From NCBI GenBank assembly GCA_023269585.1, contig JAHFTC010000006.1, forward strand, positions 1-64,000: a stretch of 64,000 bases of DNA. Direction: 5' to 3'. Each line of letters starts with the position of its first letter. The stretch's first letter is position 1. The DNA is from Opitutaceae bacterium (GTDB taxonomy: Bacteria; Verrucomicrobiota; Verrucomicrobiia; Opitutales; Opitutaceae). The position numbers and the translations under genes are program-made. Of this stretch, positions 1 through 64,000 are shown piece by piece. The notes beneath the pieces are model-generated. The model did no database searches, was not told the DNA's origin, and saw only the letters and a list, made by a program, of their open reading frames with translations.

Positions 1-240
1 CCCGGGCTAAAGCACCGGGCCACGTCACGCGGGCGTTGTCTTGAGGTGGCGGGGTGCTTCAGCCCCCGCACTCCGACTCGGTCCGCAACACACGCCGAAC
101 CGCAGCCCTCGCCGAGTCCAATCGGCATTGCTTGTCGAACACGCCGAACGCAGCGCCCGGCTCCGCTCGGCGCCAACACCCAACTCGCCCCCTCCAGCCC
201 GGGCTAAAGCCGGCCGGGCCACGTCGCGCGGAGGCCGCAG
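1..240. repeat. Cluster of short GC-rich REP-like palindromes
   Basis: Three copies of a short motif built around GGGCTAAAGC or its reverse form (TGCTTCAGCCC) lie near positions 3-12, 50-62 and 198-208. Each is flanked by CCGGG/CGGGC arms that can fold back. Related copies occur near 8906, 9650 and 47995. The stretch up to the gene end at 318 shows no convincing coding sequence. Recognition rests on repeated motifs within this window only. Confidence 0.5.
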
Positions 241-247
241 GCCGAAC

Positions 248-324
248 CTACCGCCTACCGCCCACCGCCCACCGTCCACAGTCCACAGTCTACCGTCCAC
301 AGTCTACCGTCCACCGCTCACCGC
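248..324. repeat. Period-7 tandem repeat (CCACCGT type), 11 units, runs into a stop codon
   Basis: Eleven contiguous 7-mers vary around CCACCGT, CCACAGT and CTACCGT. The last unit, TCACCGC at 318-324, contains the reverse-strand stop codon (TCA, 318-320) of the neighbouring methyltransferase-like gene. Three other arrays of the same family occur at 2012-2074, 9675-9716 and 36062-36117. Confidence 0.85.
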
Positions 325-1130
325 CTCCGCGGTCCGTCGATCCACGCACCCACTTCGTGGACACGGTGGAACTCCGCGCTCCACTCGGGGATCGGCGCGA
401 GCTGCCATTGCCACGCGCGGTCGGGTTTGCGGAGCCCGTCCATGCCGGGCATGCGCTCGCGCTTGAGTTCGCGGCCGTCGGCCGCGAGGTCGAGCCGTGC
501 GCGGTCGCCGAGCAGCACGCGCACGCCGGGCCGCGCCCCCAGCCACTGGATATGCCGCCGCGCCGCAATCGCGCCGCAGCGATCCTGCAGTTTGCCGTCC
601 TCGTCGGCACCGGGGAAACGATCCATCGGCACCACGCCGAGCTGGGAAATGCAGTTGGCCGAAACGATCAGATCCGGCTCGCCGCCGGGCGGCAGACCGG
701 GATCCCCCTTCGCAAAGAGCGCCTCCGCCTGCGCCGGCGTGAGCGTGCGCCAGCCGCGGGCCAGCTCGGCGAGCACACCGGTGGCATCCCACACCTCGGC
801 GCGGATCTTGCCGACGCTGCGCTTGGCCAGCCGACGCAGCTCCGGACCGAGCACGACATCCGTGAGAATCACCTCATCGAACCGCGCGGCGAGTTCCGCC
901 AACGGCACATCGCGGCAGTCGCCCGCGCCGAGCACGAGCACCCGCCGCCGCTCGCGGCAACGCTCCGCGCCCTCGAGGATCGCGGCCTTGCTGGCATCGA
1001 GGTGCGGCGTCCACGCCTGGGCCGTGCGCCGGTGCCGGTAGGTGATCGCCACATGTTCCTGCGCCATGCCCAGCAGCCGCGCCCACGGCGGGCAACGCAG
1101 GGTGAAGTAGCGCAACAGTTCGGCGAGCAT
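318..1130 (-). CDS. SAM-dependent methyltransferase-like protein (270 aa)
   Basis: This is probably a cytosolic class I methyltransferase-fold protein of unknown substrate. The glycine-rich VLVLGAGDC at residues 64-72 matches the SAM-binding motif I position. An acidic strand end (VILTD, about 87-91) follows at the spacing of motif II. A later hydrophobic segment, LIVSANCISQLG (about 154-165), sits where motif IV is expected. No catalytic signature identifies the substrate, and a non-catalytic Rossmann-fold role is possible. The protein ends in a basic DGPRRR tail whose stop codon lies inside the period-7 repeat array, so the C-terminus may have been reshaped by repeat insertion. It appears monocistronic, since the next gene upstream (exported protein at 1179) is separated by about 50 bp and has a different character. 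The fold is fairly secure and the function is not. Confidence 0.7.
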   Translation of the reverse strand: MLAELLRYFTLRCPPWARLLGMAQEHVAITYRHRRTAQAWTPHLDASKAAILEGAERCRERRRVLVLGAGDCRDVPLAELAARFDEVILTDVVLGPELRRLAKRSVGKIRAEVWDATGVLAELARGWRTLTPAQAEALFAKGDPGLPPGGEPDLIVSANCISQLGVVPMDRFPGADEDGKLQDRCGAIAARRHIQWLGARPGVRVLLGDRARLDLAADGRELKRERMPGMDGLRKPDRAWQWQLAPIPEWSAEFHRVHEVGAWIDGPRRR

Positions 1131-1178
1131 GCCCCGCCGAGCAAAACCGCCCGCCGCCCGCGCGCCAGCGCAGAACGA

Positions 1179-1709
1179 TCAGCGGCGTGGATCGCCGGGC
1201 AGCGGATTCAGCGTGGAAGACGAGGTTTCTCCCGGCGTTCCCGCTTGCCGGCCGGGCCCTGTCGCCGCCGCTGAAGCATCCCACGCGATCAGGCTCATGA
1301 AGTCCTTCCTGCAACGCATTTGCCTGGCAACACTCCCCTCCCTCGGGGCAAACAACTCCGCGAGCAGCACCGTCGTTACCGCTTCGACTGCACCGGCCGG
1401 GAGCGGGCCCTTGTAGTGGAATTCCTTATTTATCACCGCGGTCCATGCGGCGTCCCGCGAGAACGGAATGTAGACAAGAACCGCGGACTCACTCTGGCCG
1501 TAATAGATGCCCTTCCCGTCCTTGAACCACGGTGTATATCTTCCGGCGCGTACAACAACCTTGTCCTTGAGCAGCGGATTGCTGATCACGTACTCCCTCG
1601 ACAAGCTGAAACCCGAGACGGAAGCATCGTCCACGGTGCTCACATTCGGTGCCGCATATGCAACAGCAGCGAGTGCGATCAAGAGCCAGAAGGTTGTTAA
1701 GGTACGCAT
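1179..1709 (-). CDS. Putative exported protein of unknown function (176 aa)
   Basis: I chose the ATG at 1709 because it opens a classical signal peptide (basic MRT, hydrophobic LLIALAAVAYA, likely cleavage after residue 19). The open frame continues upstream to 1946 but encodes low-complexity arginine-rich sequence. The mature part has aromatic, beta-rich character (YVISNPLLKD, RYTPWFKDGKGIYY), and I recognise no family. Base composition is noticeably less GC-rich than the neighbours, which could mean recent transfer or relaxed selection. The C-terminal 30 residues are Gly/Pro/Ser-rich and may be disordered. A purine-rich GAGG lies about 10 bases before the start. It probably acts in the periplasm or on the cell surface. 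Confidence 0.55.
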   Translation of the reverse strand: MRTLTTFWLLIALAAVAYAAPNVSTVDDASVSGFSLSREYVISNPLLKDKVVVRAGRYTPWFKDGKGIYYGQSESAVLVYIPFSRDAAWTAVINKEFHYKGPLPAGAVEAVTTVLLAELFAPREGSVARQMRCRKDFMSLIAWDASAAATGPGRQAGTPGETSSSTLNPLPGDPRR

Positions 1710-1898
1710 AGAAATGTCACGACCTCGGCGCGGAGGATTGCTTGGTTGAAGGGGTTGTGAATTCCAGGGGAGCAGTTTCTTCGCGGGCGCCGTGCCGACC
1801 GGCCGTGCCCGGTTTCGCAGGACCAGCAAGCCGGCGAGAGGGCTCGAAGTCGAGCCTGTTGCGGCGCGGAGCCGGCGGGAGCTGCACGGTGTCGAGCG

Positions 1899-1923
1899 GG
1901 TCGGCCTGAAGGCGCGACCTACG
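1899..1923 (-). repeat. GTAG-type REP-like hairpin
   Basis: On the minus strand this begins GTAGGTCGCGCC and continues TTCAGGCCGACC. It matches the elements at 8836 and 9575 (GTAGGTCG...CTTCAGG...CGAC). A GTAG head followed by an imperfect palindrome is the layout of REP elements. Confidence 0.6.
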
Positions 1924-1947
1924 CGCCGGATGCTCCCGCTACGCACA

Positions 1948-1976
1948 GAAAAAGCGCCGCTCTTGCGAGCGGCGCC
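1948..1976 (-). terminator. Rho-independent terminator downstream of the malic enzyme gene
   Basis: On the minus strand a 9-bp GC stem (1967-1975 with 1954-1962) closes a 4-nt loop (1963-1966) and is followed by a run of Ts (plus-strand As at 1949-1953). It sits about 110 bp after the malic enzyme stop codon, with the period-7 array in between. Confidence 0.75.
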
Positions 1977-2011
1977 TGGGGAAGAAACAGAATTGGATTA
2001 CCGGATACCGG

Positions 2012-2074
2012 CAACAGTCAACGGTCCACCGTCCACCGTCCACCGTCCACCGGTCACCGTCTACAGTCCACCGG
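2012..2074. repeat. Period-7 tandem repeat (CCACCGT type), 9 units
   Basis: Nine consecutive 7-mers run from CAACAGT through four near-identical CCACCG(T/G) units to CCACCGG at 2068-2074. The array starts 9 nt beyond the malic enzyme stop codon (2084-2086), between the gene and its terminator, so it is transcribed as part of the 3' untranslated region. Confidence 0.85.
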
Positions 2075-2083
2075 TACACCAGT

Positions 2084-3757
2084 TCAGATGTACTCCTGGT
2101 ACTCGGGCACGTACATGCGGGCGCGGACATCGGCCTCGATATCCGCCGGCTTCGGGAGCTGCGCGAGTCCTTCGCGGTGGCACTCCTCGACGACGGCGGC
2201 GGCGATCTTGGCCGAGACTTCGCGGATCTTCGAAAACGGCGGGTACACGCGGCGCACGGCCAGATCCTCGGGGCCGACGAGACCGGCGAGGGTCTGCGCA
2301 GCGATGAGGAACATCTTGTTCGTGACCTGCTTCGACTCGCACGCGAGGGCGCCGAGGCCCACGCCGGGGAAGATATACACGTTGTTGCCCTGGCCGGGCA
2401 CGTAGGTCTTGCCGTTGAGGGTCACCGTCGGGAACGGGCTGCCGGAGGCGAAGATCACGCGGCCTTCGGACCACGTGTAGGCCTCCTCGGCGGTGCACTC
2501 GGCCTTCGAGGTCGGGTTCGAGAGCGCGAAGATGATCGGCTGCTCGTTGTACTGCGCCATCTTCTCGACGATCGTCTTGGTGAAGGTGCGCGGCACGCCG
2601 GAGACGCCGATGAGGGTGGTGGGCTTAAGGACGTCGACCGCCTCCTCGAGGGTGGCGATGAACTTGGCGTCCTGGGCGTAGGGAACCTTGTGCTCGGCGA
2701 GCTTGCCGGGGCGCTCCTTGACCACGAGTCCCTGGGAGTCGACGAACCAGCAGCGCTTGCGCGCGTCGGCCTCGGACATGCCCTGTTGCACGGCGGCCTC
2801 GACAAAGATGTCGGCGATGCCGGTGCCCGCTTCGCCGGCGCCGAGGAAGAGCAGCTTCTGGTCGACGAGTTTGCCGCCGTTGAGGCGCAGTCCGCCGAGG
2901 ATGCCGGCGAGGGCGACGGAAGCCGTGCCCTGGATGTCGTCGTTGAAGCTGAGGACGTCCTTCTCGTACTTGTGGAGGATGCGGAAGGCGTTGGTGTTGC
3001 CGAAATCCTCCCACTGGACGAGGACCTTCGGGTAGGCCTTCTTCACGGACTGGACAAACTCCTCGATGAGCTCGTCGTACTCGGGGCCGCGGAGGCGTTT
3101 CTGGTTGAGGCCGACATACATCGGGTCCTCGTGCAGCTTCGGGTTGTCGGTGCCGACGTCGATGGTGATCGGCAGGCAGCAATAGGGGTGCACGCCGGCG
3201 CAGGCGGTGTAGAGGCCGAGCTTGCCGATCGGAATGCCCATGCCGTAGGCGCCGAGGTCGCCGAGGCCGAGGATGCGCTCGCCGTCGGTGACGACGATCA
3301 TGCGCACGTCGGGCTGGGGCCAGTTGGCGAGGATCTCGGCGATGTGGCCCTTGTCCTTGCTGGTGATGTACAGGCCGCGCGGGCGGCGGTAGATGGCGCC
3401 GAACTCGAGGCAGGCCTGGCCGACGGTGGGGGTGTAGATGATCGGGATCATCTCATCCGGAAACTCCTCGATGAGGCGGTAGAACAGGGTCTCGTTTCGG
3501 CCCTGGAGGCTCGAGAGGAAGATGTACTTGTCGAGTGGATCGGTCTTGCGGCGGAAGTTGGCGATGGCGCGCTGGAGCTGCTCCTTGAGCGGGAAGACCC
3601 GCGGCGGCAACAGGCCGCGCAGACCGAGGGCGTCGCGCTCGCGCTCGGAGAAGGCCGTCCCCTTGTTGAGGATCGGGTTCGCGAGCAATGCGGTGCCACG
3701 GGGAAGCATCGGACCTGCATAGGGTTGCAGGCCGCCAGCACGAGGTCTAAGAGCCAT
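2084..3757 (-). CDS. maeA: NAD(P)-dependent malic enzyme (malate dehydrogenase, oxaloacetate-decarboxylating)
   Basis: It oxidatively decarboxylates L-malate to pyruvate and CO2 with reduction of NAD or NADP, linking the TCA cycle to pyruvate. The 557-residue length matches the large-subunit MaeA/SfcA class. The N-terminal catalytic domain has the conserved IPIIYTPTVGQAC (about 104-116, catalytic Tyr108). Metal-binding acidic positions appear in WEDF (249-252) and FNDDIQGTA (271-279). A Rossmann nucleotide-binding loop GAGEAGTG (306-313) opens the second domain. A second possible start at Met17 (MLPRGTALL) cannot be excluded. Coenzyme preference cannot be settled by eye. The gene is monocistronic and divergent from ppnP across about 160 bp, with a terminator downstream and a period-7 repeat in its 3' region. 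Confidence 0.95.
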   Translation of the reverse strand: MALRPRAGGLQPYAGPMLPRGTALLANPILNKGTAFSERERDALGLRGLLPPRVFPLKEQLQRAIANFRRKTDPLDKYIFLSSLQGRNETLFYRLIEEFPDEMIPIIYTPTVGQACLEFGAIYRRPRGLYITSKDKGHIAEILANWPQPDVRMIVVTDGERILGLGDLGAYGMGIPIGKLGLYTACAGVHPYCCLPITIDVGTDNPKLHEDPMYVGLNQKRLRGPEYDELIEEFVQSVKKAYPKVLVQWEDFGNTNAFRILHKYEKDVLSFNDDIQGTASVALAGILGGLRLNGGKLVDQKLLFLGAGEAGTGIADIFVEAAVQQGMSEADARKRCWFVDSQGLVVKERPGKLAEHKVPYAQDAKFIATLEEAVDVLKPTTLIGVSGVPRTFTKTIVEKMAQYNEQPIIFALSNPTSKAECTAEEAYTWSEGRVIFASGSPFPTVTLNGKTYVPGQGNNVYIFPGVGLGALACESKQVTNKMFLIAAQTLAGLVGPEDLAVRRVYPPFSKIREVSAKIAAAVVEECHREGLAQLPKPADIEADVRARMYVPEYQEYI

Positions 3758-3916
3758 AAGTGGGTGAGTTAATGATGGCGCGTCCCTGGTTGAAAGACTG
3801 ATTTTCCCCGCTTTGCATTAACGGCAGTCCGGGGACCCCGACCGGCGCGTTTTCGGCTCCGACGTGCAACGCTCGCTTGTCAGCGGCGGTTTTTTCCCCA
3901 CGGTCGCTCATACGTA

Positions 3917-4240
3917 ATGAGTGTCTCGCAATTCTCCGGCGTCACCATCCACACCAAGGCCAATGTCTACTTCGACGGCGGCGTCGTCTCGCACACCGTG
4001 CTCTTCGCCGACGGCACCAAGAAGACCATCGGGGTGATTCGCCCAGGCACGTATCACTTCGGCACCGCCGCCCCGGAACGCATGGAGATCGTCGCCGGCG
4101 CCTGCAAGGTGACGCTCGACGGCCAGTCCGAGGTCCAGACCTACGGCGCGGCGACCTATTTCGACGTCCCCGGCAAGAGCGGATTCACGATTGTGGTCGA
4201 AGCCGGACTTTGCGAATACGTGTGCTCGTTCCTCGCCTGA
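3917..4240 (+). CDS. ppnP: Pyrimidine/purine nucleoside phosphorylase PpnP (YaiE family)
   Basis: This is a small single-domain cupin-like enzyme that phosphorolyses several nucleosides to free base and ribose-1-phosphate. Its 107-residue length is close to that of E. coli PpnP. Recognisable family positions include [19 protein letters not shown] near the N-terminus, [13 protein letters not shown] in the middle, and the late barrel strand [10 protein letters not shown]. The start ATG at 3917 gives the expected N-terminus. It lies about 50 bp upstream of adenylate kinase on the same strand, so the two nucleotide-metabolism genes may be co-transcribed. Confidence 0.93.
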
Positions 4241-4290
4241 ACGGGCGACGCCACGTTTGCTCTCCCACCGCCGGCAACCGACTCACCCGC

Positions 4291-5055
4291 GTGTCCTCAA
4301 ACCCCTCCGCTTCCCGTCCGAACCCTGATCACGCCACTTGGCTGAAGGGTCCGGAATACCCGTGCGATCTCCCCGGCCCCGGCCCGCGCCGGCCCTGGCA
4401 CATCGTCTTGCTCGGGCCCCCGGGCGTGGGCAAGGGCACCCAGGCCGACCTGATCGTGCAGACGTTCGGCGCGTGCCAGCTCTCCACCGGCGAAATCTTC
4501 CGCAACGCCATCGCGGCCGGCCTCGACCGCGCCTCGCCGGCGATGCGCCAGGCGCTCGTCGAGATGCAGCGCGGCGCCCTCGTGCCCGACGACCTCGTCG
4601 TCGAGATCGTGCGCGAACGCCTCCGCTGCCTGTCCTGCACGCAGGGCTTCCTGCTCGACGGCTTTCCGCGCACCCGTTCGCAGGCTGAGGCGCTCGACGG
4701 CATCCTCGCCGAAGCCGGGACTACGCTCGATGCCGCCGTCAATTTCATGGCGAACGACGCTGAGATCATCACCCGCATCTCCGGTCGCCGCGTCTGCCGC
4801 GCCTGCAAGGCCACGATCAACCTCGACATATCGCCGCCGCGCATCGCCGGCGTGTGCGACAAATGCGGCGGGGCGCTCTTCCAGCGGGATGACGACAAGC
4901 CCGAGGTCGTGCGCAACCGACTGGTCGCCTACCATGCGACGGCCAAGCCCGTGCTGGACTTCTACCGGTCCAAGGGATTGTTGCACGAGATCCCGGTCGG
5001 CAACACACCGCTGGATACGTTCGAGAAGACCCACAAAGTGCTGCTCGCCGTCTGA
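4291..5055 (+). CDS. adk: Adenylate kinase with zinc-binding lid
   Basis: It catalyses reversible phosphoryl transfer between ATP and AMP in the cytosol. I chose the GTG start at 4291 because it lies just after ppnP and gives a 254-residue product. The frame is open further upstream only by overlapping ppnP. The P-loop GPPGVGKGT is at residues 42-50. The AMP-binding STGEIFRNAI is at about 65-74. The conserved DGFPRTRSQAE is at about 123-133. The lid carries four cysteines (C169, C172, C189, C192), the zinc-type lid of Gram-positive and many other adenylate kinases. There is an unusual N-terminal extension of about 35 residues, rich in Pro, before the P-loop strand. A second housekeeping adk elsewhere is possible. 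Confidence 0.93.
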   Translation: MSSNPSASRPNPDHATWLKGPEYPCDLPGPGPRRPWHIVLLGPPGVGKGTQADLIVQTFGACQLSTGEIFRNAIAAGLDRASPAMRQALVEMQRGALVPDDLVVEIVRERLRCLSCTQGFLLDGFPRTRSQAEALDGILAEAGTTLDAAVNFMANDAEIITRISGRRVCRACKATINLDISPPRIAGVCDKCGGALFQRDDDKPEVVRNRLVAYHATAKPVLDFYRSKGLLHEIPVGNTPLDTFEKTHKVLLAV

Positions 5056-5460
5056 GGCGTGTCGAGACGCGGGTAGAGGAACAAGAGCTGCACCGTCGGT
5101 GGTACACGCCGCGGGGCTCCGCCGCTCCGGTTTCTCCTCGGTTTTCCGGCTCTCGTCGCTCGGCCGCTTCACGCTCGCCTGACTGATCAGGCCTGCGCGG
5201 CGGCGCGACCGCTCTGTTCTCGCGCCGGCCCCGCGTATCGCCCAGACGGATCCGCGGGCCACGGGAAACGCACCCCGCCCAACGGAGCACGCGCCTCCGA
5301 ATTAGGGCGCGGGAGGGGGGCCGTTCCTTGGGCGGTCGCGGTCCGCCCGGGCGACCGAACCGGCCTCGCAATCGTCTCCGGGATCCAAGGAGAAGAATCA
5401 CGACGGGCGCGCGATCGGCCGCGCCCCCCCTTCCGCCCCGCCAGCCAGGGGCCGCATTCC
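5056..5460. other. Non-coding stretch without recognisable features
   Basis: Between adenylate kinase and the 46-bp palindrome I see no credible gene, terminator or RNA. Open frames here are arginine- and proline-rich shadows of high GC. A weak copy of the CTCTCGTCGCTCGG motif (related to 26279, 35058, 56189 and 61730) occurs near 5142. Confidence 0.4.
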
Positions 5461-5506
5461 CAACGGCCCAATTCGTGTTACGATCGTAACACGAATTGGG
5501 CCGTTG
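5461..5506. repeat. 46-bp perfect palindrome
   Basis: Every base from 5461 to 5506 pairs with its mirror position around the centre between 5483 and 5484. The core is TTACGATCGTAA flanked by CGTG/CACG and AATTGGGC-type arms. The arms are AT-richer than the surroundings. It lies in an intergenic region with no adjoining gene start within 200 bp, so neither a simple operator nor a terminator is obvious. It is not followed by a T-run. Confidence 0.95.
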
Positions 5507-5727
5507 ATGCGTCCGGCGCCGCGCGGCTCTGCTTCACGCCGGTTGAACAACCGAACCTCTTCCCACGATGAAGCTCCACCTCCAGGGAGAGCCGGCGTCG
5601 CGGCCAGCCCAGCCCGCAAATCCGAGTCAACCGGCGGATGGGGCGCGACGATCGCCCCGCGCTTCCGGCAACTTGTTTGCCTCCGGCGGAGGCGCGGGGT
5701 CGCGACAGCTCAACAGAATGGTCCCGT

Positions 5728-6156
5728 TCAGAGCGTGAACCGCGCGAAGTTGCGCGCGTCCTCGCCCACTTCGACGGCCGTCAGCCACGCCCGCCCACCC
5801 GAGTTTTCACGCACGAGCGGGTCGAGGCTGCGGAACGCCCACTCGGCAAGCCCCTCGCAGGAGCAATTGGGGACGATGGTCGCCTTCCAGACCGTCGGCG
5901 CGGCCTCAAGCAGGACCTCACGCATGGGATCGTCGAAATTGAAGAGGCAGGCGTGGTCGAGGTTCTTGTCGATCCACTGGCGGATGTACTTGAGCCGGCC
6001 GAAATCGACCACGAAGCCGTTGGCGTCAGGCGCGGCGCAGGCGAACGTGAGGGTGAGGCTCCAGTTGTGCCCGTGGATGTTCGCGCAGTGCCCGTCGTGC
6101 AGGTGCTGGCGATGCGCGAACGGAATGTCGTTGTACGTCTTCGAGCAGGTGAGCAT
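5728..6156 (-). CDS. queD: 6-carboxy-5,6,7,8-tetrahydropterin synthase (QueD/PTPS family)
   Basis: It converts dihydroneopterin triphosphate to 6-carboxy-tetrahydropterin in queuosine/7-deazaguanine synthesis. The 142-residue length fits the family. The zinc-binding histidines appear in FAHRQ (His15) and NIHGHNW (His28, His30). The catalytic cysteine is in [10 protein letters not shown] (about Cys24). The pterin-binding strand VVDFGRLK and a late glutamate (VEVGE) are also present. I chose the ATG at 6156 because the family N-terminus begins just before the first zinc histidine. An upstream ATG at 6177 would add seven residues. No other queuosine genes are nearby. A 6-pyruvoyl-tetrahydropterin synthase activity is the alternative, but the CxxxHGH arrangement favours QueD. 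Confidence 0.88.
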
Positions 6157-6213
6157 GGCGCGAACGAAAACGGCCACGCGGGCCGGGAAAAGCGAAAAGG
6201 CGGCGAGCCGGCG

Positions 6214-6552
6214 CTATTTGCGCTCGGGCTTCTTGTTGCCGCCCTTCTTCTGGTTGTCGAGGTCGGTGATGTCCCGCTGCTCGAAGCCCTTGCTCGGGAA
6301 GAACTGCGCGATCGGCTCGATGAACGGCGTCAGGAAGGCGGGCTCGTTGCGGTTATAGATCCAACTGAAGAGTACGATGCCGCAGGCCGCCGAGAGCAGA
6401 ATCGACAGGAAGATCTTATTGGACCCTTGGTAGATTTTCACCACCACCACGATCACCAGAACCAACAACAGGAAGACGCCCGTCTTCATCAGAAACTGCG
6501 GGGGCAGTTTCTCGGTGACCTTCGACCATTCCAACGCAGCGAGCCAGATCAT
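6214..6552 (-). CDS. Small inner-membrane protein of unknown function (112 aa)
   Basis: Two transmembrane helices are evident: FLLLVLVIVVVV near residues 25-40 and FLSILLSAACGIVLFSWIY near 48-66. A hydrophilic C-terminal tail ends in basic NQKKGGNKKPERK. I placed the start at the ATG at 6552 (MIWLAALEW). A longer form from 6582 would add MAVGCATGTV. It lies 57 bp upstream of queD on the same strand and may be co-transcribed. I recognise no family. Confidence 0.6.
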   Translation of the reverse strand: MIWLAALEWSKVTEKLPPQFLMKTGVFLLLVLVIVVVVKIYQGSNKIFLSILLSAACGIVLFSWIYNRNEPAFLTPFIEPIAQFFPSKGFEQRDITDLDNQKKGGNKKPERK

Positions 6553-6743
6553 GACCGTACCTGTAGCGCATCCGACCGCCATTTCGAGTTCAAAGCCTGG
6601 TTCCGCGGGAGGTTGACCACCTCGTTACCGGCCCGGCGGCGACCGCCCCATCGTCCGGCGGTTGGTAGACGGTTACCGTTCAATCGTTCGCACGCCAAGG
6701 GGAGTGCCTGCAACTTCCGCCCCCTTTCGCTACCTTCCAGCCC

Positions 6744-7841
6744 ATGAAAATGACCTTCCGTTGGTTCGGGGAACAAGACGACTGCATCCACCTCTGGCAG
6801 GTGCGGCAGATCCCCGGCGCGCCCGGCATCGTCGGCGCGCTCTTCGATGTCCCCGTCGGCGAGGTGTGGCCGGTCGAGAAGATCGCGCACCTGAAGTCCA
6901 CCGTCGAGGCCTCCGGCCTCGCGCTCGAGGTCATCGAGAGCGTCAACGTCCACGATGACATCAAGCTCGGCGCGCCCTCGCGCGACCACTACATCGCCAA
7001 CTACGCCGAGACCCTCCGCCGCCTCGGCCGCGCCGGCATCAAGGTCGTCTGCTACAACTTCATGCCGGTCTTCGACTGGCTCCGCACCGACCTCGCGCAC
7101 CCGCTGCCCGACGGCTCCAACGCCCTCTTCTACGAGGCCGCCAAGGTCAAGGACCTCACCCCCGCGACCGTCCTCGACCTGTTCGCCAAGAGCTCCAACG
7201 GCTTCAAGCTCCCCGGCTGGGAACCCGAGCGCCTCGCCCAGCTCAAGGAGCTCTTCGTGAAGTATTCAGTTGTCGATGCCGACAAGCTCGTCGCCAACCT
7301 CAAGTACTTCATCGATGCGCTCATGCCCGTGTGCGAGGAGTTCGACATCCGTATGGCCATCCACCCCGACGATCCGCCGTGGCCCATGTTCGGCCTGCCG
7401 CGCATCGTCACCAACGAGGCCGACCTCGCCCGCGTCCTGTCGCTCAACCCGAGCCGCCACCACGGCCTCACGTTCTGCACCGGCTCGCTCGGCGCCAATC
7501 CCGCCAACAACCTCCCGGCCATGATCCGCCGCTTCGGCGCGATGGGCCGCATCCACTTCGCCCACTGCCGCAACATCCTGCGCTTCCCCAACGGCGACTT
7601 CACCGAGTCCTCCCACCTCTCCACCGACGGCTCCGTCGACATGTACGAGGTGATGAAGGCGTATCATGATGTCGGTTTCACCGGCTACATGCGCCCCGAC
7701 CACGGCCGCATGATCTGGAACGAGACCGGCCGCCCCGGCTACGGCCTCTACGACCGCGCCCTCGGCATCGCCTACCTCAACGGCCTCTGGGAAGCCGTCG
7801 GCAAGAGCGTCGCCCTCGACGGCGCCCACGCCCGCACCTGA
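6744..7841 (+). CDS. uxuA: Mannonate dehydratase
   Basis: It dehydrates D-mannonate to 2-keto-3-deoxygluconate in hexuronate (glucuronate/fructuronate) catabolism. The 365-residue length agrees with the family. The N-terminus MKMTFRWFGEQDD is diagnostic. Metal-ligand regions follow: MAIHPDDPPWP, FCTGSLGA, IHFAHCRN and MRPDHGRMI, giving the His, Cys, His and Asp ligands of the TIM-barrel active site. It forms a two-gene unit with the SDR oxidoreductase 68 bp downstream, which supplies the preceding step. No uronate isomerase or local GntR regulator lies in the window. Confidence 0.96.
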   Translation: MKMTFRWFGEQDDCIHLWQVRQIPGAPGIVGALFDVPVGEVWPVEKIAHLKSTVEASGLALEVIESVNVHDDIKLGAPSRDHYIANYAETLRRLGRAGIKVVCYNFMPVFDWLRTDLAHPLPDGSNALFYEAAKVKDLTPATVLDLFAKSSNGFKLPGWEPERLAQLKELFVKYSVVDADKLVANLKYFIDALMPVCEEFDIRMAIHPDDPPWPMFGLPRIVTNEADLARVLSLNPSRHHGLTFCTGSLGANPANNLPAMIRRFGAMGRIHFAHCRNILRFPNGDFTESSHLSTDGSVDMYEVMKAYHDVGFTGYMRPDHGRMIWNETGRPGYGLYDRALGIAYLNGLWEAVGKSVALDGAHART

Positions 7842-7878
7842 TCGCCCGTGGGCCCACCCCCCGCCGCCGCTCCCTCGT

Positions 7879-7905
7879 CCGCAATCCGCATTCCGCAATC
7901 CGCAT
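7879..7905. repeat. Period-7 repeat (CCGCAAT/CCGCATT), 4 units, directly before a start codon
   Basis: Four alternating units of CCGCAAT and CCGCATT end 4 nt before the ATG at 7910 and so occupy the position of the ribosome-binding site. The same repeat family occurs inside the RNA methyltransferase gene (42311-42420, 42761-42931, 43249-43281) and at 44717-44740. Confidence 0.8.
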
Positions 7906-7909
7906 TTTC

Positions 7910-8767
7910 ATGAACACCACCCGCACCTCTCCTCTCTCCGGCAAGGTCGCCGTCATCACCGGCGGCGGCGGCATCCTCTGCGGCGCCATGGCGCGCGCCC
8001 TCGGCGCCGACGGCGTGAAGGTCGCCATCCTCAACCGCACCGCCGCCAAGGGCGAGGCCGTGGCCCAGGCCATTCGCGACGCCGGCGGCGACGCCCTCTC
8101 GCTCGCCGCCAACGTCCTCGACCGCGCCTCCCTCGAGGCCGCGCGCGCCGAGATCCAGCAGCGCTGGGGCGGCGTCGACATCCTCCTCAACGGCGCCGGC
8201 GGCAACCACCCGCGCGGCACCACCGCCACCGAGACGTGGCAGGGCGCCTCGCCCACCGCCGTCACCACCGGCCCGGGCAGCTTCCTCGACCTCGACGAGG
8301 CCGGCTTCCGCGCCGTCTTCGATCTCAACTTCATGGGTACGCTCCTGCCCACGCAGGTGTTCCTCCCGCTCCTCCTCGGCCGCCCAGGCTCGACCGTCAT
8401 CAACGTCTCCTCCATGGGCGCCTACCGCCCCATGACGAAAGTCCCCGCCTACTGCGCCGCCAAGGCCGCGCTCAACAACCTCACCAACTGGATGGCTGTG
8501 CACTTCGCCGAGGCCGGCCTGCGCGTCAACGCCATCGCCCCCGGCTTCTTCTCCACCGAGCAGAACAAGGCCCTGCTCTGGAACGCCGACGGCTCGCCCA
8601 CGCCGCGCGCCAAGAAGATCGTCGACCACACACCCATGCGCCGCTTCGGTAAACCCGAGGAGCTCGTCGGCGCCCTGCGCTGGTTGTGCGACGACAAGGC
8701 CAGCGGTTTCGTCACCGGAGCTGTGATACCCGTCGACGGCGGCTTCTCCGCCTACGCCGGGGTCTGA
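7910..8767 (+). CDS. uxuB: SDR-family D-mannonate oxidoreductase (fructuronate reductase type)
   Basis: It is a short-chain dehydrogenase that most likely interconverts D-fructuronate and D-mannonate with NAD(P)H, feeding UxuA. The nucleotide motif VITGGGGILCGAMA is near residue 15. The conserved NGAGGNHP loop is in the middle. Catalytic Ser is in INVSSMGAY, the YCAAK Tyr/Lys pair follows, and the C-terminal FVTGAVIPVDGG is typical of SDRs. The 285-residue length and the insertion after GAGGNHPRG match the SDR-type UxuB known from Bacillus rather than the long-chain E. coli enzyme. Substrate assignment is inferred from its position behind uxuA. The start is preceded by a period-7 repeat with no visible Shine-Dalgarno sequence. 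Confidence 0.88.
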   Translation: MNTTRTSPLSGKVAVITGGGGILCGAMARALGADGVKVAILNRTAAKGEAVAQAIRDAGGDALSLAANVLDRASLEAARAEIQQRWGGVDILLNGAGGNHPRGTTATETWQGASPTAVTTGPGSFLDLDEAGFRAVFDLNFMGTLLPTQVFLPLLLGRPGSTVINVSSMGAYRPMTKVPAYCAAKAALNNLTNWMAVHFAEAGLRVNAIAPGFFSTEQNKALLWNADGSPTPRAKKIVDHTPMRRFGKPEELVGALRWLCDDKASGFVTGAVIPVDGGFSAYAGV

Positions 8768-8795
8768 GCGAACAACACTTTGCGTCAGTCTATGT

Positions 8796-8829
8796 GGGGC
8801 GCCGGGCGGGTCCGGCGCCCCTTTCTTTT
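8796..8829 (+). terminator. Rho-independent terminator of the uxuA-uxuB unit
   Basis: A 10-bp perfect GC stem (8796-8805 with 8812-8821) with a 6-nt loop is followed by TTTCTTTT. It starts 28 bp after the SDR stop codon. Confidence 0.88.
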
Positions 8830-8835
8830 CCCCTC

Positions 8836-8872
8836 GTAGGTCGTCCCTTCAGGGCGACCCGTGTAGTCCTAC
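8836..8872 (+). repeat. GTAG-type REP-like hairpin with CCTAC closing end
   Basis: It begins GTAGG and ends CCTAC. Between them GGTCGTCCCTTCAGGGCGACC folds into a near-perfect hairpin. A second copy lies at 9575-9600. Confidence 0.75.
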
Positions 8873-8973
8873 TTTCACGCCGGATGCGAGCGCATCGCCG
8901 CCCGGGCGGGCTGAAGCGCCGCCCCACGACGGAGAGAGACCCGCCCCTCGGACCCGCGGCTTACACCTCCGCG

Positions 8974-9480
8974 TTACGGCGCCGCAACCACCTTCAGCAC
9001 ATCCGCCGCCTGCTGCGCGGTGGATGCCTTGAGGTCGCGCCACACGAGCTTGCCGTCCTTGAAGAGGTACGCCTGCCGCCCGGCGAAGCCCAGCGTCGTG
9101 GGCACCCCGAACGCCGCCGTCACCTTCTTGTCCGCATCGGCCACCAGCGGGAACGGAAACGAGTACTTCGCGCGAAACGCCTTCTGCGCCGCCACGTCGT
9201 CGGTGCTCACACCGACGACCTTCACGCCCTTGGCGGTGAGCTCCGAATACGCATCACGCAGGCTGCACCCCTGCGCCGTGCAACCGGGGGTGTCGGCCTT
9301 GGGATAGAAATACACCAACGCGTACCCCTTGGCGCCGTACGCCGCGAAATCGAAGGGGCCACCGCTGTCGTCGAGCGCAGTCACCGCCGGCACGGCGGCG
9401 CCGATCGCGAGCGGCTCGGCCGCAGCGCGAAGACCGAGCAGGGAGAGAATCATGGCGGAGAGAAAAACGAAACGTTTCAT
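8974..9480 (-). CDS. Exported PrxQ/BCP-type peroxiredoxin
   Basis: This thiol peroxidase reduces hydroperoxides. An N-terminal signal peptide (MKRFVFLSAMILSLLGLRAAA) places it outside the cytoplasm, unlike ordinary BCP. The thioredoxin-fold strand ALVYFYPKADTPGC carries the peroxidatic Cys67, and Cys72 five residues on is the resolving position of two-cysteine PrxQ/BCP enzymes. The arrangement VGVSTDDVAAQKAF and the FGVPTT loop are also typical. Length after signal removal is about 147 residues, normal for the family. The gene is flanked on both sides by REP-like elements, and its reducing partner is not in the window. Confidence 0.9.
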   Translation of the reverse strand: MKRFVFLSAMILSLLGLRAAAEPLAIGAAVPAVTALDDSGGPFDFAAYGAKGYALVYFYPKADTPGCTAQGCSLRDAYSELTAKGVKVVGVSTDDVAAQKAFRAKYSFPFPLVADADKKVTAAFGVPTTLGFAGRQAYLFKDGKLVWRDLKASTAQQAADVLKVVAAP

Positions 9481-9574
9481 GGGTTAGGGAAGAAGCGCAG
9501 AGGATAGCGAACATCCTCCGCCCCTCAAACGGCCCGGGCCGGTAGTAGCCCCGCGCATCCCGCCGCGATCCGTC

Positions 9575-9600
9575 GTAGGTCGTCCCTTCAGGGCGACTCG
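9575..9600 (+). repeat. GTAG-type REP-like hairpin
   Basis: It starts GTAGGTCGTCCC and continues TTCAGGGCGACTCG. It is nearly identical to the element at 8836-8872 over the first 23 bases. Confidence 0.75.
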
Positions 9601-9674
9601 TCCGGTGCCGTTCCCCTCCCTCGCCTCCACCTCTTGAACCGCCCGGGCGGGTTAAACGCCCGACCGCCCTCCGC

Positions 9675-9716
9675 CCACCGGCCACAGTCTACCGTCCACC
9701 GTCGACTGTCCACCGA
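9675..9716. repeat. Period-7 tandem repeat (CCACCGT type), 6 units
   Basis: The units CCACCGG, CCACAGT, CTACCGT, CCACCGT, CGACTGT and CCACCGA run without interruption. Unlike the other three arrays it does not border a stop codon. It lies upstream of the ECF sigma gene. Confidence 0.8.
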
Positions 9717-9878
9717 ACCACTTTCTTCCGAAATCTTCTAAGAAAATCGCCGCTCGCGTGTCTTAGGAGGGTGGAGCCACTCCGGCTCCGCTTCCGCGCC
9801 ATGCCCGCCCCGGCCTCCGCCAACGTTTGCTCGCCACCGCCCGGTAGTTCCGGTTTGGTGGCACCGCATACCCCACGC

Positions 9879-10385
9879 ATGGATCCGGAGACGCCCAACT
9901 TGGTCGCGTTGTTCGAGGAGGAGGAGAGCGGACTGCTGCGCTACGCGCTCGGTCTCGCCGGCCGCCGCTCCGTGGCCGAGGAGCTCGTGCAGGAGGCGTT
10001 TCTCCGCCTCCACCAGTCGTGGGGCGAGGTCGAGAACCCGCGCGCCTGGCTCTACCGCACGGTCCGCAACCTCGCCCTCAACCACCTGCGCGACCACCCC
10101 CACGAGGCCGAGCTCGATCCCGACGCCGCCCCGGTCGACGAACGCCCCGCCGCCGAGCGGCTCGGGCGCGACGAGGCCGTCGGTGCCGTCCGCCTGCTGC
10201 TCGCCGAGCTGCCGGCGGGCGACCGCCAGCTCATCCACCTCAAGTACCACGAGGAACTCCAGTATCGGGAAATCGGACGCCGCACCGGCCTGAGCGCCGG
10301 CAACGTCGGTTTCCGTCTCCACCACCTCCTCAACACGCTGGCCGACGGCCTCCGCCGCGCCGGCTTCGAAGGAAGCGAGGGTTAA
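9879..10385 (+). CDS. ECF-type RNA polymerase sigma factor
   Basis: It is an alternative sigma factor of 168 residues with only regions 2 and 4. Region 2 spans the YALGLAGRRSVAEELVQEAF stretch and the promoter-melting WLYRTVRNLALNHLR. Region 4 contains the helix-turn-helix LQYREIGRRTGLSAGNVGFR. I chose the ATG at 9879 (MDPETPNL) because upstream residues are low-complexity and the family begins there. It is 3 bp upstream of the VWA gene. The N-terminal domain and membrane anchor of that VWA protein make it the probable anti-sigma partner, so the operon likely encodes a membrane-signalled transcription switch that may control its own expression. Confidence 0.92.
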   Translation: MDPETPNLVALFEEEESGLLRYALGLAGRRSVAEELVQEAFLRLHQSWGEVENPRAWLYRTVRNLALNHLRDHPHEAELDPDAAPVDERPAAERLGRDEAVGAVRLLLAELPAGDRQLIHLKYHEELQYREIGRRTGLSAGNVGFRLHHLLNTLADGLRRAGFEGSEG

Positions 10386-10388
10386 GCC

Positions 10389-13124
10389 ATGAACCACGAG
10401 CACAACGCTCCCACTTCGCCCCCGCCCGCCGACCCCGAGCTGGAGGCGCGCATCGTCGCCTGGGTCCTCGGCGAAGCCGCCGCCGCCGAGATCGCCGCGC
10501 TCGAGCCCCTTGTCGCCGCCCGCCCCGAACTCGCCGTCTTCAAACGCCGGATCGAGGCCGTCCACGGTCTCGTCGCCGCAGCCGCCCGCCCCGACGCCGC
10601 ACCGCTCCGCCTCGCCCCCGCCCGCCGCGCGAAACTCCTCGCCACCCTCGCCTCCGCCTCTGCTGTAGCCGGGGGCGCCGCCCCCGGCCAAAACACTCCC
10701 GCGCCGAAGAAATCCAACGTCCTCCCGATGCCGGACCTGAAGAAGGTACGTCGCAAGGACCGCCAATGGCTCTTCGCCATCGCCGCCTGCTTCGTGGTGA
10801 TGCTGATGCTCGCGGGAATCCAATTGGGGACCGCGGAGAAGACCTTCTCGGGGTCGCAGGCGCAGATTTACCGGATCCGGCAGGAGGAGGAAGTGACTGC
10901 AAAGCGCCGACTTCAAATGACTGAGAGTGCCCGCGCTTCCCAGGTCGCTGCGATGGAATTGGCTGAGCTGAAAGCCGCCTCCGAGGCAGATGTGTCCCGT
11001 CTTCGGAGTATGGCGGAGGATTCGTCTGTTCTCCGCCGTGACGTTCGGAGCGAGGCCGGTTGGACTGACAGCGCCGTTCCTGCAGGTTCGCCCAACGAGC
11101 GCGTTTACGGAGCACTCAAATTCTCCCCTTCGGTTTCCCGCCAAGGTAAGGCCCGCGAGTTCTCAGCGGCGCCGGCGTCACCCGAAAAGCAGGAGGAAGA
11201 GGTCGTCACCCTCTCGCCATTCCAGGTCACTGCCTCCGAGACCGTAGGCTACTCTGCGTCCACCACCCTTGCCGGCATCCGCCTCAACACCGAGCTTAAG
11301 GATATCGGCTCCGCCATCACCGTCGTCACGCCCGAGTTCCTCAAGGACGTTGGCGCCACCGAAGCCAAGTCTGCGCTCCAGTACTCTGGCGGTGTGCCGC
11401 CCGCAGCCCAGCGCGACGATTTCCTCTCCAAACGCAAAGGTGGCCGCACCGCATCGGCTGCCCCCGTCGCGCTCGGCGGCCTCGGTGGCCTCGGTGGCGA
11501 CAAAGCTACCGACAAAGACGAGGAGATCGTCGTCCTCTCGCCCTTCGAGGTCACCAAGGACACGAGCTTCCTGAAGGGCAACCGCCCCCTAAAGAAGCCC
11601 AAGCGCCCCGATCCTTCGGCGACCTCCTTCGGCATGGGGCCAGGCGGTCTCAACGCCGATCAGGCTCTCCAACCCGCCCCGTCCACCCCGTCCACCGCGT
11701 CCACCCCGTCCACTTCGTCCACCCTGTCCACAGGCGCCACCCCCGCCGCCGGCGACCAGCCTTTCGCCAAGAAACCCGCCGCGCCGCCGCCCACCGCCGA
11801 CGAGGTCAGCGCCGCGCAGGAGCCCGTCTCCACGTTCTCCCTCCACGTGAGCGACGCCTCCTTCAAGCTCGCGCTCGCCGCCCTCAACTCCGGCAGCCTG
11901 CCCGAACCCGGCTCGATCCGCCCCGAGGAATTCTACAACGCCTTCGACTACGGCGATCCCGCGCCGGCCGCGGGCGAGCCGGTCTCCTGCCGCGTCGAGC
12001 AGGCCGCGCATCCCTTCGCCCAACAGCGCAACCTCGTGCGCCTCGCCGTGCGCGTGCCGGCCACCGGCCGCGGCGCCGGCACCCCGCTCCGCCTCACCGT
12101 GCTGCTCGACACCTCCGGCTCGATGGAGCGCCCCGACCGCCGCGCCGCCGTGCGCGCCGCGCTCGCCACGCTCGTCGGCCTGCTCGGCCCGAACGACCGC
12201 CTCACGCTCGTCGGTTTCGCCCGCCAGCCGCGCCTGCTCGCCGAGGCATTCGACGGCAACCACGCCAGCCAGGCGCTCGGCCTGCTCGACCGCACGCCCG
12301 CCGAGGGCGGCACCAACCTCGAGGAGGCGCTCAAGCTCGGCGGCGAGCTCGCCCGTCGCCATTTCGCGGCGACTGCGCAAAACCGTATCGTCCTCCTCAC
12401 CGACGGCGCCGCCAACCTCGGCGACGCCGACCCCGAGCGCCTCGCCGCCGCCATCGAGTCGCTGCGCAGCCAGCGTATCGCCTTCGACGCCTGCGGCGTG
12501 GGCCTCGAGGGCATCGACGACGACATGCTCGAAGCGCTCACCCGCAAGGGCGACGGCCGCTACTACGTGCTCAACTCGCCCGAGGCCGCCGATGCCGGCT
12601 TCGCCCGCCAGCTCGCCGGCGCGTTCCGTCCCGCCGCCGAGAACGTGAAACTCCAAGTGCGTTTCAACCCCGCGCGCGTCGGCCGTTACCGTCTCGTGGG
12701 TTTCGAGAAACACCGCCTGCGCGAGGAGGATTTCCGCAACGACGCCGTCGACGCCGCCGAGATCTCCTCCGAGGAGGCCGCCGTGGCCGTGTACGAAATC
12801 GAGGCCCTCCCGCAGGGCGAAGGCGAACTCGGCGAAGTCTTCGTGCGTTTCCGCGATCCCAGCACGCGAACGATGGTCGAGCGCTCGTGGACGCTGCCCT
12901 ACGAGCCCCGCGCCATCGCCTTCGACCGCGCCTCGCCCAGTCTCCAACTCGCCGGCACCGCCGCCGCGCTCGCCGTGAAACTCCGTGGCGGGCCCGCCGG
13001 CGACCGCGTCGACCTCGACGCCCTCGCCCCCGTCGTCAACGCCCTCCGCTCCCGCCGCCCCGACGACCAGCGCCTCCAGGATCTCGCGACACTGTTCGAG
13101 CACCTCCGGCGGATGAAGAAATGA
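10389..13124 (+). CDS. Membrane-anchored VWA-domain protein with anti-sigma-like N-terminus and TonB-plug-like motifs
   Basis: This is a 911-residue fusion. Residues 1-110 are acidic/alanine-rich and helical, and occupy the place of an anti-sigma domain behind the ECF gene. A transmembrane helix (WLFAIAACFVVMLMLAGIQL) spans about 127-146. Residues 270-334 match the N-terminal LSPFxV motif and plug-like stretch of TonB-dependent receptors (VTLSPFQVTAS, LKDIGSAITVVTPEF), and a second LSPFEV copy is at about 380-390. A Thr/Ser/Pro linker (about 430-450) follows. From about 480 the protein matches the YfbK group: an N-terminal vWF_A segment, a VWA domain with the MIDAS motif DTSGS (about 573-577) and LLTDGA, then a DUF3520-like C-terminus. 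A GTAG-type REP element lies in frame at 10665-10687. The partner and ligand are unknown. Confidence 0.85.
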   Translation: MNHEHNAPTSPPPADPELEARIVAWVLGEAAAAEIAALEPLVAARPELAVFKRRIEAVHGLVAAAARPDAAPLRLAPARRAKLLATLASASAVAGGAAPGQNTPAPKKSNVLPMPDLKKVRRKDRQWLFAIAACFVVMLMLAGIQLGTAEKTFSGSQAQIYRIRQEEEVTAKRRLQMTESARASQVAAMELAELKAASEADVSRLRSMAEDSSVLRRDVRSEAGWTDSAVPAGSPNERVYGALKFSPSVSRQGKAREFSAAPASPEKQEEEVVTLSPFQVTASETVGYSASTTLAGIRLNTELKDIGSAITVVTPEFLKDVGATEAKSALQYSGGVPPAAQRDDFLSKRKGGRTASAAPVALGGLGGLGGDKATDKDEEIVVLSPFEVTKDTSFLKGNRPLKKPKRPDPSATSFGMGPGGLNADQALQPAPSTPSTASTPSTSSTLSTGATPAAGDQPFAKKPAAPPPTADEVSAAQEPVSTFSLHVSDASFKLALAALNSGSLPEPGSIRPEEFYNAFDYGDPAPAAGEPVSCRVEQAAHPFAQQRNLVRLAVRVPATGRGAGTPLRLTVLLDTSGSMERPDRRAAVRAALATLVGLLGPNDRLTLVGFARQPRLLAEAFDGNHASQALGLLDRTPAEGGTNLEEALKLGGELARRHFAATAQNRIVLLTDGAANLGDADPERLAAAIESLRSQRIAFDACGVGLEGIDDDMLEALTRKGDGRYYVLNSPEAADAGFARQLAGAFRPAAENVKLQVRFNPARVGRYRLVGFEKHRLREEDFRNDAVDAAEISSEEAAVAVYEIEALPQGEGELGEVFVRFRDPSTRTMVERSWTLPYEPRAIAFDRASPSLQLAGTAAALAVKLRGGPAGDRVDLDALAPVVNALRSRRPDDQRLQDLATLFEHLRRMKK
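10665..10687 (+). repeat. GTAG-type REP-like hairpin inside the VWA coding region
   Basis: GTAG (10665-10668) is followed by a perfect 8-bp stem, CCGGGGGC (10669-10676) with GCCCCCGG (10680-10687), and a 3-nt loop. It is translated in frame as part of AVAGGAAPG, in the cytoplasmic part of the protein between the helical domain and the membrane helix. Confidence 0.8.
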
Positions 13125-13376
13125 ATGCTCGCTCTCACACGCCTGCGGGTGGCCCCGGTTGCCCGCAAGCGCGCCACTCTCTCCCGTGGCGTGGCCACTC
13201 CGATATGACATTTCCCTGACAAACCCCTGACCCCCGCCTGACGACTTCGCACGCCGCTTGTGCGACAATCACGCACCGCTCCAGCTCCGTCGTTTCTTCC
13301 TCTTCGCCTCACGTCACCCGGACCGTCCTCGCCGCGGCCGGCACCAGCCCCAATCGCTTTCAATCCAAGGCATCCC

Positions 13377-16300
13377 ATGCACGCCAACGCCTCGCTCGGT
13401 TCCTCCATCCTCCCGCGGTTCCGCCTCCTGCCCCTCGCCGCCGCGTTCCTCTTCGCCGGCGCGCTCGCCGCCGCGCCAAAACCGGCCGACTCCGCCAAAG
13501 CCTCCACCTCGCTCACCCCCGAGGGCGGCCGCATCGTCGTCGACGTGCAGGGCGTGCCGCCCGCGGTGCCGCTCTTCTTCTCCGCCGTCGCCGAGCAGAC
13601 CGTGCGCCTCAGCTCCGCCGAGATCGCGGGCGAACTGCGCCTGAAACTCCACGTCGTGCAGGGCAAGCCCGAGGTGCTCTCGCTCGGCCTCAGCGGCGAC
13701 GGCGAAGTGGTGGACGTCACCGGCGCCGGCCTCGCCTCGTGGGCCGTGCGCCAGTTGCCGGGCGGCAAACGCTTCCTCGACCTCCGGCCCGCGCTCGCGC
13801 CGGGCGCCGCGGCACCCAGTGATTTCGATCTCGTGGTGCGCACCCGGCTCAGCAAACCGGCCGTGCCCGGCACCACGTCCGTGCTCATCGCCGCACCCGG
13901 CGACGCCGTGGGTTTCGCATCCACGATCACCCTACAGGCCGATGCCGCCCTCGATCTCCGCGTGACCGGGGCGATCAGCCTTGTCGCTCTCGGCGAGCCG
14001 CGCGGCCCGCGCGATCCCGTGCGCTTCCAGACCACCGGCGCCGGCGCGCTGATCGTGCGGCTCACCGCGCGCGGCGCCGCTCCCGCCGAGGCCGAGCTCC
14101 TCGGCGCGCTGCTCACCGGCAGGATCAACGAGGCGGCCAAGAGCGCGGAGTTCCGCCTGCGCGGCCAGTTGCGCTCCACGAAGGTCGGCGCGCGCCTCCA
14201 CCTGCTCACCGGTGCGGCCGCACCAAGCGAAAAGGCCACCGGCGACGGTTGGCACCTCGAACTCGCGCCGGCCGACAGCCCGTTCCGCGGCTACGAACTC
14301 GTCACCGAGCGCGAGGGCACGCTCGCCGTCGATCTTCCGTTCGCCGCCGCGATCCGCGAGACGGGCGAATGGCGCGTGCTTGATTTTTCGATGCCGGCCG
14401 GCGTGGTCGTGCCGCTCCAGCTTGAAGGACTGCCAGCCGGCGTGAGTTTCGACCCCGAACGCCCGGTGCTGCCCGTCGCCACCGCGCAGGGCTGGCAGGG
14501 CTTCCTGCCCGCCAACGGCGCCACCGCGCTCGCCTGGAAGCACCAAGCCAAGGCCGCCGAGGGCACGCTGTTCTTCACCAGCAGCGAGCAGACCGATTCG
14601 CGCCTCGGCGCCGGCTTGCTGCGCCAGGAGGCCAACCTCGAGTTGCGCATCCTCCAGGGGAAACTCACCGCCTTGCGCATCCGACTCGAAGGCCCGGGCG
14701 AAATCGTCGGCGTCGAGGGCGCCAACCTCGTGAACTGGAAGGTCCTGCCAGCCGACGGCGCCCGCGTGCTCGAGGTGCAGTTCAGCCGCCCGATCGAGCA
14801 GACCAGCTCGCTCACCGTGCGCAGCCAGACCGAGCTCGGCGGCTTCCCGATCCGCGTCGAGCCGCTACGGCTCGTGCCCGAGGGTGTGGTGCGCCACTCC
14901 GGCTTCGTGCGCGTCGCCAACGACGGCGCGGTGCGTCTCGAGGTGGCCGATGTCGCCGGCATGATGCAGCTCGCCCCCGAGCAGTTCCCCGCCGGCGAGC
15001 TCGACGACGAAGAGGTGCGGCAGACCTTCGTGTACCGTTTCCCGGCGGCGAACTACGGATACCGCCTGCTCGCCTCCCAGATCCAGCCGGAGGTCGGCGT
15101 CTCCGCCATCCTCACCTACGGCCTCGGCGAAACCGACCGCACCATCGCCGCCAGCCTCGAGCTCGACGTGCGCGAGGCGCCGTTGCGCGACTGGTCGTTG
15201 CAGATCCCGGCCGACTACACCGTCGTCGGCGTGACCGGCCAGGACGTCAGCGATTTCAACGCCGAGTCCACCGCCGTCGACGGCCACCGCACGCTCAAGG
15301 TGCTTTTCGGCGAACCCGTCGAGGGCCGCCAGTTGCTGCAGCTGCGCCTCGAGAAGAACCAGGCCGCCGCCGCGGGCGAATGGCGGTTGCCGGCGCTGCG
15401 GTTCCCCGGGGCGAAGTCGGTGCGCGGCCATATCGGGGCCGTGGCGACACCCGGTTACCGGCTCGTGCCCGCCGGCGTCGACCAGCTCGTCGAGGTGCCG
15501 TTGAGCTATTTTCCGCAGCAGACCACCGGCCTCCAGCAGGCATGGCGCCTGCGCGACGCCGAGTGGTCCGCCGCGCTCAAGGTCGAGGCGCTCGGCCAGA
15601 GCGTGCAGGCGGATGTGTTCCACCTCTACACCGTGAAGGAGGGCGTGGTCTACGGTAGCGTGCTGTTGAACTACTTCGTCGTCGGCGCGCCCGCCACCGA
15701 GTGGCGCCTCTCCGTGCCGGCCGAGGCGGGCAACATCGACGTCACCGGCCAGAACGTCCGCCGCGACTGGCGCCGCGAGGGCGACCAGATCGTCGTCTCG
15801 CTCCACCAGCCCGTGCTCGGCGCGGCGACATTGCTCGTGACCTTCGAGCAGCCGATGAGCGCCCGCGGCGGCGTGATCCAGCCCGGCCAGGTGCGCCCGC
15901 TCAACGTCCAGGCCGAGCGCGGCTACGTGCAGGTGGTGAGCCCGGCCCAGGTGAAGCACGAGATCCGCCAGGCCGAGGGCGGTCTCCTGAAACTGGAGCC
16001 ACTGGAGCTGCCCGCCGAGTTTCGCCTGCTCGCCAGCGCGCCGTCGCTCGCCATCTACCAATACACCGCCCGGCCCTTCGCGCTCGAGGTCGGCGTGGAA
16101 TGGTACGTCGCCGGCGAGACCGTCGACCAGGTCGTCGATTTCGCGAAGCTCTCCAGCCAGATCTCCCGCGACGGACAGGTCGTGACCGACGCCCAGTTCT
16201 TCGTGAAGACCCGCGGCCGCAAGGCCCTCCGCCTCGAGCTGCCCGCCGGCGCCAAGCTCTGGGAGGCCCGTGTCGACAACGAGATCGTCAACGCCCGCGC

Positions 16301-19300
16301 CGACGGCGGCCAGACCCTCGTGCCGCTGCCCGCGCGCCTCAATCCCAACGACCCGGTCGCCGTCGCCCTCCGGCTCGGCCAGCCCGCCACCGGCAGCGCG
16401 ACCATCCGGCTCGTCGCGCCGCGCACCCTCGCCCCGAGCGTCATCAACGAGTGGTCGATTCATGGCGACACCGGCCGGCAGCTCGTCCCGCGCGGCGGCA
16501 ACGCCGAGCTCGTCCGCCCCGCGCTCACCGAGACCGGCTTCGAGTGGATCGCCGAGCGCGGGCTGTTTTCCTCGGTGCTGCTCTTCGGGGTCACCGCACT
16601 CGCGGCGCTGCTGGCGCGCGGTTCCTCGCGCCGGCAGTTCTTCGCCGCGGTGCTCTTCGCCAACGTGTCGCTCGCGGCGCTGTTCGTCGCCGCGAGCTCG
16701 TTGGTCGAACGTCGCCCGAATCTCCAGTCGCTCACCTACGCCGCGACGATGGTGCCGACCGGCGAAAGCGTGACGATCAACGTCGCCAACCAACCCCCGC
16801 TGCTCGCGATGGTCTCCTGGTGGGGCGTGGTCGCCGCGTTGATCGGAGTGGCCGTGGCGCTGGTCGCGCACCTGCGGCGCTTCCCGGTCGCGCTTGCCGC
16901 TGGTGCGGCGCTGGCCGCAGGCGGGCTGCTCGCGCAACACGGCGGCGCCGCGCTCTTCTACGCCGCCGCCGGCATCGCGGTCTGGCTGCTCCTCCTCCTG
17001 CCCACCTTCAACCGCTGGAACGAGGACCGCCGCGCGGCCCAGCTCGCCTCCGCCGTGCCGCCTCCTCCGCCCTACGACGAACCCGCCCGCGCCGGCCCCG
17101 CCTCGGTGCTCCCGTTGCTCACGTTGGCCGGCCTGTGCGGCCTCGGCGGCTTCGCCCCGCCCGCCCACGCCCAGGACGCCGTGCAACAGTCCGCGCCACC
17201 CGCGCCCCACATCCAGTTTGTGGACAAGCCCGCCCAGTCCGCCGTGCAGACGTGGACGATCCGCGACGACCGCCTCTACGGCGAGTTGGAGCTCACCGTG
17301 CGCGGCGGCCCCGGCGACAGCTTCCTGCTGCTGCGCCCGCCGGCGGTGCTGACCGAGTTCAAGGCCGACGGTCTCCGCCTCGGCAAGGCCGAGAACAGCG
17401 GCCACCAGACCTCCTACTATGTCGCCCCCGAGCGCGACGGCCTGCTCACCGCCCGCGTGCGCTTCGAGCTGCCGGTGCCGAAGGGCACCAGCCAGCTCGC
17501 GCTGCCCACCGGCCCGGCGGCGACCCAGCGCGTGACGGTCGCCCTCGACCAGGGCGGCTGGGAGTTCTTCTCGCCCGCCGCGGTGCAGGTGCTTCCGACT
17601 CCGAATCTCGGAGACGGTCGCAGCGGTGCCACGCTCGTGCTCGCGCCGCAGAGCGACCCGGTCGTGCACCTGCTGCCGAAACGCCGCGACCTCGCGAACG
17701 AGGCGACGCAGTTCTTCGCCGAGACCACGCAACTCTTCCTCCCCGGCCCCGGCGTGGTGAACGCCCGCGTCGTCGTCTCGATCCGCCCGGTACAGGGCCG
17801 CGTGGGCTCGCTCACGCTCGACGTGCCCGCCGGCCTGACCATCGGCGAGGTGAAGGGCGAGGACACCGAAGTCTCCTCGTGGCGTTTCGACCCGGCGCAG
17901 CGCCGCCTGCAGATCACGCTCGCTTCGCCGCAGGAGCGCCAATTCCACGTCGGCATCGTCGCGCAGCTCGGCACCGGGGCGTTGCCGTTCGAGCTCACGC
18001 TCACGCCGTTGCGGGTGGTCGGCGCCGCCGGCGATGTTGGCATGGTCGCGCTCGCCTTCGGCGGCGACGCGCAGCCGGAAAGCGTGCGCGCCTCCGGTTT
18101 CTCCACCGTGAATACGGAGGACTTCGATTCCGACCTATTGCCCGAGGAGAACGACGACGAACCGGCCGCGACGCTGCAGCACGTGTGGCGCTTCGGCCAG
18201 GGCGGCGGCAGCGTTTCGCTGAAGATCGCGCCGGTCGCGCCCGAGGTGCGCGTCGTCGGCCGGCAGGTGATCTCGCTCGACGACGACCGCATGGTGATGG
18301 CCGTGGATCTCGCCACGGCGATCACGCGCGTCGGTCTGTTCAAACTCAGTTTCGCGCTGCCCGCCGGCCTCGAGGTCGAGGCCCTCAGCGGCGAGGCGCT
18401 CAGCCACTGGACCGAGGCGACCGAGGGTAACCAGCGCATCGTGACGCTGCACCTCAACGGCCGCACCATCGGCGACCAGCAGTTCGCCGTCACGCTCGCC
18501 GGCGCCGCGCCCCGCGCCCAGGACGCCTGGCCGATCCCGCACCTCCAGGTGCGCGAGGCCACGCGCCAGACCGGCGAGGCGCTCGTCGTGCCCGGCAAGG
18601 GCCTGCGCCTGCGCGCCGTCGAGCGCGAGAAGGTCACGCAACTCGACCCGCGGCAGGTGGGCGGCCTGCAGCCCGGCACGCTGGCGTTCCGGTTGTTGCA
18701 GGAGGACTGGTCGGTGAAGCTCGGTATCGAAGCGTTGGAGCCGTGGATCACCGTGCAGTCGCTGCAGGAGACCACCGTGCGCGAGGGCCAGACGCTCGTG
18801 CGCCTCGGCCTGCGCTACCGCGTGGAGAACGCCGCGGTGAAACAGTTCCGCGTGAAGCTGCCCGGCCTCGGCGAGGAACGCGCCCGCACCGTGCGCGCCA
18901 CCGGCACGACCGTGAGCGACATGGTGCGCGTCGCCGGCAGCGACGACACCTGGGAGATCCGCCTGCAACGCGGCGTCGCCGGCGAGACCGATGTGCAGAT
19001 CGAGTTCCAGGGACCGTCCTCGGGCGACCAGAAACTGGAGACGGTTGCGGTGCCGGAGTTCGTGGGCGCGCGGCAGGCGGTGCAGTTCGCCGTCGTGCGC
19101 GCCGGCGGCCGGCTCGAGCTCGAGACCGGGGCGCTGCCGCGCGGCTGGACGCGCGCCGACTGGAGCGCGGTGCCCGCGTTCCTCCAGAGCCGCACCGACC
19201 GCAGCGTGCCGGCGTTGTGCTTCCGCGTGGCCGAGGCCGAGGGCCCGCTGCCCGTGACCGTGCGCCGGCACGAGGTGGCCGAGGCGCTCAAGCTCCGCGT

Positions 19301-20351
19301 GACGCAGGGCGAACTCATGACGCTGTTCTCGCCAGTGGGCGAAAGCCTCACCGCGGTGGACCTGCGCGTCGACGTGCTCGAGAAGAGCACGCTGCGCGTG
19401 CGGTTGCCCGAGGGCGCGAAGCTCTTCAACACGTTCGTCAACGGCGAGAGCGTGGCGGTCGTGCGCGAGGGCGACGCGTTCCTCTTCCACGTCACGCCCG
19501 CCGCCGCCGGCGAGCGTTCGGCCGCGGTGCGGCTGGTGTACTCGGCCCCCGGAGACAAGGGCGGCGCGGTCGCGCTCGCCGGCCCGCGGCTCAACGTGCC
19601 GCTGGAGAACGTCTCGTGGCGGGTGGTCATCCCACCCGGCTACACGCTCGCCAGTTACGGCGGCGGACTGCGGCTCCAGGAGGCGCGTTCCGGCGGGTTC
19701 TTCGACGTCTCCGACTACCAGTCGTCGATCGTCTCGAAGCGTTCAGCCGACTCGAAGAAGGCCGTGGCGATGCTGCAGGAGGCGAATTCGCTGATGCAGA
19801 AGGGCGACCAGCAGAAGGCCAGCGAAGTGCTCACCCGCGCCTACAACACGCAGGCGCTCGACGAGGCCGCCAACGAGGACGCCCGCGTGCAGCTCCGGAA
19901 TCTGAAGACGCAGCAGACCGTGCTCGGCCTCAACACCCGCCGCCAGCGCCTCTACCTCGACAACCGCAGCGACGCCGCGCGCAACGAGCAGCTCGAGCAG
20001 GCGGCCAGCCTGAATCCGTTCATGCAGGGCAAGGTCAACTTCGACCCCTCGCAGGTCGACCAGATGCTCATGGGCAACTCGGCCGACGAGAACACCGCCC
20101 TGCGCGGCATCGCCGACCGCCTCGTGGACCAGCAGCTCGCCGCCGAGCCCGCCCCGCGGGCGCTCGACGTGACGCTCTCCGAACGCGGCCGTGTGCTCAC
20201 CTTCACCCGCAGCCTGCAAGTCGAGGGCGACAAGCCGCTCCAGCTCACGCTCGACGTCACCCGCACCGCCCGCCCGCCCTACGCCACCGCCGCGATGCTC
20301 CTGCTCGCCGTCGCCGGCATCGCCGCCATCCCCCTCGCCCGGCGGAGGTAA
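13377..20351 (+). CDS. Giant exported multi-repeat membrane protein (2,324 aa)
   Basis: I recognise no named family. The ATG at 13377 opens a signal peptide (FRLLPLAAAFLFAGALAAA). Two long beta-rich extracytoplasmic halves (about 30-1060 and 1265-2300) are separated by a block of five or six transmembrane helices at about 1063-1265. A single C-terminal helix (ATAAMLLLAVAGIAAIPLA) ends in RRR. The second half begins after a signal-like segment ending APPAHAQ, as if two exported proteins were fused. At least eight segments share a pattern of the type LxxPxGxxVxxVxGxxVxxW (about 100-122, 433-455, 605-627, 775-799, 950-971, 1479-1502, 1656-1679, 2006-2026), suggesting repeated beta-sandwich domains. 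Residues about 2130-2200 are helical. It is third in the ECF/VWA operon, 252 bp behind the VWA gene. Confidence 0.85.
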   Translation: MHANASLGSSILPRFRLLPLAAAFLFAGALAAAPKPADSAKASTSLTPEGGRIVVDVQGVPPAVPLFFSAVAEQTVRLSSAEIAGELRLKLHVVQGKPEVLSLGLSGDGEVVDVTGAGLASWAVRQLPGGKRFLDLRPALAPGAAAPSDFDLVVRTRLSKPAVPGTTSVLIAAPGDAVGFASTITLQADAALDLRVTGAISLVALGEPRGPRDPVRFQTTGAGALIVRLTARGAAPAEAELLGALLTGRINEAAKSAEFRLRGQLRSTKVGARLHLLTGAAAPSEKATGDGWHLELAPADSPFRGYELVTEREGTLAVDLPFAAAIRETGEWRVLDFSMPAGVVVPLQLEGLPAGVSFDPERPVLPVATAQGWQGFLPANGATALAWKHQAKAAEGTLFFTSSEQTDSRLGAGLLRQEANLELRILQGKLTALRIRLEGPGEIVGVEGANLVNWKVLPADGARVLEVQFSRPIEQTSSLTVRSQTELGGFPIRVEPLRLVPEGVVRHSGFVRVANDGAVRLEVADVAGMMQLAPEQFPAGELDDEEVRQTFVYRFPAANYGYRLLASQIQPEVGVSAILTYGLGETDRTIAASLELDVREAPLRDWSLQIPADYTVVGVTGQDVSDFNAESTAVDGHRTLKVLFGEPVEGRQLLQLRLEKNQAAAAGEWRLPALRFPGAKSVRGHIGAVATPGYRLVPAGVDQLVEVPLSYFPQQTTGLQQAWRLRDAEWSAALKVEALGQSVQADVFHLYTVKEGVVYGSVLLNYFVVGAPATEWRLSVPAEAGNIDVTGQNVRRDWRREGDQIVVSLHQPVLGAATLLVTFEQPMSARGGVIQPGQVRPLNVQAERGYVQVVSPAQVKHEIRQAEGGLLKLEPLELPAEFRLLASAPSLAIYQYTARPFALEVGVEWYVAGETVDQVVDFAKLSSQISRDGQVVTDAQFFVKTRGRKALRLELPAGAKLWEARVDNEIVNARADGGQTLVPLPARLNPNDPVAVALRLGQPATGSATIRLVAPRTLAPSVINEWSIHGDTGRQLVPRGGNAELVRPALTETGFEWIAERGLFSSVLLFGVTALAALLARGSSRRQFFAAVLFANVSLAALFVAASSLVERRPNLQSLTYAATMVPTGESVTINVANQPPLLAMVSWWGVVAALIGVAVALVAHLRRFPVALAAGAALAAGGLLAQHGGAALFYAAAGIAVWLLLLLPTFNRWNEDRRAAQLASAVPPPPPYDEPARAGPASVLPLLTLAGLCGLGGFAPPAHAQDAVQQSAPPAPHIQFVDKPAQSAVQTWTIRDDRLYGELELTVRGGPGDSFLLLRPPAVLTEFKADGLRLGKAENSGHQTSYYVAPERDGLLTARVRFELPVPKGTSQLALPTGPAATQRVTVALDQGGWEFFSPAAVQVLPTPNLGDGRSGATLVLAPQSDPVVHLLPKRRDLANEATQFFAETTQLFLPGPGVVNARVVVSIRPVQGRVGSLTLDVPAGLTIGEVKGEDTEVSSWRFDPAQRRLQITLASPQERQFHVGIVAQLGTGALPFELTLTPLRVVGAAGDVGMVALAFGGDAQPESVRASGFSTVNTEDFDSDLLPEENDDEPAATLQHVWRFGQGGGSVSLKIAPVAPEVRVVGRQVISLDDDRMVMAVDLATAITRVGLFKLSFALPAGLEVEALSGEALSHWTEATEGNQRIVTLHLNGRTIGDQQFAVTLAGAAPRAQDAWPIPHLQVREATRQTGEALVVPGKGLRLRAVEREKVTQLDPRQVGGLQPGTLAFRLLQEDWSVKLGIEALEPWITVQSLQETTVREGQTLVRLGLRYRVENAAVKQFRVKLPGLGEERARTVRATGTTVSDMVRVAGSDDTWEIRLQRGVAGETDVQIEFQGPSSGDQKLETVAVPEFVGARQAVQFAVVRAGGRLELETGALPRGWTRADWSAVPAFLQSRTDRSVPALCFRVAEAEGPLPVTVRRHEVAEALKLRVTQGELMTLFSPVGESLTAVDLRVDVLEKSTLRVRLPEGAKLFNTFVNGESVAVVREGDAFLFHVTPAAAGERSAAVRLVYSAPGDKGGAVALAGPRLNVPLENVSWRVVIPPGYTLASYGGGLRLQEARSGGFFDVSDYQSSIVSKRSADSKKAVAMLQEANSLMQKGDQQKASEVLTRAYNTQALDEAANEDARVQLRNLKTQQTVLGLNTRRQRLYLDNRSDAARNEQLEQAASLNPFMQGKVNFDPSQVDQMLMGNSADENTALRGIADRLVDQQLAAEPAPRALDVTLSERGRVLTFTRSLQVEGDKPLQLTLDVTRTARPPYATAAMLLLAVAGIAAIPLARRR

Positions 20352-20396
20352 GCGAAGCGGCGAGTTCCGTTTGCGCGTCCCGCAGCGGCGCCAAAG

Positions 20397-20427
20397 GGAT
20401 CATGTCAACCAATAGTTGACATGATCC
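20397..20427. repeat. Hairpin element, copy 1 (13-bp stem, 5-nt loop)
   Basis: The arms GGATCATGTCAAC (20397-20409) and GTTGACATGATCC (20415-20427) are perfectly complementary around the loop CAATA. It lies between two convergent genes, 46 bp after the giant-protein stop codon. A reversed copy occurs at 39959-39997. It may work as a bidirectional terminator or be a mobile palindrome. There is no T-run. Confidence 0.9.
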
Positions 20428-20598
20428 GAGGGCGGGCGCCCTGCGGCGCCCCCGGGTTCGGGCTTACGCCTGCCACAAACGCCCCCTCAGTCCCGCCCGC
20501 CGCGGTCGACGAAGGCGACGCGCAGCACGGGTTGGCCCTCGACCGAAACGCCCTCGCACCCGACACTCGGGCGTACCCGCCGCGACACCGCTCGCCAC

Positions 20599-21333
20599 TC
20601 AGGACGAGGTGACCGTGAGGGTCGGCTCCGGCACTTCCTCGGTGTAGATCGCTTGGAAGGGCTTCGTCTCCTCGGAGACGGGAATCAGCTGCGTCACTGG
20701 CACCCGGGGCGCCCGCGTTTTCACGCCCCGCGACGAGCCGCGCCCCTCCGTCGTCGAAGTCTCGCGACGCTCGTAGGTTGTGATCGTGACGGTTCCGCTC
20801 ACCAGCCAGGGGCCGGCGTTGCCGTTCACCGGCTTGAAGTCGAGGATCTGCGCCAAGCAGCTGGTTTCCTGGATCCGGGAACGCGAGCGCTCGCGATAAT
20901 GCCGCTCCACGCGGCGCGCGGCATCGGTCCACATCGCCTCGAGGCGCAGGAGCTCCGCGCTCTGCCGGGTGCGTTCGTCGGAGGCCAGGGCTTCAGCGGC
21001 CGCCGCTTGGCGGGCTTGCTCCTTCGCGGCCGCCGCAAGTTCCGCCGTAGCCGTCGCCGCCCGGCGCGCCGTCGCGGCGGCGGCTTGCTCGCGTTCGTCG
21101 GCCGCGCGGGCCGCGGCTTCGTCGATCGGGTATTGGCTGCGCAGGTCGGCCGGCAGGAGTTCCTTGCCGACCGCGGCAAGCCCGCCGGCGTGGGCGATCA
21201 CCACGGTGCGCGGAGTCTGCGAGGCGATCCGCGCGTCGTGGAACACGCGGCCGTCGGAGAGGGCGATGTCGGCCGCGGAGAGAGCCGGAGCCAGAAGCGC
21301 CGCGCTCACCAGGATCAAAGCTAGTCTTTTCAT
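20599..21333 (-). CDS. Exported protein with alanine-rich coiled coil (244 aa)
   Basis: The ATG at 21333 begins a clear signal peptide (MKRLALILVSAALLAPALSAA). The first mature 50 residues (IALSDGRVFHDARIASQTPRTVVIAHAGG) have the short-strand character seen in many small exported verrucomicrobial proteins. Residues about 70-135 are Ala/Glu/Arg-rich and strongly helical, probably a coiled coil. The C-terminal part (QILDFKPVNGNAGPWLVSGTVTITTYERR) is beta-rich and ends in a Thr/Ser tail. I recognise no enzyme motif. It is convergent with the giant-protein gene, and a structural or envelope role is plausible. Confidence 0.65.
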   Translation of the reverse strand: MKRLALILVSAALLAPALSAADIALSDGRVFHDARIASQTPRTVVIAHAGGLAAVGKELLPADLRSQYPIDEAAARAADEREQAAAATARRAATATAELAAAAKEQARQAAAAEALASDERTRQSAELLRLEAMWTDAARRVERHYRERSRSRIQETSCLAQILDFKPVNGNAGPWLVSGTVTITTYERRETSTTEGRGSSRGVKTRAPRVPVTQLIPVSEETKPFQAIYTEEVPEPTLTVTSS

Positions 21334-21550
21334 GGAGGAGGTACGGGGTTGAGAACCAGTTACAGGCCCACTCACGCCCGGATTGCTGGATACGAGGGGC
21401 GCGAGTGGGGTCTGAAGTGCAACCCTGATGACGGAGCGGAGCTGGCGTCGGTTTCATCGTCCCCGCTCCGCGACGAGCAGCCGCCCGCCATGCCCCGGCG
21501 ACGCACCGCACGCTCGCCACCGCCGCCGCCGTCGCCCATCCTGCGGCACC

Positions 21551-22180
21551 ATGCGACTCCTCGTCCCCCTTCTGCTCGCCCTCTCGGCAACAGGTCTGCT
21601 TTGCGGCGAGAGCCCGCGGGTGCGCCCGACGACTTGGGCCGAACCGTTGATCGAAACCTCGCTGGGCAACTCCTACCGGGTGAGTCCCGAGCTCTATCGT
21701 TGCGAGCAACCCACCCCGGACGACGCCGCCGACTTGCGGGCGCTGGGCATTCGCTCGATCCTCAATCTGCGCAAGCATCACACCGATTCGGACAAACTCG
21801 CCGCGGCCGGCTTCGCCCTGCTCGCCGAGCCCATGAACGCCGGCGAGGTCACCGAAGACCTTCTCGTGGCAGCGCTTCGGAAGTTCCACGCCGCGCCCAA
21901 ACCGGTGCTGGTGCACTGCTGGCACGGCAGCGACCGGACCGGCGTGTTCGTCGCCGCCTACAGAATCGTCTTTCAGGGGTGGACCCGTGAAGCGGCCTTG
22001 GACGAGTTCCGCAACGGCGGCTACGGGTTCCACAAGCGGTGGTACCCGAACCTGATCGAACTGCTCTCGAAGCTCGATCCCGCGGCGCTTCGCCAGCGGG
22101 TCCTGGCCGGCCCCACCGCAATACCGCCGGCGCCGGTCTCACCAGCCGCCACGCAAGCCCCAAGCCCGTCCTCCCAATAG
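21551..22180 (+). CDS. Exported dual-specificity/tyrosine phosphatase-like protein
   Basis: It carries the cysteine-dependent phosphatase P-loop HCWHGSDRTG (about 122-131) with nucleophile Cys123 and phosphate-binding Arg129. The preceding LGIRSILNLRKHHTDS motif is that of DSP-like phosphatases related to the plant/fungal SIW14 and bacterial DUF442-type groups. The ATG at 21551 gives an N-terminal hydrophobic segment (LLVPLLLALSATGLLCG) that is a signal peptide or, with Cys18, a loose lipobox. A proline-rich tail of about 25 residues follows the domain. The substrate could be a phosphoprotein, phosphoinositide or sugar phosphate. It is divergent from the coiled-coil protein gene, with no operon partners. 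Confidence 0.82.
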   Translation: MRLLVPLLLALSATGLLCGESPRVRPTTWAEPLIETSLGNSYRVSPELYRCEQPTPDDAADLRALGIRSILNLRKHHTDSDKLAAAGFALLAEPMNAGEVTEDLLVAALRKFHAAPKPVLVHCWHGSDRTGVFVAAYRIVFQGWTREAALDEFRNGGYGFHKRWYPNLIELLSKLDPAALRQRVLAGPTAIPPAPVSPAATQAPSPSSQ

Positions 22181-22315
22181 GGGAGAAGGGCGAAGCGACT
22201 GCCTGCGCCACTCTCCGCGCGGCCGACACCGCCACTTCGCCAAACGCTTCGGCCAGGTAGGCCGTTGTGCGACAGACTCGCGATCCGCACGGTTGATCGC
22301 GACCTCTGAAAATGA

Positions 22316-22345
22316 CTCCGGCCCGGACTTCTGTCCGGGCCGGAG
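22316..22345 (-). terminator. Strong intrinsic terminator behind the 27-aa ORF
   Basis: A perfect 13-bp stem (22316-22328 with 22333-22345) closes a 4-nt loop. Read on the minus strand it is followed by TCATTTTC. It begins 5 nt after the stop codon of the small ORF, which is typical of an expressed monocistronic unit. Confidence 0.85.
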
Positions 22346-22350
22346 GTGTA

Positions 22351-22434
22351 TTACTCTTTAACGCTGTTGTAGTCGTAACCGGCGATCACGAAGATACCGG
22401 CAACGGCCACCCAGGCGATGATAAGGGCGATCAT
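22351..22434 (-). CDS. 27-residue single-pass membrane peptide with strong expression signals
   Basis: The ORF encodes a nearly all-hydrophobic helix (MIALIIAWVAVAGIFVIAG) followed by a short polar tail YDYNSVKE. An AGGAGG Shine-Dalgarno sequence (plus-strand 22445-22450 as its complement) lies 10 nt before the ATG, the best ribosome site seen in this GC-rich window. A perfect-stem terminator follows 5 nt after the stop. These signals together make expression likely, although the length is far below normal gene-calling limits. I recognise no known family. Size and layout recall single-helix accessory subunits of membrane complexes or regulatory small proteins. It is preceded by an AT-richer structured leader with a candidate promoter. 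Confidence 0.7.
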   Translation of the reverse strand: MIALIIAWVAVAGIFVIAGYDYNSVKE

Positions 22435-22593
22435 TATGTTAGATCCTCCTATGGTTTAAGGCCTCCACTCCGTGGGAGACACGGAGCTTTGGCGGTTTCT
22501 CTCACCCGGCGTTAACCGGGTTTGGGAAAATTGGTCTCGGGGATGACGCCTCATCGGGGACGCTTCCCACACAGCAGTAGTAAAGAACAGGGC
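22435..22593 (-). ncRNA. Candidate structured leader of the 27-aa ORF
   Basis: On the minus strand the 150-nt stretch before the small ORF contains three local hairpins: 7-bp stem 22468-22474 with 22480-22486, 6-bp stem 22504-22509 with 22516-22521, and 5-bp stem 22542-22546 with 22551-22555. Base composition is much less GC-rich than average. A regulatory leader is an inference. I could not match it to a known riboswitch class, and a simple 5' untranslated region is the default alternative. Confidence 0.35.
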
Positions 22594-22623
22594 CTAGAAC
22601 ACAGAGTAATACACACTAGTCAA
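22594..22623 (-). promoter_or_regulatory. Candidate sigma-70-type promoter for the small ORF
   Basis: Minus strand: TTGACT (plus 22618-22623) and TTCTAG (plus 22594-22599) are 18 nt apart. The -35 box is good and the -10 box is weak. The position would give a leader of about 150 nt before the ATG at 22434. Confidence 0.35.
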
Positions 22624-23034
22624 CAATCTGTTCGTAGGGGATTCCCTGAAAGTGCCACCCAACCCCACGCACGACCTTCTCCAGCAACACTTTACACGCA
22701 ACGTGACGTTCCCAAGTCGACGTTGAAGAGCCGTTCCGCGAAACCCCTTCGGTAAACGCAGCCACCGGGAAGAGGAGCCCTTGCGCTGTGCTATTCATCG
22801 TTCCTCGAACGATCCTTCGCACGTCAACGCACTGGTCCGCAGCATCGCGCGGTTGGCCTGCGGCCTTGGGGAACCGCCGCACCCTGCCGTGCCGGCGCGG
22901 CGTGATGCCCCAATCTGCCGTGCACGGGGCACACCCGCAGGATTTTCACAAATTCCTCATTGTCTCCCGCGCCCCCCAAAAACACCATCACCCTCCCGGG
23001 TCAGCTCAATGATCCGGCCCAACCCACGCCATCC

Positions 23035-23940
23035 ATGCAACTCTGGCATCGCCCAATCCTTGCCTCCGTCGCGCTCCTCGCCGCCGCCACCGCCTCGGCC
23101 CAAGATACGCCCGGCGCCGTCGTCTTCACCAAAGTCACCAGTACCACTGCGTGGACTAACAACAATAATGTTAACCTCGGTGCAGGCTCGAACCCCGCGG
23201 CCACCACGGTCAACTACAACGTCGCGTACGGCACTCCAAGCGTCACCTACAGCGCGCAGGTATCCGGCGGCTCCAACAACGCAGATGCGACGGTACTTCT
23301 GTCCAATCTCAGCCCGAACCTTCTCCAGTATACCGACTCCACTTGGTACACCAGACGCGTCTGGGTCAGCTTCTCGGCTGTCGCCAGTACGACCTCGGTT
23401 TGGAACAACGTGAAGCTCCTCGACGGCGGCTACACGAACTCATTCATCGTCGCCGGTGTGGGTGGCGTCGATGGCTGGGGGACCAACAGCACGCAGAATT
23501 GGGGCGTGGGTTACGGCCTCGAGAGCGGCACTAGCCCGGGCGGCAACGTGTTCGGGGATAGCGTCAGACTCGGGACCTCCAATGTGCCGATGACCACACG
23601 GTCCTATATTCTGATGCAGATCGATTTCATGGGTACCGGCAATACCAACTCCAATGCCGATGTCTTCACGATCTGGCGCTCGGAGAGCCCGTTCACCTCT
23701 CTGGGTACCAACGGAGCGCCGACCACCATCAGCAGCTTGGGTACAGCTCTCGACACCCAAGTAGGCGACTTCAACTTCGATCGCATCTCCGCCTACGCCG
23801 GTGCAGGCTCCAGACTCTACCTGACCGACATCACCATCACCGCCGAAATCCCCGAACCGTCCACCTACGCGTTCGCGCTCGGCACCGGGGTGCTCGCGCT
23901 GGTCGGCTACCGGCGGTATCGCAATCGCAAGGTCGCCTGA
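23035..23940 (+). CDS. PEP-CTERM sorting-domain surface protein (301 aa)
   Basis: An N-terminal signal peptide (MQLWHRPILASVALLAAATASA) and a C-terminal PEP-CTERM signal define a protein processed by exosortase and delivered to the outside. The latter comprises PEPSTYAFALG, a hydrophobic helix (GVLALVG) and basic YRRYRNRKVA. The central 250 residues are rich in Asn, Thr, Ser and Gly and poor in Lys, as in other such proteins, with a jelly-roll-like pattern of alternating strands (for example TTRSYILMQIDFMG). Composition is less GC-rich than neighbouring genes. I chose the ATG at 23035 because the signal peptide starts there. No exosortase gene is present in the window. A terminator follows immediately. 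Confidence 0.88.
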   Translation: MQLWHRPILASVALLAAATASAQDTPGAVVFTKVTSTTAWTNNNNVNLGAGSNPAATTVNYNVAYGTPSVTYSAQVSGGSNNADATVLLSNLSPNLLQYTDSTWYTRRVWVSFSAVASTTSVWNNVKLLDGGYTNSFIVAGVGGVDGWGTNSTQNWGVGYGLESGTSPGGNVFGDSVRLGTSNVPMTTRSYILMQIDFMGTGNTNSNADVFTIWRSESPFTSLGTNGAPTTISSLGTALDTQVGDFNFDRISAYAGAGSRLYLTDITITAEIPEPSTYAFALGTGVLALVGYRRYRNRKVA

Positions 23941-23957
23941 TCCTTCCGCCCTCTCCC

Positions 23958-23987
23958 GCCGGAGCAGTTCGCTGCTCCGGCTTTTTT
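23958..23987 (+). terminator. Rho-independent terminator of the PEP-CTERM gene
   Basis: The stem GCCGGAGCAG (23958-23967) pairs with CTGCTCCGGC (23972-23981) around a TTCG tetraloop and is followed by TTTTTTG. It starts 18 bp after the stop codon. Confidence 0.93.
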
Positions 23988-24008
23988 GCGCCCCCAACCG
24001 ACCCGCGA

Positions 24009-24530
24009 TCACGCCTCCGTTCGCGTGCCGCCCCCATCCGAGTCGATCCAATCCGGCTCCGCCTCGCGCAGCGATTGGAGGTCGGGGTCCTCGAGCGCGT
24101 TCTTCAGGAACGACCCGTCGAGGGAGATGGCCCGGACCACCCGGGCCTTCGCTTCGGCGAAGTCGCCAATGAGGCAGGCGTAGCAGCCGAGGTTGAACTG
24201 GATGGTCGCGTCCTGCGGGTGATGCTCGACCGCCTCGACCAGGATCTTTTGCGCGGCCACCACCGTCGTCGCCCGCCGGGCCGCGTACGCCCACATGATC
24301 CACCAGCCGGCCTCGGTGGGATCGGTCTCGACCAACCGCTTCGCATACCGGCGCAGCTCCCGCCACTGCTCGGTGGCCTGCAACATCCCGACCCGCAGCG
24401 CGACCACCTCCGGCAGGTGGGCATGCTCCGCCGGGACGGCGTCCAGCTCGGCCTTGGCCTCTTTGACCATGCCGAGTTCCAGATAGCCACGAACGTGCGA
24501 GAGACGCCACTTGAGATCCACGCCTCCCAA
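24009..24530 (-). CDS. TPR-repeat protein (173 aa)
   Basis: Helical repeats of about 34 residues with TPR spacing (RGYLELGMVKEAKAELD, GMLQATEQWRELRRYAKRL, IQFNLGCYACLIGDFAEAK) fill most of the protein. It is probably a cytosolic protein-interaction scaffold. The start is uncertain. TTG at 24530 gives the longest product (a GTG at 24521 is also in frame and is preceded by GGGAGG only one base away), and Met21 is a third option. The closing residues (LREAEPDWIDSDGG) are acidic. It is 88 bp downstream of the cbiO stop on the same strand, though no functional link is visible. The specific role is unknown. Confidence 0.8.
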   Translation of the reverse strand: MGGVDLKWRLSHVRGYLELGMVKEAKAELDAVPAEHAHLPEVVALRVGMLQATEQWRELRRYAKRLVETDPTEAGWWIMWAYAARRATTVVAAQKILVEAVEHHPQDATIQFNLGCYACLIGDFAEAKARVVRAISLDGSFLKNALEDPDLQSLREAEPDWIDSDGGGTRTEA

Positions 24531-24618
24531 CGAAACAGCCCGGCCCGCTTTGGCAATGCTGGCCGCAACCGGCGGCGCACACCACGCCGCACAAACCCGC
24601 GCTCCTCGTTGCCCGGGC

Positions 24619-25446
24619 TCACCCGATCCGCCGGAAAAAATCCGCCTCGGCCTCGCGCGATGCCGTCCCGTTCGTCCGCGGCTTCAGCGCATACGACGGA
24701 TGCGGGTGCAAATGCTGCAGGATGTGCGGCCGCTCCAACCCGTGCGCCAGCATCAGTTCCTCGTTGCTGAGCAGGGCCACCGTCGGCCCGTCGGCCACCA
24801 CCCGACCGCCATCGAGCAGGATCGACCGCGGGCAGAGCTCCACCACCAGCTCCAGGTCGTGCGAGGCGATCAGCTTCGTCGCCGCCACCTCGCGTAACAG
24901 CTTCTTGAACTCGCGCCGCCCCCGCGGATCCAGCCCGCTCGTCGGCTCGTCGAGCACGAGGATCGACGGCTCGTACGCCAGCACCCCCGCCAGACAGACG
25001 CGGCGCTTCTCGCCCTGGCTGAGGTGGTGCGGCGTGCGGCGTTCATAACCCGTCAGCCCCACCCGCGCGAGCGCCGAGCGTACCCGTTCATCCACCACGG
25101 CCGCGGCCAGCCCCAGCTGCTGCGGACCGAACGCCACATCGTCGGCCACGGTCCCGCAGAACAACTGGTCGTCGGGATCCTGGAACAGGACACCGACCTG
25201 GCGGCGCACCGCCTCGACGTTGCCCGCGGTCACGGGCAGGCCGTTGATGCGCACCGCGCTCTCCGCACCGGCCCGCTCGGGCAGGATGCCGTTGAGGTGC
25301 AGCAGCAGCGTCGATTTCCCCGAACCGTTGGCGCCGAGCAGGCCCACGCATTCGCCCGGCGCGAGCGACAACGTCACTTCCCGCAACGCCTCGGTGCCGT
25401 CCGGATAGCGGTAGCGCAGCCCGCGAACCTCGATCGCCGGAGTCAT
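24619..25446 (-). CDS. cbiO: Energy-coupling factor ABC transporter ATPase (CbiO type)
   Basis: It is the ATP-hydrolysing subunit of an ECF-type importer, probably for cobalt or nickel. All ABC elements are visible: Walker A GANGSGKST (about 38-46), Q-loop FQDPDDQLFCG, signature LSQGEKRR, Walker B ILVLDEPTSGLD and switch His in SHDLE. The FQDPDDQLF sequence is characteristic of CbiO/EcfA. An unusually long C-terminal tail contains a histidine cluster (HGLERPHILQHLHPHP) that could bind metal. The ATG at 25446 overlaps the cbiQ stop codon by 4 bp (ATGA), indicating translational coupling. No CbiM/CbiN or S component lies in the window. Confidence 0.9.
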   Translation of the reverse strand: MTPAIEVRGLRYRYPDGTEALREVTLSLAPGECVGLLGANGSGKSTLLLHLNGILPERAGAESAVRINGLPVTAGNVEAVRRQVGVLFQDPDDQLFCGTVADDVAFGPQQLGLAAAVVDERVRSALARVGLTGYERRTPHHLSQGEKRRVCLAGVLAYEPSILVLDEPTSGLDPRGRREFKKLLREVAATKLIASHDLELVVELCPRSILLDGGRVVADGPTVALLSNEELMLAHGLERPHILQHLHPHPSYALKPRTNGTASREAEADFFRRIG

Positions 25447-26090
25447 CGCCACCCCCTCGCGCACATCGCCAGAAAGATCCGCTCCGCCCGCTCCGAGGCG
25501 CGCACGAAAAGCCGTCCCAGCACCTCGGCCGGCATGCCCCAGGCGAACCGCCGCGGCCGGACCAGCGTCCGACTCAACCGCGCCCGCTGCATCCGCTGTG
25601 CCTCGTCGGCCAACACGAACAGGTAACGGTGCATGAGGGTCAGCGTCGTCACGAGCAGCGCCGGCACGCCCCACCGCCGCAGGACGCCGGGCAACGCGGC
25701 AAACGGCGTCACCGCGCCAAACACGATCACCGCCGTGAGGCAGAGGCCGCCGCGCAACGCGATCGCCCGCCACCCCGGGCCGGCCCCCTCGTGCCACGCG
25801 GCCGCGAACGCCGCGCCCGCCACGAACGGCGCAAAGCACACCAGCCGCCACGCCAGCCGGCGCAGCGGCACCCGTCCCACGATCACGGCCGTCGCGAGCA
25901 GGATCGCCACCGCCAGATGCCACCAAAGCCAGGATACCGGCACCACCGCCGTCCCCAGCACCAGTACGAGCAACGCGCCCAGTTTCACCGCCGGCGCCAG
26001 CCGCTGCAACGGCCCGTCCGCCCGCAGCGCCACGCGACGGTGGGCCGCGGTGGAATGGTCGGAGGATGCGCCGAGGTGGAAGCCGCTCAT
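25443..26090 (-). CDS. cbiQ: Energy-coupling factor transmembrane protein (CbiQ/EcfT type)
   Basis: It is the scaffold membrane subunit that couples the ATPase to a substrate-binding component. Five or so hydrophobic helices (KLGALLVLVLGTAVVP, LAVAILLATAVIVG, LVCFAPFVAGAAFAA, LCLTAVIVFGAVTPF, ALLVTTLTLMHRYLFVL) precede the cytoplasmic coupling helices. The RMQRARLSR motif and the C-terminal ERAERIFLAMCARGW are the signature ends of EcfT proteins. I chose the ATG at 26090 (MSGFHLGASSDHS) because the family begins with a short polar segment of this kind. Substrate is inferred as Co/Ni from CbiQ-like sequence only. The partner cbiO overlaps by 4 bp. Confidence 0.88.
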   Translation of the reverse strand: MSGFHLGASSDHSTAAHRRVALRADGPLQRLAPAVKLGALLVLVLGTAVVPVSWLWWHLAVAILLATAVIVGRVPLRRLAWRLVCFAPFVAGAAFAAAWHEGAGPGWRAIALRGGLCLTAVIVFGAVTPFAALPGVLRRWGVPALLVTTLTLMHRYLFVLADEAQRMQRARLSRTLVRPRRFAWGMPAEVLGRLFVRASERAERIFLAMCARGWR

Positions 26091-26278
26091 ATGCCGTGCG
26101 CCGTAGCTATCCGCCAAACCCCCGCGCGCGGCAAAGCCCGAAATCGCCCCGCCGTGGTTTTCCAGCGCCACCATCCTTGCCTCCGCCCGGGGAACGCGCC
26201 AAACGGTTCAGCCGTGACCACGCAGTCGAGTGCCGCAACAGGGCGCGGCCTGCGTCGCCACCGCTCCGCCAACCGCGG

Positions 26279-26312
26279 CCCTCGTCCCTCGACGCCCGAC
26301 CCTCGTCTCCCG
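26279..26312. repeat. Short CCCTCG-type repeat (period about 8)
   Basis: CCTCGTCCCTCGACGCCCG followed by ACCCTCGTCTCCCG resembles segments at 35058-35090, 56189-56215 and 61730-61760. It lies directly upstream of the DUF2752 gene. It is a minor dispersed repeat, recognised only by comparison within the window. Confidence 0.5.
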
Positions 26313-26348
26313 CCAAACGGTTCCGCCCCTTCCTCTTCGCCGCCCGTC

Positions 26349-26816
26349 ATGAGCGACCACCACGATCTCGCCGCTCCGCCGTCCCCCGGCGCCCACCCCG
26401 CGGTCGCGCCGCAGCGGGCCGCCCGGCCTTGGCGCAACGCACTGGTGCTCGCCGCACTGGCCGTCTTGGGCGTGCTCGCGGTGCGCTGGATCGGGCCGCG
26501 CCCGGCCTTCTGGTCGCCGCCCTGCCTCTTCCACTGGCTCACCAGCCTGCACTGCCCCGGCTGCGGCGGCACCCGCGCGGTGCACGCCCTCGTCCACGGC
26601 GACCTCACGCGCGCGTGGGCCTACAACCAACTTCTGGTGACAGCGCTGCCGCTCGCCGCGCTCTGGCTGCTGGCCTCGCTCGGCTGGTTCCTCGGCCGGG
26701 CCGCCCGGCCGGCGGCCATCCCGCGGGTGATCGCCCTCGCGTTGGCGCTCGCCGCCGCGGCATTCTTCCTCCTTCGCAACCTGCCCGGGTGGCCGTGGCC
26801 GCTGCCACCGGGTTGA
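26349..26816 (+). CDS. DUF2752 family membrane protein (155 aa)
   Basis: The family signature CLFHWLTSLHCPGCGGTRAV (about 59-78) with its CPGCGGTR core is plain, followed by ALVHGDLTRAWAYNQ. Three transmembrane helices are seen: NALVLAALAVLGVLAV near residue 35, LLVTALPLAALWLLASLGWF near 97 and ALALALAAAAFFLL near 130. A proline-rich N-terminal region of about 30 residues precedes them. The function of this family is unknown. The conserved Cys pair suggests metal or redox chemistry at the membrane. The gene is divergent from cbiQ across about 260 bp. Confidence 0.88.
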   Translation: MSDHHDLAAPPSPGAHPAVAPQRAARPWRNALVLAALAVLGVLAVRWIGPRPAFWSPPCLFHWLTSLHCPGCGGTRAVHALVHGDLTRAWAYNQLLVTALPLAALWLLASLGWFLGRAARPAAIPRVIALALALAAAAFFLLRNLPGWPWPLPPG

Positions 26817-26921
26817 GCGGGTCGATCCAAGGCGAGCCGATGCTTTGCCCATCGCTTTTTCTGGGCTCTCCTTCCGCCCCTGCTCTGCCTCTGTGACCTG
26901 TCCGGACTGCCGTCTCGCGGC

Positions 26922-27428
26922 TCAGTCCCCGGCCGCCAGCGAGAGCGGGACGGGCCAGATTCCCGTCGCCAGTTCCCGAGCACGCTCCGGCAGCCGCGGC
27001 ATGATGTAGGTCCACGCCGTCACCGGCACGCCGTTGGCCCGTTCCACCCGGACGATCGCCCGCCGGAACAGCACCGGCCGGTCCGGCGCGGCATCCTCCC
27101 AGGCGTCGAGCGTCGGCCACGCCACGCGGTAGTCCGCAAGCGTGATCAGCTGGCCCGAGACCGGCCGCCACCCTTCGCGGGAAAACTCGGAGGGCGGCTG
27201 ATGCAACAGTTCGCCCAGCCGCACGTGATCGGCCTCGGGTTCCATCGAGGCCTCCGCCAACACCGCGCCCACCGGCACCCGCAACGCCGGGCAGCCCGTC
27301 GGCAGTTCGTAGAGCCGGCCCCACAACTGCGCCGGGATCACCGAACACACGCCGCGACACAGCTGCGCGTGCACCGGCGAACCTTGTTTCAAGGTGCCGT
27401 AGGCGAAGAGACGAGTCTCCAGATTCAT
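26922..27428 (-). CDS. Gamma-glutamylcyclotransferase-fold (AIG2/GGACT-like) protein
   Basis: The N-terminal LFAYGTLKQGSPVH is the YGxLK substrate loop of the GGCT-like fold. The later Gly-rich strand LGELLHQPP and the YRVAWPTLDAWEDA segment with its conserved acidic residues support membership. The family cleaves gamma-glutamyl amines or amides to 5-oxoproline, but bacterial members of this branch are mostly uncharacterised. The 168-residue length is normal. I chose the ATG at 27428 because it puts the YGTLK motif 10 residues from the N-terminus, as usual, while the longer frame upstream is low-complexity. It shows no operon partner. Confidence 0.82.
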   Translation of the reverse strand: MNLETRLFAYGTLKQGSPVHAQLCRGVCSVIPAQLWGRLYELPTGCPALRVPVGAVLAEASMEPEADHVRLGELLHQPPSEFSREGWRPVSGQLITLADYRVAWPTLDAWEDAAPDRPVLFRRAIVRVERANGVPVTAWTYIMPRLPERARELATGIWPVPLSLAAGD

Positions 27429-27813
27429 GGCGGTGGGGCGGCCGGGAACGGCGGGCGGGGTGCTGGCACCGTAACGAACAATCCCCCGATTTGAAGGTGA
27501 AACCGTGCCGGCCGGCCGTGGAGCGGGCCGCACCCCCGCCCGGTCAGGCCGCGCTGGCGTCGCAGCCGCGGGGCGGTTCCACCGGCGAGAAGCGTTCCCG
27601 GATGGATCACGACCGACCCCGCTTGCGTCCGGCCGCGCGCTGCGGCCCGCCCACCGGCCACGGCCCTCCATTTCCCGGACTCAACCCCGCCGCCCGCCGG
27701 CCGATGAGTAGCGCCAATGAAGCGATGGGGGAAACACCTTAAACCACGGTGCCGGCGGCACCGCGACATCCGACCAGCCGGTCCGCCTACCCAGACCCGG
27801 GCCTGATCCTCCC

Positions 27814-30800
27814 ATGCCGCTGTCACGCCCAAACACGGCAGCTCCTGGTCGCTGCCTGCTCTGCCTCCTCGGCGACCTCTCATCCGAGATCGTGGCCGTG
27901 CTGGGAGCCGATCCGGCGTTCGTGCTCCATGAAGCCACCCCGGGCACTGCGGCCGCAGCCCCGCGCGCACTGGCCCGCTACAACTTGGTCCTGACCTCCG
28001 AGACCGTCGCGGAGACCCACCACGCGACCCTCGTCGGGCCCAACCACATGGTGCGGTTGATGATCCTATCCAGCCAGCCCGCCGTCGACCGGGCCGTGCG
28101 CTGGATTCGCGCCGGTGCCGCCGACTATTGCAGCACCACGGCCGAAGACCTCGCCGCCCTGCCCGGCCGCGTCCGCGCCATTCTGGCCGGCCAAAGCGCG
28201 GCAGATACCTCCGCCAAACAGCGCCGGACCACCCGCCTCGCCCACCAACTCGCCACCGTGGTCGAGAAGGTCGGCGACGGCCTCACCCTCGTCGACGAAC
28301 ACGGGCGGTTCATCCTCTTCAATCGGGAGATGCGTCGCATCACCGGCCTCAGCCGGTCCACCGCCGGCGGACTCACCACTTTTCTCCACACGATCCATCC
28401 CGACCCGGCCGAATTCCGCCGCGCCCAGGAACGGGTCCGCGAAGCCCTGGCCACCCGGGAAAGCCGCGCGGGCGAGGTCGTCGCGTGCAACCGCACCGGC
28501 GCCACGCTGCTGCTCAGTGTCGTGGTTTCGCCCGTGCAGGTCGGCGATTCGCTCTGGGCCCTCAGCGCGTACAAGGACATCACGGCGCGCCGGCGGGCCG
28601 AGGTGGCCGTCGAGCTGCGCGAGAGCCGCGCCCAGACGTTCAACCAGGTCCTCCTTCAGCTCGCGCGCAACGAGCTCCTCTTCCGCGGGGACCGCACCGC
28701 CGCCCTCCACCTGCTCACCGAAACCGCCGCGCGCTCGCTCGGCGCCGCGCGCGTCGGCGTGTGGTTCTACGAAGCCGGCCGTACCGACCTCCACTGCGTC
28801 GATCTCTTCGAGCAGGACCCGCCGCGCCACAGCTCCGACCTGCATCTGGCCGCCGCCGACTACCCCGCCTACTTCGCCGCGGTTGAAAAACAGGAGATCA
28901 TCGCCGCCGGTGATGCCGCACACGACCCGGCGACGCGCTGCTTCGCCGCCACCTATCTCCAACCGCTGGGGATCGGCGCGATGCTCGATGTCCCCGTGCG
29001 TGTCGCCGGGCGCATCGTCGGCGTGGTCTGCCACGAACACGTCGGCCCGCCGCGCACGTGGAGCGCCGCCGAACAGGCCTTCGCCTCCGCGATCGGCAGC
29101 TGCGTCTCCCTCGCCCTCGAGGCCGAGGCCCGCCACCAGGCCGAGGCGGCGCTGCACGCCGCGCATGACCGGCTCAACGAGATCGTCGAGTTCCTGCCCG
29201 ACGCCACCTTCGTCATCGACGCCGCCGGCACGGTCACCGCCTGGAACCGGGCCATGGAGGAGATGACCGGCGTGCCGAAAGCCGAGATGCTCGGGCGGGG
29301 CCACCATGAATACGCCCTGCCGTTCTACGGCGAACGCCGCCCGATGCTCATCGACCTCGCGCTCCGGCGGATCGAGGGCGACAGCCGCCTCTACGAGACG
29401 CTGTCCACCGAGGGCCGCACCCTCTTCGGCGAGGCCCACGTCCCCTGCCTCGGCGGCGGCCGCGGCGCCTACGTCTGGGGCAGCGCCCGCCCGCTCTTCG
29501 ACCAGCACGGCCGCCTCACCGGCGCGCTCGAGAGCATCCGCGATGTCACCCAACGCAAGCAGGCCGAGAACGAGATCGTCGCCTGGAAACGCCGCTACGA
29601 GCTCGTCGCCGCCGCCTCCGGCCAGATCACCTACGAGTACAACCTCGAGACCGGCTTCATTCTCTGGAGCGACAGCGTCGAGCGGGTGCTCGGCTATCCT
29701 CTCGCGGAGCTCGGCGGCACCCTCCTGCGCTGGCTCCGCCTGATCCACCCCGCGGACCGGCGCCGCACCGCCGCGTGCCTGCACCGCAGCGTCCGCGCCT
29801 ACACCCCCTTCGACGTGGAATACCGGATGCGGCACCACGACGGCAGCCACCTCTGGTTCCGCGACCGCGGCTACTACATCATCACCGCCGACCGCGCCCG
29901 CTGCATGATCGGCATGCTCACCGACATCACCGCCGGCAAGCAGGCCGCCGAGGCCCTCCAGCGCGCCCATGCCCACCTCGAGGAGCGCGTCCGCGAACGC
30001 ACCGCGGAACTGGCCACCGCCAACTCCCGTCTGCGCGGCGAGATCGCCGAACGCGAGCGCATCCAGCAGGCCCTCACCGCCAGCGAGCAGAAGTACCGCC
30101 TGATGGTCGACTCCCTCCCGCAGGTCGTCTACGAGCTCGACCTCCACGGCAACGTGCTCGTGCTCAACCGCGAGGGCGTTCAGGCCGCCCGCGTCTCCCC
30201 CGAGGAGCTCGCCCGCGGCGTCAACCTCTTCTCCCTCGTCCACCCCGAGGACCACGGGCGCCTGCGCGCCAACTGGACCCGGCTGCTCGCCGGCCACCAC
30301 CTCGGCGGCGAGGAGTACCGTTTCCTCCGCCGCGACGGCTCCACCTTCCACGGCTCCAGCTACGCCCACCTCATTGTCCGCGACGAGCGCCCCGTCGGCG
30401 TGACGGGCTTCCTCATCGACGAGACCCACCGCAAGCAGGCCGAGGAGGCGCTGCGCCGCGCCCATGCCGATCTCGAGGACCGCGTCATCCAGCGCACCGC
30501 CGAGCTCGCGGAGAGCAACGCCTCCCTGCGCCAGCTCCTCGAGAAGCAGGAGATGAACATCGGTCTCGCCCACCAGGTGCTCCTGCTCGTCAACGCCGAG
30601 CAGCCCCGCAACAGCGCGCTGCCCGGCGGATGCGGCCTGTTCGCCGCCGGCCAGTCCATCCCGCGCTGCCTCGAGGGCGGCGACCACTTCTTCGTCCGCC
30701 GCCTCGCCGCGCCCGCCGGCCTCCGCACCCTCGTCAGCCTCAAGGACCAGTCCGGCCACGAGGTCGGCTGTATCCTGCGGAGCATCATCACCGACCTCCT

Positions 30801-31857
30801 CCACAACGCCCTCGTCGGCGCCGGCGGCGCCTACCCGCCCGGGGCCGAGGTCATCACCCGCCTCAACCGCGAGATCTGCCGCTCCCATCTTTTCCAGGAC
30901 GGCGACTTCTTCACCTCGATCAACCTGGAGATCGACCACGCCACGCTGCAGATGACCTACGTCGTCGCCGGCCACCCGCCCTTCCTGCTCGTGCGCGACG
31001 GCGCCGTCCTCCTCCTGCCCGACCTCCACGGCAGCGGCACCAACCTCCCGGTCGGCATGCTCGACCACCACGAGTACGGCGCCGCCGCCCTGCAGCTCCA
31101 GCCCGGCGACCAGCTCATCCTCTACACCGACGGCCTGCTCGAGGCGCCCGCCGCCCGCCAACGACCCCATCTCTCCTCCGCCGCGCTCGCCGACCTGCTG
31201 CGGGCCATCGTCGCCCGCCAGCCCGAGGCCCGGGTCGTGACCCTCGCCAACCTCCTGTTCCGCGAGGTCGCCGGCTGCACCTGCGACGAAGCCGTCTCCG
31301 CCCACGGGCTGCCCGACGATGTCGCCCTCGTGGCCCTCGAGATCGAGCGCCCCGCCCCCACCTTCGAGGACTGCCTCCGTCCCGCCAGCCTCGCCGAACT
31401 GCGCGCCCAGCGCGTGCGCCTTGCCGAGAAGATCACCGCGGAGTGGCGCAGCCACGGCGTCACCACTGCGCCGATGCGGCTGCACGTCGTGCTCGAGGAG
31501 GCGCTCTACAACGCCTGGCACCACGGCAACCGCGAGGACCCCGCCAAGTCGATCGTCGTGCGCCGCCGCTACGGCAACGACGCCTGCCTCGAGATCCTCG
31601 ACGAGGGCGCCGGCTTCGGCCTCGACCAGGTCGGCGACCCCACCGCCCACGAGAACCGCACCAAGCCCTCCGGCCGCGGCCTCTTCCTCATCCGCCGTTT
31701 CGCCGACGAGGCCCGGTGGTCGGACTCCGGCCGCCACCTCACCATGCACTTCGGCGACGAGCGGACCTTCACCCCCTCCGCCGGCCGCAGCCCGCTCCCG
31801 CGACTCGATCTTTGGAATACGCCTCGCCTTTCAACCGCCAACCAACCCAGACCATGA
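27814..31857 (+). CDS. Multi-PAS/GAF sensor with PP2C (SpoIIE-type) phosphatase and RsbW-like ATPase domain
   Basis: This 1,347-residue cytoplasmic signalling protein probably controls the STAS protein encoded next to it in a partner-switching module. Order by eye: a degenerate receiver-like domain (10-120), PAS (about 149-265), GAF (about 275-445), three more PAS/PAC domains (about 455-585, 590-715, 765-880) joined by coiled coils (LEERVRERTAELA, LEDRVIQRTAELA), PP2C/SpoIIE (about 930-1180) and a HATPase (about 1195-1330). PP2C acidic positions appear in LEGGDHFF and LYTDGLLEA. The ATPase has the N-box EEALYNAWHHGN, G1 box DEGAGFG and G2 box GRGLFLIRRF. Having both phosphatase and putative kinase on one chain is notable. 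The stop codon overlaps the STAS start (ATGA). Confidence 0.9.
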   Translation: MPLSRPNTAAPGRCLLCLLGDLSSEIVAVLGADPAFVLHEATPGTAAAAPRALARYNLVLTSETVAETHHATLVGPNHMVRLMILSSQPAVDRAVRWIRAGAADYCSTTAEDLAALPGRVRAILAGQSAADTSAKQRRTTRLAHQLATVVEKVGDGLTLVDEHGRFILFNREMRRITGLSRSTAGGLTTFLHTIHPDPAEFRRAQERVREALATRESRAGEVVACNRTGATLLLSVVVSPVQVGDSLWALSAYKDITARRRAEVAVELRESRAQTFNQVLLQLARNELLFRGDRTAALHLLTETAARSLGAARVGVWFYEAGRTDLHCVDLFEQDPPRHSSDLHLAAADYPAYFAAVEKQEIIAAGDAAHDPATRCFAATYLQPLGIGAMLDVPVRVAGRIVGVVCHEHVGPPRTWSAAEQAFASAIGSCVSLALEAEARHQAEAALHAAHDRLNEIVEFLPDATFVIDAAGTVTAWNRAMEEMTGVPKAEMLGRGHHEYALPFYGERRPMLIDLALRRIEGDSRLYETLSTEGRTLFGEAHVPCLGGGRGAYVWGSARPLFDQHGRLTGALESIRDVTQRKQAENEIVAWKRRYELVAAASGQITYEYNLETGFILWSDSVERVLGYPLAELGGTLLRWLRLIHPADRRRTAACLHRSVRAYTPFDVEYRMRHHDGSHLWFRDRGYYIITADRARCMIGMLTDITAGKQAAEALQRAHAHLEERVRERTAELATANSRLRGEIAERERIQQALTASEQKYRLMVDSLPQVVYELDLHGNVLVLNREGVQAARVSPEELARGVNLFSLVHPEDHGRLRANWTRLLAGHHLGGEEYRFLRRDGSTFHGSSYAHLIVRDERPVGVTGFLIDETHRKQAEEALRRAHADLEDRVIQRTAELAESNASLRQLLEKQEMNIGLAHQVLLLVNAEQPRNSALPGGCGLFAAGQSIPRCLEGGDHFFVRRLAAPAGLRTLVSLKDQSGHEVGCILRSIITDLLHNALVGAGGAYPPGAEVITRLNREICRSHLFQDGDFFTSINLEIDHATLQMTYVVAGHPPFLLVRDGAVLLLPDLHGSGTNLPVGMLDHHEYGAAALQLQPGDQLILYTDGLLEAPAARQRPHLSSAALADLLRAIVARQPEARVVTLANLLFREVAGCTCDEAVSAHGLPDDVALVALEIERPAPTFEDCLRPASLAELRAQRVRLAEKITAEWRSHGVTTAPMRLHVVLEEALYNAWHHGNREDPAKSIVVRRRYGNDACLEILDEGAGFGLDQVGDPTAHENRTKPSGRGLFLIRRFADEARWSDSGRHLTMHFGDERTFTPSAGRSPLPRLDLWNTPRLSTANQPRP

Positions 31858-32165
31858 ACATCGCCATCACCCGCGAAAACCACACCGTGCGCCTCGTCCT
31901 CCAGGGCGAGATCGACGAACTCGCCGCCGAAGAGCTCAAGAAACGCCTGCGCGACATCTCCCTCACCGTGCCGCAACGCGTGGAGATCGACTTCGCGGGC
32001 GTCTCCCACATCGGCAGCGCCGGCATCGGCAAGCTGCTCGTCTTCTACAAGGACCTCGCGATCCACGGCGCCGTGCTCGCCCTCGTGCGCGTGCCCTCCC
32101 CGATCTACCACCTCTTCCGCGAGATGAAGCTCGACTCGATCTTCTCCATCACGGAAGGCCGCTGA
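31854..32165 (+). CDS. STAS-domain anti-sigma factor antagonist-like protein
   Basis: It is a 103-residue single STAS domain. The likely phosphorylation site is the serine in DFAGVSHIGSAGIGKLL (about residue 58), at the place of the conserved Ser in SpoIIAA/RsbV. It should be phosphorylated by the HATPase domain and dephosphorylated by the PP2C domain of the upstream protein, and in its dephosphorylated form bind a target. The target here could be a sigma/anti-sigma system or the adjoining chemoreceptor pathway. The start overlaps the upstream stop by 4 bp, and the chemoreceptor gene begins 9 bp after the stop, so all three are one operon. Confidence 0.9.
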   Translation: MNIAITRENHTVRLVLQGEIDELAAEELKKRLRDISLTVPQRVEIDFAGVSHIGSAGIGKLLVFYKDLAIHGAVLALVRVPSPIYHLFREMKLDSIFSITEGR

Positions 32166-32174
32166 GCGCCCGCC

Positions 32175-34262
32175 ATGAACGTCTTCTCCCGCCTCTCGTT
32201 GCGCAGCCGCATGCTCTGCGCCGGGCTCGCCCTCACCGCCGGACCGCTCCTCGTCATCGCCGCACTCGTCTACCGACAGAACGGCCGCATGACGGCCGTC
32301 GCCGTCGAGGAAAGCCAGGCGCTCGCGCACGCCGACCTCGATCACATCACGAAGGGCGTCGTCGCGCTGTGTACCGCGCAACAGGAGACGCTCGAACAGA
32401 TGCTCGCCGTCTCTCTCAAGATAGCCCAGGCCACGATCGCCCGCGCCGGCGAGCCCGCCCTCGGGTCGACCACGGTCGAGTGGCAGGCCGTCGACCAGTT
32501 CACCAAGCAGGCCACCACCGCCACGCTGCCCCGGTTCGAGCTCGGCGGCCAGTGGCTCGGGCAGAACGCCGACCCCGCCACCCTCGCGCCCGTGATCGAC
32601 GAGATCGCCGCGCAGGCCGGCTGCGCCGTCACCGTCTTCCAGCGGATGAACGCCGCCGGTGACATGCTGCGCGTGGCCACCACCGTCCAGAGCGCGGGCC
32701 GCCGCGCCGTGGGTACCTACATCCCCGCCCGCGCCGCCGACGGCCAGGCCAACCCGGTCGTCGCCGCGATCCTCGGCGGCCAGCGCTACACCGGCCGCGC
32801 CTTCGTCGTCGACGCCTGGTACCTCACCGCGTACGCCCCCCTCGCCGACCGCAACGGCCAGCTGCTTGGCATGGTCTTCGTCGGCATCAAGGAGCAGAGC
32901 GTCGCCAGCCTGCGCCAGCAGATCCTCGCCACCAAGGTCGGCGCCACCGGCTACGTCTTCGTCCTCGATTCAAAGGGCAACTACATCGTCTCGCAGAACG
33001 GCGCCCGCGACGGCCAGAACATCTGGGACACCCAGGATGCCGACGGCCGCTTCACCACCCGCGAAATCATCGCAGCCGCCAAGGCCGCGCCCGCCGGACA
33101 CACCGGGGAGATCGCCTACAACTGGAAGAACCCCAACGACCCCGCACCGCGCAAGAAGATCGCCCGCGTCGCCTACTTCCCCGCCTGGGACTGGGTGATC
33201 GGCGCCGGTTCCTACGAGGATGAGTTCATGGCCGCGCCGGCCAAACTCGGCGCCATCGGCCGCGCCGGCACCCGCACCATCCTCCTGGTCCTCGTAGGCA
33301 CCACGATCCTCGCCGCCCTCTTCTGGCTCGCCACCGCCCGCGCACTCTCCCGGCAGCTCATCCGCATCGCCGATGCGCTCCAGGCCGGCTCCTCGCAGGT
33401 GTTGAGCGCCGCCGGCCTGATCGCCGATGCCGGCCAGCAGGTCGCCGACGGAGCGAGCAGCCAGGCCGCCGCCCTCTCCAGCACCGCGCAGAGTCTCCAG
33501 GGAATGACTACGCGCGGCACCGAGGTCGTCCACCTCACCAACGGGGCCGACACGCTGATGAAGCAGAACATCGAGAAGACCGGCCAGTCCCTGCGCGCCA
33601 TTGTCGAGATGACGCAGGCCATGAACCGGATCGTCGCCGAGAGCGGCGAGATGGGGAAGATCATCAAGACCATCGACGAGATCGCCTTCCAGACCAACAT
33701 CCTCGCCCTCAACGCCGCCGTCGAGGCCGCCCGCGCGGGCGAGGCCGGCAAGGGTTTCGCGGTCGTCGCCGAGGAGGTGCGCAACCTCGCCGGCCGCGCC
33801 GCCGAGGCCGCCCGCACCACCCAGGTGAAGCTCGATTCCAACATCGGTCTCGTCCGCCAGGCCGGCAGCGGTATCCAAGGGGTGAACGACAACTTCGAGG
33901 CCATCGTCGAGACCGCCACCGTGATCGGCGAGAAGGTCCAGGCCATCACCACCGCCACCGAGCACCTCACCAAGGAGATCGGCACCATCTCCGACTCCAC
34001 CGGCCAGCTCGAGTCGGTCGTCCAGGGCAACGCCGCCAACGCCGAGGAGTCCGCCAGCGCCGCCGAGGAGCTCTCCGCCCAGGCCCACGAGATCGCCGCC
34101 CTCGTCACCGCTCTGGTCGGCGTCGTCCGCGGGGAGGGCGCACCTGCGCCCGCCGTCGACCGGCCACATCTTGTCTCCGCCGATCGGCGACACGCCGCCC
34201 GCCCCCTCGCTGCGCCCGATCCCGCCGCCCAGCCCGCCCCGGCCGGCAGCCGGCATGACTGA
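32175..34262 (+). CDS. Methyl-accepting chemotaxis protein with Cache sensor
   Basis: This 695-residue inner-membrane chemoreceptor has a TM1 ([20 protein letters not shown], about 14-33) followed by a large periplasmic Cache-type region. Near residue 190-350 are [19 protein letters not shown] and the dCache/sCache hallmark [16 protein letters not shown]2 is at about 372-390 ([19 protein letters not shown]). The cytoplasmic signalling tip contains the highly conserved [21 protein letters not shown] (hairpin) and [13 protein letters not shown] see no convincing HAMP domain between TM2 and the helices, and no CheR-docking pentapeptide. The tail is Ala/Pro-rich. Sharing an operon with the phosphatase/STAS pair suggests that a partner switch is tied to chemosensing. 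Confidence 0.93.
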
Positions 34263-34339
34263 TTCCGCCCTCCGCTCAGGTCGCCGTTCCTGATTTCCTG
34301 AGTCCCCGATTGCCTCCCTCCGGGATTCCTCGCTGCCGC

Positions 34340-34954
34340 TCACCGGGTCAGCTCGTACATCGCATACCCGGCGCGCAGATTCGGGAGAAAATCACACGGT
34401 CGTTCCCAGTCGCCGCGCAGCAGCGCGCGGCGGGCGACCTTGATGCCCTCCTTCGCGCAGAACGCCTCGAAGTCGGCCACCGAAAGCGGGTTGGTCGGAC
34501 GCGTATCCGCCCAGTCGGTCGTGTAGACCTCGTTGCGCAGCCGGCCGCCGTGGCGCAGCGCGCCGATGCGGTTCTTCCAATACCCATGGTTCACAAACGC
34601 CACGGTCACGCACTTGCCCGCGCGCAGCGCCTCGCGCAACACCTCGGCCGGCTGCGCCAGCTCCTCGATCGTGCGCGAGAAGATCACCCGGTCGAAATAC
34701 GCGTCCGGTAACGCCCGCAGGAACTTCGTCATGTCGCCCTGGTAGGCCGTCACCCCGCGTTTCACGCACGCGGCCACCTTGTCGACATCGAGGTCCACGC
34801 CCACGGCGAAGACCTGCCGGGTCTGCATGAGATACTCGAGCAGCACGCCGCGGCCGCAGCCCAGCTCGCACACGCGGCTGCCCGCCTCGACCCATTCGCC
34901 GAGGAGGCGCATGTCGACCGTGCGACGTTCCGCGAGTTTTCCGGTGCTGGCCAT
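34340..34954 (-). CDS. metW: MetW family methyltransferase-like protein
   Basis: It is a 204-residue SAM-methyltransferase-fold protein of the MetW type. MetW partners homoserine O-acetyl/succinyltransferase (MetX) in methionine synthesis. The N-terminus VDMRLLGEWVEAGSRVCELGCGRG gives motif I, followed by GVDLDVDKVAACVKRG and the family-specific FDRVIFSRTIEELAQPAEVL and FVNHGYWKNRI. The C-terminal NLRAGYAMYEL is also typical. metW normally sits directly behind metX. Here no metX is adjacent, so it is an orphan copy or metX is elsewhere. The gene is convergent with the chemoreceptor operon. Confidence 0.93.
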   Translation of the reverse strand: MASTGKLAERRTVDMRLLGEWVEAGSRVCELGCGRGVLLEYLMQTRQVFAVGVDLDVDKVAACVKRGVTAYQGDMTKFLRALPDAYFDRVIFSRTIEELAQPAEVLREALRAGKCVTVAFVNHGYWKNRIGALRHGGRLRNEVYTTDWADTRPTNPLSVADFEAFCAKEGIKVARRALLRGDWERPCDFLPNLRAGYAMYELTR

Positions 34955-35012
34955 CGCGCAACCTCTGGCAGGCCCGCCGCAGCGCGGCGAGAAAAACGTG
35001 CGGGCCTCCGCT

Positions 35013-35036
35013 GTAGGCCACCGCGCCGAGGTGGCC
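35013..35036 (+). repeat. GTAG-type REP-like hairpin
   Basis: GTAGGCCACC (35013-35022) is followed after 7 nt by GGTGGCC (35030-35036). The same motif recurs at 42037-42060 and in the element at 49671-49730. Confidence 0.7.
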
Positions 35037-35057
35037 CGACGGAAAAGCCGGCTCAGC

Positions 35058-35090
35058 TCTCGTCCCTCGGCGCCCGGCTCTCGACCGATT
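35058..35090. repeat. Short CCCTCG-type repeat
   Basis: CTCGTCCCTCGGCGCCCGGC followed by TCTCGACCG is a variant of the repeat at 26279-26312. It sits downstream of the GYF-domain gene. Confidence 0.45.
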
Positions 35091-35112
35091 TCGCCGTCCG
35101 CCGCGTCACCGC

Positions 35113-35868
35113 TCAGTACTGGCGCTGGCCGTCGGCGTCGTAGGCGCGGGGCGGGCCGGCCGTCGGGTGCGCGAGCTCAAACCCGCCCTCCGCTGTCAGC
35201 TCCGTCGGGAACGTCGTGTAGCCCTTGGCCAGCTGTTTGATGTATTCGGCGAGCGGACCGCTCACCGCGCCCGTCGCGGAGTCGTAGCCGATCTCCACGC
35301 GCTTCAGGTCGTTCTCCAGGAAATACTGCTGCGCCGCGGCCGCGATCTGCCGGGCATCGTTGTTCATCGTCGCGTTGATGGAATTCATCCGCACCTTCTG
35401 AAACGCCGGGACCGCCATCACCGCCATCAGCCCCGCCACCGGGACGACCGCGACGCCCATGTAGCCCATGATCAGGCCGGCGAGCGCCATCCCGCCGCCG
35501 ACCAGCGCCCCCTTGGCCTTCTTGATCCGCGACTGCGCCACGTGGCCGCAAACGATCGCCGGAATCATGAAGACGAAGAAGAGCGGAAAGAGCACGAACG
35601 TGCAGATGCCGCACACAAGGCTGACGGTCGCCAGTCCGCACCGCTTCGGGGTGCCGGTGAATGGATTGGCCGCACCGACCGCCGGCGCCAGCGGCGGAGG
35701 AACCGCGCCGGCGGCGGAAGGAAACGCCGCATCGACCCGCTTCCACTCCGCCCAGCCTTCGCGCCAGCACAGATCTGTCGGTTGCAGTTCGCCGCGCGCG
35801 ATCTTCTCGCGCACCTCGGCTTCGCTCACGGGGCCCTGCTGCACTCCTTTGACGGCAATATGGTACAT
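35113..35868 (-). CDS. GYF-domain membrane protein with DUF4190-like helices and a pilin-like C-terminus (251 aa)
   Basis: The N-terminal 50 residues (MYHIAVKGVQQGPVSEAEV, GELQPTDLCWREGWAEW) form a GYF_2 domain, which typically binds proline-rich peptides. Cysteine-containing hydrophobic segments (LATVSLVCGICTFVLFPLFFVF, VGGGMALAGLIMGYMGV) resemble DUF4190. A third hydrophobic stretch, VVPVAGLMAVMAVPAFQKVRM, resembles the N-terminal helix of type IV pilins and leads into a soluble C-terminal region (NDARQIAAAAQQYFLENDL). This architecture is common in Verrucomicrobia and Planctomycetes and lacks an assigned function. I chose the ATG at 35868 because the GYF domain starts there. Confidence 0.8.
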   Translation of the reverse strand: MYHIAVKGVQQGPVSEAEVREKIARGELQPTDLCWREGWAEWKRVDAAFPSAAGAVPPPLAPAVGAANPFTGTPKRCGLATVSLVCGICTFVLFPLFFVFMIPAIVCGHVAQSRIKKAKGALVGGGMALAGLIMGYMGVAVVPVAGLMAVMAVPAFQKVRMNSINATMNNDARQIAAAAQQYFLENDLKRVEIGYDSATGAVSGPLAEYIKQLAKGYTTFPTELTAEGGFELAHPTAGPPRAYDADGQRQY

Positions 35869-36061
35869 GGTGGAAACGAATCGGGGTTGTTCGGGTTGCG
35901 GCCCGATGCAGCCAGTCGCCCCCAACGCTGGCGAATCCAATCTTCCGTGCCACGCTCACACCGCACCGAGATCTGCACTGTTCCAAGGTCTGGCCACCGA
36001 GCCGCGGCTCACCCGTTCTACCTGCGGACGAATCTTCGCGAGGGTGTGCCCTGCCCCCGGC

Positions 36062-36117
36062 CCACCGCCCACCGTCAACAGTCCACCGTCCACTGTCTAC
36101 GGCCCACCGTTCACTGC
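36062..36117. repeat. Period-7 tandem repeat (CCACCGT type), 8 units, supplies the feoB stop codon
   Basis: Eight 7-mers (CCACCGC, CCACCGT, CAACAGT, CCACCGT, CCACTGT, CTACGGC, CCACCGT, TCACTGC) run to 36117. The final unit contains TCA at 36111-36113, which is the minus-strand stop codon of feoB, the same arrangement as in the array at 248-324. Confidence 0.87.
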
Positions 36118-38387
36118 ACCCAGCGCCACACCGCGGCCGTCGCCGCGCACAACGCCGCGCCGATCGCGATCGGCAGCAGCGCCGAGACCGCCGTCCACTT
36201 CGCGCTGCGCGTCTCCTTGTAGATCGTCCACAGCGTCGTCGAACATGGGTTGTGGCAGAGGCTGAAGAGCATGAGGCACACGGCCGTGAGCGTCGTCCAA
36301 CCGCCGGCCACGAGCAGGTCGCGCAGCGCGTTGTTCTCCGCCTCGAACATCACGCCGGCCCCCGCGCCGGCTGCGCCGACCACGAGCGACGTGAGCATGG
36401 CCACCGTCGGGATCACGATCTCGTTGGCCGGGATCGCGACGATGTAGGCGAGCAGGATCACGCCGTTGAGCCCGAGCGCGAGTCCCACCGGATCCATGCC
36501 CTCGATCAGCCACAACGCGAACGGTCGGCCGCCGGCATCCACGTTGCCGACGAGCCAGATCGCCGCGCCGGCCGGGGCGGCGAACACGATCGCGCGCCAG
36601 AGCACGAACAGCGTGCGGTCGATCAACGAGGTGTAGAGCGTGCGCCAGATCTGCGGCGGACGGTACGGCGGCAGCTCGAGGTTGAAGAAGCTCGCCTCGC
36701 CGCGCAGCACCGTGCGGCTCAGCAGCCACGACGTCGCCAACGACAGGAAGAACCCGAGCATCATCACCGCGGCGACGGTCCCCGCCGCGACCAGCCCGCT
36801 CCAGCGCGCCGGCGCGAGGGCGCCGATGAACACCGTCGCTAGCATGATCTGCGTGGGCCAGCGGCCGTTGCAGAGCGCGAAGTTGTTCGTGACGATCGCG
36901 ATCAACCGCTCGCGCGGCGAGTCGATGATCCGCGCCGCCACGACACCGGCGGCGTTGCAGCCGTAGCCCATCGCCAGCGTGAGCGACTGTTTGCCGTGCG
37001 CGCCCGCCGCCTGGAACATCCGGTCGAGGTTGAACGACACGCGCGGCAGGTAACCAAGATCCTCCAACAGCGTGAACGCCGGGAAGAAGATCGCCATCGG
37101 CGGCAGCATCACGCTGATGACCCACGCCGTCGCGAGGTAGATGCCGTCCGCGAAGAGCCCCACGAGCCACCCCGGCAACGCCAGCGCGAGCAGCGTCTCG
37201 CGCAGCCACGCGTGCCCCTGGTCCACCAGCAGCGTCGCCAGCCAGGCCGAAGGGACGTTCGCGCCCGCGATCGTGAGCCACAGGATCGCCGCGAAGAGCG
37301 CCATCATGAGCGGGAAACCGGTCCACGCGCCGGTGAGCCAGCGGTCCATCCGGCTCTGCCAGACCAGCCGCGCCGAGCGGCCCTCGCGCCGCACGCAGCC
37401 GTCGGCGATGCGTCCGGCCTGGCCGTAGATCGCCTCCGTCAAGGTGTCATGGAGATTCGGAGGCAACCGCCAGCGCAACCGCTCCACCTCCGCGAGCGCG
37501 GCCGCGACGGTGGGCGCCAGCTCCGCTGCCGGCGCCGTCACCGCTTCGGAGCCACGCGCCGTGACTTCGCCGAGCGCGGCATCGCCGCCGGCGGCGAGTT
37601 CGGCCAGGCGGCCGTCGGCCGCGGCCTCGAGCAGGCCGCGTTCGCCCGCGAGCATACGCAGCGCAATCCAGTCGCGTTGCGGCAGACCGGGGAACGCCGC
37701 GGAGAGTTTGGCGGCGACAGCGGTGATCGCCTTCTCCAGCTCCGGCAACGCCAGCCGCAGCGCAGGCGGGCGGCACTTCGTCTCGCCCAGCGCCACCTGC
37801 GCCACCGCCTCGAGCAGCTCGGGCAGGCCCTCGCCCTGCCGCGCGGCGCACGGTACGACGGGCACGCCGAGTTCGCGGGCGAGCTGGCGCGCGTCGATCT
37901 CCAGGCGATGCGCGCGCGCCTCGTCGATGAGGTTGAGCGCCACGACCACGCGGTCGGAGATCTGCAGCACCTGCAGCAACAAGTTCAGGTTTCGCTCCAG
38001 CGCCGTGGCGTCGACGACGACCACCGTCACATCGGGCCGGCCGAAGAGGATGAAGTTGCGCGTCACCTCCTCGTCGGCCGAGGCACTGAGAAGCGAATAC
38101 GTGCCGGGCAGGTCGACTAGCCGGTAGCGTTTGTCGCGGAAGGCGAACGCGCCCTCGGCACGCGCGATGGTCTTGCCCGGCCAGTTGCCGGTGTGCTGCC
38201 GCAGGCCGGTCAGGGCGTTGAAGACGGTGCTCTTGCCCGTGTTCGGGTTGCCCGCGAGCGCGACCACGAAGTCCGCCTCGCCCGGCTGCACGCCGAGCCG
38301 CTTCAGCGCCGTGCGCCGCGACGGGCACACCTCGCACGCGGGGGAGAGTTTCGGCGCGGCTGCGGGAGTGTTCGGTTCGGTGCTCAT
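36111..38387 (-). CDS. feoB: Ferrous iron transporter FeoB
   Basis: This inner-membrane Fe(II) transporter has an N-terminal GTPase domain. G1 is GNPNTGKST (about 46-54), followed by the HTGNWPGKT effector region, G3 DLPGTYS, and the G4-like LNLIDEA. Residues about 330-758 contain the gate/core helices with the family pattern (FPLMMALFAAILW, MGYGCNAAGVVAARI, ELPPYRPPQIW). There is a cysteine pair near the N-terminus (CEVCPSR) before the G domain, which is not always present in FeoB. The 758-residue length is normal. It is the second gene of an operon whose first gene encodes a DtxR-like regulator fused to FeoA (4-bp overlap), so FeoA is present as a domain rather than a separate gene. The last codon and stop fall within a repeat unit. 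Confidence 0.95.
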   Translation of the reverse strand: MSTEPNTPAAAPKLSPACEVCPSRRTALKRLGVQPGEADFVVALAGNPNTGKSTVFNALTGLRQHTGNWPGKTIARAEGAFAFRDKRYRLVDLPGTYSLLSASADEEVTRNFILFGRPDVTVVVVDATALERNLNLLLQVLQISDRVVVALNLIDEARAHRLEIDARQLARELGVPVVPCAARQGEGLPELLEAVAQVALGETKCRPPALRLALPELEKAITAVAAKLSAAFPGLPQRDWIALRMLAGERGLLEAAADGRLAELAAGGDAALGEVTARGSEAVTAPAAELAPTVAAALAEVERLRWRLPPNLHDTLTEAIYGQAGRIADGCVRREGRSARLVWQSRMDRWLTGAWTGFPLMMALFAAILWLTIAGANVPSAWLATLLVDQGHAWLRETLLALALPGWLVGLFADGIYLATAWVISVMLPPMAIFFPAFTLLEDLGYLPRVSFNLDRMFQAAGAHGKQSLTLAMGYGCNAAGVVAARIIDSPRERLIAIVTNNFALCNGRWPTQIMLATVFIGALAPARWSGLVAAGTVAAVMMLGFFLSLATSWLLSRTVLRGEASFFNLELPPYRPPQIWRTLYTSLIDRTLFVLWRAIVFAAPAGAAIWLVGNVDAGGRPFALWLIEGMDPVGLALGLNGVILLAYIVAIPANEIVIPTVAMLTSLVVGAAGAGAGVMFEAENNALRDLLVAGGWTTLTAVCLMLFSLCHNPCSTTLWTIYKETRSAKWTAVSALLPIAIGAALCAATAAVWRWVQ

Positions 38388-39316
38388 GCCTTCGCCTCGA
38401 TGAGGACCTGCTCGGTTTGTTCGCGGCGCAACGCCACGAGTGTGCCACGCACGCGAAACGCGATCGGGCTGCGCAGCGCCGCGGTGAACTCGCGCCCGAT
38501 CCGCGTGCCGGGCACCAACCCGAGATCGAGCAGCCGTTGCCGCGCCCGGCCCCGGATCACCGGCGACAGGCCCGCAATCACCGCAATGCCGCCCGGCGGC
38601 AGATCCGCCAGACGGCGACGCGAGACGCTACTGCGCTCCGCGGCCGTGGGCGCCACGTGCACGAGTTCCGCCTCGGCTGGGCTGAGCGCCAGCCAACGGC
38701 CATCGACCTCCAGTTCCACGCGATCGGGGTGTCGCCGCACCGCGCGCACCACCATTCCGGGTGCGAGGCCGACGCGATGGACCGCCGCGTAGAGCGCCGC
38801 CGGCTCGTCCTCAAGGTGGACGATCATCGCCGGCTCCGCCTCCGACCAGTCGAGCAGCGTAGGCGCTTCCTCAGTCGAGAAGTTGCCGTCGCGGTCGGGG
38901 ATCGGATCGCCGTGCGGGTCGAAACGCGGGTTTCCGAGATGATCGGCCAGAGTGTTCGCCTCGGCGGGCGAAAGCGCGTGCTCGGCGCGGTCGGCGCGCG
39001 CGTGCCACTTCTCCGGGGCCAACCCCGATTCGCGGGCGAAGCGCGTCTCGAGCAGGCGGTGCGAACGCAGCAGATGCCGTCCCCGCGTGCGCCCGACCGT
39101 GGTGAGCTCGTGGTGCGACCCGGCCCGCACCACCCAGCCGTCGCGCGCCAGCTGCTCGATCGCGCGGGCCAGGCGGTCGCGGGGCACCTCGAGCAGTCCG
39201 GCCATCGACTCCAGGTCGTCGGTACGTCCCTGCGCTTCGCGCTCGGCCAGGCGCTTGAGCACGTCGTCGCCCAGGGCCTCCGGCAGGTGGTTCGGCAGAT
39301 TTGTAGCGGGCGCCAT
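38384..39316 (-). CDS. DtxR-type metal-dependent regulator fused to a FeoA domain
   Basis: This 310-residue protein joins an iron-responsive repressor to FeoA. Residues about 15-90 form the winged helix (LESMAGLLEVPRDRLARAIEQLARDGWV). The dimerisation/metal region follows (HLLRSHRLLETRFARESG, HARADRAEHALSPAE, HLGNPRFDPHGDPIP), with the His/Glu/Cys-type ligand positions of DtxR, although a cysteine is not evident. Two SH3-like segments follow, the last (SPVIRGRARQRLLDLGLVPG and onward) matching FeoA. It likely represses the feoB operon when iron is plentiful, with the FeoA part assisting transport. It overlaps feoB by 4 bp. An inverted repeat at 39322-39337 just upstream is a probable operator. 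Confidence 0.9.
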   Translation of the reverse strand: MAPATNLPNHLPEALGDDVLKRLAEREAQGRTDDLESMAGLLEVPRDRLARAIEQLARDGWVVRAGSHHELTTVGRTRGRHLLRSHRLLETRFARESGLAPEKWHARADRAEHALSPAEANTLADHLGNPRFDPHGDPIPDRDGNFSTEEAPTLLDWSEAEPAMIVHLEDEPAALYAAVHRVGLAPGMVVRAVRRHPDRVELEVDGRWLALSPAEAELVHVAPTAAERSSVSRRRLADLPPGGIAVIAGLSPVIRGRARQRLLDLGLVPGTRIGREFTAALRSPIAFRVRGTLVALRREQTEQVLIEAKA

Positions 39317-39321
39317 ATCGT

Positions 39322-39337
39322 GTAGCTAGTGCTACAT
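39322..39337. promoter_or_regulatory. Candidate DtxR/MntR operator between divergent regulator genes
   Basis: The inverted repeat TGTAGC-N4-GCTACA lies 5 bp before the start of the iron-regulator gene and 45 bp before the MntR-like gene. Position in the 66-bp shared upstream region and perfect symmetry make it a natural binding site for one or both DtxR-family proteins. Confidence 0.55.
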
Positions 39338-39382
39338 TTTTCCGCTTGGTCAAGCGCCGTTCGTCTGTTCTAGTTTGCGGGC

Positions 39383-39841
39383 ATGCCCGCCGCACCCCGT
39401 TCCGCCCGCGCCACCACCGCGCGCGCGAAAGTCCGTCCGAGCCCGACCGTCGAAGCCCTGCGCCAGACGCGCGCCGCGCACGCCAACGAGTTGGCGGAGG
39501 ACTATGTCGAGGCGATCGCGGCGCTGGCGGCGCGCTGCGGCGAGGCGCGGCTGGTCGATCTCGCGCGCGAGCTCGGCGTGACGCACGTGACCGTGCACCG
39601 CGCGATCCTGCGGCTGGCCCGCGCTGGATTAGTGACGAGCGAGCCGTACCGCGCGATCTTCCTCACCGACCGGGGCCGCGCGCTGGCGGAGACCTGCCGC
39701 ACGCGCCACGAGACAGTTTTCGCGTTTCTGCGCAGCCTCGGCGTGCCCGAGGCGGTGGCCCGCCGCGACGCCGAGGGCATCGAGCACCACGTGAGCCCGG
39801 AGACGCTCGCGGCCTTTGCGAAGGCACTGCCGAAGGGCTGA
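39383..39841 (+). CDS. mntR: MntR/DtxR-family manganese-responsive regulator
   Basis: It is a 152-residue regulator with a winged helix (ARLVDLARELGVTHVTVHRAILRLARAGLV) and a dimerisation domain that includes LAETCRTRHETVFAFLRSLGV and RDAEGIEHHVSPETL. These contain the His and Glu/Asp positions that bind Mn(II) in MntR. It lacks the third SH3-like domain, which separates MntR from DtxR. The long basic N-terminal extension (about 25 residues) is unusual. It is divergent from the iron operon, sharing its upstream region and the candidate operator, so cross-regulation between manganese and iron control is likely. No mntH is present in the window. Confidence 0.88.
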   Translation: MPAAPRSARATTARAKVRPSPTVEALRQTRAAHANELAEDYVEAIAALAARCGEARLVDLARELGVTHVTVHRAILRLARAGLVTSEPYRAIFLTDRGRALAETCRTRHETVFAFLRSLGVPEAVARRDAEGIEHHVSPETLAAFAKALPKG

Positions 39842-39958
39842 CCGATCTCCGACTCGCCGTGGAGTTTTCGGCCGTACGCGCAGCGGTCTTCCGCTGCGCA
39901 GGTTCGGACGCATTCGCCCTCGCGGGCTTTTGCCCTGCGCAAACTCCAAGGGAGTGCT

Positions 39959-39997
39959 CGCTGGGTCATGTCAACTATTGGTTGACATGACCCAGCG
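39959..39997. repeat. Hairpin element, copy 2 (17-bp stem, 5-nt loop), reversed relative to 20397
   Basis: The arm ending GGGTCATGTCAAC (to 39975) pairs with GTTGACATGACCC (from 39981) around loop TATTG. The loop is the exact reverse complement of the loop at 20410-20414, so this is the same element in opposite orientation, with a G-C pair in the stem replacing an A-T pair. It again lies between convergent genes. Confidence 0.9.
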
Positions 39998-40045
39998 TGC
40001 GGCCCCGGCGGCCGCAACCGTCCAACGCTGCGGTCCCCTCCGCGC

Positions 40046-40075
40046 AAAAAAGGCGCGCCGGAAATCGGCGCGCCT
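40046..40075 (-). terminator. Rho-independent terminator of the GPH transporter gene
   Basis: On the minus strand a 10-bp perfect GC stem (40066-40075 with 40051-40060) and 5-nt loop are followed by six Ts. It ends 25 bp after the stop codon. Confidence 0.92.
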
Positions 40076-40099
40076 CGGGAAAACGAAACTCGAACGGCG

Positions 40100-41509
40100 T
40101 CAGCTCACCGGTTCCTCGCCCGCCGCGATACGCCGCGCCTTCAACTCCTCGCCGATGGCGGCGACCTTCGCCTCGTTGAGCGGATAGAGGCACACCAGCG
40201 CGATCGAGAAGATGCCCAACCCGGCCGGGATAAGGCTCACCAGCAGAACCAGCCCGTGTTTGACGTCGTCGGTCTGCTCCACGTTCGGGATGAAACCCAC
40301 GCCGGAGAGCATCCAGCCGGCAATCGCCGAACCGAGAGCCCAACCGACCTTCTGACCGAAGGTCGAGGCGGAGAAGACCAGCCCGGTGGCGCGGCGCCCG
40401 TTCTTCCATTCACCGTAGTCGGCGGTGTCGGCGTACATCGACCAGATCAGCGCGCTGAGCGGACCGCCCGTGATCGAGCCGAAGACCTGCAGGGTGAAGA
40501 GCAACACGACCTGATCGGGCTTCACCACGAAGAACGCCGCGGTGCTCACCACCGCGATGACGAACATGATGATGAAGGCGGTCTTCTTGCCCACCATCCG
40601 CGTGAACGGGGTGAGAATCAGAACGCCGGCGATCGCCGCGGCCTGGCCGACGCCGTTGAACACCGAAACCATCCACTCGTAGCCGACCATCTTGGTGCCA
40701 AGGAACGGCAGCGACAGCTCCTGCGTGCCGACGAAGTATTTGAAGTAGTGCGCGGTGGCGGTGCTGCGGGTGGCGACGAAGAGGATGAAGGTCAGGGTGG
40801 TCGCGAGCAGGATCAGCCACGGCCGGTTGGTGACGAGGTCCTTCAGGTCGGCCCCGAGCGCCGGGCGTTGCGCCTTCGGCGGCTTCACCCGCTCGCGGGT
40901 GAAGAGGAACGTGATCATGAAGCAGGCCATCGCGATCACGCCGATGACCATGAAGGACAACTGCCAGCCGCGGGCGTCATTGCCCTGCCCGAGCGTCTTG
41001 ACCACGGGCAGCAGGAAGAGCGAGACGACGGTGCCCGCCGAATACGCGAAGAGGAACTTGATCGACGCCACCGCCGTGCGATCGACCGGATTCGACGAGA
41101 TGACCCCGAGCAGCGCGGTGTACGGAATGTTCACCGCCGTGTAGAGCATCATCAGGAGGTTGAAGGTGACGTAGGCCCAGACGATCTTGCCCGTCTCCCC
41201 GAAGCCCGGGGTGGTGAAGGTGAGCACGCCCATGATGACGAACGGGAGGGAGAACCACAGGATGTACGGCCGGAACTTGCCCCAGCGGGTCTCCGTGCGG
41301 TCGGCCAACACGCCGATCATCGGGTCGTTGATGCCGTCCCAGAGGCGGCTGATGAGGAACATCGTGCCCGCGGTCGCGGCCGAGATCCCGAACACATCGG
41401 TGTAAAAGAGCAGCAGATACGCCATGAACGTCTGCCAGTAGAGCACGGAGGCGAAGTCGCCGAAGCCATAGCTCACCTTTTCGAGGAAGGGTACTTTTTT
41501 CTCGGACAT
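40100..41509 (-). CDS. GPH-family sugar:cation symporter (MFS)
   Basis: This 469-residue, 12-helix transporter belongs to the glycoside-pentoside-hexuronide:cation symporter family. The N-terminus KVSYGFGDFASVLYWQTFMAYLL is diagnostic. The conserved loop DRTETRWGKFRPYILW after helix 2 and the FNGVGQAAAI region are also present. The ATG at 41509 has GGGAG a few bases upstream and gives the expected start, whereas the longer upstream frame is low-complexity. The substrate is unknown. The nearest related genes are the hexuronate pair 33 kb away, so no inference is made from context. It is convergent with mntR. Confidence 0.92.
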   Translation of the reverse strand: MSEKKVPFLEKVSYGFGDFASVLYWQTFMAYLLLFYTDVFGISAATAGTMFLISRLWDGINDPMIGVLADRTETRWGKFRPYILWFSLPFVIMGVLTFTTPGFGETGKIVWAYVTFNLLMMLYTAVNIPYTALLGVISSNPVDRTAVASIKFLFAYSAGTVVSLFLLPVVKTLGQGNDARGWQLSFMVIGVIAMACFMITFLFTRERVKPPKAQRPALGADLKDLVTNRPWLILLATTLTFILFVATRSTATAHYFKYFVGTQELSLPFLGTKMVGYEWMVSVFNGVGQAAAIAGVLILTPFTRMVGKKTAFIIMFVIAVVSTAAFFVVKPDQVVLLFTLQVFGSITGGPLSALIWSMYADTADYGEWKNGRRATGLVFSASTFGQKVGWALGSAIAGWMLSGVGFIPNVEQTDDVKHGLVLLVSLIPAGLGIFSIALVCLYPLNEAKVAAIGEELKARRIAAGEEPVS

Positions 41510-41701
41510 GTTGTTCTCCCGATGGGGGTCTTGAGGGGATTGATTGCTGGGGGGCGAAAGGCGGGACAGTGAGAGCCCGCCCGGTGGAAATCCACCCCGT
41601 TCTCCCGCCGCCGCTGCCGCGGCTCCGCGGAATGATGCATCCGCCGCTCGCCGCATCCGAGGCTGGCCAAGCCGGCCGCGCCCGCCCTCAATGGTGCGCG
41701 C

Positions 41702-41935
41702 ATGACCGCTCCCGCCCACCGCTCCAACGACCCGCTGCACGGCCTCACGCTCGAGACGATCGTCACCCGGCTGGAGAAATGGTACGGCTGGCCGGAGCTC
41801 GGCGAACGCATCCCGATCCGCTGCTTCCTCTTCGACCCGAGCGTGGCCTCCAGCCTGAAGTTCCTCCGCAAAACCCCGTGGGCGCGCCAGAAGGTCGAGG
41901 AACTCTACCTCGCGACCGTCCCGCCGAAGGAGTGA
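41702..41935 (+). CDS. VF530-family DNA-binding protein (DUF2132)
   Basis: It is a 77-residue single-domain protein with the unmistakable family pattern [34 protein letters not shown] and [18 protein letters not shown] solution structure of the Vibrio fischeri homologue indicated double-stranded DNA binding, but the biological role is unknown. It is divergent from the GPH transporter gene (193 bp apart) and shows no operon partner. Confidence 0.93.
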
Positions 41936-42036
41936 ACGCGCGGCGATTCTGAAAGGTGACGCCGTTCACAAGAGCGGCGCTATTCGCTGCCGTCAGCGGG
42001 CACAGTTCCCACCGGCCCCGCCGCAGGGTGCTCGCC

Positions 42037-42060
42037 GTAGGCCACCTCGCTGCGGTGGCC
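42037..42060 (+). repeat. GTAG-type REP-like hairpin
   Basis: GTAGGCCACC (42037-42046) pairs with GGTGGCC (42054-42060). It is the same as the element at 35013, and lies upstream of the RNA methyltransferase gene. Confidence 0.7.
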
Positions 42061-42148
42061 CGCCCGAGCAGCCGGGTCGGCGCCCCGGCCGACAGACGCT
42101 GCCGCAGGCGAGAACCTTCGTGACGAGCCGGATCCGCTCCTGCGCCGG

Positions 42149-43825
42149 ATGTCTCGGGTTGCCGCGGCGGCGCTCCGCGTTCTCTCTGTGCCTCCCGTGG
42201 CCAAGAAGCGCTTCAACGACCATCCGTTCCCGTATCACGCCGAACTCGAGCTGGAGATCTCCACGCTCACCAACCTCGGCATCGGCCTCGGGCGCGTCGC
42301 GCTGCCGAACGCGGACTGCGGATTGCGGATTGCGGAATCCCCAAAGGCACCGGCCGCTCCAACCGCAACCGGAGTTCCGCCCGCCAATCCGCAATCCGAA
42401 ATCCGCGATCCGCAATCTCCGGCGGCCGCCGGCGGCTCCGGCTGGGTGGTGATGGTGCCCTTCGCCCTGCCGGGCGAACGCGTGCGCGTGCGGATCTTCC
42501 GCAACCACAAGAACTACTCCGAGGCCGACCTCGTCGCCGTCCTCACGCCCGCGCCCGAGCGCATCGCGCCGCGCTGCCCGCTCTTCGGCACCTGCGGCGG
42601 CTGCCAGTACCAGAATCTCGCCTACACCGAACAGCTCCGCTGGAAGCAGCGCCATGTCGCCGAACTGCTCCGCCACATGGCGAAGATCGAGTTCCCGGTG
42701 AACGCGGTGATCCCCTCGCCCCGCGAGTTCGGCTACCGCTCGAAGCTCACGCCGCACTTCGAATGCGGAGCGCGGAATGCGGATTGCGGATCGCCCCAAC
42801 CCGCGAACGCCCAGGCTGCTGCCGGAGGGGGTTCGTCCGCACCGGATGCACCGAGCGGAGTTTCAAATACAAGCGCCGCCGCCGGCCCCTCCGCCCAATC
42901 CGCATTCCGCAATCCGCATTCCGCATTTCCGATCGGCTTTCTCAAGGCGGGCTCACGTTTCACGTTGGTCGATGTTCCGCACTGCCCCATCGCGACCGAG
43001 GCCATCAACGCCCGCCTGCCCGCCCTGCGCGCCAGCATCCGCGAAAAGGCCGCCGCGGGCGGCTACCAACGCGGGGCCACCGTCCTCCTGCGCGACGCGC
43101 TCGAAGGCGTCACCTCCGACTACGAGGCCACCATCACCGAGGAGATCCCCTTCGCCGCCCCTGTAGCCGGCCGCGTCGAGGCCGGCCCATCCGCAACAAT
43201 CGTTGCGCCGAGTTCGCCGCCCCCAGCTACAGCGACCGCCTCCGCCCCAATCGCAAATCGGCAATCGACAATCGAAAATCCGCCGCTCCGCCTCCGCTTC
43301 CTCGCCCGCGACTTCTTCCAGAACAACCCGTTCATCCTGCCCGCCTTCACCGGCTACGTGCGCGAGCAGGCCGCGGCCTCCGGCGCGCGCTTCCTCGTCG
43401 ACGCCTACTGCGGCAGCGGCCTCTTCGCGCTCAGCGCCGCGCACCGCTTCGCCCGCGTGGCCGGCGTCGAGCTCAGCGCATCCTCCGTGCGCTGGGCGCA
43501 GGACAACGCCGCCGCCAACGGCATCGCCAACGCCTCCTTCCTCGCCGCCGACGCCGCCGCGATCTTCGCCGGGCTCGACTTCCCCGCCGCCGATACCGCC
43601 GTCGTGATCGATCCACCACGCCGCGGCTGCGACGAGCTCTTCCTGCGCCAGCTCGTCGCCTACGGTCCGCGCGCGATCGTCTACGTGTCGTGCGACCCGG
43701 CCACGCAGATGCGCGACCTCGCGCTGCTCCAGCCCGCCGGCTACGCGCTCACCGCCGTGCAGCCCTTCGACCTCTTCCCGCAGACCCGCCACCTCGAGTG
43801 TGTGATCACGTTGCAGAAAACCTGA
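42149..43825 (+). CDS. RlmD/TrmA-type 23S/tRNA m5U methyltransferase interrupted by three in-frame repeat inserts
   Basis: It is a class I SAM RNA methyltransferase that makes 5-methyluridine. A TRAM-like N-terminus (ELEISTLTNLGIGLGRV) and the iron-sulfur motif C-P-L-F-G-T-C-G-G-C (Cx5CxxC, about 144-153) with a fourth Cys in DVPHCP are present. SAM motif I is LVDAYCGSGLFALSAA and motif IV is VVIDPPRRGCDE. The catalytic Cys is in VYVSCDPATQ, and QPFDLFPQTRHLE closes the domain. The 558 residues exceed the usual 430-450. The excess corresponds to three inserts of repeat origin at about residues 54-93, 206-256 and 335-378, each encoded by DNA with inverted-repeat ends. The frame stays open and the motifs are intact. 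A GTG at 42197 is an alternative start. Confidence 0.9.
   Translation: MSRVAAAALRVLSVPPVAKKRFNDHPFPYHAELELEISTLTNLGIGLGRVALPNADCGLRIAESPKAPAAPTATGVPPANPQSEIRDPQSPAAAGGSGWVVMVPFALPGERVRVRIFRNHKNYSEADLVAVLTPAPERIAPRCPLFGTCGGCQYQNLAYTEQLRWKQRHVAELLRHMAKIEFPVNAVIPSPREFGYRSKLTPHFECGARNADCGSPQPANAQAAAGGGSSAPDAPSGVSNTSAAAGPSAQSAFRNPHSAFPIGFLKAGSRFTLVDVPHCPIATEAINARLPALRASIREKAAAGGYQRGATVLLRDALEGVTSDYEATITEEIPFAAPVAGRVEAGPSATIVAPSSPPPATATASAPIANRQSTIENPPLRLRFLARDFFQNNPFILPAFTGYVREQAAASGARFLVDAYCGSGLFALSAAHRFARVAGVELSASSVRWAQDNAAANGIANASFLAADAAAIFAGLDFPAADTAVVIDPPRRGCDELFLRQLVAYGPRAIVYVSCDPATQMRDLALLQPAGYALTAVQPFDLFPQTRHLECVITLQKT
42311..42420. repeat. In-frame insert 1: inverted CCGCAAT-type repeats inside the methyltransferase gene
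   Basis: The left arm (42311-42340, GCGGATTGCGGATTGCGGAA core) and right arm (42384-42420, AATCCGCAATCCGAAATCCG core) are inverted copies of the period-7 repeat, separated by about 43 bp. They are translated as a Ala/Pro-rich loop interrupting the TRAM-like region. Confidence 0.8.
42761..42931. repeat. In-frame insert 2: inverted CCGCAAT-type repeats inside the methyltransferase gene
   Basis: The left arm (42761-42792, CGGAATGCGGATTGCGGATC core) and right arm (42896-42931, AATCCGCATTCCGCAATCCG core) flank about 103 bp. It is translated as a low-complexity Asn/Ala/Ser/Pro loop between YRSKLTPHFE and PIGFLKAG, which are adjacent in ordinary family members. Confidence 0.8.
43162..43281. repeat. 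In-frame insert 3: GTAG...CTAC REP-like doublet plus AATCG repeat
   Basis: GTAG (43162-43165) followed by hairpin CCGGCC/GGCCGG opens the element, and CTAC (43227-43230) closes it. A further repeat tract with CAAATCGGCAATCGACAATC follows at 43249-43281. It is translated in frame as a Pro/Ala-rich loop beginning PVAGR just before the LRFLARDFFQNNP region. Confidence 0.8.
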
Positions 43826-43846
43826 GCCGTCTCCACCTTCCCCGCC

Positions 43847-44668
43847 ATGTCCAGCGACGCCGCGCCCCCGCCGCCCCCCGCTCCCCCGCCCGAGGAGGGC
43901 ATCGAGCTCCGCAGCCACTTCATCCGCTCGCGCAACGCTGTCATCATCCGCGCCACGCTCTCCGAGCTCTACGTCGACTACTTCCTCCATCTCGCCGCGC
44001 ACCAGCTCAAGCCCGACCCCGCCCACGTCGCGCTTTTCAAGGACGCCCTCGCCGCCTTCGTCCTGCACTGCACCGCCCGCCCGCGCTATGAGATGATCGC
44101 GTGGACGCTGCATTTCGAGGCGCCGATGGTGAACCTCTTCCTCACCGCCGACACCGAGGAGGAATCCGTCACCGGCCGCATCCTCGCCGACAACGTCCGC
44201 ACGATGGGCGGCAACCACCTCTACGCCGATGTCGTCGCGCAGAACAAACCGCCGCGCCGCAGCGCGGTGCCCTTCGCCGGCGCCGACGCCTTCCGCGCCG
44301 CCGAGGCGTTCTACCTCCAGAGCGAGCAACGCCCCGCGCGCTTCTTCGCCGTCGCGCCCGAAGAGTTCGTGATGGTCTGTTCGCACCCCGACTACGACCC
44401 CGCCTGGTTCGAGGCGCTCACCGTCGAAACCGTGCGTGATCTCGACAAAACGGAGACGCTCGCCCTCCTCGAACGCCGCCGCTACGTGTGGCGCTGCGGC
44501 TGCAACCAGCGGAAGCTCCTCCGCGTGCTCGCCCCCCTGGCGCGGGAAGATGCCGCCGGGCTTTTCGGCGACGACCCCTCCGCCAAGGTCACCTGCCCGC
44601 GCTGCGCCGCCCAGCACATCATCACCCGCGAAGCCATGGAAGCCTTCCTCGCCGAGCACCCGGCGTGA
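43847..44668 (+). CDS. hslO: Hsp33-family redox-regulated chaperone
   Basis: It is an oxidation-activated holdase chaperone in the cytosol. The C-terminal zinc-binding centre is RCGCNQRK (CxC) and VTCPRC (CxxC), spaced as in Hsp33. Oxidation of these thiols activates the protein. The N-terminal domain starts FIRSRNAVIIRATLSELY. The region RPARFFAVAPEEFVMVCSHPD resembles the linker area. An unusual proline-rich leader (about residues 5-15) precedes the fold. The 273 residues are slightly shorter than E. coli Hsp33 (292). The gene starts 22 bp after the RNA methyltransferase and may be co-transcribed. Confidence 0.87.
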   Translation: MSSDAAPPPPPAPPPEEGIELRSHFIRSRNAVIIRATLSELYVDYFLHLAAHQLKPDPAHVALFKDALAAFVLHCTARPRYEMIAWTLHFEAPMVNLFLTADTEEESVTGRILADNVRTMGGNHLYADVVAQNKPPRRSAVPFAGADAFRAAEAFYLQSEQRPARFFAVAPEEFVMVCSHPDYDPAWFEALTVETVRDLDKTETLALLERRRYVWRCGCNQRKLLRVLAPLAREDAAGLFGDDPSAKVTCPRCAAQHIITREAMEAFLAEHPA

Positions 44669-44716
44669 GCGCCGTCCCCTCGACCCCTTCTGTCGTCCGC
44701 CCTCCGCTCCGCTCCT

Positions 44717-44740
44717 CATTCCGCAATCCGCATTCCGCGC
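44717..44740. repeat. Period-7 CCGCAAT/CCGCATT repeat, intergenic
   Basis: CATTCCGCAATCCGCATTCC followed by GCGC lies between hslO and the DUF3016 gene. It is the same family as the repeats inside the methyltransferase gene. Confidence 0.7.
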
Positions 44741-44863
44741 TCCCACCATCCGCCATCGGGAACCCCGCCCCCTCGCCCCGGTCCCACGCCCCCTGAACAC
44801 TCGACCGCGCCGCGGCACCCACCCGCGGCCTCCGGGCCCGGAACCGACCTCCTCGCCCCGCTC

Positions 44864-45412
44864 ATGACACCGTTTCTCCGCCTGCTCCTCATCGCCCTCT
44901 GCCTGCTCGGCTCCACCGCGCCCAGCGTGCGCGCCGCACCCGAGCCGGCCAACGCCCCCAAGGTCAAACTCACCTTCGTCAACGCCGAGAAGTTCACCGA
45001 CGTCGTCGTCGACGGCATGACGTCCAAGAGCGGCACCGATCTCCTCTTCAGCGAGCTCAACCGCCACCTCGCCACCCTCGCCCGGCGCCACCTCGCCCCC
45101 GGCCAGACGCTGGTGCTCTCCGTGCGCGACATCGATCTCGCCGGCGTCGTCGAGCCGTGGCGCGGTCCCGATTTCGGCCGGGTCCGCTATCTGCGCGACA
45201 CCCACCCGCCGCGCCTCGCCTTCGACTACCAGCTCCTCGGGGCCGATGGCACCGTCGCCCAGGAGGGGGCGGAACGGCTCACCAACCTCACCTTCCGTTA
45301 CCAGCTTTCAACGACGACCACGCGCGACACCACCCACTACGAGCAGCAGCTGCTCACCGACTGGATGGGCGCCACCTTCGCCACGCCGAAGCAGGCGAAG
45401 ACGAAACCCTGA
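44864..45412 (+). CDS. Exported DUF3016 protein (182 aa)
   Basis: The signal peptide MTPFLRLLLIALCLLGSTAPSVRA is followed by a single domain. Family positions such as VKLTFVNAEKFTDV, LFSELNRHLATLARRHLAPGQTL, VRDIDLAGVVEPW and TNLTFRYQLSTTT are characteristic of DUF3016. It should be a periplasmic protein of unknown function. It has its own terminator 57 bp downstream, so it is probably monocistronic. Confidence 0.87.
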   Translation: MTPFLRLLLIALCLLGSTAPSVRAAPEPANAPKVKLTFVNAEKFTDVVVDGMTSKSGTDLLFSELNRHLATLARRHLAPGQTLVLSVRDIDLAGVVEPWRGPDFGRVRYLRDTHPPRLAFDYQLLGADGTVAQEGAERLTNLTFRYQLSTTTTRDTTHYEQQLLTDWMGATFATPKQAKTKP

Positions 45413-45468
45413 CCTTCGCTTCGACCGTCGCGGCGCGGCATTCACCCACGCCTCCCCGGTTGTCTCAG

Positions 45469-45498
45469 GCCGGCACCCGCAAGGGTGCCGGCTCTTTT
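45469..45498 (+). terminator. Rho-independent terminator of the DUF3016 gene
   Basis: The stem GCCGGCACCC (45469-45478) pairs perfectly with GGGTGCCGGC (45483-45492) around GCAA and is followed by TCTTTT. Confidence 0.92.
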
Positions 45499-45711
45499 GT
45501 CTTCAGCCCTACCAGCGCCCCTTGCCCGAGAATTTCACACCGCGAGCAGAGCGAGCGACGAACCGCCGTGGCGGAATTCGTGAGAATTTCGCGGGGTGTC
45601 CCGGACGAAAGCCCTACCGCTTCCGCTACGGGGTGAAATCGGCGCGCCTTGCACCGCCCCGCCCCTTTTCCGGATTTCCACCGGCCGCGTTCTTCGCCCA
45701 CGCTGCGCCCC

Positions 45712-46653
45712 GTGGCCGGAATCCTCCCGCTTCTGCTCCTACTCGCTCCGATCTTCGCGCTCATCGCGCTCGGGGCCGTGCTGCGCCGCGCGGGCTGGCT
45801 CACGCCCGAAGCCGACAGCAGCCTGCTGCGCCTCGGCGTGAACCTCTTTTTCCCGGCGCTGATCTTCAACTCCGTCGTCGGCAACGCCGCGCTGCACGAC
45901 CCGCGCAATCTCCTCTGGCCGCCGCTGCTCGGCTTCGGCTCGATCTGCCTCGGGTGGCTCGCGTCCTGGGGCGGCGGACGCCTCATCGGCCTCGAACGCG
46001 GCCGCGGGCTGCGCACCTTCGCGTTCACGACGGGGTTTCCCAACTACGCCTACCTCGCGATCCCGCTCGTGAGCGCGCTCTTCCCCCCGGCCACCCTCGG
46101 CGTGCTCTTCGTCTTCAACGTCGGCGTGGAGTTCGCGATCTGGACGGTCGGCATCCTCCTGCTGGCCGGCGGCTCGTTGCGCGAGGGCTGGCGCAAGCTC
46201 CTCAGCCCGCCCGTGCTCGCCCTGCTCGCCGCGGTCGCGCTCAACGCCCTCCGCCTCGTCCCGCCGGCGCCCATCGGCCAGACCATCGCCGCGCTCGGCC
46301 ACTGCGCCGTGCCGCTCGGCCTGCTGCTCATCGGCGCCTTCTTGGAGGAACACCTCCATCAACCCCGCGCGCTGCTCGACGCCCGCGTCAACCTCGCCTC
46401 CTGCGCGCTGCGCCTCGGGCTGCTGCCGCTCGCCCTGCTCGCCGCCACGAAAGCGCTGCCCGTCTCCGCCGAGCTCAAACAGGTCGCCGTCGTCCAGGCG
46501 GCGATGCCCGCCGGCGTGTTCACCATCGTCCTGGCTAAACACTACGGCGGCCAGCCGCTCACCGCCGCCCAGGTCGTCTTCGCCACCACCGCCGGCTCGC
46601 TCGTCTCGATCCCCCTCTGGATGCAGTTCGGCCGCTGGTGGCTCGGGGTGTAG
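45712..46653 (+). CDS. AEC-family transporter (auxin efflux carrier type), copy 1
   Basis: This membrane protein of 313 residues has about ten helices in two inverted five-helix halves. The helix 1-2 pattern FALIALGAVLRRAGWLTPEADSS and the NLFFPALIF motif are typical, as is the C-terminal repeat QAAMPAGVFTIVLAKHYGG. Family members export or take up small organic acids such as malate. The substrate here is unknown. The GTG at 45712 gives the shortest hydrophilic leader. The ORF is open to 45649 but that part is low-complexity. A second AEC gene lies 2 kb away in the opposite orientation (48688). Confidence 0.88.
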   Translation: MAGILPLLLLLAPIFALIALGAVLRRAGWLTPEADSSLLRLGVNLFFPALIFNSVVGNAALHDPRNLLWPPLLGFGSICLGWLASWGGGRLIGLERGRGLRTFAFTTGFPNYAYLAIPLVSALFPPATLGVLFVFNVGVEFAIWTVGILLLAGGSLREGWRKLLSPPVLALLAAVALNALRLVPPAPIGQTIAALGHCAVPLGLLLIGAFLEEHLHQPRALLDARVNLASCALRLGLLPLALLAATKALPVSAELKQVAVVQAAMPAGVFTIVLAKHYGGQPLTAAQVVFATTAGSLVSIPLWMQFGRWWLGV

Positions 46654-47040
46654 GCGCGACGCCGCAGACGAGAGTCAAACCGACAGCAGCGGTAGGGACG
46701 GCGCGCCTGACCTGAGCTTGTCGAAGGTCCGCCGCCGTCCGTTCGCTCGGCAAATCCCTCGGTTCTGTTGAGGACGCGCCCGTCAGTCTGTTGGGCGCGG
46801 CTCCCGCAAAAACGCTCCTGCAATTGCGACTTCTTGTGCCTTATCATGGCCAAGGTTTGGTTGCCGCCGCGCCGCCCCAAGTCCACTGCCTCTTTGTTCT
46901 CTTCGTTACCCTCCGTCGTCTGCGCTTGCAGCGTGGACCGACCGGCAACGCCACGGGTTTCCCCGCCCGCACCGCGAGGCAAAAACTCTGCAACCTCGGG
47001 ATGGACGAGCGCCGGCGAACCCTCTAGCGTCGCCGCCCGA
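46654..47040. repeat. Intergenic region with dispersed repeats
   Basis: It contains a GTAGGGACG element start at 46692 and the palindrome GACCTGAGCTTGTCGAAGGTC near 46709-46729. The latter contains CCTGAGCTTGTCGAAGG, a sequence seen dispersed in many bacterial genomes. A CTTTGTTCTCTTCGTTACCC stretch near 46889 resembles 48639-48672. No credible gene is present before the LysM protein. Confidence 0.5.
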
Positions 47041-47889
47041 ATGAAGTTGCGACCCCTCTTGCCCCTCCTCGCCCTGTCGGTTTTTGCGACCGCCGGCGTG
47101 GCGCAGACCACCGACTCCGTCGCCCAACTCCGCCGCGATTTTGCCACCGTGCAACAGCAGCGCGACACCTTCGCCGAACAGCTCGCCCAGCTGCGCCGCG
47201 ACAACGAGGCCCTCCAGGCCGAGCGCGATGCGCTCCGCGCCCAGGAGGAGGTCGCCAAGGCCAAGCTCACCGCCGCCGAGACCAGCGCCGTCGAGGCCAC
47301 CGAGGCCGTCCGCGCGCAGAAGGAGGCCGAGATGACCGTCGACATGACCGTGCGCGCCTACGCCATCAAGGAGCAGGAAGCCGCCGACGCCGTCGAGGCC
47401 GCCAAGCTCGCCGCCGAACAGCAGCTCGCCGCCGAACAGGTTCGCGATGGCGCCCTCGCCGAAGCCGCGCGCCTCACCGCCGAACGCGACGCCGCCCAGC
47501 AGGCGGAGGCCGCCGCCCTCGCCACCAAGGCCGCGATGCAGAACGAACTCTACGCTGCCCAGATCCGGATCGAGAATCTCGGCCGCGCCCTCGCCGCCCG
47601 CAGCGGCGTGCCCTTCACCTCGCCCGCCCTCCTCGCCCCGACGCCCGTCGCCACCGAGGAGCCCGCCGCCCCGAAGGCCGCGGTCGCCGCCGCGGAGACC
47701 GCGTCCACCCCGCCGCCCGCCACGAGCTCGCTGCGCACCCACACCGTCACCGAGGGCGAAAACCTCTCGGTCATCGCGTTCAAGTACTACCAGTCGCCAA
47801 ACAAGTGGGACAGGATCGTCGCCGCCAACCGCGCGAAGCTCAAGAACCCCGACTCCCTCCGCCCCGGCATGGTGCTCATCATCCCCTGA
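47041..47889 (+). CDS. Exported coiled-coil protein with C-terminal LysM domain (282 aa)
   Basis: The ATG at 47041 starts a signal peptide (MKLRPLLPLLALSVFATAGVAQ). Residues about 25-190 form a long coiled coil (QLRRDFATVQQQRDTFAEQL, QLRRDNEALQAERDALRAQ and on). An Ala/Pro-rich linker (about 200-228) follows. The last 50 residues are a LysM domain (HTVTEGENLSVIAFKYY, RIVAANRAKLKNPDSLRPGM), which binds peptidoglycan. It therefore probably works in the periplasm near the cell wall. It is monocistronic with a terminator 30 bp after the stop. Confidence 0.92.
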   Translation: MKLRPLLPLLALSVFATAGVAQTTDSVAQLRRDFATVQQQRDTFAEQLAQLRRDNEALQAERDALRAQEEVAKAKLTAAETSAVEATEAVRAQKEAEMTVDMTVRAYAIKEQEAADAVEAAKLAAEQQLAAEQVRDGALAEAARLTAERDAAQQAEAAALATKAAMQNELYAAQIRIENLGRALAARSGVPFTSPALLAPTPVATEEPAAPKAAVAAAETASTPPPATSSLRTHTVTEGENLSVIAFKYYQSPNKWDRIVAANRAKLKNPDSLRPGMVLIIP

Positions 47890-47918
47890 GCCCGGCCCGC
47901 CCCGGACCACTCCCCCCG

Positions 47919-47944
47919 CCCCGGCTTTCCGCCGGGGCTTTTTT
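47919..47944 (+). terminator. Rho-independent terminator of the LysM gene
   Basis: The stem CCCCGGC (47919-47925) pairs with GCCGGGG (47931-47937), loop TTTCC, followed by CTTTTTT. Confidence 0.9.
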
Positions 47945-47979
47945 GTCGCCGATTTTCCGCCACAAACGCGCCGCCCGCC

Positions 47980-48240
47980 GCCTGCGCGTGGGGCGGTGCT
48001 TCAGCCCGCCCTTGCCGGTGCCGCGCTCGCACCCCGCGCGAGAACACCACCCGCCGCCCACCGCCTGTGGCGCCGCTCCGACCGCTCCCGCCTCTTCGCT
48101 CTCTGTTGTAGCGGAAGCGCTGCGCTTCCGTCTGCCCGATTCGCCCTTTGCTCGTAGCGGAGCCCGTGAGGGCTTCGATCCGCTCCGCCTCTGCCGTAGC
48201 GGAACGTTTCACGTTCCACCTTCACCGCCTACCAATCACC
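47980..48240. repeat. REP cluster: three GTAGCGGA hairpins and one GGTGCTTCAGCC element
   Basis: A copy of the TGCTTCAGCCC motif lies near 47998. GTAG hairpins follow at 48108-48133 (GTAGCGGAAGCGCTGCGCTT), 48154-48186 (GTAGCGGAGCCC...GGGCTTC) and 48196-48219 (GTAGCGGAACGTTTCACGTT). All three have the GTAG head and the same strand orientation, with different palindrome sequences. Confidence 0.8.
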
Positions 48241-48424
48241 GGCAACTGGCCACCGGCCAACCCCTCACGCGCAGCTTGCGCGCGAGCTGCTCTTCGAGGA
48301 TGTCGCGCACGCTGATCGGGAACGTGCTCACCTTGTGAGCACATTTTAGGAAACGGTCGATTGCGGTGAGCGCATCCGCGCTGCGCTGCAAAACCATCCC
48401 AAGGGGCGTAGCCGCAAGCCGCAC
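48236..48424 (-). pseudogene. Possible remnant of a coding region (62-codon frame)
   Basis: On the minus strand the frame reads AIDRFLKCAHKVSTFPISVR and continues DILEEQLARKLRVRG. This looks like real helical protein sequence rather than a GC shadow, but it is very short and is bordered on both sides by REP-like elements. I recognise no family. It might be the tail of a degraded regulator or transposase. A 7-bp inverted repeat GTGCTCA/TGAGCAC (48327-48333, 48339-48345) lies inside it. Confidence 0.25.
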
Positions 48425-48439
48425 CCCTTTTTGTCCGAG

Positions 48440-48468
48440 GTAGGGACGTTCCCCCGAAACGTCCCTAC
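48440..48468 (+). repeat. GTAG-type REP-like hairpin with an 11-bp perfect stem
   Basis: GTAGGGACGTT (48440-48450) pairs with AACGTCCCTAC (48458-48468). Similar GTAGGGACG starts occur at 46692 and 62203. Confidence 0.85.
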
Positions 48469-48687
48469 CCCGGAGGGCGGAAGGGCCACCCCGGCGCGGA
48501 GGCCAAGAAGCGGATCTACGCTCTCACGAGCCTCGCTCCGACGGAGTCTTTGCGGACGACGGACTGCGGCCGGTAACCAGTAGCCGGTGGCCGACGCTCC
48601 TGCGGGGGTGTGTTGCGTCTGCAACTCTCCGATGCCCCTTTGTGCCCTTCGTCGCCTTCTGTCGTCTGCGGGCTTCCGACCGCGGCG

Positions 48688-49614
48688 TCACACCAACGCC
48701 AGCACCACGCTGAGCGACACGATCGAGAGCGCGGTGCTCACGACCACGCTGCTCGCCGCCAGCGCCTCGTCGCCCCCGAGCTTACCGGCGAGCGTGTAGC
48801 TCGCCGCCGCCGTGGGTGTGGCGAGGAAGAGCAACGCGACCAGCGTCTCCTCGGGCGACAGTCCCATCCAACGCGCGAGCGGCCAGCCGAGCAGCGGCGT
48901 CACGCCCACCTTCAGCACCGACGCGAGCAACGCCTGCGTGCGTTTCCCCCGCAGCGGCATCGTCACCAGCGCACCGCCGATGCAAAGCAGCGCCAGCGGC
49001 AACGCCATCTGGCCCGTCACGGCGATCGCTTGCGCCAGCCATGCCGGCAACGTGAAACCCGCGGCGGCGACCGCGGCCCCGGCGAGGCTGGAGAGCAGCA
49101 GCGGATTGGTGGCGAGTTGCCAGCCCAACGTCCGCAGCGCCCCGGGCGCGGGCCGGCCGTGGCCGACGAGCAGAAGCAGGACACCGAGCGCGTTGGCGAC
49201 GACGGTCAGCGGCGCCATCGCGAGCGGCGCGAGCGGCCAGTGCGCCCCGGCGCCGCGCGCGGCCAGCGCCAGCGAGATCACCGGCAGGCCCACGTAGGCG
49301 AGGTTGCCGCGCACGGCCGCGTGCAGGAACGAGCCCATCGAGTCCGGCGAGACGCCCCGCACCTTCGCCACGACATAGGCGACGCCGAGCGCGAGCAGCG
49401 TGGCGCCGCCCATCACGCCGAACACCGTCGCCGCCCGCCCGCCGCCGACCGTCGCCCCGGCGATACTGGAAAACAGATACGCGGGCAGCCCCACGAAATA
49501 GGTGAGCCGGTTCAGCTCAGCCAACAGCGCGGGCGAGAGGAAGCGCGTACGCGTGAGCACCGCGCCGAGCGCGATGACGAGGAATACCGGCAAAACGATG
49601 ACAACGACAGCCAC
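48688..49614 (-). CDS. AEC-family transporter, copy 2
   Basis: This 308-residue membrane transporter has ten predicted helices. The family start LPVFLVIALGAVLTRTRFLS, the NRLTYFVGLPAYLF segment and the second-half GQMALPLALLCIGGAL and AAASYTLAGKLGG motifs are clear. The GTG at 49614 is preferred because the upstream extension to 49716 is arginine-rich and unlike the family. Sequence similarity to copy 1 (45712) is only at family level, so this is not a recent duplication. The substrate is unknown. The gene is convergent with the LysM gene and the REP cluster. Confidence 0.87.
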   Translation of the reverse strand: MAVVVIVLPVFLVIALGAVLTRTRFLSPALLAELNRLTYFVGLPAYLFSSIAGATVGGGRAATVFGVMGGATLLALGVAYVVAKVRGVSPDSMGSFLHAAVRGNLAYVGLPVISLALAARGAGAHWPLAPLAMAPLTVVANALGVLLLLVGHGRPAPGALRTLGWQLATNPLLLSSLAGAAVAAAGFTLPAWLAQAIAVTGQMALPLALLCIGGALVTMPLRGKRTQALLASVLKVGVTPLLGWPLARWMGLSPEETLVALLFLATPTAAASYTLAGKLGGDEALAASSVVVSTALSIVSLSVVLALV

Positions 49615-49670
49615 GCGCCGACGTTGCGGAAGGCCGCCGCGCTTGGCAAACGGCCGTTGGCGCGATCGCT

Positions 49671-49730
49671 GTAGGCCGGGGCGACGACCGGGCGATTTCG
49701 GGCATAGCCACCTCAACGCGGTGGCCTACC
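49671..49730. repeat. REP-like doublet GTAGGCC...GGCCTAC
   Basis: GTAGGCC (49671-49677) and GGCCTAC (49723-49729) are inverted copies about 45 bp apart. The inner part carries the CCACCTCAACGCGGTGG hairpin (similar to 35013 and 42037). Confidence 0.8.
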
Positions 49731-49807
49731 ACCGCCACCAACCGCCGTCGGCGCGACACACCGCCGCGCTTGCCTTCCCCCGGGACCACCGCCCACGCTG
49801 CGCACCC

Positions 49808-50137
49808 ATGACCGCTCCCGCTCTCACCGGCGCCCAAAAATCGCACCTCCGCAGCCTCGGCCAGACGATGGATTGCCAACTCATCATCGGCCGCGAAGGC
49901 ATCACCGCGTCCGTCGTCACCGAGCTGGAGAAACTTTTCGCGCGGCACGAGCTGGTCAAAGTGAAGCTGCTCGCCGAGCGCGACGAGCGCCCCGCGCTCT
50001 GCGCCGCCATCGAGGCAAAGACCCGGGCCGCCGAGGCGGGCGCCGTGGGCAAGACCGCGCTCTTCTACCGCCAGCACGCCGAGCCGGCGAAGCGCAGCAT
50101 CGAACTCCCCGAGTCCAAAACCCGCTCCGGGGTCTGA
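49808..50137 (+). CDS. yhbY: YhbY-type CRM-domain RNA-binding protein
   Basis: It is a 109-residue protein of the CRM fold, associated with ribosome assembly in other bacteria. The pattern LTGAQKSHLRSLGQTMDCQL, IIGREGITASVVTELEKLF, ARHELVKVKLLAE and the closing GKTALFYRQ match YhbY. In the canonical family the RNA-contact loop reads GKxGLT, and here it is GREGIT, a conservative change. The ATG at 49808 gives the usual N-terminus. It is 35 bp upstream of the peptidase-like gene and may share a transcript. Confidence 0.9.
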   Translation: MTAPALTGAQKSHLRSLGQTMDCQLIIGREGITASVVTELEKLFARHELVKVKLLAERDERPALCAAIEAKTRAAEAGAVGKTALFYRQHAEPAKRSIELPESKTRSGV

Positions 50138-50171
50138 GGCGGCGGCAAGCGCTGGATTCGTCGTCTCCCGT

Positions 50172-51224
50172 ATGGGTTCTTCCTCCGTATTCGACGATCT
50201 GCGTGCCGCGTTGGCGCAGGCCTTCCGCCACTTCCGGCCGCATCCGCCCCGACCGCACACCGCCGCCGCTGCGGCACCCGATCGTCACGGAGAGGACGCT
50301 GTCGACTGTTCGCTTCGCGCGGAGTGGCTCGAGCCCGGTTCGCCGTTTCCGCTTCCCGACTGGAATCAGGTCGGCACCTGGATCGCGTCGTTCCCACCGG
50401 CCCGGCATCAGGATCTCTGGTGCGGTGTCACCCGCCAGTGGGCCCTCGGCATCGCCAAGGCGTTCGGCGGCGGCTGCAACGTCTTCGAGACCGCGCAGGT
50501 GCTCGCCGTGCTCCCCGGCGACCTCGGCCGCGGCAAACGCGCGGTGAAACACTATGACGAAGTTTTGGCGACGCTGCGTGCCACGCTCCACGGGATGCTT
50601 CGCGCCGAATACCTCGGGAAATGCACCCTCTTCATCGCCCCCGACCAGGACACCTACTACCGCTACCTCTCGCTCTACACCGCGCCCGGTGAGCACATCC
50701 AGTCCGGTGGCGTTTATCTGAATCGTGGCAACTCGCACATCGCGCTGCCCTCCCCGGAATCGATGTTCCAGACCCGGGTGATCGCCCACGAGATGTGCCA
50801 CGACCTGCTCGGCCACCACCGACTGCCGCTGTGGCTCAACGAGGGCGTGACCCAGATCGCCGAAGCCGCGATCGCCGGCCGCCCGTTCGTCGAAGGCCAA
50901 AGCAAGACCATCAAGGAGCACCGCGCGTTCTGGACCCCGGACAACATCGCGCTTCTCTGGGGCGGCAAAGGGTTCGACACCCCCGGCGAAACCGCCGCCC
51001 TCAGCTACGATCTCGCCTACCTGATCGTGCAGGCGTTCCTCGCGCTGGATCGCGCGCGCATGGCCGCCGTCGTGTGCCGCGCCGAGCCCGCGGACGCCGG
51101 CTTCGCGGCCTTCCGCGAAATCTACCACCAGACTCCCGCGGACCTGCTCGAGGAAATGTTTGGCCCCGGCGACTGGAAAAACGGATACTCCGGCGACGCG
51201 GAGCTCCCGCCTTCCGCAAGCTAG
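50172..51224 (+). CDS. Putative gluzincin-type zinc metalloprotease (350 aa)
   Basis: It contains the zinc motif HEMCH (HExxH), followed 18 residues on by the glutamate of LWLNEGVTQ, the arrangement of MA-clan gluzincins such as M1/M61 and DUF1570-like proteins. Upstream are the beta-strand GGVYLNRGNSHIAL and the helix SMFQTRVIAHEM. Downstream, AALSYDLAYLIVQAFLAL resembles the third-helix region of this fold. No signal peptide is evident, so a cytosolic or unusual location must be assumed. The first 45 residues are Pro/His/Ala-rich and may be disordered. The substrate is unknown. Loss of the usual second-domain motifs leaves some doubt about activity. Confidence 0.7.
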   Translation: MGSSSVFDDLRAALAQAFRHFRPHPPRPHTAAAAAPDRHGEDAVDCSLRAEWLEPGSPFPLPDWNQVGTWIASFPPARHQDLWCGVTRQWALGIAKAFGGGCNVFETAQVLAVLPGDLGRGKRAVKHYDEVLATLRATLHGMLRAEYLGKCTLFIAPDQDTYYRYLSLYTAPGEHIQSGGVYLNRGNSHIALPSPESMFQTRVIAHEMCHDLLGHHRLPLWLNEGVTQIAEAAIAGRPFVEGQSKTIKEHRAFWTPDNIALLWGGKGFDTPGETAALSYDLAYLIVQAFLALDRARMAAVVCRAEPADAGFAAFREIYHQTPADLLEEMFGPGDWKNGYSGDAELPPSAS

Positions 51225-51508
51225 CGCGCAACCGTCGGCGCTGCGGGCCGGCGAGGCCCCTCACGCGGGCCGGGACTTCGCCTGATCCTCAGTCGAGCCC
51301 GAGCTCCCGCCCCACAAGCGCCAGCCTCTCGCGCTCGAACCCCACCGAGCCACACCACCCATCGCCCTGCCGCTCATCGACTTGCCGGCGTCGAACCGCG
51401 CCTCACCCACCGCGGCACCGTGGTCAAAACCGACCCTCCGAAAAAAACTTTCGCGCAGGCCTTGAAGAAAAACGGGCTTGTTCCGATCTGTTTCAGCGTC
51501 CACACATC
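51225..51508. other. Non-coding stretch, nothing recognised
   Basis: The region between the peptidase-like gene and the sigma-54-like promoter has no credible ORF. Composition becomes AT-richer from about 51430. Confidence 0.4.
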
Positions 51509-51509
51509 G

Positions 51510-51526
51510 TTGGCACACTTCCCGCA
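51510..51526 (+). promoter_or_regulatory. Candidate sigma-54 (RpoN) promoter
   Basis: TTGGCACACTTCCCGCA has the -24 GG (51512-51513) and -12 GC (51524-51525) with the required 10-nt separation and a full TTGGCAC box. It departs from consensus only in the TT before the -12 GC. Transcription would start near 51536-51538, just before the ATG at 51539. Confidence 0.55.
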
Positions 51527-51538
51527 ATAACGAATTCC

Positions 51539-51691
51539 ATGAACTGCTCGCTGCACACTATGACCGCTCCGGCCGCCCACCAGGGTTGCCCGCGAGCCTT
51601 TGTGCGCCTGCAGGCCGTCTCTTCCTGGCAGATCAACCAGGTAACGATGACGAAACGCGACGCCAACGCGTACGGGAAGTGGAAAAACTGA
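51539..51691 (+). CDS. Candidate 50-residue protein within a small transcription unit
   Basis: The ORF opens MNCSLHTMTAPAAHQG and ends NAYGKWKN. It has no recognised domain. It is bracketed by a sigma-54-like promoter immediately upstream and an intrinsic terminator 26 bp after the stop, which makes a transcript of about 200 nt credible. If the promoter is real the message would be almost leaderless. A start further in (Met8, or the ATG at 51647 preceded by CCAGGT) is possible, and the unit might instead be a non-coding regulatory RNA. Confidence 0.4.
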   Translation: MNCSLHTMTAPAAHQGCPRAFVRLQAVSSWQINQVTMTKRDANAYGKWKN

Positions 51692-51717
51692 GGAGCAATT
51701 AGCACCCGCATCCGAAG

Positions 51718-51745
51718 CCCACTTCCACCCGGAAGTGGGTTTTTA
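51718..51745 (+). terminator. Rho-independent terminator of the small transcription unit
   Basis: The 9-bp stem CCCACTTCC (51718-51726) pairs with GGAAGTGGG (51731-51739), loop ACCC, followed by TTTTTAG. Confidence 0.9.
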
Positions 51746-51778
51746 GTTTTTCGGAACCCAAGGCCCCTTCCGGGAAAA

Positions 51779-51839
51779 CCGAGCGAAACGCTCGGGTTCT
51801 TTCCCAGAAAACAACCGCGGTTCCGCCCACGGGAACCGC
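51779..51839. repeat. Two further hairpins after the small unit
   Basis: CCGAGCG/CGCTCGG (51779-51785, 51789-51795), followed by GTTCTTT, could act as a second terminator. GCGGTTCC/GGAACCGC (51817-51824, 51832-51839) folds just after. No gene is evident from 51840 to 52219. Confidence 0.55.
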
Positions 51840-52219
51840 ACCGGCCGCCGAGGCCTGCGCCGTCGGGATGACGACGCCTCGCCAACCTCGGCACCGCACT
51901 CCGGCCGCATCCTTCCGCTGGTTGCGCTCAGCCATCCCTCCCGGCTTGTCCCGGTGAGTGCAGGACCCGCTCCTGCCCCACCGTCCAAGCCGTCTGCGAC
52001 GGGACGCGGGGCACGCCAGTCCCACCTCTGGGATGCGTGGCCGGAACCGCCCGCGGAGCCCGTCCGCCGTTTGAAACCTCTGCAGCGCAAAAACACGCTG
52101 CACGGCGACGGGCTCCCGGCGGACGCGGGGTTTCACCTCCGCACCGCCCGCGCAAATCGCGCCCCACGGCCATCCGCCGTCCCTTTCCTTCCGTTCACCA
52201 CATTTCCATCACCAATCAC

Positions 52220-52489
52220 ATGACCACCAAACACGCTTCTTCCGCCATGAAAACCAACCCGTCGACCATTGCCTCCCGAGCTTCCAGCCGCACCGCTTCC
52301 GCCGCCGCCGCGCGAGTTACGCGCCGCGCCGCGGGCTGGCCCTACTGCCTTCAGCCGGGTCGACCCAATTACGCCTTCGGTCCGCTCACCAATTCCGAGC
52401 TGCCTTTTTACGTCCACCTTCCGCGCCCTGCCTACCGGGCCCCCTCTTTGTGCAGTGAACAGCGGCTGAACGCCGCACCGCCCTCATGA
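52220..52489 (+). CDS. Small protein (89 aa) translationally coupled to a sigma factor
   Basis: The ORF runs from the ATG at 52220 to a stop that overlaps the sigma-factor start by 4 bp (ATGA). The N-terminal half is Ala/Ser/Thr/Arg-rich, and the C-terminal half has a distinctive aromatic segment (GWPYCLQPGRPNYAFGPLTN, ELPFYVHLP). The overlap suggests coupled translation and perhaps a regulatory role toward the sigma factor. I recognise no family. The composition also fits a leader ORF. Confidence 0.45.
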   Translation: MTTKHASSAMKTNPSTIASRASSRTASAAAARVTRRAAGWPYCLQPGRPNYAFGPLTNSELPFYVHLPRPAYRAPSLCSEQRLNAAPPS

Positions 52490-53175
52490 ACGCCGCACCT
52501 GCCGTTCCCGTTCTTTCCAACGTCCTTGATGTTCTCGATGTCGTCGATGCCGCGTTAGCCGGCCTCGATCGCCGCCTGCCGCTCCACGTGTCGCGTGAGG
52601 ATCTCGCCTCCGCCGGCCGCGCCGCCCTGGTCGCTTCGTTCCGCCAGGCCTCCGGTCCGCTCCACGAGATCCGCGCGTACTGCTTCGCCCGCGTCCGCGG
52701 TGCGATGTTCGACGAGCTCCGCCGGCTGGATCCGCTCTCGCGGCGCACCCGCGCCAAGGTGAGCGAGGTCCGCCGCGCGGCCGCCGAACTGGAGCAGGCG
52801 CTCGGCCGCTCGCCCAACGACGACGAACTGGCGACCTTCACCGGCCTCGCCCCGAGCGCCCTGCGCCAAGCGCTGCGCCTCGGGATCGCGGCCGACAGTC
52901 ACGAGACCGACGGCGAGGCCTTGGCCGGATTGGCCGACCACGCCGCCGTCTCCCCGGCCGCCCTGGCCGAGTCGCTGGATCTGATCGAGAACGTGCGGGC
53001 GGCCCTGGGCCGCCTGCCCGAGAGACACGCCTTCGTGGTCCAGCGGTACCACCTCGAGGAAGCCACCCTCGAGGAGATCTCCGGACAACTGGGCGTCTCG
53101 ATCGAACGGGTTCGGCAGCTGCGCGCTGCGGGCGAGAAGATGCTTCGCGAGGACCTCGAGGTCCTCGCTGTGTGA
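52486..53175 (+). CDS. FliA-like group 3 sigma factor
   Basis: It is a 229-residue alternative sigma factor with regions 2, 3 and 4. Region 2 includes LPLHVSREDLASAGRAALVA and the EIRAYCFARVRGAMFDELRRLD stretch that is typical of FliA/WhiG/SigB groups. Region 3 is KVSEVRRAAAELEQALGRSP. Region 4 has ATLEEISGQLGVSIERVRQL as helix-turn-helix. It could direct flagellar genes, in keeping with the chemoreceptor in this window, but no flagellar gene is adjacent and a stress or surface role is possible. It lies between two small ORFs that seem to belong to the same transcript, ending at the terminator 53512-53549. Confidence 0.9.
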   Translation: MNAAPAVPVLSNVLDVLDVVDAALAGLDRRLPLHVSREDLASAGRAALVASFRQASGPLHEIRAYCFARVRGAMFDELRRLDPLSRRTRAKVSEVRRAAAELEQALGRSPNDDELATFTGLAPSALRQALRLGIAADSHETDGEALAGLADHAAVSPAALAESLDLIENVRAALGRLPERHAFVVQRYHLEEATLEEISGQLGVSIERVRQLRAAGEKMLREDLEVLAV

Positions 53176-53264
53176 GACAGGGGAAAAGAAGCCAAAGAAC
53201 GCGGGCTGGGGCCGCTCCACCTCGGAGCCCCTCCGCCCGCGCAACCTCCAAACGGAAAAACACC

Positions 53265-53432
53265 ATGAACAACACTCGTCTCGTGTATCCGCCCTCTCCT
53301 TCGCCTTCGGCCTCCACGCCTTCCGCCCATCCTCGCTCCGTGACCCGAAGCACCGGGTCCGCCGTCTACCAGACACCGTGGCGGAGTCCGGCCGCGCTCG
53401 TCGACCACCCGAGCGACGCACCGCCCGCCTGA
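53265..53432 (+). CDS. Small basic proline/serine-rich protein (55 aa) behind the sigma gene
   Basis: It begins MNNTRLVYPPSPSPS and includes SAVYQTPWRSPAALV before an acidic end. It lies 89 bp after the sigma gene and before the terminator at 53512. No family is recognised, and coding potential rests on position and an ordinary start only. Confidence 0.35.
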   Translation: MNNTRLVYPPSPSPSASTPSAHPRSVTRSTGSAVYQTPWRSPAALVDHPSDAPPA

Positions 53433-53511
53433 GCGCGGGCAAACCAAGCCGCACGGTGGATCCATGACTCCCGTCGTGCGGTGGTCGAGCGGCTGAGCCG
53501 TTCGCGCCCGG

Positions 53512-53549
53512 GGCCGTGCTGCCAAAGCGCAGCGCGGCCTTTTTGTTTT
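53512..53549 (+). terminator. Rho-independent terminator of the sigma-factor operon
   Basis: The stem GGCCGTGCTG (53512-53521) pairs with CAGCGCGGCC (53530-53539, one G-T pair), followed by TTTTTGTTTT. Confidence 0.88.
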
Positions 53550-53593
53550 CCACGCCCGCGCCCTCCGTATTCGGTGCCCCACGCGCCCTCCGT

Positions 53594-53618
53594 CGTAGCT
53601 GGACGGCGCAGCCGTTCA
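53594..53618 (+). repeat. GTAG-type REP-like hairpin
   Basis: GTAGCTGGACGGCGCAGCCG followed by TTCAG has the GTAG head and folds through CTGGACGGC/GCCGTTCAG (one G-T pair). Confidence 0.65.
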
Positions 53619-53682
53619 GACGCCCGCGTGGCCTCCCGTTTTCTTCTTGGGCCACAGCGCGTGCGCTGGTCCGCTCGAAACG

Positions 53683-54534
53683 GTGCATCGCCTTCCCGCT
53701 CCTCGTTTCCTCGCCGCCATCGACCTCGACGGCACGCTCTTCGACCACGACGGCCAAGTCGGCGCCGAGAATTTGGCCGCGCTCGATCGGTTGGTCGGTC
53801 GTGGCTACGGCGTCGTGCTGGCCTCCGGGCGACACCCGCAAAACATGGCCGGCATCGCCGCCGCGCTGCCGCACGTGCGCGCGATCGTGGCCTGCCAGGG
53901 CGGCGAAGTCTGCGACCGCACGCGCGGCCGGATTCTCGCGCAACATTTCATGCAGGCCGCCGATGTGGCGCTCGTGGTCGCGGCCGGATTGAGTGCGGGC
54001 TTCGGCGTCGTGGCGTACACGGAGCACGGCGAACACGCGCCGCGGGAATGCCCGGATGTCGAGCGCTACCGGCGGATCGCGAAGACCGTGGTCGAGTGCG
54101 TGTCGCCCGCGGTGTTTGCGGCGGAGCGCGTTTTCAAAGTCATGTGGATCGCGGAGGAGGCGCGACTGGAGGCGTTCCTGGCCGCGGGCGGTGCGGCGGG
54201 CTGTCGGCCAGCGGCGGCCGACTCGGTGCGTTCGCACCGCGAGGTTTTCGAATACGGTCCGCGCTGGGTCACGAAGGCGACCGGCACCGCGGTTGTCGCG
54301 CGGGAGCTCGGCATCGCGGCCGCGGACGTCGCGGCGTTCGGCGATGCCGACAACGACGTGCCGCTGTTTACTTGGGCGGGCTTCTCCGCGGCGATGCCGC
54401 ACGCCCGGCCCGAGGTGCGGCGCCGCGCCACGGTCACCGCGCCGGCCGGCCCGGCCGAGTCGGCCTTCGCGCGTGCCGTCGACCTTCTGCTCGCTACTCC
54501 TTCTCCTGCTCCAGCGACGCCTGCGCGGCCTTGA
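53683..54534 (+). CDS. HAD-superfamily Cof-type phosphatase
   Basis: This cytosolic phosphohydrolase has HAD motif I AIDLDGTLFD (nucleophile and acid Asp about residues 12 and 14) and motif II LASGR. The cap domain starts around IVACQGGEV. Lys is in WVTKATGTAVV, and motif IV AFGDADNDVPLF closes the core. The KATGTAV(V)ARELGI pattern is that of the Cof/YidA group acting on sugar or cofactor phosphates. I prefer GTG at 53683 because it gives the normal 10-residue leader before motif I. A TTG at 53647 would extend it. Its 3' end overlaps the convergent PPK2 gene by 41 bp. Confidence 0.88.
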   Translation: MHRLPAPRFLAAIDLDGTLFDHDGQVGAENLAALDRLVGRGYGVVLASGRHPQNMAGIAAALPHVRAIVACQGGEVCDRTRGRILAQHFMQAADVALVVAAGLSAGFGVVAYTEHGEHAPRECPDVERYRRIAKTVVECVSPAVFAAERVFKVMWIAEEARLEAFLAAGGAAGCRPAAADSVRSHREVFEYGPRWVTKATGTAVVARELGIAAADVAAFGDADNDVPLFTWAGFSAAMPHARPEVRRRATVTAPAGPAESAFARAVDLLLATPSPAPATPARP

Positions 54535-55375
54535 GCTTCTTCCGCTCGGCGGCGGGCATGGTCGGGAACGTCGGATCGAGTTCCTTCAGGCGCGCAGCGA
54601 TCGTCTCGGCGATCACCAGGCGCGTGAACCATTTGTGGTCCGCGGGCACCACGTGCCACGGGGCGTCGGGAGTCGCGGTGTGGCGGATCGTCTCCTCGTA
54701 GGCGGCCATGTAGTCGTCCCAGCGTGCGCGCTCGGCGAGGTCCGCGGCGGAGAACTTCCAATGCTTCTCGGGCTGCTCGAGCCGCTCGAGGAAACGCCGG
54801 CGCTGTTCGGCGCGCGAGACGTGCAGGAAGAACTTCAGGACCACCGTGCCGCTGCGCGCGAGGTGGCGCTCGAAGGCGCGGATGTCCTCGAAGCGTTGTT
54901 TCCAGATCTCGTCGGTCACCAGCGTTGTCGGCAGTTTCTGGACACCGAGCAGCTCGGGATGCACGCGGACCACGAGCGTCTCCTCGTAGTACGAGCGGTT
55001 GAAGATGCCGATCTGCCCGCGCCGCGGCAGCCGGCAGGTGCCGCGCCAGAGGAAGTCGTGGTCGAGCTCCTCGCTGTTCGGCGCCTTGAACGAGTGCACG
55101 GCGCAGCCCTGCGGGTTGAGGCCGGACATCACGTGCTTGATCGCGCTGTCCTTCCCGGCGGCGTCCATCGCCTGAAGGATGATCAGCACGCTCCAGCGGT
55201 TCTGCGCGTAGAGCCGCTCCTGCAGCTCGGCGAGCCGCTCCACGGTCTTCTCCAGCGCCTCGACGGCGTCCTTCTTCGAGGCGAGCCCGTCGGTGTCGGC
55301 GGGATCGTAGTCGGCGAGGCGGAAACGGCGGCCGTGGGCGACACGGTAGGTGCGGGGCAGAGTGGAGGTTTTCAT
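54494..55375 (-). CDS. ppk2: Polyphosphate kinase 2 family protein
   Basis: This nucleotide kinase uses polyphosphate to phosphorylate nucleoside mono- or diphosphates. Walker A-like AMDAAGKDSAIKHVM (about 69-83), the lid and Walker B regions with LPRRGQIGIFNRSYYEE (about 114-130) and WKFSAADLAERARWDDYM are characteristic. The 293-residue length is that of single-domain PPK2 class I/III. Which phosphate transfer predominates cannot be told. The ATG at 55375 is chosen because the family begins about there (an upstream ATG at 55396 adds MRAPPCR). It is convergent with the HAD gene, with overlapping 3' ends. Confidence 0.93.
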   Translation of the reverse strand: MKTSTLPRTYRVAHGRRFRLADYDPADTDGLASKKDAVEALEKTVERLAELQERLYAQNRWSVLIILQAMDAAGKDSAIKHVMSGLNPQGCAVHSFKAPNSEELDHDFLWRGTCRLPRRGQIGIFNRSYYEETLVVRVHPELLGVQKLPTTLVTDEIWKQRFEDIRAFERHLARSGTVVLKFFLHVSRAEQRRRFLERLEQPEKHWKFSAADLAERARWDDYMAAYEETIRHTATPDAPWHVVPADHKWFTRLVIAETIAARLKELDPTFPTMPAAERKKLKAAQASLEQEKE

Positions 55376-55453
55376 GCGGCAGGGCGGTGCGCGCAATCAA
55401 TCCGGTTGCCCCGTTTCCGCCACGACAAACCGCGCCGCCCGTCCGTCGCGCTG

Positions 55454-55852
55454 TCATACCGGAAACGGCACGCGCGTGAGGGGGCGGACGGCGAGGGCGA
55501 GCAACGCGCGTTCGTCGTCGTCGCCGGCCACGCGGTTGAGGTGGATCGTGCGGCAGGTGCCGCAACGGTGCAGCACGTGCCATTCGCCGCGCGGATCGAC
55601 GGACACGGCGATCGGCTCCATGCCGCCGCGGCACAGCGAGGCGCGGTCGCCGGGCGTGTCGTCGAGGTGCACGCTCCAGAGGCAGTGCGGGCAGTGGTTG
55701 CGGTGGCGCGTGCCGGGGGCATCGAGCGAGAACTCCAGGCCGCAGTGGCGGCATTTCAGATAGGAAGGGCGGGCGGAGCGACGGGGCTCGCGAAACGGGC
55801 TGCAGGAATCGTCAGACGGTCCGTCGTCGGACCGAAACGAGGAATGCGACAT
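55454..55852 (-). CDS. RNHCP-domain zinc-ribbon-like protein (132 aa)
   Basis: The CRHCG ... RNHCPHCLWSVHLDD segment is the RNHCP domain, continuing PGDRASLC. A further CGTCR pair completes two CxxC knuckles and suggests zinc binding. The final strand LALAVRPLTRVPFPV is typical of the family's end. Function is unknown. The ATG at 55852 is preferred, since the longer frame to 55975 lacks family similarity and overlaps low-complexity sequence. It lies 79 bp upstream of ppk2 on the same strand and may share its transcript. Confidence 0.85.
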   Translation of the reverse strand: MSHSSFRSDDGPSDDSCSPFREPRRSARPSYLKCRHCGLEFSLDAPGTRHRNHCPHCLWSVHLDDTPGDRASLCRGGMEPIAVSVDPRGEWHVLHRCGTCRTIHLNRVAGDDDERALLALAVRPLTRVPFPV

Positions 55853-56108
55853 CGGGAAAACACAGTCGGAAGTGGTCTTCCCCGGTGGTGGAACGCGCGG
55901 GACGCGCGGCAGGAGAACAAACGCGGACACCTCGTTCCCGCACCATCGGCGCAAGACGGATGGGCGGACGAGCAACGATGCGGCGGGCGACGGACAGAGC
56001 TGACCGACCGGGAGCGGAGAGCAGGCGTGTCGCTACGCCGCTTCGCCCACAGTGGCCCGACCGAAGTTCGACAGGTTGGATTGGCGCGGTTGTGTCTGCA
56101 TCAATTAA

Positions 56109-58628
<2,520 letters not shown>

Positions 58629-58646
58629 GGCGCCAACGCCAAAACA

Positions 58647-58681
58647 AAAAGCCCCGGACCGCGGCGCGGTCCGGGGCTTTT
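58647..58681. terminator. Bidirectional intrinsic terminator between icd and the DUF4870 gene
   Basis: The perfect stem AAAAGCCCCGGACCGC (58647-58662) pairs with GCGGTCCGGGGCTTTT (58666-58681) around a 3-nt loop, giving T-runs in both directions. It serves the two convergent genes. Confidence 0.93.
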
Positions 58682-58699
58682 GCTAGACGAAAATCGGAA

Positions 58700-59074
58700 T
58701 CACTCGAACGTCGTCGCGAACCACTTCGCGAAGTGCTCGCCCACGACCGGCACCAGCTTCTGCTCGCCGTTGATGGCCGCGATCAGGCCCATGATCCAGA
58801 GGACGAACAAGGCGAGGCCGGCCAGCGGCGCGACGATCCAGCCGAGGAACGGCACAAACGAAAGCACGAAGCACGCCGCAAAGCCGATCGTGAGGCCCAG
58901 CGCCTGGCGCAGATGGAAGGCGCCCAGCTTGGTCTTGGCCTTGTTGTGCATCACGATCGCGATGACGATGCCCACGTAGCAAAGGATCGGCGTCACGTAC
59001 GCGAGGATCGCCACGGTCTTGTCTTCGCCGGCGGGCGCAACGGGAGCAGGAGGAGGAGCAGAGATGTCCGACAT
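58700..59074 (-). CDS. DUF4870 family membrane protein (124 aa)
   Basis: It is a small protein with three or four helices: KTVAILAYVTPILCYVGIVIAI, LGLTIGFAACFVLSFVPF and APLAGLALFVLWIMGLIAAI. The connecting NKAKTKLGAFHLRQALGL is the family's conserved amphipathic loop. The N-terminal 20 residues are Pro/Ala-rich. The ATG at 59074 is preferred, with an upstream frame to 59152 of no family likeness. Function unknown. It shares the bidirectional terminator with icd. Confidence 0.87.
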   Translation of the reverse strand: MSDISAPPPAPVAPAGEDKTVAILAYVTPILCYVGIVIAIVMHNKAKTKLGAFHLRQALGLTIGFAACFVLSFVPFLGWIVAPLAGLALFVLWIMGLIAAINGEQKLVPVVGEHFAKWFATTFE

Positions 59075-59167
59075 GGTGGTGTTTGGTTTAAGGGATTGGC
59101 GGCCGACGGGGCCGACGGGAGCTGAGCCTACGGACCGCTTCGTATCAGGCAAACCGGTTCTGCGCCC

Positions 59168-59413
59168 TTACTTCGCCGCCGCGGCGAGCGCCTCCGGCGT
59201 CCACGCTGCCGGCCGCACCACGATCCGGTAATGAAGGTCGAGCGACTCCCCGGTGGCGAAATGCGGCTTCCCCTCCTTCGGATCGAAGGAGAACTTCCAC
59301 ACCACGGCGCCGTCGCGGGTCCACGCGAGGGAACCGAACTCGCGTTGCCATTCGGCGCGCAACGAGGAGGCCAACACCAGACAGAGGACCAGCACGGGGC
59401 GGAGGGGCGACAT
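59168..59413 (-). CDS. Small exported protein of unknown function (81 aa)
   Basis: A signal peptide (MSPLRPVLVLCLVLASSLRA) is followed by about 60 residues with alternating strands (REFGSLAWTRDGAVVWKFSFD, HYRIVVRPAAW) and an Ala-rich end. It looks like a complete short domain or a fragment of a larger beta-rich protein. It is about 90 bp upstream of the DUF4870 gene on the same strand. No family recognised. Confidence 0.5.
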   Translation of the reverse strand: MSPLRPVLVLCLVLASSLRAEWQREFGSLAWTRDGAVVWKFSFDPKEGKPHFATGESLDLHYRIVVRPAAWTPEALAAAAK

Positions 59414-59532
59414 GGACGAAGATTAGGCGTTTGCCCCGTTTTCGCGGATTATTCGGCCGTCTTGTTGTTGACCGGGGCCCCCGAAAAAACCGTCGCCCGC
59501 CGGGCCGTTTCCTGAAAACCTCCTCCTTTCTC

Positions 59533-61029
59533 ATGCCATTCAAAGCTCTCGGCCTCTCGCCGAACATCCTCCGTGGCGTCCAAGCCATGGGTTATACCGA
59601 CCCGACTCCGATCCAGTTGCGCGCGATCCCGACCGTGCTCGCCGGCAAGGATCTCATCGGCTCGGCGCAGACCGGAACCGGCAAGACCGCCGCGTTCGCT
59701 CTGCCCATCCTCACCAAGCTCGACAAGCACTCCTCCCGCGGCGCCCGCGTGCTCATCCTCGAGCCCACCCGCGAACTCGCCGCCCAGGTCGAAACCTCCT
59801 TCCGCGACCTCGCCCGCTTCACCGACATCCGCCCGCTCGTCGTCCACGGCGGCGTCGGCTACGGCCACCAGCGCAGCGAACTGCGCGCCGGCGTCGATGT
59901 CATCGCCGCCACCCCCGGCCGCCTGCTCGATTTCATCAAGGAAGGCCTGAAACTCGACTCAATCGAGATCCTCGTGCTCGACGAGGTCGACCGCATGCTC
60001 GACATGGGCTTCCTGCCCGATTTGAAGCGCATCATCCTCGCCTGCCCGGATGCGCGGCAGACGTTGTTCTTCTCCGCCACCGTGCCGCCTGAGATCGCCG
60101 CCGTCGCCGCGTTCGCGCTACGCGATCCGGTGCGCATCGAGGTGGGCGCCAACCGCGCCACCGCCCAGACCGTCTCGCACGCGATGTACCCGGTGGCGCA
60201 GGTGCAGAAATTCGAGCTGCTGCTCGCCCTGCTCGAGCGCACCGATTTCGACAGCGTGCTGATCTTTTCCCGCACCAAACACGGCGCCGACCGCATCGCG
60301 CGCCGGCTGAAGGCCGCCAACCACTCCGTCGCCGTCCTCCACGCGAACCGCTCGCAAAACCAGCGCGTCGAAGCGCTCGAGGGCTTCAAGAGCGGCCGCT
60401 ACGAGGTCATGGTCGCCACCGACATCGCCGCCCGCGGCATCGACGTGGCCGGCGTCTCGCACGTCATCAACTACGACGTGCCGAAGAATCCCGAGGACTA
60501 CGTCCACCGCATCGGCCGCACCGGCCGCGCGCAGGCCGTGGGTGACGCGTTCACGCTGATGGCCCCCGAGGACGAGGGCGATGTGCGCGACATCGAGCGC
60601 TTCGTCGGCAAACCGATCGAACGCCTCAAGGTCGAAGGTTTCAACTACGCCCCGTACGAGGCGCGCCCGCCGCGCCCGGAGAACCAGGGCTCCGGCGGCA
60701 AGGGCCGCTTCGCCCGCGGCGGCCAACAGGGGCGCCAGGGTGGCGGCCGGTTCGGCGGCGGTGGCGGCGGTCACCAAGGCGGCGGTCGCAGTCACGGCGG
60801 CGGCCAAAGCGGTGGCGGCTTCGGCAAATCGTCCCACGGACAGGGAGGCCAAGGCGGCCAGGGCCCGCGCCCGGCCCAGCAGCAGCCCAAGCCGAAGAAG
60901 CAAGGCTACGGCACCTCCCGCCACGAAGGCAGCGGCGCCGGTCCGGCTCCCGCCGAGTCCCCCTCGCGCCAACCCGCGGCCTCGCCGAGCGGCGTCCGCG
61001 GTTTCCTCTCACGCCTTCGCGGGCGGTAG
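59533..61029 (+). CDS. rhlE: DEAD-box RNA helicase, RhlE type
   Basis: This ATP-dependent RNA helicase has the full motif set: Q-motif (TPIQLRAIP), I AQTGTGKTAAF, Ia PTRELAAQV, Ib TPGRLLDF, II DEVD, III SAT, IV LIFSRTKHGAD, V ATDIAARGIDV and VI HRIGRTGR. Motif II reads DEVD in place of DEAD. After the core (to about residue 375) comes a long Gly/Arg/Gln-rich tail (GGGGGHQGGGRSHGG, and more) ending in VRGFLSRLRGR, which should bind RNA. The start at 59533 gives the FKALGLSPNILRGV beginning typical of RhlE. Such helicases help ribosome assembly and cold adaptation. Confidence 0.95.
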   Translation: MPFKALGLSPNILRGVQAMGYTDPTPIQLRAIPTVLAGKDLIGSAQTGTGKTAAFALPILTKLDKHSSRGARVLILEPTRELAAQVETSFRDLARFTDIRPLVVHGGVGYGHQRSELRAGVDVIAATPGRLLDFIKEGLKLDSIEILVLDEVDRMLDMGFLPDLKRIILACPDARQTLFFSATVPPEIAAVAAFALRDPVRIEVGANRATAQTVSHAMYPVAQVQKFELLLALLERTDFDSVLIFSRTKHGADRIARRLKAANHSVAVLHANRSQNQRVEALEGFKSGRYEVMVATDIAARGIDVAGVSHVINYDVPKNPEDYVHRIGRTGRAQAVGDAFTLMAPEDEGDVRDIERFVGKPIERLKVEGFNYAPYEARPPRPENQGSGGKGRFARGGQQGRQGGGRFGGGGGGHQGGGRSHGGGQSGGGFGKSSHGQGGQGGQGPRPAQQQPKPKKQGYGTSRHEGSGAGPAPAESPSRQPAASPSGVRGFLSRLRGR

Positions 61030-61769
61030 GTCGCCCCTTCGCCTTTAGCTGCAACAAAACGGCCCTCTCTTCCGAGAGGGCCGCTGCTTGTCTGTAGTCG
61101 TAGCCGTATACTACGAAAATCGGGAGTGGCGGAATCCCTGCGCCACGCGCCGGGGCGGACCGCTTTGATGGTGCGATCCTGCCGCCGGCATCGCGCTCCT
61201 TCAACTGTGGTCCCACGAACGGTCGAAACCCGCCCTCAGCGGTCCACCGTTCGGGCCAACGGCGCTCGCGGCGGTTCAGCTAGGAAGGCAGTTTGAACAG
61301 ATCACAGAAGCGGGGGAGAGACGGAAGGAGAGCACAGAGAAATGCTTGGCGAGTCTGAGCCGCGCCTTGGCGCGCCCACCAGAGGGTGAACGCGATCTTC
61401 TCTCCGAACTCTCTGCGCTCGCTTGCCTTGTCTCAGTGACCTCTGTGTCCAACTGCCTTGTTCCGCTTCAGTGGAACCCTCTGTTCTGGGCACGGTTCTC
61501 CTCGGTCCTTCCGTTTCCTCTCAAGTAAATAGCCCGAAATTGAACCACAGAGGACACCGAGAGGCGGAAGAGTCCCGAACTCACGCTCCTGTTCCGAACT
61601 CCGTGCACTCGGTGCTCTCTGTGGTGAACTTCCGCTCCTGATCTCCGTTCAAAGCAGCCACCAGCCCATTCCCCGCTCAGACCGAAGTATTTGCTTCCCC
61701 ACAAGGCCGCGCCTCTGCCACGCCAGCTCTTGTCCCTCGGCCCTCGCCCCTCGTCCGCAACCAACCGCC
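61030..61769. repeat. Gene-free region with a hairpin and long inverted ACAGAG-type repeats
   Basis: A 9-bp stem GGCCCTCTC/GAGAGGGCC (61061-61069, 61074-61082) after rhlE could terminate it but lacks a clear T-run. From about 61300 to 61460 and 61540 to 61640, tracts rich in CACAGAG on one side and CTCTGTG on the other form long imperfect inverted repeats. A related tract is at 62385-62570. No gene is credible here. A CCCTCG-type repeat is at 61730-61760. Confidence 0.65.
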
Positions 61770-62120
61770 TCAGCGCCCGTACTCGTCGGCCACGCGGTGG
61801 GCCTTTGTCGTCAGTTCGCCCTGACACTCGGGCGAACCGCGCCGGAGATCGCGGCAGATCTGCGGGCGCTTCTCATAGATCTCGCAGAAGAACACCGGCA
61901 GTTGTCCCCGTTTTGTCGTGATCTGGAGCGCGATGCAGTGGCCGTCCTCCATGCGCATGTACGCGCGTTGCCCCACAAACCGCGCCACCCGTTCGGCGTC
62001 GTCGCCAAGGCGCGTCCAGTCGTCGCCGCTCACCCGGATGTAGGTGGCGGATTTCGAGAAGCAGCAGACGCCGCAGTTGAGGCAATCGGCAGGGATCTCC
62101 ATGGGCTCCGCCGCATCCAA
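61770..62120 (-). CDS. YkgJ-family cysteine-cluster protein (116 aa)
   Basis: The N-terminal CLNCGVCCF cluster (about residues 13-21) plus later cysteines in FFCEIYEKRPQICRDL and SPECQG form the CxxCxxCC...C metal-binding pattern of the YkgJ/UPF0153 group, thought to bind zinc or an iron-sulfur cluster. The central DDAERVARFVGQRAYMRMEDG fits the family. The function is not established. Met7 is an alternative start. It has no operon partner. Confidence 0.88.
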   Translation of the reverse strand: MDAAEPMEIPADCLNCGVCCFSKSATYIRVSGDDWTRLGDDAERVARFVGQRAYMRMEDGHCIALQITTKRGQLPVFFCEIYEKRPQICRDLRRGSPECQGELTTKAHRVADEYGR

Positions 62121-62202
62121 CCAGCCGAGCGCCGAGTGTCGAGCATCGAGGGCCGGACCTGCGGAGTGCCCGAATCCTCACGGTGCAATCGGGCTTGCCG
62201 TG

Positions 62203-62283
62203 GTAGGGACGCCGCCTCGTGTTCTTCGCGGCGAAGAACACTGGGCCGGCGTCCGCGGCGGGCGCGGAGCGCCGGCCCTACCC
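62203..62283 (+). repeat. GTAGGGACG...CCCTAC REP-like doublet
   Basis: It starts GTAGGGACG at 62203 and ends GCCCTAC at 62282. An inner perfect hairpin GTGTTCTTCGC/GCGAAGAACAC (62219-62229, 62231-62241) is included, and GGCCGGCGTCC...GCGCCGGCC follows. It is the same family as 46692 and 48440. Confidence 0.75.
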
Positions 62284-62384
62284 AAGGACACCTGCACCTT
62301 TTGTGCAGTGCAGCCAGTGCATCGTGAGGATTAGGGTGGAGTGCCAATCCCACCGCCTGCGGCGCCATCGACACATTCAGAAGT

Positions 62385-62570
62385 CCGAACTGGTCACAGA
62401 GGCAGAGGAGCGACGGAAAGAGATCACAGAGGGGGACTTGGGTAGACGAGTGCTGGTCCCGCCTACGCAGCCAAACAGGGAGCCTCTCCGGTCTTCAGGA
62501 TCTCTCCGATCTCTCTGTGCCCTCTTGCTTTGTCTCCGTGCCCTCTGTGTCCAACTGCTTCGTTCTGGCT
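62385..62570. repeat. Long inverted ACAGAG-type repeat
   Basis: GGTCACAGAGGCAGAGGAGC near 62392 and GTGCCCTCTGTGTCCAACTG near 62534 are inverted parts of a degenerate, about 180-bp structure like those at 61300-61640. It abuts the 3' end of the DUF3592 gene. Confidence 0.6.
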
Positions 62571-63376
62571 CAGCGGATCGCTTCGACCCAGAGCGTCCGC
62601 GTCGGTTTCTTCGGATCGACGAGCACAAACATCGGCTGACGGCTCTCCAGCCGCTCCAGAGCGAACCGCACCGCCCGACCATCGGAGCGACGCTCCACCC
62701 GCGGTTCCGCTCCCAGCGCATCAACCCGCGCCAACGTGATGCGGTAGAGCGGGCGCTTGTTCACCTGCACGCCGGTCGACTCCACCGCCGTCACACGCAA
62801 CTCGGCGACCGCGCCATGGATCAGCATCCGCTCCGCCCTCCAGCGCTCCAGCAGCGAGTAGCCCGCCACGGCGAGCCCAATCGCCGGGAAGAGCAGAACC
62901 AACAAGGCGACCAAGCCGCCCTCGCTCAGCCGCGCCCCTTCGAGGCACGCCACGTTCGGGTCGCCCGCCACGTATCGGACCGTCGCCACCGCGCCCTCCG
63001 ACCAGCGTTGCCCGGTCGTGTAGCAACGTCCGCGCACCTGCGCCCCGTCCGGAGTGGAGAAGAGGAAATCGTAGCCGCGCACCCGCACCTTGTTGATTGA
63101 GGAGTTCATCCCCTCCACCCGTTCGATCCGCGCCTCCGCCGTGCGCACATCCGGCAGTTTCAACCGCAGCTCGAACGGCAGCTGCCAGGGAAAGAAAAAC
63201 GCCACGAAGACCATTCCGAACGCCGCGAAACAGAGCCCGAAGCCGACCGCAAACAGCGAGCCCGCCTCGCGCTTCACACGCTCCAGCAGCTCCGGCGGCG
63301 GGCGCCGCGGCACCGGAGCAGCCAGCACAGCCGCCAGTTGGTCGAGACGGGAGGTATCCGCAGAGTCAGGGTTCAC
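62570..63376 (-). CDS. DUF3592-like membrane protein (268 aa)
   Basis: Two hydrophobic segments (GSLFAVGFGLCFAAFGMVFVAFF at about 39-61, GGLVALLVLLFPAIGLAVAGY at about 151-171) flank an extracytoplasmic domain of about 90 residues. That domain contains the DUF3592-like pattern VRVRGYDFLFSTPDGAQVRG, RWSEGAVATVRYVAGDPNVA. The C-terminal part is soluble and strand-rich. Function unknown. The end of the frame adjoins an ACAGAG inverted repeat. Confidence 0.75.
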   Translation of the reverse strand: MNPDSADTSRLDQLAAVLAAPVPRRPPPELLERVKREAGSLFAVGFGLCFAAFGMVFVAFFFPWQLPFELRLKLPDVRTAEARIERVEGMNSSINKVRVRGYDFLFSTPDGAQVRGRCYTTGQRWSEGAVATVRYVAGDPNVACLEGARLSEGGLVALLVLLFPAIGLAVAGYSLLERWRAERMLIHGAVAELRVTAVESTGVQVNKRPLYRITLARVDALGAEPRVERRSDGRAVRFALERLESRQPMFVLVDPKKPTRTLWVEAIR

Positions 63377-63487
63377 GCCCCGAGCGTCGTCACCGTCCCG
63401 CCCGCAACAAGCGTTTTCCCCTTCGCGGAGAAACGGCGCGCCGCCGTGTATTCGGCAGGCCTGTGGCGGGGAACCGACCGAGCACCG

Positions 63488-63883
63488 CTATCTAGAACCG
63501 TCTACGACTCTCACATCGATGGAATCAACCCACCCAAAATACGCATCAAAAATGCCGAGAGGTTCGGCATGAAAGACTCCCACAACCTCAACACAGACGT
63601 CCTTGGGGAACTCCAGCTTGGGATCGCGCGAAGCGCCCAGCCAAAGAACTGCACCATCGGCCTCGGCCGGCCAACTTCTCATCTCAAAGCCATCTGAAAC
63701 TCCTCTCACACGGACACTTCGCCCATCAAAGACCGTCGCATTCCGCGCGAGCTCGTCGACGGACAGAACCATCTCCGACATCACTACGGCTCCATGCGGT
63801 ACTGCACGCTGGTGAACGCAGCCACAAGTTCCCACGAAGGACACTGCCGTTATGCAGATCACAGCACACGGAATGGTCCTCAA
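63488..63883 (-). CDS. Putative lipoprotein of unknown function (131 aa; start uncertain)
   Basis: The segment LRTIPCAVICITAVSFVGTC is a lipoprotein-like signal with lipobox VGTC before Gly-Cys. The mature part contains LSVDELARNATVFDGRSVRV, VLWLGASRDPK and VCVEVVGVFHAEPLGIF. I start it at TTG 63883, where the signal begins. An ATG at 64000, at the very edge of the window, would add 39 residues and cannot be judged. Base composition is distinctly less GC-rich than neighbouring genes, suggesting recent acquisition. Confidence 0.5.
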   Translation of the reverse strand: MRTIPCAVICITAVSFVGTCGCVHQRAVPHGAVVMSEMVLSVDELARNATVFDGRSVRVRGVSDGFEMRSWPAEADGAVLWLGASRDPKLEFPKDVCVEVVGVFHAEPLGIFDAYFGWVDSIDVRVVDGSR

Positions 63884-64000
63884 GAAAGCTGAGAAGGGTG
63901 GCGGGAGCCTTTTCACCCACCCTGCGGCATTCACCCAGGTTCTGGGCAGATTGGCCCGATCCACGGGTCGAGACATTGAAAGATGAAGCGGGGGCAACAT

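Follow-up and report, generated by a model that had tools for sequence, protein, structure and literature searches.

Organization of the locus

The window analysed here is a stretch of 64,000 nucleotides of Opitutaceae DNA, and all coordinates refer to it. Three neighbouring genes on the same strand encode an ECF sigma factor, a membrane protein with a von Willebrand factor A (VWA) domain and a giant envelope protein (Table 1). They are separated by 3 bp (sigma-VWA) and 252 bp (VWA-giant). The protein lengths were counted from the ATG codons used, and the sigma gene may instead start at an alternative in-frame ATG near 9801. Coordinates, strand, gaps and lengths all agree with a preliminary description made from the sequence. 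The first gene product is an ordinary ECF sigma factor that consists of sigma-70 regions 2 and 4 and little else. The hairpin previously noted behind the giant gene exists as a perfect inverted repeat, but it lacks a T run and was not called as an intrinsic terminator by the terminator scan.

Table 1. Features of the sigma-VWA-giant locus (window coordinates)
Feature	Position	Strand	Basis
Promoter-like element CTAAGAAAATCGCCGCTCGCGTGTC	9738..9762	+	-35-like CTAAGAA, then -10-like GTGTC(TTA)
ECF sigma factor, 168 aa	9879..10385	+	Sigma70_r2 2.2e-14, Sigma70_r4_2 5.4e-9 (Pfam)
YfbK-type VWA membrane protein, 911 aa, probable anti-sigma factor	10389..13124	+	vWF_A N-terminus, VWA, YfbK_C; second gene of the cassette
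Anti-sigma-like domain, VWA protein residues 14-85, zinc ligands lost	10428..10643	+	hhalign to zinc-type N-termini
Single TM helix, VWA protein residues 128-146	10770..10826	+	hydropathy 2.52; TM-like segment in 45/46 orthologs
TonB-receptor-like N-terminal segment, residues 269-333, lineage-specific insert	11193..11387	+	identity to TBDR-like proteins of the same genome
VWA domain with MIDAS (D574, S576, S578, T642, D672)	12096..12584	+	VWA 4.8e-13
YfbK_C region, VWA protein residues 747-893	12627..13067	+	PF12034 3.8e-25; 46/46 orthologs
Giant two-lobe envelope protein, 2,324 aa	13377..20351	+	homologs across phylum genomes
Signal peptide of the giant	13377..13472	+	N-terminal hydrophobic stretch, then A-rich site
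N-lobe, beta domains N1-N6	13473..16556	+	AlphaFold2 mean pLDDT 87.7; domain relations
Membrane core, about six TM helices	16557..17162	+	family-averaged hydropathy, positive-inside pattern
C-lobe, beta domains C1-C5, homologous to N2-N6	17229..19694	+	hhalign; AlphaFold2 mean pLDDT 88.1
Helical insertion in C5, conserved NEDARVQL motif, weak TPR similarity	19695..20147	+	model helices 854-999
C-terminal TM anchor with RRR tail	20280..20345	+	hydropathy peak 2311; terminal helix in model
Perfect 13-bp inverted repeat, 5-nt loop, after the giant gene	20397..20427		sequence; no T run

The three genes form a conserved cassette

Gene order was counted at loci with a long giant gene and at least 4.5 kb of upstream sequence. 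Sigma, VWA and giant genes follow each other in this order and on the same strand at 95 loci (88 distinct) of Verrucomicrobiota and Planctomycetota. Within the same set, three loci have a VWA gene but no sigma match and four lack both. This conservation is far beyond chance. A loss of the order in other Opitutaceae was one of the outcomes that, by the preliminary description, would have spoken against its proposal; the order extends well beyond that family. At many loci, the end of the sigma gene and the start of the VWA gene share 4 nt. Inspection of gene maps by eye revealed no additional gene recurring alongside the cassette. A conserved neighbourhood is, nevertheless, no proof of contact between the encoded proteins. 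Immediately downstream of the giant gene at one locus (L109), another sigma gene and a short VWA-like gene occupy positions 14455-16452.

The giant is present in 12 of the 61 family genomes, and homologs, mostly encoded by one long gene, were found in 78 of the 387 sampled genomes of the phylum. A scan of named genomes, seeded with an eight-sequence alignment, gave at least 77 giant loci in Verrucomicrobiota and Planctomycetota among the best 80 of 258 candidates; since only these best candidates were covered, the giant may also occur in further phyla. Isolates with a giant locus include Chthoniobacter flavus, Haloferula luteola, Rubritalea profundi and Stieleria sedimenti. A plasmid search with the giant returned no matches.

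Pairwise distances of the sigma, VWA and giant proteins correlate with each other (r 0.88-0.96; 0.955 for VWA and giant), and the Planctomycetota copies of all three are nearer to those of Opitutaceae and Akkermansiaceae than to those of the other Verrucomicrobiota groups compared. Together, these two observations suggest, from distances rather than from a rooted tree, that the cassette was passed between lineages as a unit.

A promoter-like element precedes the sigma gene

A motif upstream of the sigma genes was first spotted by eye and afterwards counted against shuffled sequences. Its strict form, CYAAK-N15-GKGTC, occurs at a single fixed spacing upstream of 50 of the 90 sigma genes. Dinucleotide shuffles gave a mean of 0.13 and a maximum of 3, a descriptive figure and not a formal probability, because the pattern was defined on the same sequences and the loci are related. 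Part of the absences at the other 40 loci is due to deep clades that carry a diverged form of the motif. The motif is found at one spacing in both Verrucomicrobiota and Planctomycetota, and other than through a putative promoter role, it is difficult to see why both would share it. The known ECF promoter form GGAAC...CGTC was considered as well and rejected, as it is not general upstream of the sigma genes.

In the 4.47-Mb host genome, CTAAGR-N14-GTGTC occurs once, before the sigma gene of the window, and in the family genomes bearing the system the exact motif mostly stands before the sigma gene. A search of the host genome for a wider regulon, with two mismatches allowed, gave 7 matches versus 28 in the backwards control. 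The remaining sites elsewhere mostly look like chance occurrences. Small regulons may exist in places, since one genome (G050) has seven exact sites and the motif precedes DUF4139/DUF4140 genes in two genomes (L242 in G023 and L245 in G050), which are candidate extra targets. In G050, a small membrane-protein gene is present in two tandem copies (L249/L250, G050:C81:3680-4648) with the exact motif before each.

The VWA protein probably carries an anti-sigma domain

In the window protein, the vWF_A N-terminus, the VWA domain and YfbK_C all score above the Pfam cut-off, and all three are present in 46 of 46 orthologs. Ahead of this YfbK-type part, the isolated N-terminal domain of the window protein has no Pfam match. 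Pfam does place a zf-HC2 domain at this end in 19 of the 46 orthologs, and the zinc-free and zinc-type N-termini are homologous by profile comparison (hhalign, Prob 97.1, E 5.7e-11). The N-terminus, which had been placed where an anti-sigma domain would be expected, is thus very probably such a domain, judging from the zf-HC2 orthologs, the homology between the two types, the TM helix and the conserved MIDAS. The latter, which the preliminary description had named as a possible site of protein contact, is intact: D574, S576, S578 and D672 are invariant in the 46 orthologs and T642 is kept in 39.

The linker ahead of the VWA part is highly variable in length among orthologs and contains STN in two of the 46, TPR in two and FecR_C in one (0.0012). 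In the window protein it includes the plug-like segment that the preliminary description had named as a possible protein contact. This segment is real: residues 269-333 share 46-69% identity with five TBDR-like N-termini of the same genome, the 69% partner being the mature N-terminus of a TonB-dependent-receptor-like ORF. By motif search, however, it occurs in only about 10 orthologs, nearly all from Opitutaceae, where the linker often has it, and it is not supported as core. A separate 1909-aa open frame of the host genome (L218, G000:C165:10296-10496) has a TonB-receptor-type N-terminal motif about 490 residues in and not at its start. The host genome also contains a second ECF sigma and YfbK-like pair (L037, G000:C49:6982-8916) with no adjacent giant, whose membrane protein keeps the anti-sigma-like N-terminus and the YfbK ends and has lost the VWA domain between them.

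The giant consists of two homologous lobes around a membrane core

A signal peptide was found at the start of the giant, as expected for the exported partner initially proposed. Family-averaged hydropathy peaks at residues 1071, 1096, 1153, 1178, 1199 and 1249 mark the membrane core. The giant is not a single ectodomain, because it combines the signal peptide with about six TM helices in mid-protein and one at the C-terminus. Both lobes should sit outside the inner membrane, as judged from the family-averaged hydropathy and the positive-inside signs.

The two lobes are homologous over 771 columns (hhalign, Prob 100, E 2e-53). Their domains pair as N2 with C1, N3 with C2, N4 with C3, N5 with C4 and N6 with C5, and N1 is an extra copy of the N3 type. 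AlphaFold2 models of the lobes are confident locally but not in the arrangement of the domains (pTM 0.43 and 0.46). Structural comparison covered mainly domains N3, N4 and C5, and the best matches were the tandem domains of ribophorin I and the N-terminal domain of M1 aminopeptidases (M1N), the latter with Z 11-12 for N3/N4 and as high as 14.6 for C5. The M1N/ribophorin-like match in the N-lobe model spans residues 367-708. The helical insert of C5 gave weak matches to consensus TPR. Foldseek matches to integrin, macroglobulin and axoneme proteins were rejected as generic beta-domain likeness (TM-scores near 0.1). No HExxH motif occurs anywhere in the giant, no Pfam or NCBIfam family scores above cut-off, and profiles of the giant or its lobes have no reliable match among PDB sequences. 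The giant had been described as having no recognised domains; this holds for curated families, but not for its architecture of two homologous M1N-like lobes around a membrane core.

A proposed switch and its alternatives

In the model we propose, the VWA protein would tether the ECF sigma factor to the membrane through an N-terminal anti-sigma domain on the cytoplasmic side, and its VWA/YfbK part would lie outside the inner membrane. A cue at this extracytoplasmic part would free the sigma factor, which may then act on its own promoter at 9738-9762 and raise sigma, VWA and giant together. The giant would be the output, a large envelope scaffold with M1N/ribophorin-like lobes around its membrane core, and its presence or state would probably be read by the VWA domain via the MIDAS, closing a homeostatic loop. 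The cassette, the anti-sigma-like homology, the promoter-like motif, the topology, the lobe duplication and the fold are the parts of this model supported by data. We are confident in the core of sigma factor, anti-sigma factor and autoregulation; direct readback of the giant by the VWA protein is close to an even call, if not slightly below it. The whole model, an autoregulated sigma/anti-sigma switch controlling a giant scaffold whose state is read back by the VWA protein, falls a little short of an even chance. A further proposal, a self-contained envelope sensor of a previously undescribed kind in which the two beta-domain lobes on their membrane core are read by a MIDAS-bearing anti-sigma factor, the main target of sigma is its own operon in most genomes and the unit has passed between phyla, is put forward tentatively and is rather doubtful as a whole. 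The envelope switch of the preliminary description is retained here in its conserved cassette, anti-sigma-like N-terminus, exported giant and MIDAS; the plug segment finds no support as a core element, and the giant is not domain-less.

The giant could also be the output and nothing else: the sigma/VWA pair would sense something unrelated, such as envelope stress or a soluble ligand, and drive a giant that never touches the VWA protein. Several giants do exist apart from the pair. Distant relatives in other families (L202-L212) consist of two single-lobe genes side by side, such as 1166 + 1464 aa and 1237 + 1467 aa, without sigma/VWA neighbours. The giant therefore resembles two such genes joined into one; the pairs are possibly its unfused state, and either fusion or fission may have taken place. 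Intact giants also occur in genomes without any YfbK protein (G197, G221 and G173). Such proteins are missing altogether from 10 of these 15 exceptional genomes, in which the giant is either fused or split, and three of the 10 have fused giants and at least 96% completeness. As giants persist without YfbK or without sigma/VWA neighbours, the giant does not need the VWA protein and readback is not obligatory. The giant must then have its own role, with the sigma/VWA pair best seen as its control module in most lineages. The second ECF and YfbK-like pair of the host genome, which lacks an adjacent giant, also speaks for a giant that is output only. The very tight VWA-giant linkage with its parallel divergence (r 0.955) and the conserved MIDAS argue against this reading, although co-inheritance could also explain both. 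We regard this alternative as possible but on the doubtful side.

Alternatively, the VWA protein might be a working subunit of an assembly machine together with the giant, the sigma link merely tuning dosage. VWA proteins have been proposed as working subunits in other VWA/MoxR-type systems, and ribophorin I, whose fold comes closest to that of the giant, belongs to a membrane complex as one of its non-catalytic subunits. TPR in two VWA orthologs and the weak TPR-like similarity of the helical insert of the giant would fit. A likeness in fold shows no function, however, and no further gene recurs with the cassette on the gene maps inspected by eye. We consider such a machine improbable. Least probable is TonB-type cell-surface signalling, in which plug-like or STN segments would contact an outer-membrane receptor or TonB to release sigma: the segment of up to 69% identity and the rare STN and FecR_C domains suggest it, but the former is confined to about 10 orthologs, nearly all Opitutaceae, and no receptor gene recurs in the cassette.

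The preferred reading remains the autoregulated switch with the giant as its target. We found no description of the cassette in the open-access literature, which does not prove that none exists; the cassette is real and deeply conserved, and is apparently an undescribed variant of ECF/anti-sigma switches. If the model is true, a giant protein widely found in two phyla that have seen little study would gain a function and a testable partner, YfbK-type VWA proteins would become regulators in the cassette setting, and an ECF group of Verrucomicrobiota and Planctomycetota would have a predicted promoter. The tandem M1N/ribophorin-like domains would, in addition, provide a bacterial example for studying how a fold known from the eukaryotic oligosaccharyltransferase evolved.

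Comparison with known systems

The cassette resembles ECF systems with class I anti-sigma factors (zf-HC2, RskA/RseA-like) in that the gene directly behind the sigma gene encodes a membrane protein whose N-terminal domain is anti-sigma-like, and in its probable autoregulated promoter. It differs in that the sensor is a VWA/YfbK module and the operon adds the two-lobe giant; VWA is not mentioned in two papers on ECF sigma factors (PMC8103513, PMC7406223). With FecI/FecR/FecA it shares an ECF sigma factor and a membrane regulator, and some VWA orthologs have TBDR- or STN-like pieces, but the operon is without a TonB-dependent receptor gene and the window VWA protein without a FecR domain. The VWA protein has the vWF_A N-terminus, VWA domain and YfbK_C of the YfbK family. 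Unlike E. coli YfbK, which has been termed a free periplasmic protein (PMC12204202), it joins these parts to an anti-sigma-like domain, one TM helix and a linker that varies among orthologs.

Single beta domains of the giant resemble the N-domain of M1 aminopeptidases (LTA4H, APN, tricorn F3; Z 11-14.6, rmsd about 3-4 over about 150-160 residues), whereas the catalytic HExxH of these enzymes is absent. The likeness to ribophorin I/Ost1 of the oligosaccharyltransferase (Z 14-16 over about 310 residues) lies in tandem domains of this type, borne by an extracytoplasmic protein with a membrane anchor. In contrast to that protein, with which it has 10-12% identity, no sequence or Pfam match and a differing domain orientation (pair rmsd 14-19), the giant arranges 11 beta domains in two lobes.
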